Assembly: GCA_031291515.1 (NCBI GenBank)
Contig: JARLIW010000096.1
Span: forward strand, 1-37,760
Direction of reading: 5' to 3'
From: Beijerinckiaceae bacterium
GTDB taxonomy: Bacteria; Pseudomonadota; Alphaproteobacteria; Rhizobiales; Beijerinckiaceae
Length of the DNA: 37,760 nucleotides
The notes beneath the pieces are model-generated. The model was not told the origin of the DNA, made no database searches, and saw only the letters and a list, made by a program, of their open reading frames with translations. Positions 1 through 37,760 of this stretch are shown one piece after another. Position 1 is the stretch's first letter. Every line of letters starts with the position of its first letter. The translations under genes were made by a program, and so were the position numbers.

Positions 1-1
1 C

Positions 2-346
2 GCGCAGGGGCGAAAGATCGTCATTTTTCCCGAAGGCACGCGCAAACCCATCGGCGCGGCGCCCGCGTTCAAGATCGGGGTCGCCATTCTTTGCGAGGCG
101 AGCAAGGTGCCCTGCGTGCCCGTGGCCCTCAACGCCGGCCTATTCTGGCCGCGCCACAGCCTGTTGCGGCCGCCGGGAACGATCGTGATTGAATTCTTTC
201 CGCCGCTGGCGTGCCACGATAGCAAAAGGGCGTTTCTCGACGCGCTGGAAGCGGTGATCCAACCCGCGAGCGATGCCTTGGTGGCCGAGGCGCTCGCCGA
301 AAATCCCGGCCTTCTCGCATTTCAGAAGACGGTGGCGGAAGCCTAA
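2..346 (+). CDS. PlsC-like 1-acyl-glycerol-3-phosphate acyltransferase, C-terminal part
   Basis: This is the 3' end of a gene that begins before the window; about 114 codons are visible. Near the start lies the acyltransferase block FPEGTR (about visible residues 10-15), the glycerol-3-phosphate-binding motif of the PlsC/LPLAT family. It is followed by KIGVAILCEAS and the PCVPVALNAG segment typical of the domain's second half. Family members acylate lysophosphatidic acid at the inner membrane to make phosphatidic acid. The HX4D catalytic motif must lie upstream and is not visible, so activity cannot be judged. It runs toward the convergent tRNA-Val gene. Confidence 0.85.
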   Translation, partial: AQGRKIVIFPEGTRKPIGAAPAFKIGVAILCEASKVPCVPVALNAGLFWPRHSLLRPPGTIVIEFFPPLACHDSKRAFLDALEAVIQPASDALVAEALAENPGLLAFQKTVAEA

Positions 347-398
347 GCCTTGATTCGACGAGGGCAAGTCTAGGCGCCTGGCCGAATGTGCGAAAACG

Positions 399-473
399 TG
401 GTGGGCACGACAGGGATTGAACCTGTGACCCCACCCATGTCAAGGGTGTGCTCTCCCGCTGAGCTACGCGCCC
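399..473 (-). tRNA. tRNA-Val (anticodon GAC), CCA encoded
   Basis: Read on the minus strand, the 75 nt fold into a full cloverleaf. The 7-bp acceptor stem is GGGCGCG with CGTGCCC, including one G-T pair. The D arm is GCTC/GAGC. The anticodon stem CACCC/GGGTG closes the loop TTGACAT, giving anticodon GAC (valine). The T arm is ACAGG/CCTGT with loop TTCAATC. The discriminator is A and CCA is encoded in the DNA. It lies downstream of cpdR on the same strand. Confidence 0.96.
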
Positions 474-592
474 ACGCTTTCACTGTTTCGCGGCATCGGG
501 TTCGCCGCGAGAGGCCGGATATATCGACCCGATCCGCCCGATGCAACCACAAAGCCGCCCGAACCGCGTAAAAATGCGGAGCGGGCTTTCAA

Positions 593-614
593 GGCGGCGC
601 GACGCGGCGCCGCC
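593..614 (-). terminator. possible terminator hairpin after cpdR
   Basis: An 8-bp GC-only inverted repeat (593-600 with 607-614, 6-nt loop) lies just past the cpdR stop on the minus strand. No T-run follows directly; a short one comes only about 20 nt later. It may act as a weak or Rho-assisted terminator, or simply reflect GC-rich sequence. Confidence 0.3.
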
Positions 615-624
615 GGAGCGCTTG

Positions 625-1008
625 TCAGGCCGCGAGCAGCCGGTTGACCTCGTTCACGAGGTCCTTGAGATGAAACGGCTTCGACAAGATTTTCGCTTGT
701 TTCGGCGCATTGTTGTCGGGGTTGAGCGCGACGGCGGCAAATCCCGTGATGAACATGACCTTGATATCGGGGTCGAGTTCCGTCGCCCGGCGGGCCAATT
801 CGATCCCATCCATCTCCGGCATGACGATATCGGTCAGCAGAAGCTCGAAGGGTTCTTCGCGAAGGCGATTATAGGCCGACAGGCCATTGTCATACGACGA
901 GACGTCGTAGCCCGCGTTTTGCAGCGCCTTGGACAGGAACCGCCGCATATCGTTATCATCTTCGGCAAGAAGGATTTTTCCGGTCACCGAAGTTTCTTTT
1001 TCACTCAT
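625..1008 (-). CDS. cpdR: CpdR single-domain response regulator (ClpXP adaptor)
   Basis: A 127-residue stand-alone receiver domain. It has the acidic pocket EDD (16-18), the phosphoacceptor D60 in LLLTDIVMPEMDG, T/A switch residues in MFITGFAA, and the conserved lysine in LSKPFHL. The near-invariant run from the phosphoacceptor to SKPFHLKDLVNEV is diagnostic of CpdR. In Caulobacter, unphosphorylated CpdR primes ClpXP for degradation of CtrA-pathway and cell-cycle substrates, and the CckA-ChpT relay inactivates it. The protein ends in Ala-Ala, as expected of a ClpXP-recognised tail. The ATG at 1008 follows a GAGG-type ribosome site; it adds about seven residues to the usual start, and GTG at 987 is an alternative. 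ctrA and sciP lie in the same window. Confidence 0.93.
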   Translation of the reverse strand: MSEKETSVTGKILLAEDDNDMRRFLSKALQNAGYDVSSYDNGLSAYNRLREEPFELLLTDIVMPEMDGIELARRATELDPDIKVMFITGFAAVALNPDNNAPKQAKILSKPFHLKDLVNEVNRLLAA

Positions 1009-1481
1009 GTCCCACCTCGCGGTCGCGCCATATAAAGAGCCGCCTTTGTAAAAATCGGATGAATGCGGCCGCAGTCTTGCCTTAAAGCATCACCCGTAAA
1101 GGCCGTCGGCCTTCGCAATCGAGAAAATGCTCATCGTCTTATGAAAAAGTCCGGTTTGCATCCGGGAATGATTCCGCCCGGAAAAGGAATCCTCTAGAGC
1201 ATATGCTGGAAATGCGGGCCTGGCTTCTCGAAACATGCTTAGCATCTTGAAATAAGAACAATTGCTTGCAGATGGACGGAAGCCGCGCGCGGACGTGAAT
1301 CGCATGAGCCTCGCCGCGCTTTATCGTAAAAGAAAAAACATCGCGGCGTCGAGACCGGTTCATGGCTCTGTCCCCTGAATCATTCGTCGCATCTGGACGG
1401 AATCGGCTGACGCCGGCATGGACAGCGGCCGCCAGTTTCGGCACCATGCCGACGGCGCGATGGGATTGGTTAGGAGATCGA
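1009..1481. other. intergenic region between cpdR and the amidohydrolase gene
   Basis: These 473 bases separate two divergent genes and must hold the cpdR promoter and probably that of the amidohydrolase. I see no convincing sigma-70 pair, no TTAA-N7-TTAA box and no GGAAC-type stress promoter. The centre is AT-richer than the flanks and contains a diverged copy (1197-1240) of the short palindromic repeat also found at 17690 and 27517. An ORF reading in from 1362 lacks a ribosome site and is not accepted as the gene start. Confidence 0.5.
1197..1240. repeat. diverged copy of 47-nt palindromic (REP-type) repeat
   Basis: This 44-nt element starts GAGCAT and ends with the same closing block (CTTCTCGAAACATGCTT) as the better-preserved copies at 17690-17736 and 27517-27563. 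The middle is diverged and about 3 nt shorter. Its outer arms AGCAT/ATGCT can pair. It is called from similarity within the window only. Confidence 0.45.
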
Positions 1482-2423
1482 ATGAAATACGAGGAGCCGA
1501 ACGGTTCCTTTGGCGATGACCGGGGAGCGGCGTTGATGCCGGAGCTCGATCCGCCGTTCGACGTCGTCGAGCCCGCGAGCTTGGCCTGTCCGCTCGTCTT
1601 TTCGTCACCGCACTCCGGTTCTGTCTACCCCCGACTTTTTCTCGAAAATGCGCGGCTCGATCCGATGGCGCTTCGCCGCTCGGAAGATGCCTTCGTCGAC
1701 GAGCTTTTCGCCGAGGCGGCGGATCTCGGCGCGCCCCTGATTCGCGCCCGCTTTCCGCGCGCTTATCTCGATCTCAATCGCGAGCCCTACGAACTCGATC
1801 CCCGCATGTTCGAGGGACGGCTGCCATCCTATGCCAATACGCGATCGACGCGCGTCGCGGCCGGTCTCGGGACGATCGCCCGAGTCGTCGGCGAATCGCA
1901 GGAAATTTATCTGCGCCCGCTTACCGTCGAGGAAGGGCTTGCGCGGATCGACGCCCTTTACAAACCGTATCACGCGGCGCTCCGCCGACTCGTCGAGCGC
2001 ACGCATCGCCTGTTCGGCATTGCGATTTTGGTCGATTGTCATTCCATGCCCTCCGTGCCGGGGGCCGTGATTCCGGGAGGGGACAAGAAACTCAAGGCCG
2101 ACTTTGTCCTCGGCGACCGCTACGGCACGAGCTGCGACAAAGCAATCGTCGACGAGCTCGAGCAGGCAATCCGGGCGTTGGGATACGCCGTCCAGCGCAA
2201 CAAGCCTTATGCTGGCGGCTTCATCACCGAACATTATGGCTCGCCCGGCACCGGGTATCACGCCATCCAGATCGAGGTGAATCGCGCCCTTTATATGAAT
2301 GAACAGCTGATCGAGCGATCGGCGCGCTTCGCAAGCGTGGCCGCCAGCTTGAAATCGATTGCCGGCGTTCTGGCTGAATCCGCCACGAAACGCGGGGGAC
2401 TTCTCGGGGCCGCCGCCGAATAG
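1482..2423 (+). CDS. N-formylglutamate amidohydrolase family protein
   Basis: 313 residues from the ATG at 1482, which has an AGGAG ribosome site at 1472-1476. An upstream ATG at 1362 lacks one. The family hydrolyses N-formyl-L-glutamate to formate and glutamate, or related N-acyl amino acids, in histidine breakdown. Visible family features are the early FSSPHSGSVYP metal-binding block, RSEDAFVDEL, the DLNREPYELDPRMF segment, DCHSMP in the middle and TEHYGSPGTGYHAIQIEVNRALYM near the end. No other hut genes are present, so its role may be general amide salvage. A minus-strand hairpin terminator (2443-2474) lies just downstream and belongs to the sRNA candidate. Confidence 0.9.
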   Translation: MKYEEPNGSFGDDRGAALMPELDPPFDVVEPASLACPLVFSSPHSGSVYPRLFLENARLDPMALRRSEDAFVDELFAEAADLGAPLIRARFPRAYLDLNREPYELDPRMFEGRLPSYANTRSTRVAAGLGTIARVVGESQEIYLRPLTVEEGLARIDALYKPYHAALRRLVERTHRLFGIAILVDCHSMPSVPGAVIPGGDKKLKADFVLGDRYGTSCDKAIVDELEQAIRALGYAVQRNKPYAGGFITEHYGSPGTGYHAIQIEVNRALYMNEQLIERSARFASVAASLKSIAGVLAESATKRGGLLGAAAE

Positions 2424-2442
2424 GATGATCCGCGCCGTCGTC

Positions 2443-2474
2443 AAAAAAGAGCCGCTTATGAAAGCATAAGCGGC
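2443..2474 (-). terminator. intrinsic terminator of the minus-strand sRNA
   Basis: Perfect 10-bp stem (2451-2460/2465-2474) with a 4-nt loop, followed on the minus strand by CTCTTTTTT. It is oriented against the upstream amidohydrolase gene: on the plus strand no T-run follows, so it would terminate that gene only weakly. Confidence 0.75.
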
Positions 2475-2529
2475 CCAAGTCTAGGGAGGAAACGCCCAAG
2501 GAGGGCATCGGCGATAGCGTCGCTACCGC
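2443..2529 (-). ncRNA. candidate small regulatory RNA with anti-Shine-Dalgarno segments
   Basis: On the minus strand three structures follow one another. Hairpin 1 has an 8-bp stem (2511-2518 with 2522-2529). Hairpin 2 has a 6-bp stem (2492-2497 with 2503-2508) whose loop region reads CCUCCUU, identical to the 16S rRNA anti-SD core. Next comes an unpaired UCCUCCC stretch (2484-2490). The end is a perfect 10-bp terminator stem (2451-2460 with 2465-2474) followed by six U (2443-2448). No minus-strand gene lies upstream that would need this terminator. C-rich, terminator-ended RNAs of about 85 nt are typical of the alpha-r14/cuckoo/GsrN-type sRNAs of alphaproteobacteria, which bind ribosome sites of mRNAs. 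The 5' end is inferred. Confidence 0.6.
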
Positions 2530-2536
2530 ACCGCAA

Positions 2537-2566
2537 TAACATGAACGTGCGCCGCACAAAAATCAA
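2537..2566 (-). promoter_or_regulatory. possible sigma-70-like promoter of the 2443-2529 sRNA
   Basis: On the minus strand TTGATT (2561-2566) lies 17-19 nt before CATGTTAT, which offers a weak -10 (best hexamer TGTTAT at 2536-2541, with a long spacer). It would start transcription just ahead of the first sRNA hairpin. The match is modest and is supported mainly by its position. Confidence 0.3.
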
Positions 2567-2748
2567 GTCCGATTCCGTCGTGCCCAGGGGACCACATGGC
2601 CCTTATGCATTTTTCGCGGGTCGGACGGCACGGGCAGGTTGCGGCAAGGGGCCACCCGTGGCACTGCCTGGGAGCAGCTATCTCCCATGGTGAAATCGCC
2701 GGTTTAATGGGAAGGGCCTCGATTGACCAAAGCGGGAGCGTCTCAAAC

Positions 2749-3546
2749 ATGACAGCCGTTGATTTCACAGCCTTCGTCGACAAGCTCGGCGACGCGGCGA
2801 GCGAGGCGATCCTGCCGTTCTTCCGCACGGCCCTCGGCACCGAGGACAAGAACAGCGGCGGGCCCTTTGATCCCGTCACCGAAGCGGACCGCGCGGCCGA
2901 AGTCGCGATGCGGCGGATGATCGAATCGACCTTTCCGGCCCATGGAATCGTCGGCGAGGAATTCGGCGAGATCCGGGCCGATGCCGAATATGTCTGGGTT
3001 CTCGACCCGATCGACGGCACCAAGGCCTTTATTTCGGGACTGCCGACCTGGGGCGTGTTGATCGGGCTGATGCACAAGGGACGCCCGACCTATGGGATGA
3101 TGGTCCAGCCCTTCACCGGCGAGCGGTTCATCGGCGATTGCGAAAGCACCTACTGGACGGGCGGAGGACTCGGCAAACGCCGGGAGCGCCGGCGTTTGAC
3201 CGCCCGGCATTGCGGCGCCCTGAACATGGCGACCGTCATGACGACATCGCCGCTGCTCTACGCGGGCGCCAATCTCGAAGCGCTGCGGCGGCTCGAAGCC
3301 GAGGCGCGTCTCGTGCGCTACGGCTGCGATTGCTACGCCTTCGCCATGCTGGCCGCGGGACATGTCGATTGCGTCGTCGAAACCGGCCTCAAGTCCTACG
3401 ATGTCGTCGCCTTGATGCCGGTGGTCGAAGGGGCCGGCGGCATTATCACGACATGGGACGGCGGAAACGCAGCCGCAGGGGGCGACATTCTCGCCTCGGG
3501 CGACGAACGTCTGCATGCGCTGGCGCTGGCGCGGCTAAAGGGGTGA
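2749..3546 (+). CDS. hisN: HisN-type histidinol-phosphatase (inositol monophosphatase family)
   Basis: 265 residues from the ATG at 2749, with GGGAG at 2734-2738. Upstream in-frame ATGs have no ribosome site and encode non-family sequence. Mg-dependent phosphatase motifs are clear: GEEFGE (69-74, metal-binding E70/E71), DPIDGT (86-91), and the C-terminal KSYDVVALMPVVEGAGG with D218. The run GCDCYAFAMLAAGHVD is typical of the HisN branch, which removes the phosphate of L-histidinol phosphate in histidine synthesis. Other members of the family act on inositol phosphates, so substrate is inferred. The gene ends 12 nt inside the convergent chaC-like gene. Confidence 0.88.
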   Translation: MTAVDFTAFVDKLGDAASEAILPFFRTALGTEDKNSGGPFDPVTEADRAAEVAMRRMIESTFPAHGIVGEEFGEIRADAEYVWVLDPIDGTKAFISGLPTWGVLIGLMHKGRPTYGMMVQPFTGERFIGDCESTYWTGGGLGKRRERRRLTARHCGALNMATVMTTSPLLYAGANLEALRRLEAEARLVRYGCDCYAFAMLAAGHVDCVVETGLKSYDVVALMPVVEGAGGIITTWDGGNAAAGGDILASGDERLHALALARLKG

Positions 3547-4074
3547 GGCGCGCGAAAACTTGCGTGTCAGCGCCGCCAGCTTGGCATCCGTGATGCCGAG
3601 CCCCGTCATATGCTCATAAGTGTTGACGACATATTCTGGATTGGCTCCCGACGATCCAGCGCCCTGCTCGACGAATTTTTCGAGATCGAGCAGACCGAGC
3701 GCGCCGGCATATTGGGGGTGCGAGCGGTCGGCGGCATAAGCCAAGGCCGTGACGATCCGGCCATCGCCAAGCGTGGCGCGCAGATACACCTCTTTATAGA
3801 CCATCGTGACCTGTTCGCGGGCCCGAAGATAGGCGATCGTCTCGTCGACGAGGTTATCCCGGACCCGGAATGCGATCCCCTTGCACGACCCGCCCCGGTC
3901 GAGCCCGAGAACCAGCCCCGGTTGCTCCGGCGTGCCGCGATGCACATGCGAATAAACGCAAAGCGCGCGGTGATAGCCACGCACCAAGGCGAGTTGACTT
4001 TCCTCGAAAGGAAAACCCGGCCGCCACATTAGCGAGCCGTAACCAAAAACCCAAAAGCCATCCGCTCCACTCAT
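3535..4074 (-). CDS. ChaC-like gamma-glutamylcyclotransferase
   Basis: 179 residues from the ATG at 4074, which fits the family start just before the FWVFGYGSLMWRPGF nucleotide-like loop. An in-frame upstream extension to 4149 carries no family sequence. Key features are GYGSLMW (11-17), RGYHRALCVYSHVHRG, and the catalytic-type glutamate E87 in YLRAREQ. ChaC enzymes cleave glutathione to 5-oxoproline and Cys-Gly in the cytosol, tuning glutathione turnover. The start context is weak (GGA seven bases upstream). Its 3' end overlaps hisN by 12 nt, tail to tail. Confidence 0.88.
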   Translation of the reverse strand: MSGADGFWVFGYGSLMWRPGFPFEESQLALVRGYHRALCVYSHVHRGTPEQPGLVLGLDRGGSCKGIAFRVRDNLVDETIAYLRAREQVTMVYKEVYLRATLGDGRIVTALAYAADRSHPQYAGALGLLDLEKFVEQGAGSSGANPEYVVNTYEHMTGLGITDAKLAALTRKFSRASPL

Positions 4075-4267
4075 GAGTTCCGGGATAAAACACCGGCGGT
4101 CTCCAGCGCAAGCGCGATGACGGGATAAAACACATCCTTTGCAAATCACGCCGATGCCGCGTAATTGATCTCTTCTCTTAAGAGGTTAAAGCGTTTTTAC
4201 GCGCACCTTCGTCATCGGCAACTCGATCGCGGCGGCGCCAGGGCACGTCCAGAAAACCCAAACTATC

Positions 4268-5305
4268 ATGCGTATTCCAGCACTCGTTCGCATTCCGTCC
4301 CTGATCCTGATCGTTCTCCTGGTGACCGCTGGCGTCCTCGGCGGCTTTTGGGTCTATGCCACGCGGACGGCGAGCCAAGCCTTGGACAGCTGGTTGGCGG
4401 CGGAACAGACGCAGGGACGGCACTGGACCTGTCCGGGCCGCGCGATCACCGGTTTTCCCTTTGCCATCGACATGACCTGCGACCATCCGACCTTCGCCGG
4501 GCGTCTGCGCGGGGACCAGGCCGAGATTTCGCTTCAGGGCCTCGAGATCCGGGCCACGTTGCTCGACCCGTTTCATGCGGCGTTCACGCTCGCGCCGCCC
4601 TTCACCTATCGCGCGGGGGATCGGCAGACGGCATCCACGGTGGCCTGGACGTCGCTGCACGGCACGCTCGGCGGCTTGCCGCGCCGCGTCAGCACGCTCA
4701 CCCTGAGCGGGACCGGCCTTGCGGCGATCGGGAACTTTTCGCCGCAAGAGACACAGACCGGCCAAGCCGCCCGGGGCGACGCGACGCTTCATTTGACCCA
4801 GGACGGCGAAGCCAAGGTGGAATTTAAGATTGCCTTGACCGGCGCCAAGACGCCGATCCTCGACGACGCGCTGGGCACGATCGCAACGGATACCGATCTC
4901 GCATTCTCGGGACGGATCACCAAGCCGGTCTTTGCCATCGCGCTGGCCCCCGCGGACGTGATGGAGCTGTGGCGGCAGGCCGGTGGCGACATTACATTCT
5001 GGCAAATGCGGTTGGTTCGCGGCGAGAGCTCGATCGAGGCCGCCGGGCCCCTCCATCTCGACGCGATGCACCGCATCGCGGGACGTCTCGACGCCAGTTT
5101 CACCGGCCTCGCCCCACTCCTGCGGCGCTATGGCGTCAATCCCAACATCGCCAAGGCGAGCGGCTTGCTGAACCGTTTGTTCGACACGCATCCGCGCGCG
5201 CCGACGACGGACAATGGTGAACTCCGCTTGCCTGTCGACTTTAAGGACGGAAAGGTCGGCATCGGACCCTTCCAGACCAACATCGCCCTTCCGCCGCTCT
5301 ATTGA
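4268..5305 (+). CDS. DUF2125 family membrane-anchored protein
   Basis: 345 residues. An N-terminal hydrophobic segment (about 10-30, LILIVLLVTAGVLGGFWVYA) should anchor the protein or act as an uncleaved signal, with the rest periplasmic. The signature WLAAEQTQGRHWTCPGR followed by ITGFPFAIDMTC places it in DUF2125, an alphaproteobacterial family of unknown function. The cysteines in these two blocks may pair. The gene stands alone and ends flush (0 nt) against the convergent phyR gene. About 190 bases upstream hold no promoter I can name. Confidence 0.82.
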   Translation: MRIPALVRIPSLILIVLLVTAGVLGGFWVYATRTASQALDSWLAAEQTQGRHWTCPGRAITGFPFAIDMTCDHPTFAGRLRGDQAEISLQGLEIRATLLDPFHAAFTLAPPFTYRAGDRQTASTVAWTSLHGTLGGLPRRVSTLTLSGTGLAAIGNFSPQETQTGQAARGDATLHLTQDGEAKVEFKIALTGAKTPILDDALGTIATDTDLAFSGRITKPVFAIALAPADVMELWRQAGGDITFWQMRLVRGESSIEAAGPLHLDAMHRIAGRLDASFTGLAPLLRRYGVNPNIAKASGLLNRLFDTHPRAPTTDNGELRLPVDFKDGKVGIGPFQTNIALPPLY

Positions 5306-6121
5306 TCAGACGACGCCTTCCGGCTCTTCCTTGCGGTGCGAGCGGCGATCAAAGAACAAGGCCTGGCTGACGACGGCCTTGAGGCTGTTGACGCCAAACG
5401 GCTTGGTAATCAGGAACGCGGGCTCGGGCGCCGCGCCGGTCAGGAACCGCTCGGGATAGGCGGTGATGAAAATCACCGGCACCGAGAACGTGCTCAGAAT
5501 TTGATTGACCGCCTCGAGGCCGGAACTGCCGTCGGCGAGCTGAATATCGGCAAGGATCAAGCCGGGGCGACGCCGGCTGGCGGCTTCGACCGCCTCTTGG
5601 TGCGTGCGCGCGACGCCGACGACATGGTGGCCAAGCTCCTCGACGAGCGTTTGAAGATCGAGCGCGATAAAGGGCTCGTCCTCGATGATCAAGACATTCG
5701 TCTGGATCTGGCGCGCGATTTCCTTGCTCGCCTCATCGATCAACGCCGCGGCCTCGTCCTCGCTGCATTCGAGAACGCGGCCCGTCTCGGTGACATCGAA
5801 TCCTTCCAGCGCGCTGAGCAGAAAGGCGATGCGCGGGCGCAGCGTGATCGCATCGAGATTGCGCCGCGCGCCGCTTTCGTCGGGCGAGATTCCGGACTGA
5901 TCGACATGGGTATTGACCGGCATCGCGCCCCACACTTTCAAGAAGGTGCGGTAAAGCGCGGCCCGCGCATCGGGGCCAGGATCAAACCCGTCGGGATCGC
6001 CGACAATCGCCTCGAGCGAAGCCAAAACATACGCATCGCCACTTGCTTGATTGCCGGTCAAGGCACGCGCAAACCGGCGGAGATAGGGGATATGAGAGGC
6101 GATGGCCTTGGACACTGACAT
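5306..6121 (-). CDS. phyR: PhyR, anti-anti-sigma response regulator of the general stress response
   Basis: 271 residues. Residues 1-140 form the sigma-like domain (PYLRRFARALTGNQASGD corresponds to region 2; the GFDVTETGRVLECSEDEAAALI stretch to region 4). Residues 142-265 are the receiver, with acidic pocket EDE (147-149), phosphoacceptor D192 in ILADIQLADGSSG, FITAYPE and the lysine in ITKPFG. When phosphorylated, PhyR binds NepR and frees EcfG; this is established for the family. It is divergent from nepR-ecfG, the classic layout, separated by 513 bases. No PhyK-type histidine kinase is present nearby. I find no EcfG-type promoter facing phyR. Confidence 0.96.
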   Translation of the reverse strand: MSVSKAIASHIPYLRRFARALTGNQASGDAYVLASLEAIVGDPDGFDPGPDARAALYRTFLKVWGAMPVNTHVDQSGISPDESGARRNLDAITLRPRIAFLLSALEGFDVTETGRVLECSEDEAAALIDEASKEIARQIQTNVLIIEDEPFIALDLQTLVEELGHHVVGVARTHQEAVEAASRRRPGLILADIQLADGSSGLEAVNQILSTFSVPVIFITAYPERFLTGAAPEPAFLITKPFGVNSLKAVVSQALFFDRRSHRKEEPEGVV

Positions 6122-6634
6122 ATACCGTTTTCCTCGGGCTCTTCGCCGACGGCCCGGGCGGCGCGGCGACAGATCAATCTTGCAGCGGCGCGATAGGTTT
6201 CACCACCATTATCCTATAGCAAATAAATTCTCGAAAGTGAGCGTTTTTTTGTCATCTCAATGACCTAAAGGAGGCTCCCAAGCGCGAAGGCTCGACGGGC
6301 AAGTAAAAAACAAAAAATCGGCAATGGGAACGATTTTATCGCAGCGGCATTATCATGGGTCGTTATGCGGGTGCGCTGTCTGTCTGTCCGCGGGAGGATG
6401 CCAAGATTCATACCGCTGGAACTCATTCCTTGACCGTGTCAATTCCTTGCATCATTTCTTGTTTGGACCAATGATGATAAAATGTTAACTAGCGCATGCG
6501 CTACTGCAAAGTGCGGCATTATTCACTTTCCCTTGCGACGTCTGCGCGAGATCTCGATTCACACCCTCCTTTCTCTTTTGCGCTGCAGCTTGTTAGCCAG
6601 CTCCCCGCCCGGCCCGAACTGTTGAGGTAAGCCT
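6122..6634. other. phyR / nepR divergent regulatory region
   Basis: A 513-base AT-richer region between the divergent stress-response genes with no credible coding sequence. It contains a GGAAC-N16-CATT near-match to an EcfG promoter (6327-6351, one mismatch in the -10) facing nepR. A second GGAAC (6418) lacks a proper -10. Several A/T-rich runs (such as 6303-6317) could hold sigma-70 promoters, but I cannot choose one. It is long for a plain promoter region, so a leader or short RNA is possible but unsupported. Confidence 0.5.
6327..6351 (+). promoter_or_regulatory. possible EcfG-dependent promoter toward nepR-ecfG
   Basis: GGAAC, 16 bases, then CATT, against the EcfG consensus GGAAC-N16/17-CGTT (one mismatch). 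Autoregulation of nepR-ecfG is common in the family. The predicted leader would be long (about 275 nt), which lowers confidence. Confidence 0.3.
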
Positions 6635-6817
6635 TTGTCGTCCCTTCGAGTCAAAAAAACAGCTTCCAAGCCGGAAATCGCGGATCAAATCGGTCGCCAT
6701 CTCCGATCCGTTTACAACGATGTTCTCGTCCAGCCGGTCCCCGACCGGTTCCTTGAACTTCTGAAAGACTTCGATCCCGCCCCGCCCCGCGACAACGAAA
6801 AAAAGGCGGCGAAGTGA
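6635..6817 (+). CDS. nepR: NepR anti-sigma factor
   Basis: 60 residues beginning at a TTG codon (6635) with GAGG at 6624-6627, seven bases upstream; no ATG is available in frame. The core helix pair is visible: IADQIGRHLRSVYNDVLVQP followed by VPDRFLELLKDFD, the signature by which NepR binds EcfG or the sigma-like domain of PhyR. The unstructured N-terminus and lysine-rich tail are typical. The stop overlaps the ecfG start by GTGA, so the two are translationally coupled, fitting a stoichiometric anti-sigma/sigma pair. Confidence 0.94.
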   Translation: MSSLRVKKTASKPEIADQIGRHLRSVYNDVLVQPVPDRFLELLKDFDPAPPRDNEKKAAK

Positions 6818-7419
6818 CGGGAGAGTCAGCACCGGTCGCGCGGCCACCCGCCAGCGCGCAAATGAAGGCCGATTTGATTGCCGTCATTCCCAATCTGCGC
6901 GCGTTCGCCGTCTCGTTGTGCGGCAATCCCGACCGGGCCGATGATCTCGTCCAGGAAACCCTGGTCAAGGCCTGGACCAATCTCGGCTCCTTCGTCGAGG
7001 GCACCAATCTGCCGGCCTGGCTCTTCACGATTTTGCGCAACATCTATTATTCCGAATATCGCAAGCGCCGCCGCGAGGTCGCCGATACCGACGGCGCCAT
7101 CGCCGCCAAGCTCGCGACCGTGCCCGCGCAGCACGGCCATATGGATTACCTCGACTTCCGCGAAGCGCTTCAGCGGCTGCCGACCGATCAGCGCGAGGCG
7201 CTGATCTTGATCGGCGCGTCCGGCCTGTCCTACGAAGAGGCGGCGGCGATCTGTAATTGCGCCGTCGGCACGATGAAAAGCCGGGTCAATCGCGCGCGCA
7301 ACCGTTTGGCCGAAATGCTCTCGCTGCAATCGGGCGCCGAATTCGGCCACGAGGGCGAATGGCAAGCGCTCGATCCGACGGCCGCGGGCCATCGGCTGTC
7401 CAAGACCGGGACCGACTGA
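6814..7419 (+). CDS. ecfG: EcfG (sigma-EcfG) general stress sigma factor
   Basis: 201 residues from a GTG that overlaps the nepR stop. Region 2 is NLRAFAVSLCGNPDRADDLVQETLVKAW with the LVQET motif. Region 4 is LPTDQREALILIGASGLSYEEAAAICNCAVGTMKSRVNRARNRL, a standard helix-turn-helix for the -35 GGAAC element. As an ECF15-type factor it should drive the general stress regulon at GGAAC-N16/17-CGTT promoters. Candidate targets in this window are the sRNA at 14818-14896 and the KGG gene at 13060. Confidence 0.96.
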   Translation: MTGESAPVARPPASAQMKADLIAVIPNLRAFAVSLCGNPDRADDLVQETLVKAWTNLGSFVEGTNLPAWLFTILRNIYYSEYRKRRREVADTDGAIAAKLATVPAQHGHMDYLDFREALQRLPTDQREALILIGASGLSYEEAAAICNCAVGTMKSRVNRARNRLAEMLSLQSGAEFGHEGEWQALDPTAAGHRLSKTGTD

Positions 7420-7423
7420 GACA

Positions 7424-7454
7424 CGCCGGGGCCGGGCGGACCCGTCGCCCGGCG
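7424..7454 (+). terminator. possible terminator after ecfG
   Basis: A 7-bp GC stem (7424-7430 with 7448-7454) lies five bases past the ecfG stop. A T-run (TTTTTT near 7475) comes about 20 bases later rather than directly after, so efficiency is uncertain. The rest of the gap to 7706 has no gene or motif I can support. Confidence 0.35.
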
Positions 7455-7706
7455 TTCGCGATATGCTTTGCATTTTTTGCGACCGGGATGGCTTGTCGCC
7501 AAATGCGACACCGCGCTCTCGTGTCCGTATCTGGACGCGAAGCGATTCTGTCTGGCAACACTCTCAAATCACACGTATTTTCGACATCGCCATCGCGATT
7601 GGTAATTTTACCTCCGACGCGCCGGATCGGCTTCCGGCCGCCCGAGGGCGATGCCACGATGCACGTCGATTATTTGCGCAAGGGGGTTCACGACCCGCGA
7701 TGACCG

Positions 7707-8452
7707 GTGGATATTTGCCGGACCATCACGATTGGCGAAAAGGGCCTCGTCTTCGGCAAGGGCTCGTGTCTCGCGCGCATGTCGAGGGATGCCGAAAGGC
7801 TCAGCCTCGCCGAAAGCCTGCTCGACCAAGGCATGACGCCGCGCGGCTTGATGAAGGAACTCGGCCTCGATCCCGCCACCCTCGATCTGCGCAACTATAA
7901 TCCGGCCCAACCCCGCGTCCCCGCTGGCAGCGGCAGGGAAAGCGGGCGGTGGGGACCGGGTGGGGGCGGCGCGAACAGCTCTTTGATCCGTCCTCGTGAT
8001 CTTGTGATATCAGGCTCCGGCCGTCCTAACGTCCAGGTTGCGGCAAACGGCCCATTAAAACCTGAGGGCATTGACGCGGTGCCGTCGCCGTCACCCGATC
8101 CATTAGACCCCCAAAATTTAAATAAAGCCCCTCCGAGCATTCAAGAGCAGCAAGCAATTGTCGATACACTGAACACCATCAGAGGCGGAACGACAGAAGA
8201 TGTTAAAAGCTTGATCCTCATGGCTATCGGAACTTACCCCATTACGACACCAGTTCGATTCTGCCGCCAAGTGCCGAAGGATATAAATCCTACACTGTCC
8301 GTCTTGATGGCGAGCGCGTACGTGGTGAGTCCGACTGATAATTGACCAATCAGATGCCGGTCACGCTTGCTATACCAACAACCACTACCGTAGCTTTTAT
8401 CAAGTTGACATTGATCAAAACCGACAATCGAGAATATCTGGAGCGGAATTGA
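7707..8452 (+). pseudogene. broken barnase/RNase N1-type toxin gene
   Basis: The first frame (from GTG 7707) carries a delivery or linker region typical of rhizobial polymorphic toxins, ending in YNPAQPRVPAGSGRESGRW (about residues 64-82). The N-terminus looks shortened. Near 8197-8207 the toxin domain shifts frame: from 8207 the second frame reads LDPHGYRNLPHYD then ILPPSAEGYKSYTV and stops at 8336. A third frame resumes near 8350 and encodes CYTNNHYRSFYQVDIDQ (8368-8418), matching the end of RNase Sa/barnase with its catalytic histidine. The usual catalytic Glu position in YxEYTV reads Ser. Two frame changes and an extra ~20-nt segment mean no active enzyme is made. It is followed by a barstar-like gene, as expected. 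Confidence 0.72.
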
Positions 8453-8453
8453 A

Positions 8454-8762
8454 ATGCGGCAGATCCGGCTTGATGCGTCGGGATGGACATCAACAGATGA
8501 CTTTTACGGGACCCTTCTTCCGGCGCTAGGCGCTCCGGAATGGCATAGCCGAGGTATCGACCCGCTCATTGACTCCATTATCGGAGGAGGCATCAATTCG
8601 GTTGAGACCCCCTACAAAATCGTTATTTACAATACAAAAAACATAGATCAATCTATTTTGGATCACATCAACTTAGCCAAACAATATCTAGCTGACGCGC
8701 GCAATGAAACGCTTTCGACTTGGGACAAGGACGTCGACGCGTCGATCGAAATTTTAAGATAA
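8454..8762 (+). CDS. barstar-like immunity protein
   Basis: 102 residues. The N-terminal half aligns with barstar: IRLDASGWTSTDDFYGTLL then LGAPEW, then the GIDPLIDSI block that corresponds to barstar's NLDALWD inhibitory helix, with both key aspartates kept. A second strand follows (PYKIVIYN). Barstar-family proteins bind and block barnase-type RNases in the cytosol. The ATG at 8454 lies two bases past the presumed old toxin stop (TGA 8450-8452), a toxin-immunity coupling now left without a working toxin. Base composition is AT-richer than the flanks, which fits acquired DNA. Confidence 0.75.
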   Translation: MRQIRLDASGWTSTDDFYGTLLPALGAPEWHSRGIDPLIDSIIGGGINSVETPYKIVIYNTKNIDQSILDHINLAKQYLADARNETLSTWDKDVDASIEILR

Positions 8763-8806
8763 TCGACTGATCCGATATGGCGCTTCTACCCCCTTGAGGT
8801 CATGTC

Positions 8807-9127
8807 GTGATGACGAAGCCAGATTTATATGAATGGTATGCTCTGCTGCCACCAGACATCCTCGATAGAGTTTACACCTCGGCCGAGGGCGACATGGCCT
8901 TTAGCAGGCCGGACGCGCTGCGCGTCGTATCCATATTGCAAGAGCGAGGCTACCGCATCGGGAGTATCGAGACATGGCTTCCGTCCCGCCCCGGGCCGGT
9001 GCCGTTGATCGACGATTGGGACGAAACCAGTGCGATCCCGGCGCTCCGTTTCATCGAGACATTCGATTTAGAGAACAAATACGGGCGCGATCGCGGGTTG
9101 CCGGTCTATTTCAGCATTGACGCCTGA
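8807..9127 (+). CDS. hypothetical protein, possible second immunity protein
   Basis: 106 residues; start at GTG 8807 or ATG 8810, both served by TGAGG at 8795-8799. It is acidic, tryptophan-bearing and without membrane segments or a signal peptide. The layout DALRVVSILQERGYRIGSIETWLP followed by PLIDDWDE recalls proteins annotated as immunity proteins (Imm40-like) beside polymorphic toxins, but I cannot confirm the family. It lies 44 bases after the barstar-like gene and on the same strand, so it may be a leftover from the same toxin-immunity array. Confidence 0.6.
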   Translation: MMTKPDLYEWYALLPPDILDRVYTSAEGDMAFSRPDALRVVSILQERGYRIGSIETWLPSRPGPVPLIDDWDETSAIPALRFIETFDLENKYGRDRGLPVYFSIDA

Positions 9128-9173
9128 CTCGACGCGCGCAGGATAAGCCGTCATCGACATCCTATCGAATGAT

Positions 9174-9252
9174 GATCGAGCGAAGCGAAGCAAAGCAATC
9201 CATGCGGCCCCTGGATGGAGATGGATTGCTCCGCCGCGCTCGCAATGACGGC
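9174..9252. repeat. REP-like palindromic repeat
   Basis: The left arm GAGCGAAGCGAAGCAAAGCAATCCATG and right arm TGGATTGCTCCGCCGCGCTCGCAATGACG are imperfect inverted copies around a short spacer. This GCAATCCA...TGGATTGC pattern with flanking GCGAAGC and CGCAATGACGG is a dispersed extragenic palindrome I know from Bradyrhizobium-like and related genomes. It sits right behind the toxin-immunity patch and may mark a rearrangement edge. Confidence 0.65.
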
Positions 9253-9352
9253 GTCGTTTGATCCCAAAGGATCAGCCGGAGGACGGTTTCCCGTGCATTG
9301 GGAAGGTCAGATAGGTTGTGATCACCGTGATTTAGTATTAGGCGCGGCGTCA

Positions 9353-9389
9353 GGCGGAAAATGGAGTTGCCAGGAACTCGTTTTCCGCC
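9353..9389 (-). terminator. hairpin downstream of asd
   Basis: A 9-bp stem (9353-9361 with 9381-9389) that can continue inward through GAGTT/AACTC, 27 bases past the asd stop on the minus strand. No T-run follows on either strand, so it may protect the mRNA 3' end or terminate inefficiently. Confidence 0.45.
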
Positions 9390-9415
9390 AAGGCGCGACC
9401 CTTTGACCGCCCCGC

Positions 9416-10450
9416 TCAGGCCGCCTGTTTCTTCGGAGTGATCAGCTTGCGGTTGATCAGCACTTCGGCGATCTGCACGGCGTTCAGCGCGGCGCCCTTG
9501 CGCAGATTGTCGGCGACGCACCAGATCACCAGGCCGTTGTCGACGGTCGGGTCGTCGCGGATGCGCGAAATATAGGTCGCGTCCTCGCCCGCCGCCTCGT
9601 GCGGGGTGATGTAGCCGCCCTTTTCGCGCTTATCGATGACAAGGCAGCCCGGCGCCTCGCGCAGAATGTCGCGGGCCTCGTCGGCGCTGATCGGATTTTC
9701 GAATTCGATATTCACCGATTCCGAATGGCCGATGAAGACGGGCACGCGCACGCAGGTCGCGACCAGCTTGATCTTGGGGTCGAGAATCTTCTTCGTCTCG
9801 ACGACCATCTTCCACTCTTCCTTGGTGAACCCGTCCTCCATGAACACGTCGATCTCGGGGATGACGTTGAAGGCGATCCGCTTCGGGAATTTATGGCTCT
9901 GCACGGGGTCGCTGACGAAGACGGCGCGGGTCTGGGCGAACAGTTCGTCCATCGCTTCCTTGCCGGCGCCCGAGACCGATTGATAGGTCGAGACGACGAC
10001 GCGCTTGATCACCGCGTGGTCGTGCAGCGGCTTCAGCGCCACGACGAGCTGGGCGGTCGAGCAATTGGGATTGGCGATAATGTTTTTCTTCGCAAAGCCG
10101 ACGATGGCGTCCGCGTTCACTTCCGGCACGATCAACGGCACGTCGGGGTCCATGCGCCAGACGGAGGAATTGTCGATCACGACACAGCCCTTCGCGCCGA
10201 TGCGCGGCGACCATTCCTTCGAGACCGCGCCGCCGGCCGACATCAGGCAAATATCCGTGTCGCTGAAGTCGTAAGTCTCCAACACCTTGCATTTCAAGAT
10301 CTTATCGCCGTACGACACTTCGGTGTTGATCGAACGCGGCGAGGCCAGCGCCACGACTTGATCGGCGGGAAACCGGCGCTCGGCCAGGATGTCCAGCATT
10401 TCCCGGCCCACATTTCCCGTGGCGCCAGCGACCGCTACCTTGAAACCCAT
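9416..10450 (-). CDS. asd: aspartate-semialdehyde dehydrogenase
   Basis: 344 residues, full length. It has the N-terminal NADP-binding motif VAVAGATGNVGREML (5-19), the active-site cysteine C130 in NPNCSTAQ, YQSVSGAGKEAMDEL, and the late catalytic-type histidine H242 in RVPVFIGHSESVN. The enzyme reduces aspartyl phosphate to aspartate semialdehyde, the branch point to lysine/diaminopimelate, threonine and methionine. It stands alone; no other pathway gene is adjacent. The ATG at 10450 begins exactly at the family N-terminus. Confidence 0.96.
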   Translation of the reverse strand: MGFKVAVAGATGNVGREMLDILAERRFPADQVVALASPRSINTEVSYGDKILKCKVLETYDFSDTDICLMSAGGAVSKEWSPRIGAKGCVVIDNSSVWRMDPDVPLIVPEVNADAIVGFAKKNIIANPNCSTAQLVVALKPLHDHAVIKRVVVSTYQSVSGAGKEAMDELFAQTRAVFVSDPVQSHKFPKRIAFNVIPEIDVFMEDGFTKEEWKMVVETKKILDPKIKLVATCVRVPVFIGHSESVNIEFENPISADEARDILREAPGCLVIDKREKGGYITPHEAAGEDATYISRIRDDPTVDNGLVIWCVADNLRKGAALNAVQIAEVLINRKLITPKKQAA

Positions 10451-10590
10451 GATGTCAAAGTCTCCAAATCGCCCCTCGGCCGCTCAAACGCGGCAATTGA
10501 ACCGGGGCCTAACATGCCGGCGGCTTCGGCTGGGATTGGAAATATCCTGTCACAGAAGGGCGCCACACGCGAGATCCGATCTCCTAGCGC

Positions 10591-10618
10591 GTTCGGACGG
10601 CGGGACTCAAGTCCGAAC
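10591..10618. other. 8-bp hairpin in the asd-10745 intergenic region
   Basis: GTTCGGAC (10591-10598) and GTCCGAAC (10611-10618) form a perfect stem around a 12-nt loop. It lies between the divergent asd and the secreted-protein gene, followed by TTTAC. It could be an operator or an attenuator-like leader element for asd. Nothing else in the 294-base gap is recognisable. Confidence 0.3.
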
Positions 10619-10744
10619 TTTACGGCCAAGGCGCAACACTCCGAAAAATTGTTCGCCGTAATATGAGGAATCGCTACAAAGATTCAGCCAGGATGAACTA
10701 AGGCTTAGGCCACGCATTTCCAGGGCAACGAAAGGATTCTTCCC

Positions 10745-11140
10745 ATGCGCATGACGATCATCCCCCTGCTCGTGGCCGGCGTTGCCATTTCGCTCTGCGC
10801 TGCCGCGTCCGCTGAAACGGTCGCGCCAAAGCTTCATCGGCATCATCATGTCGTTCGCCATATTCCGGCCGACAACGAGGCGCTGCCGCTGACCGTCAAC
10901 AAGCGCAGCTTCCTCGATCCGGGTCCGGTGGCGCCCGTGACCGGCGGCCCCGCCTATCTCACGGCCAATACGATCTATTTGAAAACGCCGGATCAGATCA
11001 CCACGCCGGACCGGTTCGGCAATAGCGAATTGCCGGGCCAGCCCTATGTGCCTGGACGCACCGTGCCGGTCGGAGAATTCGCCACCGGCCCGAATCCGGG
11101 CGATCTTTTCGTCGGCCCGCTGTTCGGCATCGGACGGTAA
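10745..11140 (+). CDS. small secreted hypothetical protein
   Basis: 131 residues with a clear Sec signal peptide (about 1-23, IIPLLVAGVAISLCAAASA before ET). The mature part begins with a histidine cluster (LHRHHHVVRH) and continues as a proline/glycine-rich chain without predicted membrane segments. I do not recognise a family. AAAGGA about eight bases before the ATG supports the start. It is a monocistronic gene between asd and yggS; the histidine cluster might bind metal, which is speculation. Confidence 0.75.
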   Translation: MRMTIIPLLVAGVAISLCAAASAETVAPKLHRHHHVVRHIPADNEALPLTVNKRSFLDPGPVAPVTGGPAYLTANTIYLKTPDQITTPDRFGNSELPGQPYVPGRTVPVGEFATGPNPGDLFVGPLFGIGR

Positions 11141-11177
11141 GGTCTTTCGGGCACGAGAACGCCTATTGTTTGAATAC

Positions 11178-11200
11178 GGCGGACGGCGATGTCGTCCGCC
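11178..11200. terminator. bidirectional hairpin between 10745 gene and yggS
   Basis: Perfect 8-bp stem GGCGGACG/CGTCCGCC (11178-11185 with 11193-11200) with a 7-nt loop, sitting between two convergent genes 10 bases from the yggS stop. T-runs are short on both sides, so it is a moderate candidate for a shared terminator. Confidence 0.5.
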
Positions 11201-11209
11201 GGGCGATTA

Positions 11210-11914
11210 TTATCGATGGCCGAAAATCGCGCTGCCGACGCGGACGTGGGTGGCGCCGAGTTGGATCGCCAGTTCGAAATCGGCGCTCATCCCCATCGAC
11301 AGGCTGGCCAAGCCGTTACGTTTCGCGATGACATTGAGCAACGCGAAATGCGGCGAGGCTTGGTCGTCGACCGGCGGAATGCACATGAGCCCGGCAATAT
11401 CCAATCCGTAGGTGTCGCGGCAAGTTTTGAGGAAGGCATCGGCGTCGCCGGGCAAAACGCCGGCCTTCTGCGGCTCGGCGCCGGTATTGACCTGCACGAA
11501 AAGACGCGGACGACGGCCGGCTTTATCCATGGCCTTGGCCAAGGCTTCGGCGATTTTTGGCCGGTCGACCGTTTCGATCACGTCGAAAAGCGCCACGGCC
11601 TCGTCCGCCTTGTTGGATTGCAGCGGGCCGATCAAATGCAGATCGAGAGCGCCGAAACGTTCGCGCAGCGCCGGCCATTTGCCCATCGCCTCCTGCACGC
11701 GATTTTCGCCGAACACGCGTTCCCCCGCCTCGATCACCGGCACGATCGCGTCGGCCTCGAAGGTCTTGGAGACGCAGACCAGCGTGATGTCCGTGGGATC
11801 GCGCCCGGCGTCGCGCGCGGCGCGGCCGATGCGCTCGCGCACCTCGAAGAGACGCCGCGTAATTCCCGCGGTATCATCCGCCGGCCGGTCGCCCGGTGAA
11901 ACCGATGTCGTCAA
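11210..11914 (-). CDS. yggS: YggS/PROSC family PLP homeostasis protein
   Basis: 234 residues. The PLP-binding lysine lies in LVCVSKTF (about K50), followed by FGENRVQEAMGKW, LHLIGPLQSNKADEAV, VQVNTGAEPQKAGVLP, GLMCIPP and LSMGMSADFELAIQLGATHVRVGSAIFG, all family hallmarks. YggS binds pyridoxal phosphate and buffers its cytosolic supply; it has no known enzymatic activity. The gene is single and convergent with the secreted-protein gene. Confidence 0.94.
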   Translation of the reverse strand: MTTSVSPGDRPADDTAGITRRLFEVRERIGRAARDAGRDPTDITLVCVSKTFEADAIVPVIEAGERVFGENRVQEAMGKWPALRERFGALDLHLIGPLQSNKADEAVALFDVIETVDRPKIAEALAKAMDKAGRRPRLFVQVNTGAEPQKAGVLPGDADAFLKTCRDTYGLDIAGLMCIPPVDDQASPHFALLNVIAKRNGLASLSMGMSADFELAIQLGATHVRVGSAIFGHR

Positions 11915-12023
11915 GGCTTGAAATCTCCGATCACGATCTTTTGCATCCCGTCCCCATTGGCCCGCGTTATGTCTGAGCGAACCGAATTAAGCGAGAGGGA
12001 TCGCACGCCATGACTGCCCCGAC

Positions 12024-13058
12024 ATGATCGCGCGCCGCCATGTCCTGCTTCCCCTTGCCGCCCTTGCCACCGTCCCTTTATCGGCCGCGGCGCGCGGGTC
12101 AAAAATTCCTGACGTCCTTCCCGATCGTTACGACGATCCCTTGGGGATCGGCCTCGAGGGTTGGCCCTATCCGGCGCCGGTGCATTTTTTCACCTATGTC
12201 ATCGACGGGCAGAGCGCTCGGATGGCCTATATGGATATTCCGCCAGCGAAAGGCGCGCGCAACCTCGCCGTCGTGCTTTTACACGGCAAGAATTTCGATT
12301 CGTCTTATTGGGAGGGTCCGATCAAGGATCTGACGGGGGCCGGCTATCGCGTGATCGTGCCCGATCAGATCGGCTTCAACAAATCCTCGAAGCCGAGCGT
12401 CGCCTATTCCTTCGACATTCTCGCGGAGGCGACGATCAATCTGTTGGGAAGCCTCCAGATTCGCGACGCGGTCTTTATCGGCCATTCGACGGGCGGCATG
12501 TTGGCGGTGCGGATCGCCACGGCCTATCCCGGCTCGGTCGCCAAACTCGTTCTCGAAGATCCGATCGGGCTCGTGGATTACCGCCGCTTCATTCCGCCGC
12601 AGAGCACGGAGACCTTGCTCGCCAGCGAGCGGCGGCAGACGGTCGCCTCCTATCGGACGTTCATCAAGCGGTTTTTCCCGCTGCTGCCCGCGACGGCGAT
12701 GGAGCCCTTCGTGGAATGGCGCCTCCGGGTCGCGCTCAGCAGCGAATACGAACGGTTCTGCGCCGCCGCCGCGCTGACCTATCAAATGATTTATCGCGAG
12801 CCCGTGCGCGACGAATACAAGGATATTAAAGCCAAGACCTTGATGATCGTGGGATCGGCCGACGAATCCGCGCCGCTCAAGGCCTATGCGACGCCCGAAA
12901 TGGCGGCCAAGCTGCCGTCAATTCCCCAGGCGGCGCCGGAAGCCGTGAAGGATATCCCCGGCGCCCGCCTTGTCGTTGTGGACAAGGCGGGCCATGTGCC
13001 GCACCTCGAAATGCCCGACCACTTTCGCGAAACCGTTCTTGGTTTCTTGGCCGACTAG
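12024..13058 (+). CDS. exported alpha/beta hydrolase
   Basis: 344 residues. The N-terminus (ARRHVLLPLAALATVPLSAAARG) looks like a Tat-type signal peptide, so the enzyme probably works in the periplasm. The hydrolase fold shows VVLLHGKNFDSSYW (oxyanion loop), the nucleophile S155 in IGHSTGGM, a candidate acid D280 in IVGSADES and catalytic H324 in AGHVPHLE. The intact triad predicts an esterase, lipase or related C-C or ester hydrolase; the substrate is unknown. It is divergent from yggS by about 110 bases. Confidence 0.86.
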   Translation: MIARRHVLLPLAALATVPLSAAARGSKIPDVLPDRYDDPLGIGLEGWPYPAPVHFFTYVIDGQSARMAYMDIPPAKGARNLAVVLLHGKNFDSSYWEGPIKDLTGAGYRVIVPDQIGFNKSSKPSVAYSFDILAEATINLLGSLQIRDAVFIGHSTGGMLAVRIATAYPGSVAKLVLEDPIGLVDYRRFIPPQSTETLLASERRQTVASYRTFIKRFFPLLPATAMEPFVEWRLRVALSSEYERFCAAAALTYQMIYREPVRDEYKDIKAKTLMIVGSADESAPLKAYATPEMAAKLPSIPQAAPEAVKDIPGARLVVVDKAGHVPHLEMPDHFRETVLGFLAD

Positions 13059-13059
13059 A

Positions 13060-13263
13060 TCACTCCGCCGCCGCTCCGCGCCGGCCGTGCGACGAGTGTC
13101 CACCCTTGCGTCCGGCCGCGGAGGCAAGATCGTGATTTTGCGAGAAACTTCGCTTATCGCTCGGAACGCTTCGCCCGCCTTTTCGCGCGATTTCCGTCCG
13201 TTTGGCAGCATCCATCGATGCAAAACCCCGCTTCGAGCGCGGGGGCGTCAGACCTTCCGTCAT
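13060..13263 (-). CDS. KGG-repeat stress-induced protein
   Basis: 67 residues, strongly basic, with two KGG motifs: DAAKRTEIARKGGRS and SFSQNHDLASAAGRKGGHS. This is the YciG/Con-10-type domain seen in small stress proteins of unknown mechanism. Such genes are often members of the general stress regulon in rhizobia. A GGAAC-N16-TGTT element 35 bases upstream (13298-13322) supports EcfG control, and GAGGA lies in front of the ATG. The gene abuts the hydrolase stop (1 nt gap), tail to tail. Confidence 0.85.
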   Translation of the reverse strand: MTEGLTPPRSKRGFASMDAAKRTEIARKGGRSVPSDKRSFSQNHDLASAAGRKGGHSSHGRRGAAAE

Positions 13264-13297
13264 TGATTGTCCTCTACGTTGAAGCCTCGGCGAGGAT

Positions 13298-13322
13298 AAC
13301 AGGCAAAGGCGCGACCGGTTCC
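13298..13322 (-). promoter_or_regulatory. candidate EcfG promoter of the KGG gene
   Basis: On the minus strand GGAAC (13318-13322), a 16-base spacer and TGTT (13298-13301) match the EcfG consensus GGAAC-N16/17-CGTT with one mismatch. Transcription would begin about 25-30 bases before the KGG start codon, a normal leader length. The type of gene it drives strengthens the case. Confidence 0.6.
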
Positions 13323-13393
13323 CTCGACCAGGCTTTCGTTTGAAACGGAGGCGCCGCGCGTTTTCGATCGCGCGGGGCGTTTAGCCGTAAAAA

Positions 13394-14140
13394 TCACCCG
13401 GCCGTTTTGTCCGGCCAGCGGCAGAGGTCGGAAATCAAGCACCTCCCGCACTCGGGTTTGCGCGCCTTGCACACATAGCGGCCGTGCAGAATCAACCAGT
13501 GATGCGCGTGCAGCTTAAAGGCCGGGGGCACGACCTTTTCGAGGCCGAGGCCGACCTCGAGCGGCGTCTTGCCGCGCGCGAGCGGGATCCGATTGGAGAC
13601 GCGGAAGATATGCGTGTCGACCGCGATCACCGGCTGGCCGAACGAGTGGTTCAAGACGACATTGGCGGTCTTGGTGCCGACGCCGGGCAAGCTCTCGAGA
13701 TCGGCCCGGTTGTCGGGAACGCGACCGCCGAAATTCTCGACCAAGCGTTTCGAGAGCGCGATCACGTTCTTGGCCTTGGTGCGAAACAGCCCGATGGTCT
13801 TGATCAAGTCGCGCACCCGGTCTTCGCCGAGCGCGAGCATTTTTTCCGGGCTATCGGCGAGGGCGAACAAGGCCGGGGTCGCCTTGTTGACGCCGACGTC
13901 GGTGGCTTGCGCCGAGAGCACGACCGCGACCAAAAAGGTGAATGCGTTGATCGAATTCAATTCCCCCTTGGGGACCGGCACGGCTTCTTGGAACCGCCGG
14001 AAGATTTCGGCAATTTCGGCTTTGGTCAGCGCGCGCGTCACTCGCTTGGGCAGCGGCTTGCGCCCGGCGACCGGGGCCACCGCGATGGTTGGAGCCGGAT
14101 CGCTCGGTCGTTTGGACGGCTTATCTATCATTAGGGGCAC
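13394..14140 (-). CDS. nth: endonuclease III
   Basis: 248 residues, with about 40 lysine/proline-rich N-terminal residues before the core. The helix-hairpin-helix reads LPGVGTKTANVV, carrying catalytic K157. Catalytic D175 is in AVDTHIFRV. The [4Fe-4S] cluster is complete with C224, C231, C234 and C240 in C-X6-C-X2-C-X5-C spacing. It removes oxidised pyrimidines and nicks at AP sites in base excision repair. ATG 14140 or the fourth-codon ATG could be the start. It is divergent from the DUF2244 gene by about 110 bases. Confidence 0.95.
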   Translation of the reverse strand: MPLMIDKPSKRPSDPAPTIAVAPVAGRKPLPKRVTRALTKAEIAEIFRRFQEAVPVPKGELNSINAFTFLVAVVLSAQATDVGVNKATPALFALADSPEKMLALGEDRVRDLIKTIGLFRTKAKNVIALSKRLVENFGGRVPDNRADLESLPGVGTKTANVVLNHSFGQPVIAVDTHIFRVSNRIPLARGKTPLEVGLGLEKVVPPAFKLHAHHWLILHGRYVCKARKPECGRCLISDLCRWPDKTAG

Positions 14141-14252
14141 ATTAAGACGCGCCCGCCAAAATTGCGGGCTTTTTCAATCTCGAGCATAGTCTAACTATTG
14201 AGGACGAGAGCGAACGCATCCTATAGTGCGGAACGGCAAGGGAGAAGCGGCG

Positions 14253-14804
14253 TTGGCTGTGGAGCGCGACAATTTCCGGGGACGCGATAACTTTGGCGAC
14301 GCGGCGTCCCGGGCCGACGATCCGGCGACATACCGGCTGTTCGAGGCGCGGATCGTGCCGCACCGGTCGCTGACGCCGTCCGGTTTTCGCGCCGTGATGG
14401 CCGGCGTCGGCTTGATCAGTCTGGCCTCGAGCCTTCCATTCGTGCTGCTCGGCGCTTGGCCGGTCGCGGGCTTCATGGGGCTCGACGTCGCGCTTCTCTA
14501 TTTCGCGTTTCGGGCCAATTTTCGAGCGGCGCGGGCCTACGAGGACATTCGCGTGACGCCGCTCGAACTCATGCTGGCCAAGGTGACGGCGGCCGGCACG
14601 CGCGCGGAATGGCGCTTTCACCCCGCCTGGGTCCGCCTTATCCGAAAGGATCACGACGAATACGGGGTGCTGGAATTGTCGCTGCATTCGCGCGGGCAAG
14701 CCATCGAAGTCGCCAAATTTTTAGGACCGCGCGAAAAGGCGGGCCTGGCCACAAAGCTTTCGCGCGCGCTCTCCGAAGCCCGGCGCGGGCCTCGGTTCTC
14801 CTAA
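14253..14804 (+). CDS. DUF2244 domain membrane protein
   Basis: 183 residues from TTG 14253, which has GGGAG at 14240-14244; GTG 14226 and GTG 14259 are alternatives. Two adjacent membrane helices (AVMAGVGLISLASSLPFVLL and the following GFMGLDVALLYFAF) lie after a short cytosolic N-terminus. They are followed by a soluble domain with RAARAYEDIRVTPLELML and WRFHPAWVRL. This layout is the DUF2244 family, which is of unknown function. A gene next to nth carrying DUF2244 is a common arrangement in related genomes, from memory. Confidence 0.85.
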   Translation: MAVERDNFRGRDNFGDAASRADDPATYRLFEARIVPHRSLTPSGFRAVMAGVGLISLASSLPFVLLGAWPVAGFMGLDVALLYFAFRANFRAARAYEDIRVTPLELMLAKVTAAGTRAEWRFHPAWVRLIRKDHDEYGVLELSLHSRGQAIEVAKFLGPREKAGLATKLSRALSEARRGPRFS

Positions 14805-14817
14805 ATCCGATTCGCCC

Positions 14818-14853
14818 AAAAAGAACGGCCGCTTCGGGGGAGGAAGCGGCCGT
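14818..14853 (-). terminator. strong intrinsic terminator of the minus-strand sRNA
   Basis: Perfect 11-bp stem (14825-14835 with 14843-14853) with a 7-nt loop reading CUCCCCC on the minus strand, followed by UUCUUUUU. On the plus strand no T-run follows. It sits 20 bases after the DUF2244 stop, but its orientation serves a minus-strand transcript. Confidence 0.85.
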
Positions 14854-14896
14854 CTCTCTAGCGCGCACCGTGATGGGGGATCCACAGTGCGTGTAC
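14818..14896 (-). ncRNA. candidate general-stress sRNA with two C-rich hairpin loops
   Basis: A short minus-strand transcript is predicted from the EcfG-type promoter at 14902-14926 to the terminator at 14818. Hairpin 1 has an 8-bp stem with one G-U pair (14865-14872 with 14883-14890) and the loop GAUCCCCCAU. Hairpin 2 is the terminator, with loop CUCCCCC. Both loops are exposed and complementary to Shine-Dalgarno sequences. This is the design of GsrN of Caulobacter (a sigma-T-dependent sRNA) and of the alpha-r14/cuckoo family, though sequence identity to any of them was not tested. No ORF on this strand fits the boundaries. The 5' end is inferred from promoter spacing. Confidence 0.7.
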
Positions 14897-14901
14897 CCAA
14901 C

Positions 14902-14926
14902 AACGTACCACATGACATTCGGTTCC
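14902..14926 (-). promoter_or_regulatory. perfect EcfG-type promoter of the sRNA
   Basis: On the minus strand GGAAC (14922-14926), 16 bases, CGTT (14902-14905): an exact match to the EcfG consensus. Transcription would start near 14894-14897, directly in front of the first hairpin. One such match per window is expected by chance at about this rate, so the weight comes from the terminator lying about 80 bases downstream. Confidence 0.7.
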
Positions 14927-15163
14927 GCGAGAGGGGCACACTTCGTCATTTGCCGCAGTCTCGCATGGCGAAGGTCGTCTCCCCTCGGCGAAATCGCGAT
15001 CCCCCTCGGCGGACCACCCACTTCGACCCTTGAAAAGGCGAGGATTTGGCCCTTACCCCTAGACGAACGGGTGATGCCGCCGGTTAACTAATAATTAACC
15101 AAAGGATTGACGGGCCCCAGGCGTTGCCGCCTAATGATTCCAAGAAAATTTGGAGTCGGCTTG
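14927..15163. other. intergenic region before the transglutaminase-like peptidase
   Basis: Between the sRNA promoter and the peptidase start there is no gene. The only clear signal is a perfect CtrA box at 15084-15100. In-frame start codons at 15107 and 15134 lie here but lack ribosome sites. Confidence 0.5.
15084..15100. promoter_or_regulatory. CtrA box TTAA-N7-TTAACC
   Basis: TTAA (15084-15087), seven bases, TTAACC (15095-15100): an exact match to the full CtrA-binding consensus. It lies 64-80 bases before the chosen start of the peptidase gene, in a normal position for control by CtrA, which is encoded at 28595. Confidence 0.65.
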
Positions 15164-15823
15164 ATGCTGGGAGGTTTGACCCGGACATTATTGTTGTCGA
15201 TTGCCGTGTTGGCGTTTGGTTTCGCCCCGGCATCGATGCATGGATTCGCGCAGGCCGATGACCTGCATACGGACGCGGCTCCGATTGGCGCCGTCACCAC
15301 CATGCCTTACGGCTGGGCTGATTTTTGCGGCCGGCACGCGGACGAATGCCGCGTCGATGCCTTGCAACCCGTTGATATCGTCTTGACCGCCAAAATTATG
15401 CGGACGTTGCGGCGCGTCAATGGCAGCGTCAATGCCGCGATCGAGCCTGTCAGCAATCTCGACCATTGGGGCACGATGCTCGACCATTGGGACTATCCCA
15501 CCGATGGCAAGGGCGATTGCAAGATTTATGCCCTACAAAAGCGTAAGATGCTAATAGAGATGGGATTTCCTCGCCAAGCGCTGCTCATGACGATCGTCCG
15601 CGATCAAGAGGACAACGGCCATACGATCTTGACGGTCAAGACCGACAAGGGGGATTTCATTCTCGACAATATGGTCGAGGATATCCGTCCCTGGGACGCG
15701 ACGGGCTATAAATTCGTCAAGCGGCAATCTCAGAGCGATCCCAATGTCTGGGTTTCCATCGGCACGTCGAGCGCGCCGCGTACGACGGCGGTGGCCACGA
15801 CAGCAAGCCGCGCGCTGAACTAA
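15164..15823 (+). CDS. periplasmic transglutaminase-like cysteine peptidase (BTLCP)
   Basis: 219 residues from the ATG at 15164, which has GGAG at 15152-15155 and begins a clean signal peptide (RTLLLSIAVLAFGFAPASMHGFA). Upstream starts 15107 and 15134 lack ribosome sites. The catalytic triad is readable: Cys in GKGDCKIYALQK, His in NGHTILTV and Asp in FILDNM. The family (Peptidase_C93/BTLCP) is periplasmic; some relatives, such as LapG, cleave surface adhesins, but no adhesin or LapD partner is visible here. A perfect CtrA box upstream suggests cell-cycle timing. Confidence 0.87.
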   Translation: MLGGLTRTLLLSIAVLAFGFAPASMHGFAQADDLHTDAAPIGAVTTMPYGWADFCGRHADECRVDALQPVDIVLTAKIMRTLRRVNGSVNAAIEPVSNLDHWGTMLDHWDYPTDGKGDCKIYALQKRKMLIEMGFPRQALLMTIVRDQEDNGHTILTVKTDKGDFILDNMVEDIRPWDATGYKFVKRQSQSDPNVWVSIGTSSAPRTTAVATTASRALN

Positions 15824-15950
15824 GGCGCCAGGCCCTGGTTCGCTCGCCCGCCGACCGTGGCGCGTGAAGCTGTCCACGTCTCCTCGAGAATCCAGAGGCA
15901 AGAGCGTTAAGGTCTCGCATCTAAGCTGCCGCTTGAACGCGGGATGGCGG

Positions 15951-17177
15951 ATGTTCGACGCGGCGAGATCGGGAGCATGGCTGACGCGCGATAGGCTACG
16001 CGTCTATCCGTTGCTGCTCGGGCTTGGCCTTGGCGGCGCGCTGATCACCTTGATCGCGACCCGTTCCGGCCTGCTCGATCATTGGGGCCGGCCGCTCGGC
16101 ACCGATTTTAGCCAATTTTGGGTCGCGGGATTCGAAGTGGCGGCGGGACATCCGGCGCAGCCCTACGACAATACGGCGCATGCGGCGGCGCAAGCCGCCC
16201 TCTTTGGCCAGACCGATGGTTTTTACAGTTGGCCCTATCCGCCCTATTTTTTGGGCCTCGCGGCCTTGTTTGCCACCTTGCCTTATCTTGCCGCCCTGGC
16301 CTTGTGGCAGACCTCGACTTTGGCCCTTTACCTCGCCGCCATCTGGCATGCGGCCCCAATCCGGCGGCTCGGACGGACGGCGGTCGTCTCGATCGCCTTG
16401 GTGTACCCCGCCGTTACCGTCAATTTGGTGCATGGGCAAAACGGGTTTCTCACGGCCGCGCTTCTGGGGGCTGGCGCGCTGCTGGTGCCAAAGCGTCCCG
16501 TGATCGCGGGAGTGCTGCTCGGCTTGCTCGCCTATAAACCGCAATTCGCGCTGGCGGTCCCGGTTGCCCTGCTCGCGGGGGGCTATTTTCGCACGGTTTT
16601 TGCGGCCGCCCTCACCGTCGCCGCCGCGACGCTGGCAGCCCTCGCGGCGTTTGGCTCCGAGCCGTGGCACGCGTTTTTCGCGAGTCTCGAGTTTACCCGG
16701 CATGCCGTTCTCGAACAGGGCGGGCCGGGCTTTGGCAAGACGCAGAGCGCGTTCGCCGCCGTGCGCCTCTTGGGTGGGTCGGTTTCCCTCGCCTATGCGA
16801 TTCAAGGCGCCGTCACCGTGAGTGTACTGGTCGCGCTTGCCTGGCTCTGGCGCGGCGAAAGGGATCATCGCCTCAAAGCCGCTGGTTTGATCGTCGCGAG
16901 TCTGCTGTCGACGCCTTATTGCCTCGACTACGATCTCACCGTCCTCGGACCGGCGATCGCATTGCTCGTCAGTTACGGGATCGTGCGCGGGTTTCCGCCC
17001 TACGGCAAGACATTGCTCGCGGTGATTTGGGCCCTTCCGCTTTTCGCCCGTCCGTTGGCCGCGGGGCTTGGTGTTCCCACTGGCGCGGCCTTGATGCTGA
17101 TCCTATTCGGGGGGCTGATCTGGGTCGCCCGAAACGAATCATGCGCTTGCTTGTTGCCTAAAAATCACGCGAATTGA
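15951..17177 (+). CDS. GT87-like (DUF2029) polytopic membrane glycosyltransferase
   Basis: 408 residues from the ATG at 15951; an ORF opening at 15864 is possible but adds sequence without family likeness. About ten hydrophobic helices are visible. After the first comes the lumenal loop DFSQFWVAGFEVAAGHPAQPYD, carrying the acidic residue typical of GT-C enzymes. WPYPPYFL, VHGQNGFLTAALLGAGAL and LLAYKPQFALAVPVAL follow, all marks of the GT87/DUF2029 family. Such enzymes transfer sugars from polyprenyl-phosphate donors outside the membrane. The acceptor here is unknown. A hairpin terminator follows. Confidence 0.85.
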   Translation: MFDAARSGAWLTRDRLRVYPLLLGLGLGGALITLIATRSGLLDHWGRPLGTDFSQFWVAGFEVAAGHPAQPYDNTAHAAAQAALFGQTDGFYSWPYPPYFLGLAALFATLPYLAALALWQTSTLALYLAAIWHAAPIRRLGRTAVVSIALVYPAVTVNLVHGQNGFLTAALLGAGALLVPKRPVIAGVLLGLLAYKPQFALAVPVALLAGGYFRTVFAAALTVAAATLAALAAFGSEPWHAFFASLEFTRHAVLEQGGPGFGKTQSAFAAVRLLGGSVSLAYAIQGAVTVSVLVALAWLWRGERDHRLKAAGLIVASLLSTPYCLDYDLTVLGPAIALLVSYGIVRGFPPYGKTLLAVIWALPLFARPLAAGLGVPTGAALMLILFGGLIWVARNESCACLLPKNHAN

Positions 17178-17187
17178 AGCCTGCGAG

Positions 17188-17230
17188 GCACCGCCTACTC
17201 GGCAACGCCTTTGCTGGCGGTGCTTATTTT
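17188..17230 (+). terminator. terminator after the GT87 gene
   Basis: An 8-bp stem GCACCGCC/GGCGGTGC (17188-17195 with 17216-17223) with a 20-nt loop, followed by TTATTTT, begins ten bases past the stop codon. Confidence 0.65.
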
Positions 17231-17270
17231 CGTTTGTCAAAGAAAAAACAAAAAATATGAAACTTTTCCC

Positions 17271-17287
17271 TTAAATGTCCGTTTACC
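17271..17287. promoter_or_regulatory. near-match CtrA box upstream of the small membrane protein
   Basis: TTAA (17271-17274), seven bases, TTTACC (17282-17287): one mismatch from TTAA-N7-TTAACC, in a short AT-rich region 112 bases before the 17399 gene. One-mismatch matches occur by chance a few times per window, so this is weak. Confidence 0.35.
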
Positions 17288-17398
17288 CTGCGAGAGAATT
17301 CAAAACGCGCAGCGAAGCGGTCAGCTCCGCAAGAAACAGAATTTTACTGTTCCGCCGTTAGCATTTCTCCCATCAACTCGAGCGTAGGTGGGTTCACC

Positions 17399-17623
17399 AT
17401 GTCGATCGCGGACCACTTCCAACAGATATCCGATGCGGGATTCGTTCGGAAATACGATCCCAACAGCGCTCGGCGTCAATTTTCGGCGTCTATCATGCTG
17501 ATCGTGGCCATAGCGCTGGCGGCTTCGGCTCTTTGCGTCCTGGTGAAGTTCGATCAATCAACCACGGTGGCCTCGGCGCCCGAGGTCGTGACGCCGTACT
17601 ACGCCGGTGCCTTGCAAAGGTAG
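17399..17623 (+). CDS. small single-pass membrane protein, unknown
   Basis: 74 residues: a charged N-terminus (1-29), one membrane helix (about 31-50, SIMLIVAIALAASALCVLVKF) and a short C-terminal tail outside the membrane. The ATG has AGGTGGG directly upstream, and a strong terminator follows at 17655, so the gene is a complete transcription unit. I recognise no family. A near-match CtrA box lies upstream. Confidence 0.7.
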   Translation: MSIADHFQQISDAGFVRKYDPNSARRQFSASIMLIVAIALAASALCVLVKFDQSTTVASAPEVVTPYYAGALQR

Positions 17624-17654
17624 ACACGTAGTTCTTGAGCAGTTCGCGCGAGCT

Positions 17655-17680
17655 GGGCTTTGCCGTGGCAAGGCCCTTTT
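17655..17680 (+). terminator. intrinsic terminator after the small membrane protein
   Basis: An almost perfect stem (17655-17664 with 17667-17676, one G-U pair, tight CCGTGG loop) followed by TTTT and, shortly after, TTTTT. Confidence 0.8.
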
Positions 17681-17689
17681 GCGTTTTTG

Positions 17690-17736
17690 GAGCATGTCCC
17701 GAAAAGCTGAAGACGTATTCGATCGAGGACATGCTC
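17690..17736. repeat. 47-nt palindromic REP-type repeat, copy 1
   Basis: The element is bounded by perfect 10-base arms GAGCATGTCC/GGACATGCTC. Its reverse complement matches the element at 27517-27563 at 38 of 47 positions with no gap. The pattern GAGCATG..CGAAAAG....GACATGCTC is a dispersed intergenic repeat I know from Rhizobiales. Confidence 0.8.
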
Positions 17737-17786
17737 TAAGTTCTTGTGAAAAGAGCGAACAAGACCGCGCATGATCTCGACGACGA

Positions 17787-19007
17787 TCAGGCGATCAAGC
17801 CCTGCATCGGGGGCACCGCCATCGTGCCGGGAAACACCGACTGTCCGAGGACGGCGGGGCTGAGCCCGAACTGGCCGGCGAGCAGACCTTTCACGACGGA
17901 GCGGACATCGGTGGTGGCCATGAGATCGCGCTTCTCGAAAAGCTGCGTTTCCTTCAGGCCGGGCCAATCCGCGATCACGCGGCCGCCGCGAACGGCGCCC
18001 CCCGCGAGGAAGGCGACCGTGGCGGTGCCGTGATCGGTGCCGTTGGTGCCGTTGATCTTCGCGGTTCGGCCGAATTCGGTCATGGCGATGATGGCGGTAT
18101 CGGCCCATTTCGGACCGAGCCCGGTTTTGAACGCGTCGAAGGCGCTATCGAGTCCGCCGAGCAATTGCATCAGGCGGCCGGTGGCGCCGCCTTCGCCCTC
18201 GTGGGTGTCCCAACCATCGAAAGCGAGCGCCGCCACGCGCGGTCCATCGTCCGCGGCGATGAGCCGGGCCGCGCCCTCGGCGGCTTGGCGCATGCCCGCC
18301 GGCGTGCCCGGCCCGCCCTTGTCGCGGCGGTCCGCGCCCATGTCGCGCGCCGCGATCTTGTCGATTTGCAGACCCTCGCCGAACACTTGGGCGAGCATCG
18401 GATCGGAATGGCGGTACAGATCCATGACGCGCCGCGCGAGTTCGTCATCGGCCGAAGGAATGACTTCGGGCGCCCAGCCCACGACCGGCGCGTTTCCGCG
18501 CAAGACGAGCGGCGTCGCGGGTCCAATCGCCAAACCGCCAAGGCGGCCCACGCGCTCGCCCTTGGGGATCGCCGCGATGGCGCGGTTGAGCCAGCCGGAT
18601 TCGGTAAAGCCGGGACCAGGCATGCCGCTTTCAAGGACGTCTTGCCCATCAAAATGCGAACGTTCGCGATAGTTCGTCGCGGTGGCATGGAGCACCGCGG
18701 CTTGTTTGTCCCGGTACATCTTCGCGAAGACCGGCATGCCGGGGTTGAGCGCGAAAAATCCATCGAGCGGCAAGCCCGCGTTGGGGCCATCGAACCTGAG
18801 CGCCAACGATCCATGCAGCGCGGCATAGTCGGGATCGCCGACGGGACCGACAGCGGCGAGCCCGTCGAGCGCGCCGCGCAGAATAATGACGACGAGGCGC
18901 GGATCGCGCGTCCCGGCGGCGGAGGCGATCTTCGGGACAAAGGCCGAGCCGAACAGCGCGGTGCCAGCGACAGCCAGTTCGCGGCGCGAGGGATGAAAAT
19001 CAACCAT
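17787..19007 (-). CDS. DUF1501 family protein with Tat signal
   Basis: 406 residues. The N-terminus SRRELAVAGTALFGSAFVPKIASA is a twin-arginine signal, so the protein is exported folded. DUF1501 belongs to the alkaline phosphatase/sulfatase-like superfamily; visible features are VVIILRGALDGL, SHFDGQDVLESGMPG, ALAFDGWDTHEGEGGATGRL, MTEFGRTAKINGTNGTDHGTA and GGRVIADWPGL. Its substrate is not known. It follows the DUF1800 gene by only 3 bases; the two form a widely conserved pair and probably one operon. Confidence 0.9.
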   Translation of the reverse strand: MVDFHPSRRELAVAGTALFGSAFVPKIASAAGTRDPRLVVIILRGALDGLAAVGPVGDPDYAALHGSLALRFDGPNAGLPLDGFFALNPGMPVFAKMYRDKQAAVLHATATNYRERSHFDGQDVLESGMPGPGFTESGWLNRAIAAIPKGERVGRLGGLAIGPATPLVLRGNAPVVGWAPEVIPSADDELARRVMDLYRHSDPMLAQVFGEGLQIDKIAARDMGADRRDKGGPGTPAGMRQAAEGAARLIAADDGPRVAALAFDGWDTHEGEGGATGRLMQLLGGLDSAFDAFKTGLGPKWADTAIIAMTEFGRTAKINGTNGTDHGTATVAFLAGGAVRGGRVIADWPGLKETQLFEKRDLMATTDVRSVVKGLLAGQFGLSPAVLGQSVFPGTMAVPPMQGLIA

Positions 19008-19010
19008 GGT

Positions 19011-20504
19011 TCATCTCCATTGCATTTCGGGGGACATCAACAGCAGCGCGATGCCTTGTTGCCGGCTTTCCGCGCGGGCCACGGCCTCGCGCGTCGGCGC
19101 GGAGGGTTTGGCGCCGCACATGGCTTCGAGCAGGTCGTTGGGGTTTGGCGGATCGCGCAGCTTGCTCGCGAGCTGCGAGCAATAGTCGAGACGCAGCTTC
19201 ATCCCCTCGGGCGAAGCCCAAGCCGCGATCGAATCGGCATAGCCATTGGGCCCCGGCGGCGTCCAAAGCCCCATGCCCATGAGATTGAGCGGGCCGAGCA
19301 CCTGGCCAGGCTCGTCGGGAATGTGGCCAATCAACCGGTTGGCCGCGACGATGAATTCATAAGGCGTGCGGACCTTGCCCGGCCCCGGCTTCCAGGCGTC
19401 GTCGTCGCCGATCAAGGCCAAGGTCATGGCGTGCAAATCGCCATCGGTGTCATGGAAGACCTTCGCGAGATGCGCGACGAGCCGCGGCGGCGGCTGATCC
19501 GACACGAAGGCGCGGGCAAATTTACCGGCGATGAACTTGGCGGTTTCCGGCCGGCGCGCAATGTCGAGCAGAGCCGTCTTGCCTTGTGTCACGCCATCTT
19601 CGAGATAGAATTTTCCAAGCAATTCGATGGGGCCGGGTTCGTGTGCATCGGCATGAAAGAAAAACGTGCCGGGCTCGCCTTCCTTGCCGTTTGCATTGGC
19701 GATGCTCCACCCCGTGATGATGCGGGCGAGATTGGTGACATCGGCTTGGGTATAGCCGCTGCCCACGCCGAGGGTGTGCAGTTCCATGATCTCGCGGCCG
19801 AGGTTCTCGTTCAAACCTTTGTGAGACTTCAGGCCAAGCTTGGAATTGGGTCCGATCGACTGCGCATTGTCGAGAAAGTACAGCATGGCCGGATGGGTCT
19901 CGACCGCGATCAGCATGTCCGAGAACTTGCCCAGGACATGCGGACGAATCGCCTCGCGTTCGAACGCGCCGGTGATCGAGCGGGCAATTCCGCCCTTGTT
20001 GGCGGAGACGCAGAAATGGTTGGACCAAAACGCCACGAGCCGCTCGGCAAATCCGGCGCGCGCCTCGATGGCCCGGCGCAGCCGCGCCAAAGATTCATCC
20101 CGAAAAATGATTTGTTCGGGCGCCGGCGGCTTTTGCGGCGGCTTCGGCGGATTGGCCAAAAGAGCCGCCGCTTTCTCCGCGTCGGCCTTGGCGAGTTTGG
20201 CGAAAACGGGTGATACCGCGCCGAGCGCGACCAACTGCTTGGCCCGCGTGACGTCATCGGCCTGTTGCTGCGCGAGTTGATCACGCTCGGCCTTGCGTTC
20301 GGCCTGATCCTTGTTGAACAAAGCGACGGCGACCGGAGTCGTGGGCAGCCCCGCGCCCGACAGAAGCGTAATGCCAGGCTGCGCCAGCTCGGCGCGCAGA
20401 AAGCCGCGCGGATCGGAGGCGGCGATCGCCGTATCCCCGTCGCCGCGCGGGCCATAACCGAATCGATTGAGCGCCAACAGCCCGAGATTCGAGAAAACCG
20501 CCAT
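19011..20504 (-). CDS. DUF1800 family protein
   Basis: 497 residues. The start ALNRFGYGPRGDG is the classic DUF1800 opening. RLRRAIEARAGFAERLVAFWSNHFCVS, REIMELHTLGVGSGYTQADVTNLARIITGW and FHADAHEPGPIELLGKFYLEDG follow in the family order. There is no clear signal peptide. A lysine/glutamine-rich coiled stretch (about 64-92) and a PPKPPQKPP segment are inserted early. Function is unknown; the family almost always sits upstream of a DUF1501 gene, as here, suggesting they act together on an exported or envelope substrate. Confidence 0.9.
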   Translation of the reverse strand: MAVFSNLGLLALNRFGYGPRGDGDTAIAASDPRGFLRAELAQPGITLLSGAGLPTTPVAVALFNKDQAERKAERDQLAQQQADDVTRAKQLVALGAVSPVFAKLAKADAEKAAALLANPPKPPQKPPAPEQIIFRDESLARLRRAIEARAGFAERLVAFWSNHFCVSANKGGIARSITGAFEREAIRPHVLGKFSDMLIAVETHPAMLYFLDNAQSIGPNSKLGLKSHKGLNENLGREIMELHTLGVGSGYTQADVTNLARIITGWSIANANGKEGEPGTFFFHADAHEPGPIELLGKFYLEDGVTQGKTALLDIARRPETAKFIAGKFARAFVSDQPPPRLVAHLAKVFHDTDGDLHAMTLALIGDDDAWKPGPGKVRTPYEFIVAANRLIGHIPDEPGQVLGPLNLMGMGLWTPPGPNGYADSIAAWASPEGMKLRLDYCSQLASKLRDPPNPNDLLEAMCGAKPSAPTREAVARAESRQQGIALLLMSPEMQWR

Positions 20505-20835
20505 GATTCCAAGCCTTTTTGTCCAGCGTGAACCACGCCGGGCTCCAGTCTCGCCAATAGAACACGCGGATGCTGGCTATTCGATGAACGGCATCGGCAA
20601 TCGCGAACCCCGGCGCGATCGGGTGCCGCGATCAAGCCGCGCAGGTCCGCGAACGTTGTCTCGTCGTCCGGACATAGCCCCATGGCGCATGGCGAGATTT
20701 GCTTGTGGCATCGCTTGTGCATGGATAGACTACGAAAACGTTCGGTTTTGGCTGTTTTCGAGCCTTCGTTAAGGCTCCATTAACCGTTTAGCTCGTCTTC
20801 TAGACAATCATCGCAACTCGCCTGGTATCGATCAC
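20505..20835. other. divergent intergenic region, DUF1800 gene / amidotransferase gene
   Basis: 331 bases with no acceptable ORF. The right end holds a 7-bp hairpin (20760-20766 with 20771-20777) that overlaps a perfect CtrA box (20769-20785). No promoter for the DUF1800 operon is recognised. Confidence 0.45.
20769..20785. promoter_or_regulatory. CtrA box TTAA-N7-TTAACC
   Basis: TTAA (20769-20772), GGCTCCA, TTAACC (20780-20785): an exact match to the CtrA consensus, 51-67 bases before the amidotransferase start at 20836. It could also act on the divergent DUF1800 operon. Confidence 0.65.
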
Positions 20836-21651
20836 GTGTTTGACGATAATTCCAAGACGTTAGACGATATGGATTGGCTTTCTGGCCAGCATCGCCCTTA
20901 CGCGCCCCAACCTTCGCGTCGGATTTTAATCATCCTGCATCAAGAGCATTCGTCGCCGGGACGAGTCGGCCGGCTGTTGGTCGAAAACGGCTACACGCTC
21001 GATATCCGTCGGCCTCGTTTCGGCGATCCGCTCCCCAAAAACATGGATGGGCATGACGCGGCCATCATTTTTGGCGGCCCGATGAGCGCCAATGACGAGG
21101 AAGACTGGATTCGCGGCGAAATCGACTGGATCGGCAAGCCCCTTGCGGCCGGCAAGCCGTTTCTCGGCATTTGTCTCGGCGCGCAGATGCTGGCGCGTCA
21201 TCTTGGCCATCGCGTCGCGCCCCATCCCGAAGGGATCATGGAGGCCGGCTATTACGACATCCGCGCGACCGAGCATGGCGGCCGGCTGTGCCGTTGCGCG
21301 TTCCCGGGCAAGGTCTATCAATGGCATCGCGAAGGCTTCGATCTCCCGGCCGGCGCAACGCTGTTGGCCCAGGGCGACGATTTTGAAACTCAGGCCTTTT
21401 CCTATGGGTCGAGCGCCTACGGCCTGCAATTTCACCCGGAAGTCACCTATGCCATGATGTGCAAATGGACGGTGAAGGGCGAGGCGCGCCTGGGGCTGCC
21501 CGGCGCCATGCCACGCGAAATGCATCTGAAGGGCTGGTATCTCCACGACGCCGCCGTGGCGCAATGGTTGAAGGCATTTTTGCGCGCTTGGGTGCGTGGG
21601 GAGGCGGGTTCCGCCCAGCCTTGCGTTTGTCCACAAGCTGGACTCGCGTAA
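20836..21651 (+). CDS. class I glutamine amidotransferase (GMP synthase-like)
   Basis: 271 residues if started at GTG 20836; ATG 20869 is equally possible, as neither has a clear ribosome site. The GATase triad is intact: C113 in FLGICLGAQMLARHLG, and H200 and E202 in QFHPEVTYAMM. IIFGGPMSANDEEDW is the oxyanion-side loop. It is a stand-alone domain, so it would hydrolyse glutamine for an unknown acceptor or act as a gamma-glutamyl peptidase. A perfect CtrA box precedes it, and it lies 65 bases before the HSL-like gene on the same strand. Confidence 0.87.
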   Translation: MFDDNSKTLDDMDWLSGQHRPYAPQPSRRILIILHQEHSSPGRVGRLLVENGYTLDIRRPRFGDPLPKNMDGHDAAIIFGGPMSANDEEDWIRGEIDWIGKPLAAGKPFLGICLGAQMLARHLGHRVAPHPEGIMEAGYYDIRATEHGGRLCRCAFPGKVYQWHREGFDLPAGATLLAQGDDFETQAFSYGSSAYGLQFHPEVTYAMMCKWTVKGEARLGLPGAMPREMHLKGWYLHDAAVAQWLKAFLRAWVRGEAGSAQPCVCPQAGLA

Positions 21652-21716
21652 GGCGCCGACTTGCTCTAATAACAAAGACGTCGGCCGGTCCCGATCTCTG
21701 GCAAGCAGAGCGCGCC

Positions 21717-22859
21717 ATGTCCCTTCGGTTCAAGATCCTCGCGAGCGCGCCCCTCGCCGTCGCCCTTTTCGCCGGCGTCGCGCAGGCGCAGGAGCGGCCG
21801 ACGCTCAAGGACCGCTTCGATCAAATTATCGCAACCTTCATCGGCGACCCGAGCGCGGGCGTCGACATCGACATGAAACATGTGCTCGACGCCTGGCGGA
21901 GCCTGGGACCAAAGCCGCTCGACACGCTGAGCCCCGACGAGGCGCGCAAGCAGCCCGCCCCGATCGAATCGGCTCTGAAATTGGCGCAAGATCGAGGCAA
22001 GGCGCTCGATCCCTATGATGTCGGCATCAGCGAGATCAGCTATCCCGGCCCAAGTGGCACGATGGACGCCCGGATCTTCGTGGCGGCCGGTTCGGAGGGA
22101 ACGGCGCCAAGGCCCGTCATTGTGTTTTATCATGGGGGCGGTTTCGTCATCGACAACAAGGCCGGGGCCGACGCGACGGCCCGCGCGCTGGCCGGCTCGA
22201 CCGGCGCCATCGTCATCGCGCCAAGCTACCGCCTCGCGCCCGAAGCCAAATTTCCGGCGGCGCAAGAGGATGCGCTCGCCGCTTATCGATGGGTGCTCGC
22301 CAATGCCGGAGCGCATGGCGGCGATCCCGCGCGAATCGCCCTCGTCGGCGAGGGCGCGGGGGGGATGCTGGCCATCGACACGTCCATGGCGGCGCGCGAT
22401 CGCAAACTCCCCATGCCGGTGGCGCAAATTCTGATCACGCCAGCGGCCGGCATCGACATGAAGACCGCGTCTTATTTGCAGGATGCGGCCGCGCGCCCGT
22501 GGAGCCGAAAGGCCGTGGTCTGGGCTTTTGGCCTCGAACTCGCCGATCCCGGGCAGATGAGCGACCCGCGAATCGATCTGATCGGCCACGGCAATGTCGA
22601 GAACCTGCCGCCCACGACCATTATTACGGCCGAGATCGACCCTCTGCGCTCGGATGGCGAGCGGCTCGGCGGCAAGCTCAGGCTTGCCACGGTGCCCGTC
22701 GAAATGCGCGACTATGACGGCGTGACCCATGATTTTTTCGGCATGGGCGCCGCTGTCGAAAAGGCCCGGCTCGCGCAGCAGCTCGTGGCGACAAAGCTCA
22801 AATCGGCCTTCGCGCCCAAGCCCGAAGCGGGGATCAAGAGTTCGGATTCCGGCGGCTGA
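21717..22859 (+). CDS. exported HSL-type alpha/beta hydrolase without its serine nucleophile
   Basis: 380 residues from the ATG at 21717, which begins a signal peptide ending AQA before QERP; a longer ORF opens at 21459 inside the previous gene. The hormone-sensitive-lipase oxyanion motif HGGGF is at 139-143. The nucleophile elbow, normally GDSAGG or GESAGG, reads GEGAGG (211-216), so the serine is replaced by glycine at 213. The other triad members remain: D309 in EIDPLRSDGE and H338 in VTHDFFG. As read, it should lack esterase activity and may bind a ligand instead. A sequencing error is possible but would need a specific base change. Confidence 0.85.
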   Translation: MSLRFKILASAPLAVALFAGVAQAQERPTLKDRFDQIIATFIGDPSAGVDIDMKHVLDAWRSLGPKPLDTLSPDEARKQPAPIESALKLAQDRGKALDPYDVGISEISYPGPSGTMDARIFVAAGSEGTAPRPVIVFYHGGGFVIDNKAGADATARALAGSTGAIVIAPSYRLAPEAKFPAAQEDALAAYRWVLANAGAHGGDPARIALVGEGAGGMLAIDTSMAARDRKLPMPVAQILITPAAGIDMKTASYLQDAAARPWSRKAVVWAFGLELADPGQMSDPRIDLIGHGNVENLPPTTIITAEIDPLRSDGERLGGKLRLATVPVEMRDYDGVTHDFFGMGAAVEKARLAQQLVATKLKSAFAPKPEAGIKSSDSGG

Positions 22860-23003
22860 AGCGCAAGCTGAGGTACGAATAACCGGCCTCTGGCGCGCCA
22901 ATCTCGGTTTGTCCTTACTTCCGGCGTTGCATCGCCCCATTGTTCGTGCCTAAGAAGGACGACTGGTCCCACTTGGGCCAGGCTATTAATGATCGGACGT
23001 TCT

Positions 23004-23207
23004 ATGGCTACGGGTACTGTGAAGTGGTTCAACGGCGAAAAAGGCTACGGTTTCATCCAGCCTGACCAGGGTGGCAAGGATGTGTTCGTTCACATCTCGG
23101 CTCTGGAACAGGCGGGGCTTCGTAACCTCGACGAAGGACAGAAGGTCTCCTACGAGACCAAGGCTGACCGCGGAAAAGAATCCGCCGTGAACCTCAAGGC
23201 CGTCTAG
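23004..23207 (+). CDS. cold shock protein (CspA family)
   Basis: 67 residues forming one cold-shock domain: [18 protein letters not shown] with RNP1 (KGYGFI) and VFVHIS as RNP2, then the conserved [10 protein letters not shown]. It binds single-stranded RNA and DNA and melts secondary structure. The ATG at 23004 gives the standard [10 protein letters not shown] start; ATG 22989 would add five residues. A strong terminator follows at 23255. Confidence 0.95.
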
Positions 23208-23254
23208 GATTAGACGCCGCTTTACCTGCGGCCTCATAACTTAGATTCATCGTG

Positions 23255-23290
23255 TGGCGCCGCCGGGCTTAAGCCTGGGGCGCCATTTTT
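23255..23290 (+). terminator. intrinsic terminator after the cold shock gene
   Basis: Outer stem TGGCGCC/GGCGCCA (23255-23261 with 23279-23285), an inner self-complementary GGCTTAAGCC core, then TTTTT (23286-23290). Confidence 0.85.
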
Positions 23291-23316
23291 ACAGGGCCAT
23301 TTCACGGGGAAAGAAT

Positions 23317-23595
23317 ATGATGACGCCAGAACAATGCAGAATGGCGCGCGCGGGTCTCTCGATCAGCACGCGCGAACTCGCCGACGCCGCGCGCGTTTCG
23401 GTCAGCACGATCACCCGTTTCGAGTCCGGCCAAACCATTCCGCCGATGACCGTCGGCCTGTTTCAAAAGGCCCTGGAGCGCCAAGGCGTCGATTTCGTCG
23501 CCAACGGCGAGAATGTCGGCCTCTGGCTCACGAAATCGCCCGGCATCGCCCCGATCATCTCCGTCGAAGGTCTCAACGCCAGCAACGACGACTGA
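23317..23595 (+). CDS. small XRE-family helix-turn-helix regulator
   Basis: 92 residues from ATG 23317 (ATG 23320 follows directly), with GGGGAAAG just upstream. The HTH reads MTPEQCRMARAGLSISTRELADAARVSVSTITRFESGQTIPPMTVGLFQKALERQGVDF when joined; its recognition helix is VSTITRFESG. The C-terminal GENVGLW...PGI is the short tail common to this rhizobial type. A DNA-binding repressor is likely; the target is unknown. It starts 27 bases after the cold-shock terminator and is convergent with pmtA, leaving 3 bases between stops. Confidence 0.88.
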   Translation: MMTPEQCRMARAGLSISTRELADAARVSVSTITRFESGQTIPPMTVGLFQKALERQGVDFVANGENVGLWLTKSPGIAPIISVEGLNASNDD

Positions 23596-23598
23596 GCT

Positions 23599-24258
23599 TC
23601 ACCCCGCCTTCTTGATCCGCGTCAGTGTAAACAGCCCGAACGGCGCGAGCGGGCGGCGCTCGGCGAGCGTCATGCCAGGGCGCGCGGCGATCCAATCGCC
23701 GATGACGGCCCAGGGAAATTGCGGGTGCCAGCCGAGCGAGGCGCTGCGCCGCCCGAGCCAGGCCTCGATCGCCGCGACCGCGCCGCGTTCGGCGCCGACA
23801 TGGTTCACCAGCACGATTTCGCCGCCGGGCTTCACGACCCGCGCCCATTCGTCGAGGCTGGCCCGCGGATCGGGCACCACCGTCAGCACATAGGGCGCGA
23901 CGACCGCGTCGAAGGTCGCGTCGGGGAAGGCGAGATGCATCGCATCCATCACCAGCAGGCCCTCGACCTGATTTAATCGCTTCGACGCCACCCGCGCGTG
24001 CGCCTTGGCGAGCATGGGGCGCGAGAGATCGATGCCAACGAGCCGCGTCGCTTTGTCGAACAGCGGCAATTCGAGCCCCGTGCCGACGCCGACGTCGAGC
24101 ACGAGCCCGCCGGGACGATCCGCCGCCGCCGCCGCCGCGACGCGGCCGGGCCGCATGACGAGCGCGAAGGTCAGATCGTAGATCGGCGCCCAACGGGCAT
24201 AGGCGGCTTCGACATCGGCATTGCCGATGGCGGATTCGTGCGGCACGGCGTTGGTCAC
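23599..24258 (-). CDS. pmtA: PmtA-type phospholipid N-methyltransferase (class I SAM)
   Basis: 219 residues from a GTG (24258) one base past the mnmA stop. The opening AAYARWAPIYDLTFALVMRPGR is typical of Rhodobacter-type PmtA. SAM motif I is LDVGVGTG (54-61); LVGIDLSRPML and DAMHLAFPDATFDAVVAPYVLTVVPDP follow. Such enzymes methylate phosphatidylethanolamine stepwise toward phosphatidylcholine at the inner membrane. A general SAM methyltransferase cannot be ruled out. It is co-transcribed behind mnmA. Confidence 0.8.
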   Translation of the reverse strand: MTNAVPHESAIGNADVEAAYARWAPIYDLTFALVMRPGRVAAAAAADRPGGLVLDVGVGTGLELPLFDKATRLVGIDLSRPMLAKAHARVASKRLNQVEGLLVMDAMHLAFPDATFDAVVAPYVLTVVPDPRASLDEWARVVKPGGEIVLVNHVGAERGAVAAIEAWLGRRSASLGWHPQFPWAVIGDWIAARPGMTLAERRPLAPFGLFTLTRIKKAG

Positions 24259-24259
24259 G

Positions 24260-25462
24260 TCAGAGCGCCATCATCGGTTGCTTGGCCTCTTGATCGCCGC
24301 GCGAAGGCAACGCGGGTGCCGACCCGGCCGTGATCGTGCCGCCGCCGAGCACGCGCGCGTCGGGAGCGTCGGAATCGTAGAAGACGCAGGCCTGGCCCGG
24401 CGAGACCGCGGACTCGGCCTGCGGGAAGCTCACGGCGATCCCGTGATCCGGCGTCGAAAACAGCGTCGCGGGGACGGGCGGCCGGGTCGAGCGCGTCCGC
24501 GCGAAAACATCGAGGCCGCGCTCCGGCCAAGCGCCGAGCGGCGCATCGCCGAGCCAGTTGACCGCGCGCAGCGCCACCTGCCGCGTCAACAGCGCCTCTT
24601 TCGGCCCCACGATCACGCGCGCCGCCTTGGCGTCGATCCCCACGACGAACAAAGGCTCCCCCGCTCGCGACGGCAGAGCGCCGAGGTTGAGGCCTTTTCG
24701 CTGCCCCACGGTATAATGAACAATGCCCTCGTGCTGGCCGAGAACCGTCCCGGCCTGGTCGACGATCTCGCCCGGCACGAGGCTTTCCGGCTTGAGCCGG
24801 GCGATTGTCGCGCTGTAGCGGCCCGACGGCACGAAGCAAATATCTTGGCTGTCGGGCTTGTCCGCCGTCGCCAAGCCGAACGCATGGGCCAGTTCACGCA
24901 CGCGGGATTTGGGCAGGGCGCCGAGCGGAAACCGCAACGCGGCGAGCTGGTCAGGCGTCGTGCCATAGAGAAAATAGCTCTGATCCCTGGCGGGGTCGGC
25001 GCCCCGGTATAGGGCGCGGCGTCCGTCGGCGAGCGCGCGCGTGCCGCAATAATGGCCCGTCGCGAGCACATCGGCGCCGAGATCGCGGGCCGTATCGAGA
25101 AGATCGGCGAATTTCACCGCGCTGTTGCACGAGGCGCAGGGGACCGGCGTCTCGCCCGCCGCATAGCTCGCCGCAAACGGATCGATGACCGCCCGGCGAA
25201 ACCGCGCCTCATAATCCAAGACATAATGCGGAATGCCGAGCCGCGCCGCGACGGCCCGCGCATCGCCAATATCGCGCCCGGCGCAGCATGACCCCTTTCG
25301 CGTGGCCACGGCGCTGTCGTCGTAAAGCTGAAGCGTGATGCCGATCACGTCGTAACCCTCGGCATGAAGCAGCGCCGCGACGACGGAGGAATCGACGCCG
25401 CCGGACATGGCGACGACCACGCGCGTGTTTTCGGGGGGCTTGGCGATCTCGAGACTGTTCAC
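24260..25462 (-). CDS. mnmA: tRNA-specific 2-thiouridylase MnmA
   Basis: 400 residues. The PP-loop [13 protein letters not shown] (20-26 core) activates U34 with ATP. The two catalytic cysteines are C112 in [10 protein letters not shown] and C209 in SQDICFV. TGHY and [12 protein letters not shown] follow the family order. The enzyme puts sulfur on the wobble uridine of tRNA-Lys, -Glu and -Gln. Its N-terminus is about 12 residues longer than minimal. It is the first gene of a two-gene unit with pmtA. Confidence 0.96.
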
Positions 25463-25843
25463 GGCGGGACACGGGGTGCGGGAAAGGCGCGGGACGGCGC
25501 TGGCGCTTAGGTAAGACGAGACGAGCCCACGCGCAAGTTTTGCGCGGCGACGCTGTTTCGGGACATCAGCTGAAGCTTTCGCGCCGCTTATTTTCGAGGG
25601 CGCGGAAAAGACCCATCCGGCATGGTGAACAAGTCTTTAATTTTCCATCCAAGGCGAAACAACGTAAAAAACGCCGGATATGTTTCAAACAGGAACACAG
25701 TTCTCGATTTCCTAATGATTTGGCAAGTTATGGCCAGGAAAAAAGCGAAATATCCTTAGATACCAGCGCGTTGGTTTAGGTAAATCTTAAAGCGGAAGGA
25801 CTACATTGGTGTGATAAGGCCTAGCTGTAAGTGAGTAAATGTC
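25463..25843. other. intergenic region mnmA / sciP
   Basis: 381 bases, AT-rich from about 25620 onward, between divergent genes. It should hold both promoters. A near-match CtrA box (25776-25790) lies 54-68 bases before sciP. A possible 79-codon ORF at 25540-25779 has no ribosome site and odd composition, and is not called. Confidence 0.5.
25776..25790. promoter_or_regulatory. near-match CtrA box upstream of sciP
   Basis: TTAG (25776-25779), seven bases, TTAA (25787-25790): one mismatch from TTAA-N7-TTAA. In Caulobacter sciP is activated by CtrA, so a site here is expected, which raises an otherwise weak match. Confidence 0.5.
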
Positions 25844-26119
25844 ATGTCCGAGTCTCTTCGTCCTAGGGTCAAATATGTGATCGGACCCGACGGCAGTCCT
25901 CTTACGATCGCGGACTTGCCGCCGAGTGGAACGAAGCGTTGGGTGATCCGCCGTAAAGCGGAAGTCGTCGCGGCGGTGCGCGGCGGGCTGCTTTCTCTCG
26001 AAGAAGCCTGCAGCAAGTATACACTTACCGTCGATGAATTTCTGTCTTGGCAGATGTCGATTGATCAGCACGGCTTAGCCGGCTTGCGGACCACGCGTTT
26101 GCAGCATTACCGCGCGTAA
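25844..26119 (+). CDS. sciP: SciP (DUF1153), inhibitor of CtrA-dependent transcription
   Basis: 91 residues. RPRVKYVIGPDGSPLTIADLPP followed by TKRWVIRRKAEVVAAVRGG and LTVDEFLSWQ is the near-invariant SciP core, a small helix-turn-helix fold. In Caulobacter SciP binds CtrA on DNA and blocks RNA polymerase recruitment, closing the CtrA activation window. ctrA itself is 2.5 kb downstream. A 12-bp hairpin at 26133-26164 ends the unit. Confidence 0.94.
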   Translation: MSESLRPRVKYVIGPDGSPLTIADLPPSGTKRWVIRRKAEVVAAVRGGLLSLEEACSKYTLTVDEFLSWQMSIDQHGLAGLRTTRLQHYRA

Positions 26120-26132
26120 TTCTTGATATTAA

Positions 26133-26164
26133 ATCATCGGCCGGCCCAAAACCCGGCCGATGAT
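26133..26164. terminator. bidirectional terminator between sciP and the YbhN-like gene
   Basis: A perfect 12-bp stem (26133-26144 with 26153-26164) around an 8-nt loop, between two convergent genes. Flanking T-runs are short, so it may be factor-assisted. Confidence 0.65.
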
Positions 26165-26208
26165 CCATGTATTTCGAGATGCATTTTAAACTGTTTCCGG
26201 CCGCCACA

Positions 26209-27174
26209 TCATTTTATCAGACGCGACAGCGCCTTGAACTTGTGACGCTCGAAAAACGCGACCACGATCGTGGCGAAGAGCAGCGGGATCAGAAGATATA
26301 AAAGCCGGAAGACCAGAAGCGCGGCCAGAACCTCGGTTTTGGGAATGCCCGGCATGGCTTTGATGAAGAGCAGTTCGAAAACGCCGAGACCGCCCGGCGC
26401 ATTCGAGATCAAAGCGGCCGAAAAGGACGCCAGAAACACCGCCAGAACCGCGAAATAGCCGGGATTGCCAGCTTCCGGCAGCGCGAAATAAATGATGCCG
26501 GCCGCGCCCAACAGTTCCAGCGGCGCCGCGATGAATTGGCGCAAGGCGATGGGCCAGCGCGGATAGTCGATCCGCAATCCACCAATGGCCAGCGGCTTCG
26601 ATTGCAAAATCGAGCCCGCGATATAGGCGGCCGTCACGCCGAGGCACAGCGTGCCGAACACCCGCGCAATGGCCGTATTGGTGAGAAACGACGGCAGCAG
26701 ACCATCCAATCGGCTCAACTGACCCGGCTCGAAGACCAGGACAAGGCCGCTCAAAAGCAGCGTTCCGAGCAAAAAGGTCAGCGAACATAGCGCGACGAGC
26801 ACGGCCACCTGAGCGGCGCTTAATCCTTTCGAGGAATAGGCGCGATATCGCACCACCGCGCCCGAAAAAACCGAAGCGCCGATATTGTGGCTCAAGGCAT
26901 AGGTCGTAAACGAACAAAGCGCGATGAAGGTGACGGAAATCGATTTGATGCCGAGATGCAGCAAGGCGATCCGGTCGTACCAAGCCAAAGCCGTATAAGC
27001 GAGAATCGTCGACAGGATCGCAAGCGCGTAATGAGCGGGCGTGATCGCGAGAATTGCGGCCCAGACCTGGGCCGCGATCGCGTCGCCTCGGAACTCCTGA
27101 AACAGCAGCCTCAGGGATACGGCGACGGCGATCAAACCAATGGCTGGCCAAATGAAGTCTTGAACGCGTTTCAT
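26209..27174 (-). CDS. YbhN/UPF0104 family flippase-like membrane protein
   Basis: 321 residues from the ATG at 27174 with GGAG seven bases ahead. A long in-frame extension to 27480 has no hydrophobic or family sequence and overlaps the repeat-bearing spacer. About eight membrane helices are visible. ISNAPGGLGVFELLFIKAMPG in the C-terminal part and SHNIGASVFSGAVVRYRAYSSKGLS earlier are family marks of the lysylphosphatidylglycerol synthetase TM domain (YbhN). The soluble aminoacyl-transferase half of MprF is absent, so it is probably a lipid flippase or transporter of unknown cargo. Confidence 0.85.
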   Translation of the reverse strand: MKRVQDFIWPAIGLIAVAVSLRLLFQEFRGDAIAAQVWAAILAITPAHYALAILSTILAYTALAWYDRIALLHLGIKSISVTFIALCSFTTYALSHNIGASVFSGAVVRYRAYSSKGLSAAQVAVLVALCSLTFLLGTLLLSGLVLVFEPGQLSRLDGLLPSFLTNTAIARVFGTLCLGVTAAYIAGSILQSKPLAIGGLRIDYPRWPIALRQFIAAPLELLGAAGIIYFALPEAGNPGYFAVLAVFLASFSAALISNAPGGLGVFELLFIKAMPGIPKTEVLAALLVFRLLYLLIPLLFATIVVAFFERHKFKALSRLIK

Positions 27175-27587
27175 CCTGCTCCGGGCCAATGGCATGAATG
27201 ACGGTTCGTAGGCCTTTGAAGGCACCATGAAAAGGCCATGGCGGCTCTCGCCGCGCGAAACGCGGGAATTGCCGAATCTTTCGGCTGATGCGAATGCGGA
27301 TACTCGAGGCCCCCGAAGCGGACGATCTCGCGGCCGGATAATGCATCGACGGCGCGCGCTTTCTTCCGCCAGGAGCGCGCGACGCACCGCGGCTTGGCCG
27401 AACGCATCGATGAAAGCGAGAGTCCCGTTTGAAGGGGCGGCCGGTCCGCGACCTTCGGAGCGCTCGCCACCCGGAAGCACCAGGTGACGAGAAATCCCTT
27501 GTGTTTTAATACCTTAGAGCACGTCCCCGATCGAAAAAGCCTTCAACTTTTCGAGACGTGCCCCAACCGACGGACCGGGGTTCAAAA
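27175..27587. other. intergenic region YbhN-like gene / fliJ
   Basis: 413 bases between two minus-strand genes. The left part is open in the YbhN frame but looks non-coding. The only recognised element is the 47-nt palindromic repeat (27517-27563), 24 bases past the fliJ stop. Confidence 0.5.
27517..27563. repeat. 47-nt palindromic REP-type repeat, copy 2
   Basis: Arms GAGCACGTC/GACGTGC pair around a CGAAAAAG...CTTTTCG core. It matches the reverse complement of the 17690-17736 element at 38 of 47 positions, several changes being compensatory in the arms. Placed just after fliJ it could also act as its transcription end. Confidence 0.75.
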
Positions 27588-27986
27588 TTAGCCCGCGCGC
27601 AAGCCCAACAGGACCGGCTCGGCTTTCTTGACCGGGAACTCGGTCCGGTCGCCGTTCTTTTCCCGGCCTTCAAGTCCTTGCGCCTTGGTGAATTCCACCA
27701 TGGCTTCCTCGACCTGCTGCCGCGCTTCCCCGAGTTGTTCCTTCAACTCATCCGCCGAGCGCGTGAGATTTTCGCGCCGCGCTCGGGCCGCCCGCGCATA
27801 AGTCGGATAGGCGAAATGGGCCATATCCGTGATCCCGGCTTTTTGTTCCTCGGTCGCGATTTCGCGGTCGAGGTCGCCGGCCATCCGTAAAAACTCCGCG
27901 ATCATCGTCTCGATTTGCGCCACGCGGCGGCGCCGTTCGTCGACCTGAAAGCGTTTCAGACGCAAGAGAGAATCCCGCGATTTCAT
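27588..27986 (-). CDS. fliJ: FliJ-like flagellar export protein
   Basis: 132 residues from the ATG at 27986 with GGAG seven bases ahead; the ORF runs on to 28070 without a ribosome site. The chain is almost all helical coiled coil with many charged residues. It begins MKSRDSLLRLKRFQVDE, then has MIAEFLRMAGDLDREI and AHFAYPTYARAARARRENL. This is the rhizobial FliJ type, a soluble chaperone-stalk protein of the flagellar export ATPase. Its divergent placement against ctrA is common in Rhizobiales, from memory, and CtrA controls flagellar genes. No other flagellar gene is in the window. Confidence 0.85.
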   Translation of the reverse strand: MKSRDSLLRLKRFQVDERRRRVAQIETMIAEFLRMAGDLDREIATEEQKAGITDMAHFAYPTYARAARARRENLTRSADELKEQLGEARQQVEEAMVEFTKAQGLEGREKNGDRTEFPVKKAEPVLLGLRAG

Positions 27987-28594
27987 ACCGTGACTCCGCG
28001 ATACGGGCCGGTGAGCGACCCGATCATATTTACAGGACTTCCGCGAGACAGTGTGATCTTGCCGCATCAAAGTTGCTGGTTTGTTACCGGACGCATCAAA
28101 AAATGCGCTGTCCGCGCTTCAATGTGTATATTCGGCGAGGTGGTGATTCGGGACTGGCGTATCAGGTCGCCGATTCAAACGTAACGTCTTGGCGTGCCAT
28201 GCTTGCGTGCGGGTTTATTTCCGAGGCGTTTCCGCGGAAAGGCGACGAGCTTTCCTATTGGGAAAGTATTCAAAGCTCTGAAAGCAGGACTATTTCCGCG
28301 ACGAGGATCGTCCTTCGCGGAACCGTTCGCCGAAAGAACTCCGCCCCGGGGAGCCGTGATTGTGTCGCGTTCGAGTCCAGAGGCGCTCCGCGCGCCAGAG
28401 CAAACAACTAGGTGGGAAAAATTATGCAGACGGCTCGGCCTGCCCAGGTTTTGATGGAATTCGTTAACCAATCCCCGTTAACGTTATGAAAATTCGTACA
28501 AAGAGGTATCGCGCCTCCATTTTCGGGCAAGCGTGATATTTCAGGATGCTGTCGCGCCGTTGGGCAACCGACGTGGGCAAGCTGGGGGCCAAAG
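27987..28594. other. fliJ / ctrA divergent regulatory region
   Basis: 608 bases without a credible gene. Three GANTC sites, the CcrM methylation target, lie at 28145, 28172 and 28373. Two GTTAAC blocks are at 28463 and 28477. A pair of short imperfect repeats (around 28205-28230 and 28284-28303, sharing TATTTCCG) and a 6-bp hairpin near 28251 are of unknown meaning. The length suits the multi-promoter control known for ctrA in Caulobacter and rhizobia. Confidence 0.55.
28463..28482. promoter_or_regulatory. paired GTTAAC blocks upstream of ctrA
   Basis: GTTAAC at 28463-28468 and again at 28477-28482, eight bases apart, about 113 bases before the ctrA start. Each contains a TTAAC CtrA half-site; the TTAA spacing is 10 rather than the usual 7. 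They could support autoregulation of ctrA. Confidence 0.4.
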
Positions 28595-29296
28595 ATGCGC
28601 GTTCTATTAATTGAAGACGACAGCGCGACTGCACAGAGCATCGAACTGATGCTCAAGTCCGAAAATTTTAACGTCTATACGACGGATCTCGGGGAGGAAG
28701 GCATCGACCTCGGGAAGCTGTACGATTACGATATTATCCTTCTCGATCTCAATCTGCCGGACATGTCGGGCTACGAGGTGCTTCGCACCTTGCGCGTCGC
28801 CAAGGTCAAGACGCCGATCCTGATTCTCTCCGGGCTCGCCGGGATCGAGGACAAGGTCAAAGGCTTGGGCTTCGGCGCCGACGATTATCTGACCAAGCCC
28901 TTTCATAAGGATGAGATGGTCGCCCGAATTCATGCGATCGTCCGGCGGTCCAAGGGCCATGCGCAATCGGTCATCACGACCGGCGACCTCATCGTCAATC
29001 TCGACCAGAAGACGGTGGAAGTGTCCGGCGCGCGCGTGCATCTGACCGGCAAGGAATACCAAATGCTGGAGCTGCTTTCGCTGCGCAAGGGCACCACCCT
29101 GACGAAGGAAATGTTCCTGAACCACCTTTATGGCGGCATGGACGAACCCGAACTCAAGATCATCGACGTCTTCATCTGCAAGCTGCGGAAGAAGTTGGCC
29201 AATGCGAGCCAGGGCCGCAACTATATCGAAACCGTCTGGGGCCGCGGCTACGTCTTGCGCGAGCCGAGCGAAGACGACGAGCGGATCATCGCCTAA
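28595..29296 (+). CDS. ctrA: CtrA, cell-cycle master response regulator
   Basis: 233 residues. The receiver domain (1-120) has [20 protein letters not shown], phosphoacceptor D51 in [12 protein letters not shown], and [24 protein letters not shown]. The OmpR-type winged helix (about 130-225) includes [34 protein letters not shown] and [10 protein letters not shown], the strongly conserved CtrA DNA-reading part. It binds TTAA-N7-TTAA and controls division, methylation and flagellar genes. The protein ends in RIIA, with only one terminal alanine where Caulobacter CtrA has an Ala-Ala ClpXP tag. cpdR, sciP and candidate target boxes lie in this window. Confidence 0.97.
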
Positions 29297-29550
29297 ACAC
29301 AAGATCGCGGTCATGGCGCCCGAATGCCATGCCCGCCGGGGCCGATCCCGAGCCTGGATCGGGTTCCCGCCACGTTGGGCCCGCATGATTTTGGGTCAGC
29401 GATTCGCGATCGGGAAACGCCGAATCGCACGGAGTCGAGCCTGAAGGCGCCTCCGCACGTCAGCCATTTCCTTGCGCCTATTCCGACCGATTCGCGAAAT
29501 CCCGACCAACGGAAGCGACGCGACAGGTCACGAGCGCGCGGCGCTCGATC
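29297..29550. other. ctrA / cheW convergent region with GANTC cluster
   Basis: 254 bases between convergent genes. Two hairpins are possible (29342-29348 with 29356-29362; 29399-29406 with 29421-29428), without T-runs. Four GANTC sites lie within 93 bases (29401, 29422, 29432, 29489). No ORF is convincing. Confidence 0.45.
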
Positions 29551-30030
29551 TCAGGTCTCGCGCGAGAAGGTGAAGACCCAATCGAGATCGAGCAAGGGCA
29601 GAATCAATGATTCGAGCCGATGGACCGCCGAGATCTTGATCCCCTCCACGCCAAGATGAGACGGAACCGGAATCTGCGTTCCCGCGTCGAGCGTGATCAC
29701 ATCGCCGACCTCATCGACGACCAGCGCGAAACTTTCCCCGCGATGCTCCATGCCAATGGCGAGGTTTGAGGTTTCGCTTCGGGTCGGATCGTCGCGCAAT
29801 CGGCGGCGAAGGCTGATCGCGGTCACGATCTTTCCGCGCAGATTCACGAGGCCGAGAATCTCGCAAGGCGCGAGAGGCACGGGCGTCAGCGCGACCATTT
29901 CGAAAACGGTTTGGATCGACTCGACCGGAAGGCCGAAGGTGCGGCCCTCGGACACCACCGTAAAGCAACGGCTTTGCTGCGGTTTTAACGCGCCGACGTG
30001 GCCGTGATTGACCGCTTGCTCGCGTATCAT
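29551..30030 (-). CDS. cheW: CheW-like chemotaxis coupling protein
   Basis: 159 residues from ATG 30030, which overlaps the upstream cheA stop (ATGA), so the two are translationally coupled. A single CheW fold: CFTVVSEGRTFGLPVESIQTVFEM, then ILGLVNLRGKIVTAISLRRRL, then FALVVDEVGDVITLDAGTQIPVP. CheW links receptors to the CheA kinase. No receptor gene is present here. Confidence 0.9.
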   Translation of the reverse strand: MIREQAVNHGHVGALKPQQSRCFTVVSEGRTFGLPVESIQTVFEMVALTPVPLAPCEILGLVNLRGKIVTAISLRRRLRDDPTRSETSNLAIGMEHRGESFALVVDEVGDVITLDAGTQIPVPSHLGVEGIKISAVHRLESLILPLLDLDWVFTFSRET

Positions 30031-32561
30031 GCCGCAAATTCCTGAATGATGCGTTTTTCGAGATCGTGGCTGCCGAGATCCTCGACCCCGAGATTGGCGT
30101 TGATCATTTCCAATAGGGCCGTCCGGTCGAATTTTCCGACCACGCCGCACATGCCGCTCGTGGCGGCCGCCTCGGAAATGATCGGCGCGGCATGGGCCGC
30201 CAGCGCGAGGATCGGCAGCGCCGCGTATTTGGGATCGCGCTTGATTTCGCGGGCCAGCGTATAGCCGTCCATGCCCGGCATGTCGGTATCGGTGACGATC
30301 ATATGGAAGACCGCGCCGCGTTTCAGCATCGAGAGCGTTTCGGCGCCCGAGCTCGCCGTCGTCACGCGATACCCTGCCGCGGTAAGAATCGGCGACAGCA
30401 TGTCGCGGAAGAACAACCGGTCGTCGACGAGCAGGATGGCGAAACGTTTGATGACGCCGCGCGCCAAGGCATCGGGGCGCGCGATTTTGACGTAATGCGA
30501 AATGTCGATGATCTCGACGACGGTATCCTGAATATAGGCGGTTCCGATCGTCCCGTCCTTGGCGCTGGCAATTTCAATATCGAGGAAATCCTCCACGATA
30601 TCGATGATTTCGTCGACGATCAGACCGACGCTTTGGCCGCCGATGCCCATTACGAGGACCGGGCGCTCTTTCTTTGTCGCGTCTTCCCTGGAAATGCTGA
30701 TCAGCGGCATCAGGAAGCCGCGATGCTGCATCACGAGCATGCCGTCGCTGACCTCGGTCGCCTCGTCGGTGATCGCCTCGATTCGCGAAATCAGCGACAG
30801 CGGCACGACTTTGAGCGCATCACTGCCGGCCCGGAAGAGAATCAGCCTGGTTTTTTCGCGTGGCGGAACAAACGGCTCGATATTGTTTTGGACGCCGAGT
30901 TCCAACACTTGAACGAGACCGAGCGCCTTGGCGATGCCCGCGGGATCGAGGATCAGAACCACCGAGCCATCGCCGAGGATCGTGTGGCCCGAAAAACAGA
31001 AGAGATGGGACAAGGACGCGCCGAGCGGCTTGACCACGATCTCCTGCACATCCGTGACATTGTCGACGATGATCCCGCAGCACTGCGTTCCGACGCGCAT
31101 GATCACGGCCAGCTGGCTTTCTTGCGGCACGGCTGGCGCGTCGCCGAGACGCAGAATCTCGCGAGCATCGACCAAGGGGATGACCTGGTTGCGAAGCCGC
31201 AGAACCAAGCTGCCTTGCACCCGCTCGACCCGATGGTGGCTGCCCTCGCCAAATCCGATCGCCTCGATCACGGATTGCTGCGGCAATGCGAAGCGATGCG
31301 GCCCCACCTCGACGATCAAGGCCGGCGCGATCGCCAGGGTGAGCGGAATTTTGAGGCCGAAACTCGTGCCCTTGCCGGGTTTGGCGGCCACGGAAATCGA
31401 GCCGCCGATGGTTTCGATATTTTCGCGCACGACGTCGAGGCCGATGCCGCGTCCGGAAATATTGGTGATCTGCGTGGCCGTCGAGAAATCCGGCAGGAAG
31501 ATAAAGCGATAGATCGCTTCGTCCGTCATGCGATCGAGATCGGCCGGCGCCACGAGCCCGCGCGCCAACGCTTTCGCCTTGATCTTTTCGAGGCTGAGCC
31601 CGCGTCCGTCATCGGACACGGTGATCGTGATATAGCCGGCTTCGTGGCTCGCGGCGATATGGATCGTTCCCGCCTCGGGCTTGCCCGCCGCCGCCCGGAC
31701 GTCGGGTGTTTCAATGCCATGATCGGCGGAATTGCGCAGCATGTGGGTGAGCGGGTCGCGAATGACCTCGATGAGTTGCCGGTCGAGCTCGGTTTCCCCG
31801 CCTTCCACGACGAGCGAGAGCTTCTTGTGGGTCTCGACCGCGAGCTCGCGGATCAAGCGCGGCAAGCGCGAGAACAGCCGGCTCAACGGCTGCATCCGGG
31901 CGCGCATCACGGAATCCTGGAGGTCGCTAGTGAGGGCCGACAGCCGTTGCATCGGGGCTTTGACCGCCTCGTCCTCCTGACGCCGCGAGATTTCCAACAA
32001 TTGGTTGCGGGTCAGAACGAGTTCGGAGACGAGCACCATCATCCGTTCCAACGTACCGACTTCGACGCGAATCGTTTCGGGCTGGTGGCCCTGCTGGCTC
32101 GGCCCTGGCGACTTTCCTTCGGCGGCCTCCGCGGGATGCGGCGCCACGATCGCATCCGGCGCGGCGGCGACGGAGGCGCGGCCCTCGAGCATGGCGAGGT
32201 GATTTTCGAAGGCTTCGATCAGATCGCGATCGTCGCCCGGCGGTTCCGCGGCATGACGATCGAGCTCGACCAGGATCATGCGGATCCGGTCCACCGCCGC
32301 GAGGATCAGACTGACGAGATCGGGCGTCGCCAGCGAGCCCTCGCGCAGAATGCTCACGACGGCTTCCGCCGAATGCGCGAGTTTTTCGAGCCGGGTCAGG
32401 CCCAGGAAGCCGCAGGTGCCCTTGATCGTATGGAGCAGACGGAAAATACTGGTCACGATCGCGATGTTCGACGGCTCGGTCTCGAATTGGACGAGCTGCG
32501 AACTCGCCGCCTCGAGATGCTCGGACGTCTCGGTAACGAAATCGATGATCAGGTCGTCCAT
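30027..32561 (-). CDS. CheA-type hybrid histidine kinase with C-terminal receiver
   Basis: 844 residues. Hpt domain with phospho-histidine H44 in RLLHTIKGTCGFLGL. Dimerisation segment about 163-245 (RVEVGTLERMMVLVSELVLTRNQL). ATPase domain with N box HMLRNSADHGIE (273-284), G1 DDGRGL (317-322) and G2 GRGIGLDVV (370-378). Two CheW-like domains follow (about 405-550 and 571-692), then a receiver (about 706-825) with D713/D714 and phosphoacceptor D758. The layout is that of CheA kinases from chemotaxis-like or pilus/surface pathways in alphaproteobacteria. With only cheW beside it and ctrA next door, output may be regulatory rather than classic swimming chemotaxis; that is inference. Confidence 0.92.
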   Translation of the reverse strand: MDDLIIDFVTETSEHLEAASSQLVQFETEPSNIAIVTSIFRLLHTIKGTCGFLGLTRLEKLAHSAEAVVSILREGSLATPDLVSLILAAVDRIRMILVELDRHAAEPPGDDRDLIEAFENHLAMLEGRASVAAAPDAIVAPHPAEAAEGKSPGPSQQGHQPETIRVEVGTLERMMVLVSELVLTRNQLLEISRRQEDEAVKAPMQRLSALTSDLQDSVMRARMQPLSRLFSRLPRLIRELAVETHKKLSLVVEGGETELDRQLIEVIRDPLTHMLRNSADHGIETPDVRAAAGKPEAGTIHIAASHEAGYITITVSDDGRGLSLEKIKAKALARGLVAPADLDRMTDEAIYRFIFLPDFSTATQITNISGRGIGLDVVRENIETIGGSISVAAKPGKGTSFGLKIPLTLAIAPALIVEVGPHRFALPQQSVIEAIGFGEGSHHRVERVQGSLVLRLRNQVIPLVDAREILRLGDAPAVPQESQLAVIMRVGTQCCGIIVDNVTDVQEIVVKPLGASLSHLFCFSGHTILGDGSVVLILDPAGIAKALGLVQVLELGVQNNIEPFVPPREKTRLILFRAGSDALKVVPLSLISRIEAITDEATEVSDGMLVMQHRGFLMPLISISREDATKKERPVLVMGIGGQSVGLIVDEIIDIVEDFLDIEIASAKDGTIGTAYIQDTVVEIIDISHYVKIARPDALARGVIKRFAILLVDDRLFFRDMLSPILTAAGYRVTTASSGAETLSMLKRGAVFHMIVTDTDMPGMDGYTLAREIKRDPKYAALPILALAAHAAPIISEAAATSGMCGVVGKFDRTALLEMINANLGVEDLGSHDLEKRIIQEFAA

Positions 32562-32750
32562 GTCTTGTCCGCGTGACCTTGGCTAAGGAGCCGTGGCGCG
32601 ATTGTTCACCATTGAGGTTAAAGAGGGCTGAAGGCAGCCGCGTTGCCAGAGGTTTATCTTGATTTCGCTCTGGCCTCCGACCCTTGCGCGCGATCCTCGA
32701 AGCGCTCTATGCCAACGCACGTCCCATTCGAGACAAACGGATCAAACAGA

Positions 32751-33179
32751 ATGATCACGGACTGGAATCCCTGGCAGGCCCTGGCGGGCGGCGGGCTCAT
32801 TGGGCTCTCCGCCGCGCTTCTCTTGCTGAGCAACGGAAAAATCGCGGGCATTAGCGGCATCGTCGGGCGGCTGATGCTCGCGCCCGGCGAGGGCGCGGCC
32901 TGGCGGGCGGCGTTCTTGGCGGGTTTGCTGAGCGGCCCGCTGCTGTTCGTCGCCTTCGCGGGACATTGGCCCGACATCGGCATCGACGCGTCCTGGCCCG
33001 TTCTGCTCGCCGCCGGGCTCCTGGTCGGGGCCGGCACCCGCTGGGGTCACGGCTGCACGAGCGGGCATGGCGTCTGCGGGCTCGCGCGTCTGTCACGCCG
33101 TTCGATGGTGGCCGTCGCGACCTTCATGGCCGCGGCCATTGTCACGGTCTTTGTCGTCCGCCACGGAATCCAGCCATGA
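32751..33179 (+). CDS. YeeE/YedE family membrane protein (first of pair)
   Basis: 142 residues from ATG 32751; ATG 32709 in frame is possible, neither with a strong ribosome site. Four hydrophobic helices, with the signature [21 protein letters not shown] holding two cysteines on the conduction path. The YeeE/YedE family imports thiosulfate or related sulfur compounds. Split pairs such as PmpA/PmpB appear beside sulfide-responsive BigR genes, but no BigR or persulfide dioxygenase is here. It overlaps the next gene by ATGA. Confidence 0.88.
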
Positions 33180-33610
33180 CCGCGCGCATCTTGGCCGCCC
33201 TTGCCGCCGGCCTGCTGTTCGGGCTCGGCCTCGCCGTCTCCGGCATGATGAACCCGCGCCGCGTGCTCGGCTTTCTCGATGTCGCGGGTTCTTGGGACCC
33301 GACGCTGGCGTTCGTGCTGGCCGGGGCGGTCGGCGTCTCGGCGGCCGGCTATCTCGTCGCGCGCCGGATCAAGCGGCCCTGGCTCGCGCCATCGTTCGAC
33401 ATTCCGACGCGCCGCGACATCGATGCGCCGCTCGTCGGCGGCGCGATTCTGTTCGGCATCGGCTGGGGCCTGTCCGGCTTTTGCCCCGGCCCGGCGCTCG
33501 CCGCGCTCGGCGCCGGGCTGCCGGGCGATCTCATCTTCGTCGCCGCCATGCTCGCGGGCATGTGGATTTCGGCAAGATTGGAGCGCTTTCGCGCCACCAG
33601 CCAGCGGTAG
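33176..33610 (+). CDS. YeeE/YedE family membrane protein, DUF6691-like (second of pair)
   Basis: 144 residues starting at the ATG inside the ATGA overlap with the preceding gene. Helices [55 protein letters not shown] and [13 protein letters not shown]. The motifs [12 protein letters not shown] and [12 protein letters not shown] are the paired half of the sulfur transporter, with one cysteine in CPGPA. Together with its neighbour it should form the complete transporter. Confidence 0.88.
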
Positions 33611-33635
33611 GGCGAATAGGCAACCGGGAGTGGGA

Positions 33636-36251
33636 CTAGCCGCGCCGCTTGCCCCGCGTCGGGCGCGTCCCGCCCTTGCCGGCCGAACTGCGCGGCTTGG
33701 CTTCGCCGCCGCCGAAATTATGCGGCCCCATTTCGTCGTCGGTCGGCTTGTGCGGGCGGTTCGACGGGATGTTGGCGGCGCGGCCATATTTTCGATCGCC
33801 CGCGAAGGCCCCGGCGGCCTCCTCGACGTCCCGTTGGCTCGCCATCGGATCGTGACCGATCGCGAGTTCGACGGCTTGCAGGCGCTTGACCTCGTCGCGC
33901 AACCGCGCGGCTTCCTCGAATTGCAGATTGGCGGCGGCCTCGCGCATGCGCTTTTCGAGATCCGCGATCGTCGCCTTGAAATTATGGCCGATCAGCGGGA
34001 CGTCGCTGTTGAGTCCGGCATCGACGGTGACGTGATCCTGCTCGTAGACCGAGCCCAAGATGTCTTGGATGCCGCGTTTGATCGTCGCCGGGGTGATGCC
34101 GTGCTCGGTATTGTAAGCCTCCTGGCGCGCGCGGCGGCGCGAAGTCTCGGCCATCGCGCGCTGCATCGAGCCGGTCTCTTTATCGGCATAGAGAATCACG
34201 CGGCCGTCGACGTTGCGCGCGGCGCGCCCGATGGTTTGGACCAAGGACGTTTCGGACCGCAAAAACCCTTCCTTGTCGGCATCGAGAATCGCCACGAGCC
34301 CGCATTCGGGAATATCGAGGCCCTCGCGCAACAGATTGATGCCCACCAAGGCGTCGAAGGCGCCGAGGCGCAGGTCGCGAATGATTTCGATGCGCTCGAT
34401 CGTGTCGATATCGCTATGCATGTAACGCACGCGCACGCCGTGTTCGTGGAGATATTCAGTCAAATCCTCGGCCATCCGCTTGGTCAGCACGGTCACGAGC
34501 GAGCGATAGCCCATCAGCGCCATCGCGCGGATTTCGCCGAGCACGTCGTCGACTTGCGCGCGCGCGGGACGCACCTCGACGGGCGGATCGATGAGACCCG
34601 TCGGACGGATCACCTGTTCGACGAAGACGCCGCCGGTGCGCTCCATTTCCCAGGTGCCGGGCGTCGCCGAGACATGAACGGTCTGCGGCCGCATCGCTTC
34701 CCATTCCTCGAACCGCAATGGGCGGTTGTCGAGACACGACGGCAGGCGGAAGCCATATTCGGCCAAGGTCGCCTTGCGCCTGAAATCGCCGCGATACATG
34801 CCGCCGATCTGCGGCACCGTGACGTGAGATTCGTCGGTGAAGACGAGCGCGTTGTCGGGCAGATATTCGAACAGCGTCGGCGGCGGCTCGCCGGGCTTAC
34901 GGCCGGTGAGATAACGCGAGTAATTCTCGATGCCCGCGCAGGAGCCCGTCGCCTCGAGCATTTCGAGATCGAACATGGTGCGCTGTTCGAGCCGTTGGGC
35001 TTCCAACAACCGACCGGACTTGTTGAGTTCGTCGAGGCGCTGGCGCAGCTCGGCCTTGATGCCCTTGATCGATTGCAGCAACGTCGGGCGCGGCGTGACA
35101 TAATGCGAATTCGCGTAAATCTTGACGAATTCGAGTTCCTGCGTCTTCTTGCCCGTCAGCGGATCGAATTCGGCGATGCTTTCGATCTCGTCGCCGAAAA
35201 AGCCGATCCGCCAGGCGCGATCCTCGTAATGGGCCGGGAACAGTTCGATCGTATCGCCGCGCACGCGGAACACACCGCGCGAAAAATCGCCGCCCGAGCG
35301 TTTGTATTGCAGGGCCACGAGGTCCGAGATGAGCTGGCGCTGGTCGATCTTCTCGCCCGCCTTCACCGTGAAGGTCATCGCGGTATAGGTTTCGACCGAG
35401 CCGATACCATAAATGCACGAGACGGAGGCGACGATGATCACATCGTCGCGTTCGAGCAGCGAGCGGGTCGCGGCATGGCGCATCCGGTCGATCTGCTCGT
35501 TGATCGAGCTTTCCTTCTCGATATAGGTGTCGGTGCGCGGCACATAGGCTTCGGGCTGGTAATAATCGTAATACGAGACGAAATATTCGACCGCGTTGTT
35601 CGGGAAAAAACTTTTGAACTCGCCGTAGAGTTGTGCCGCGAGGGTCTTGTTGGGCGCAAGCACCAGCGCGGGGCGGTTGGTGCGCGCGATGACCTGCGCC
35701 ATCGTGAAGGTCTTGCCGGAGCCGGTGACGCCGAGCAGCACCTGGTCGCGTTCATGGGCCGCGACGCCCGCGACAAGCTCCTCGATGGCCTGCGGCTGAT
35801 CGCCCTTGGGCTCGAATTCCGACACGATTTCGAAGCGAATGCCGCCTTCGGATTTGGCCGGCCGCTCGGGACGGTGCGGCGACCACGGCTTTTTCTCGCG
35901 CAGATTGGGGTCGCCGGCTTCGAGCAGCGCCTTGAGCGATTCGGCGGTGGCGGCCGCGCCCGTCATCCCGAACGGGTGGGCGCTGGTCGAGAGCGGATGC
36001 GGCTTGGGCGGCGCGGTATCGAGTTCGCCCGCGCTGTCGAGACCGAGCGCCGAGGCGAGCTTGGCGTCGATGCGCGACACCGGGCCAGCGTCGAACGGGG
36101 CTTGCCCCTCCTCGAAGCCGGGGCGCCGCTGGTTCAGCGCCGGGTTCAGCAGAGCCGCGAGATGCTCGCCCAACGGCTGCATCTCGGGCTTAGAGGCCCG
36201 TGATTTAGGGGTACGCGTGGATTTGGCGGCGGGTTTCGGCGTTTTCGGCAT
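33636..36251 (-). CDS. uvrB: UvrB, excinuclease ABC subunit B
   Basis: 871 residues, with a roughly 138-residue N-terminal extension rich in Lys, Pro and Ser before the usual start ([18 protein letters not shown]). Walker A is GVTGSGKT (174-181). The damage-probing beta-hairpin [15 protein letters not shown], the helicase motifs [20 protein letters not shown] and [10 protein letters not shown], and the C-terminal UVR motif ([30 protein letters not shown], in two halves) are all present. UvrB verifies lesions and recruits UvrC in nucleotide excision repair. Long N-terminal tails occur in Rhizobiales UvrB proteins; their role is not known. Confidence 0.96.
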
Positions 36252-36266
36252 GGGGCCAATATGGTC

Positions 36267-36872
36267 TCAACCGGACGCGCGCGAAAGGTCTTCCCGGTCG
36301 ATCCGTTTGGTTCCGGCGAACAAGCGGTAGAAAAGTCCCGCCGCCGCCCCCGCGGCGATCTCGACGGGCCAGCCGTGGCGCGGCGGAATGCCGCCGACCG
36401 CGAAGAATAGATCGGCGCAAAGGAGATTGATCCCCGCCCCGCCCAGGGTATAGGCCGCCAGACTCGTCTGTCCGACCCTGGCGAGCAGGCGATGAGCGAT
36501 CAACAAAGCCGAGGCCGCCGCCCGCGCGCCGCCGAGCAGGCTCAAGGCAATCATGTAAGGTTGCGCCCGACCGGCAATATCGTCGATTCCGGCGCGCTCG
36601 AGCAACGGCTGAAGCGCGGCATCGGCGGGGACGGGCTGGCCGATATCGAGGCCGACCAAGAAAAAGCCCGTGACCAGCCCCGCCAGGATCGCGGCGCTGA
36701 ACGAACGAGGAACTTCGCGGAGCTGCGCGGGGATGACATCGCCGAGTTCTTGCCGGATCGTCGCGAAGACGGCGGCCTGTTCGACCGGCACGACAAGCGG
36801 CGGCTTCGGCGCGGGGACCGTCCGGCGCACCGGTTGACGTTTACCGAATTCACGAGCCGAAGAACGCTGCAT
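36267..36872 (-). CDS. hypothetical membrane protein
   Basis: 201 residues. A basic and proline-rich N-terminal part (1-30) precedes a soluble segment with FATIRQELGDVIPAQLREVPRSF. Three to four hydrophobic helices follow (about 58-77, 105-125, 138-160, 170-186). I recognise no family. It starts upstream of uvrB on the same strand with a 15-base gap, so it may be co-transcribed, though no functional link is evident. Confidence 0.7.
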   Translation of the reverse strand: MQRSSAREFGKRQPVRRTVPAPKPPLVVPVEQAAVFATIRQELGDVIPAQLREVPRSFSAAILAGLVTGFFLVGLDIGQPVPADAALQPLLERAGIDDIAGRAQPYMIALSLLGGARAAASALLIAHRLLARVGQTSLAAYTLGGAGINLLCADLFFAVGGIPPRHGWPVEIAAGAAAGLFYRLFAGTKRIDREDLSRASG

Positions 36873-36971
36873 GACTGGAGCCTAGCAGCGCCGGTTTAAG
36901 ACCGGCTTATGGCAATTGGCGAAACAGCCGCATGGTGGTTCGGGGTTCGTTTACTTCAACCCCGTCGCCGC

Positions 36972-37760
36972 TCACCCCACCGTCACGACCGCGCCGCGCA
37001 AGACGTAGCCGGCCGTCGTCTTGTTCCAGCTGACGTCGGGCGTCCGCGCGAGGCGCAGATTGGGAACGCGAAGGAGGTGATCGAGAAAGATCGCGGTTTC
37101 CTGAATGGCGACCGCCGCGCCGGGGCATTTATGAGGGCCGTCGCCAAAGCTCATATGCGTCGGCGCGCGGCCTTGGGCGCGGTCGGGATCGATATGATAG
37201 GGGCAGCGGCCCGCGACCTCGGGATCGGCATTGACCGCGCGCACATCGATTTCAAGGAGGGTGCCGGCCGCGATTTCTTCCGAAACGCCATCATTGTCGA
37301 GCGTGATCTTCTGGGTCGCGCGGCGCGAAAGCGTGCCGACGGCGGGCTCGAGCCGCAAAATCTCTTCGAGCAAGGCGTGGCGTCCCGCCTCGCTGGCGTC
37401 GAGAAAACGCTGGCGCAGATCCTCGCGCTCGAGCAGATGCCAGGCCGCGACGATGATGAACTCGCGCGTCGTGGACATGCCGGCGGTGCTATAGGTGATA
37501 CATTCGGTCAGAATATCGATCACGGACCATTTTTGCGCGACGAGATGCGACAGCAAATCCTCGCGCGGGGCGCGCTTGCGCGCCTTGATCGCGGGGCGCA
37601 CGTCGAGAAAATAAACCAGGAACAAATTGACCTGGCTCGTCACGACGAAGACCAGGATGTCCCACCAGTTCGCCTTGACCGGAATCTCGTTGGTAAAGAA
37701 ACGGCTGAGACGGTTGCCGATGCCCGGCAGCAGACTCTCCGTCAAGCCGGTGATCTCGGC
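36972..37760 (-). CDS. cytochrome P450, C-terminal part (5' end outside window)
   Basis: The frame stays open through 37760, so the gene starts beyond the window; about 262 codons are seen. The I-helix oxygen-activation region reads YSTAGMSTTREF, the K-helix ExxR is EILRLEP, and the haem-binding loop is SFGDGPHKCPGAAVAIQE, with the axial cysteine in HKCPG. It is a soluble bacterial-type monooxygenase; substrate and redox partners are unknown, and no ferredoxin gene is in view. TTG 37745 is an in-frame codon, not a likely start. Confidence 0.92.
   Translation of the reverse strand, partial: AEITGLTESLLPGIGNRLSRFFTNEIPVKANWWDILVFVVTSQVNLFLVYFLDVRPAIKARKRAPREDLLSHLVAQKWSVIDILTECITYSTAGMSTTREFIIVAAWHLLEREDLRQRFLDASEAGRHALLEEILRLEPAVGTLSRRATQKITLDNDGVSEEIAAGTLLEIDVRAVNADPEVAGRCPYHIDPDRAQGRAPTHMSFGDGPHKCPGAAVAIQETAIFLDHLLRVPNLRLARTPDVSWNKTTAGYVLRGAVVTVG

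Follow-up and report, generated by a model that had tools for sequence, protein, structure and literature searches.

A gap between two protein genes of a Beijerinckiaceae bacterium carries a motif of the EcfG type followed by hairpins with C-rich loops, and raises the question of whether the general stress response of this organism includes an RNA encoded there. The window (the whole stretch of DNA that was analysed, 37,760 nucleotides) holds this element at 14926-14818 on the minus strand, between a DUF2244 gene and a Peptidase_C93 gene; the stretch is intergenic, in agreement with the sequence-only reading, which had found no protein gene to explain it. The DUF2244 gene (PF10003; 14226-14804, plus strand) is the convergent neighbour and serves as syntenic anchor; its closest named relatives are Beijerinckiaceae and Methylocapsa records. 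The next supported gene, Peptidase_C93 (PF06035, by domain match), starts near 15164 on the plus strand. Pfam identifies phyR of the general stress response locus at 5306-6121 (minus strand), nepR at 6635-6817 (plus strand) and ecfG, the sigma factor presumed to drive the RNA, at 6814-7419 (plus strand). Within the window phyR lies 8.7 kb from the element and ecfG 7.4 kb, the distance that had been given for ecfG from the letters of the DNA. A Barstar-like protein (PF01337) is encoded downstream of ecfG at 8454-8762 (plus strand).

The Rfam scan of the window places no family over the element at gathering threshold. Its two matches are a tRNA at 402-473 and a full-length mmgR/suhB sRNA (RF00519) at 2436-2513 on the minus strand with 69.4 bits; as this is the single match to RF00519, identity of the element with suhB/mmgR is rejected. 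A second exact GGAAC-N16-CGTT motif is found at 14230-14254 on the plus strand, at the start of the DUF2244 frame. Since many DUF2244 relatives align only from about residue 31, this motif could be the EcfG promoter of DUF2244, in which case both convergent genes would be stress-driven, or it could be there by chance.

Read along the minus strand, the element consists of GGAACCGAATGTCATGTGGTACGTT, a 10-nt leader, hairpin 1, a 9-nt linker, the terminator hairpin and UUCUUUUU. The first part (14926-14902) is the exact GGAAC-N16-CGTT promoter motif that had been claimed for it, and G012 and G076, which belong to another genus, have this motif at the equivalent position (the element of G076 is that of locus L051). 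With the start placed from the -10, the predicted sRNA is about 79 nt long (14896-14818). The 79-nt RNA has a minimum free energy of -40.3 kcal/mol against -21.4 kcal/mol for shuffled sequences (sd 2.9; n = 200), a z-score of -6.6. Hairpin 1 (14891-14864) is formed by 10 pairs, 14891-14882 with 14873-14864, and its loop AUCCCCCA is the presumed target-recognition loop; the shuffled-flank p for this hairpin is about 0.005. The 8-bp hairpin with a CCCCC loop of the sequence-only reading is present as the core of this 10-pair stem. The intrinsic terminator hairpin (14854-14824) has 11 perfect, GC-rich pairs (ACGGCCGCUUC/GAAGCGGCCGU) and a second C-loop, CUCCCCC, and is followed by a U-tract of C and five T (14823-14818; UUCUUUUU including the stem end), so that the terminator described earlier, with 11 bp, a CUCCCCC loop and a U-tract, is indeed found at 14854-14818. 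CCUCC is the core of the anti-Shine-Dalgarno sequence. The two anti-Shine-Dalgarno loops that had been proposed are thereby reduced to one: the terminator loop, together with its closing C, contains CCUCC, and the loop of hairpin 1 is a plain C-run.

The exact motif by itself carries no significance. There are 47 copies in the 3.83-Mb source assembly (87.6% complete) against 87 for the backwards control, and with one mismatch allowed the window has 11 copies where 10.0 are expected. Ten distinct sites of the source assembly combine the motif (spacer 15-17) with CCCC within 38 nt, the control giving seven. The site of the window has the highest hairpin score among the ten (25; next 23 and 20); a terminator-like hairpin is found within 200 nt at three of them, and only that of the window has a C-loop. 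Elsewhere in the source genome, locus L189 (G000:C99:217) has the motif with a 15-nt spacer and then a hairpin with CCCC in its loop, with no terminator within 200 nt. Judged by alignment and predicted folding, it is the comparison with relatives that lifts the element above a chance pattern.

Within the genus, both C-loop hairpins are kept, convergent to DUF2244, in two of the three other genomes that the searches brought up (G002 and G003). The third, G001, has neither hairpin 1 nor a C-loop, and a plain terminator without a C-run remains. The loop of hairpin 1 has six C in G002 and G003 and five in the window. A covariance model built from G002 and G003 with the promoter columns left out (R1) matches the window at 14893-14819 with 47.6 bits and an E-value of 4e-7 (search of 83 sources, 445 kb); its next best match is the plus strand of the window, the element being a near-palindrome (E 0.002). 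R1 matches G076 (as L051) at E 0.16 and G012 at E 0.28, so the kinship of these two rests on place, motif and loops. Searching 60 relatives with the 136-nt locus at the DNA level gives, besides the source genome, only the G003 terminator as a notable match (E 1e-5, for one genome); the next best match has E 0.003 per genome, which for 60 genomes is close to chance.

Checks for conservation in relatives and for covariation had been suggested with the sequence-only reading, and both speak for a structured RNA: G002 and G003 retain the two loops, and stem 1 has changed in a compensatory manner, 5 of its 10 pairs differing on both sides among the three sequences. In the alignment of the three sister sequences (three rows, fitted to the structure), 97.2% of the base-pair cells are standard pairs, compared with at most 58.3% in slid controls, and both-side changes occur in 6 of 24 pairs, all except one in hairpin 1, compared with at most one in slid controls. 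Values as high are reached by 2 of 500 shuffles for four of the five pairing measures and by 7 of 500 for the fifth. The predicted two-hairpin fold is thus supported by compensatory changes. A coding RNA was considered and rejected, because the lengths of loops and linkers vary by 1 to 4 nt among the three sister sequences and these differences are not multiples of three.

The surroundings of the hairpins in the sister species could point to a different origin. A DUF4142 gene (PF13628) sits just upstream of both hairpins in G002 and G003. The distance from GGAAC to hairpin 1 is the same there as in the window, but GGAAC lies inside the last DUF4142 codons, and the -10 reads GGTT in G003 (weak) and TATT in G002 (poor). 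In G003 an exact EcfG motif precedes the DUF4142 gene by 78 nt, and the two C-loop hairpins stand at the end of that gene (L119 78-726; L010 ~810-888), so the hairpins in G003 are predicted to be stress-induced either way; in G002 no exact EcfG motif is found in the 3 kb around the DUF4142/DUF2244 pair. The window element might be what remains of the 3' end of a DUF4142 gene that has since disappeared: on this reading the sister hairpins would belong to a DUF4142 mRNA as its 3' UTR and terminator, with EcfG driving that mRNA in G003 at least, and the lineage of the window would have lost the frame. The gene upstream of the hairpins and the motif of the G003 gene speak for this origin, which we nevertheless regard as unlikely. 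Hairpin 1 of the window has been kept by both-side changes, the motif of the window is perfect and outside any gene, and a tblastn search of the window with the G003 protein yields no DUF4142 remnant (best E 1.5). Moreover, in a set of 110 DUF2244 loci (including short ones and genomes represented twice), DUF4142 is the neighbour in G001-G003 only, and stand-alone copies of the element occur near DUF2244 in another genus, which together make a stand-alone ancestor at least as likely.

These stand-alone copies belong to G012 and G076, two genomes of one other genus in which the exact motif, a 5' hairpin with AGCCCCCCAACC in its loop and a terminator with a CCCCC loop lie ~0.45 to 0.6 kb from DUF2244. 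G076 is identical to L051 over the element; its best fold with downstream sequence loses hairpin 1, which is regained when the sequence is cut at the U-tract. The family was searched with the pattern motif-N10,40-C5-N20,50-C5, the control being the pattern read backwards. It occurs in 12 of 199 family genomes, and the backwards control in 2 of 199; as the pattern was devised after seeing the window, G012 and G076, the comparison without these three is 9 against 2. A hairpin forms around the first C-run in eight of the 12 (shuffled-flank p 0.003 to 0.052), namely the window, G012 and G076, known beforehand, four g16 genomes and G219. Among the other four, G005 is doubtful (p 0.075, C8 terminator loop), and the matches in G009, G016 and G211 look like chance.

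The exact promoter motif and the loops are conserved near DUF2244 in G012 and G076 and at other places in the four g16 genomes, and the conservation check proposed with the sequence-only reading does not speak against it. The g16 genomes have the motif and both C-loops away from DUF2244; their RNAs carry, with some variation, GUGCUCG-AAUCCCCCCAA-CGAGCAC, then a middle hairpin, and finally a hairpin with the loop CTCCCCC (CUCCCCC in the RNA, as in the window) and a weak U-tract. G219 has the 5' C-loop, and the C-run of its terminator is mostly stem. A looser family pattern, which matches 29 of 199 genomes against 10 in the control, adds G011 and G108 (g9) and G118 (g25), each with a 5' C-loop hairpin and a terminator without a C-loop; in g9, g25 and g33 the 5' C-loop is found and the terminator C-loop is not. 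The looser pattern was discarded, as it misses the window itself and most of its matches, without hairpin or terminator, are chance-like. R2, a model of promoter and hairpin 1 from g16 and G219, was likewise discarded as too specific: it misses the window sRNA, and its one match in the window (24563-24517, E 0.51) is noise. The structural filter admits loops of up to 24 and stems no further than 14 nt from the C-run, so the large-loop cases L177, L178 and L185 score badly; the folds of L177 and L185 place the C-runs in a hairpin loop. In Methylocapsa and relatives, four loci (L043, L045, L048 and L055) have a C-loop hairpin 3' of DUF2244 and no EcfG promoter motif, all 111 loci with a DUF2244 match having been scanned. 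L043 and L048 have an upstream ACGTTTGGGTCA stretch in common.

The element might also be a terminator and no more, its hairpin simply ending the convergent DUF2244 mRNA or working in both directions, with the motif and hairpin 1 there by chance. No part is better conserved than the terminator hairpin, which, without its C-run, is the sole remnant in G001, and a single motif is expected by chance. Several features make this reading improbable even so. The U-tract is on the minus strand (UUCUUUUU, compared with UCUCUCUA on the plus strand), where no supported gene lies upstream that would need a terminator (the next genes, up to 17.2 kb, run on the plus strand), and hairpin 1 shows the compensatory changes described above. 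C5 loops are, besides, rare in terminators: CCCCC loops are found in 3 of 46 intrinsic terminators in 432 kb, all three 3' of DUF2244, and GGGGG loops in 0 of 46, in a sample of 68 DUF2244 loci plus the window that is itself centred on DUF2244. That the RNA is a cis-antisense regulator of DUF2244, the G-rich loop at the 3' end of the convergent mRNA kissing the C-loop of the RNA, is barely credible: the plus strand of the same hairpins does expose GGGGGAG, and DUF2244 is the neighbour in g1 and g10 (and in Methylocapsa for the C-loop hairpin alone), but the same architecture is found beside other genes in g16 and g33 and beside phyR in other families.

At the level of the order, the motif-C5-C5 pattern is present in 18 of 397 genomes against 7 in the control. 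In 7 of the 17 matching genomes besides that of the window phyR, in part or whole, lies within ~1.5 kb on either side, where the expectation for a random place is ~3 kb in 4 Mb and genomes of the same genus are not independent. The seven come from four other families, with G250, G515 and G549 in one, G482 and G543 in another, and G396 and G497 in the remaining two. L167 is the only one among them to pass the hairpin 1 filter; in the five phyR-adjacent cases that were folded, the extent to which the C-runs lie in loops varies. At class level the pattern (10 of 385 genomes, control 4) is barely above noise, and phyR is adjacent to none of the eight new loci. The full design is nevertheless seen outside the order in G587 (L249). 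Positions 1501-1640 of L249 hold an exact EcfG motif, a hairpin with seven consecutive C in its loop and a last hairpin whose loop has a long C-run.

The distance between element and phyR varies widely. It is 8.7 kb in the window, ~12 kb in G011 and G108 and 92-94 kb in G018, G081 and G112, and it reaches 374 kb in G012 and 1.6 Mb in G003. The two are on different contigs in G002, G076, G136 and G219. The values for G012 and G003 mean that closeness to ecfG, as seen in the window, is not conserved.

Among the post-transcriptional arms of the general stress response in Alphaproteobacteria, GsrN is to our knowledge the one studied best. The element resembles it in having a sigma-EcfG/sigma-T type promoter, a 3' intrinsic terminator and a 5' hairpin with a C-run loop, of six C in GsrN and five in the window; this is a likeness of design. 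In the text available from PMC5869019, GsrN of Caulobacter crescentus has six tandem C in its 5' loop and the katG leader as target, and homologues outside the Caulobacteraceae are named by proximity to the GSR locus, an EcfG site and, in some species, transcriptome data. The holders named in that text are the Caulobacteraceae, R. etli, S. meliloti, B. abortus, R. palustris and B. diazoefficiens, and not Beijerinckiaceae (PMC5869019). Like these predicted homologues, the pattern described here adjoins phyR in other families of the order, and its occurrence beside phyR in seven genomes of four families lends support to the GsrN analogy first drawn from the DNA of the window. Unlike GsrN, the window RNA has a C-rich terminator loop too, and its gene lies beside DUF2244.

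Hairpins with C-run loops, one of them the terminator, are also characteristic of the actinobacterial 6C/B11 RNAs (RF01066), as far as these are described in the available parts of PMC4046766 and PMC12395582. The latter, in the same parts, describes the terminator C-loop of B11 as the seed for pairing with G-tracks near ribosome-binding sites, and notes that C-run seeds make for poor target prediction in G+C-rich genomes (PMC12395582). The 6C RNAs belong to another phylum. Their two stem-loops typically have six C each; the window has five C in each loop, and hairpin 1 of G002 and G003 has six. We know of no EcfG promoter for 6C/B11. The 6C model (cut-off 47 bits) gives 38 bits for G003 and 31 for G002, both below the cut-off, and the window is absent from its matches up to E 5.

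The third comparison is with alpha-r14/NfeR1 of rhizobia (RF02344), which share with the element C-rich loops on freely drifting stems; in the available text of PMC10746234, the three hairpins of alpha-r14 each have CCUCCUCCC, and NfeR1 is transcribed from a sigma-70 promoter that LsrB and NtrC control. The window differs in having two hairpins, C-runs (loops AUCCCCCA and CUCCCCC) and the EcfG motif. Aligned at full length with the alpha-r14 model, the window (as L164) scores 26 bits, G003 32.1 and G002 32.2, and identity with alpha-r14 is rejected on the 58.8-bit cut-off and the lack of three CCUCCUCCC hairpins. A comparison with the alpha-r14 model had been among the proposals made with the sequence-only reading; it brought no assignment, the element reaching no Rfam threshold. 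Among the literature matches listed there is no report of such an RNA in Beijerinckiaceae, which is no proof of its absence, and PMC3927594 makes no mention of Beijerinckia, Methylobacterium or Methylocella.

Taken as a gene, 14926-14818 on the minus strand is likely to encode a stand-alone sRNA of the general stress response, GsrN-like, EcfG-driven and acting through its C-loops on G-rich mRNA sites. Stress would free EcfG from NepR via PhyR, and EcfG would then transcribe the RNA from GGAAC-N16-CGTT, a dependence suggested by the motif and its recurrence. In the predicted fold of the RNA, five C in a row are exposed both by the 5' hairpin and by the intrinsic terminator. By analogy, the two C-rich loops probably bind G-rich messenger RNAs: on the precedent of GsrN and 6C/B11, they would pair with G-rich sites near ribosome-binding sites or in the leaders of several mRNAs, and this pairing would change the translation or stability of those mRNAs during stress. 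For katG, the proven target of GsrN, a match is found in three of five genomes (the source genome G000, G003 and G012) and not in G002 and G018, which excludes it as the common target. Within 220 nt upstream of the longest katG frame, GGGGG occurs in G000, GGGG at most in G003 and neither run in G012.

Beyond the single gene, we tentatively suggest, at somewhat less than even confidence, that a class of EcfG-driven C-loop sRNAs pervades the order, in which evolution keeps the promoter and the 5' C-loop, in many cases together with another C-loop in the terminator, and leaves stems and genomic address free to turn over. Within the genus, members of this class may exist both as a stand-alone stress sRNA and within a DUF4142 mRNA that has an EcfG motif of its own, where they form the 3' UTR, the two forms interconverting. 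If this is true, the conversion between an sRNA gene and the 3' end of an mRNA can be watched in this genus. A signature of promoter and C-loop that needs neither sequence similarity nor position would make such RNAs searchable in further families. It would also make testable whether the stress response generally comes with an sRNA of the C-loop kind, and whether the loop of the terminator serves as a second seed, in the manner of B11.
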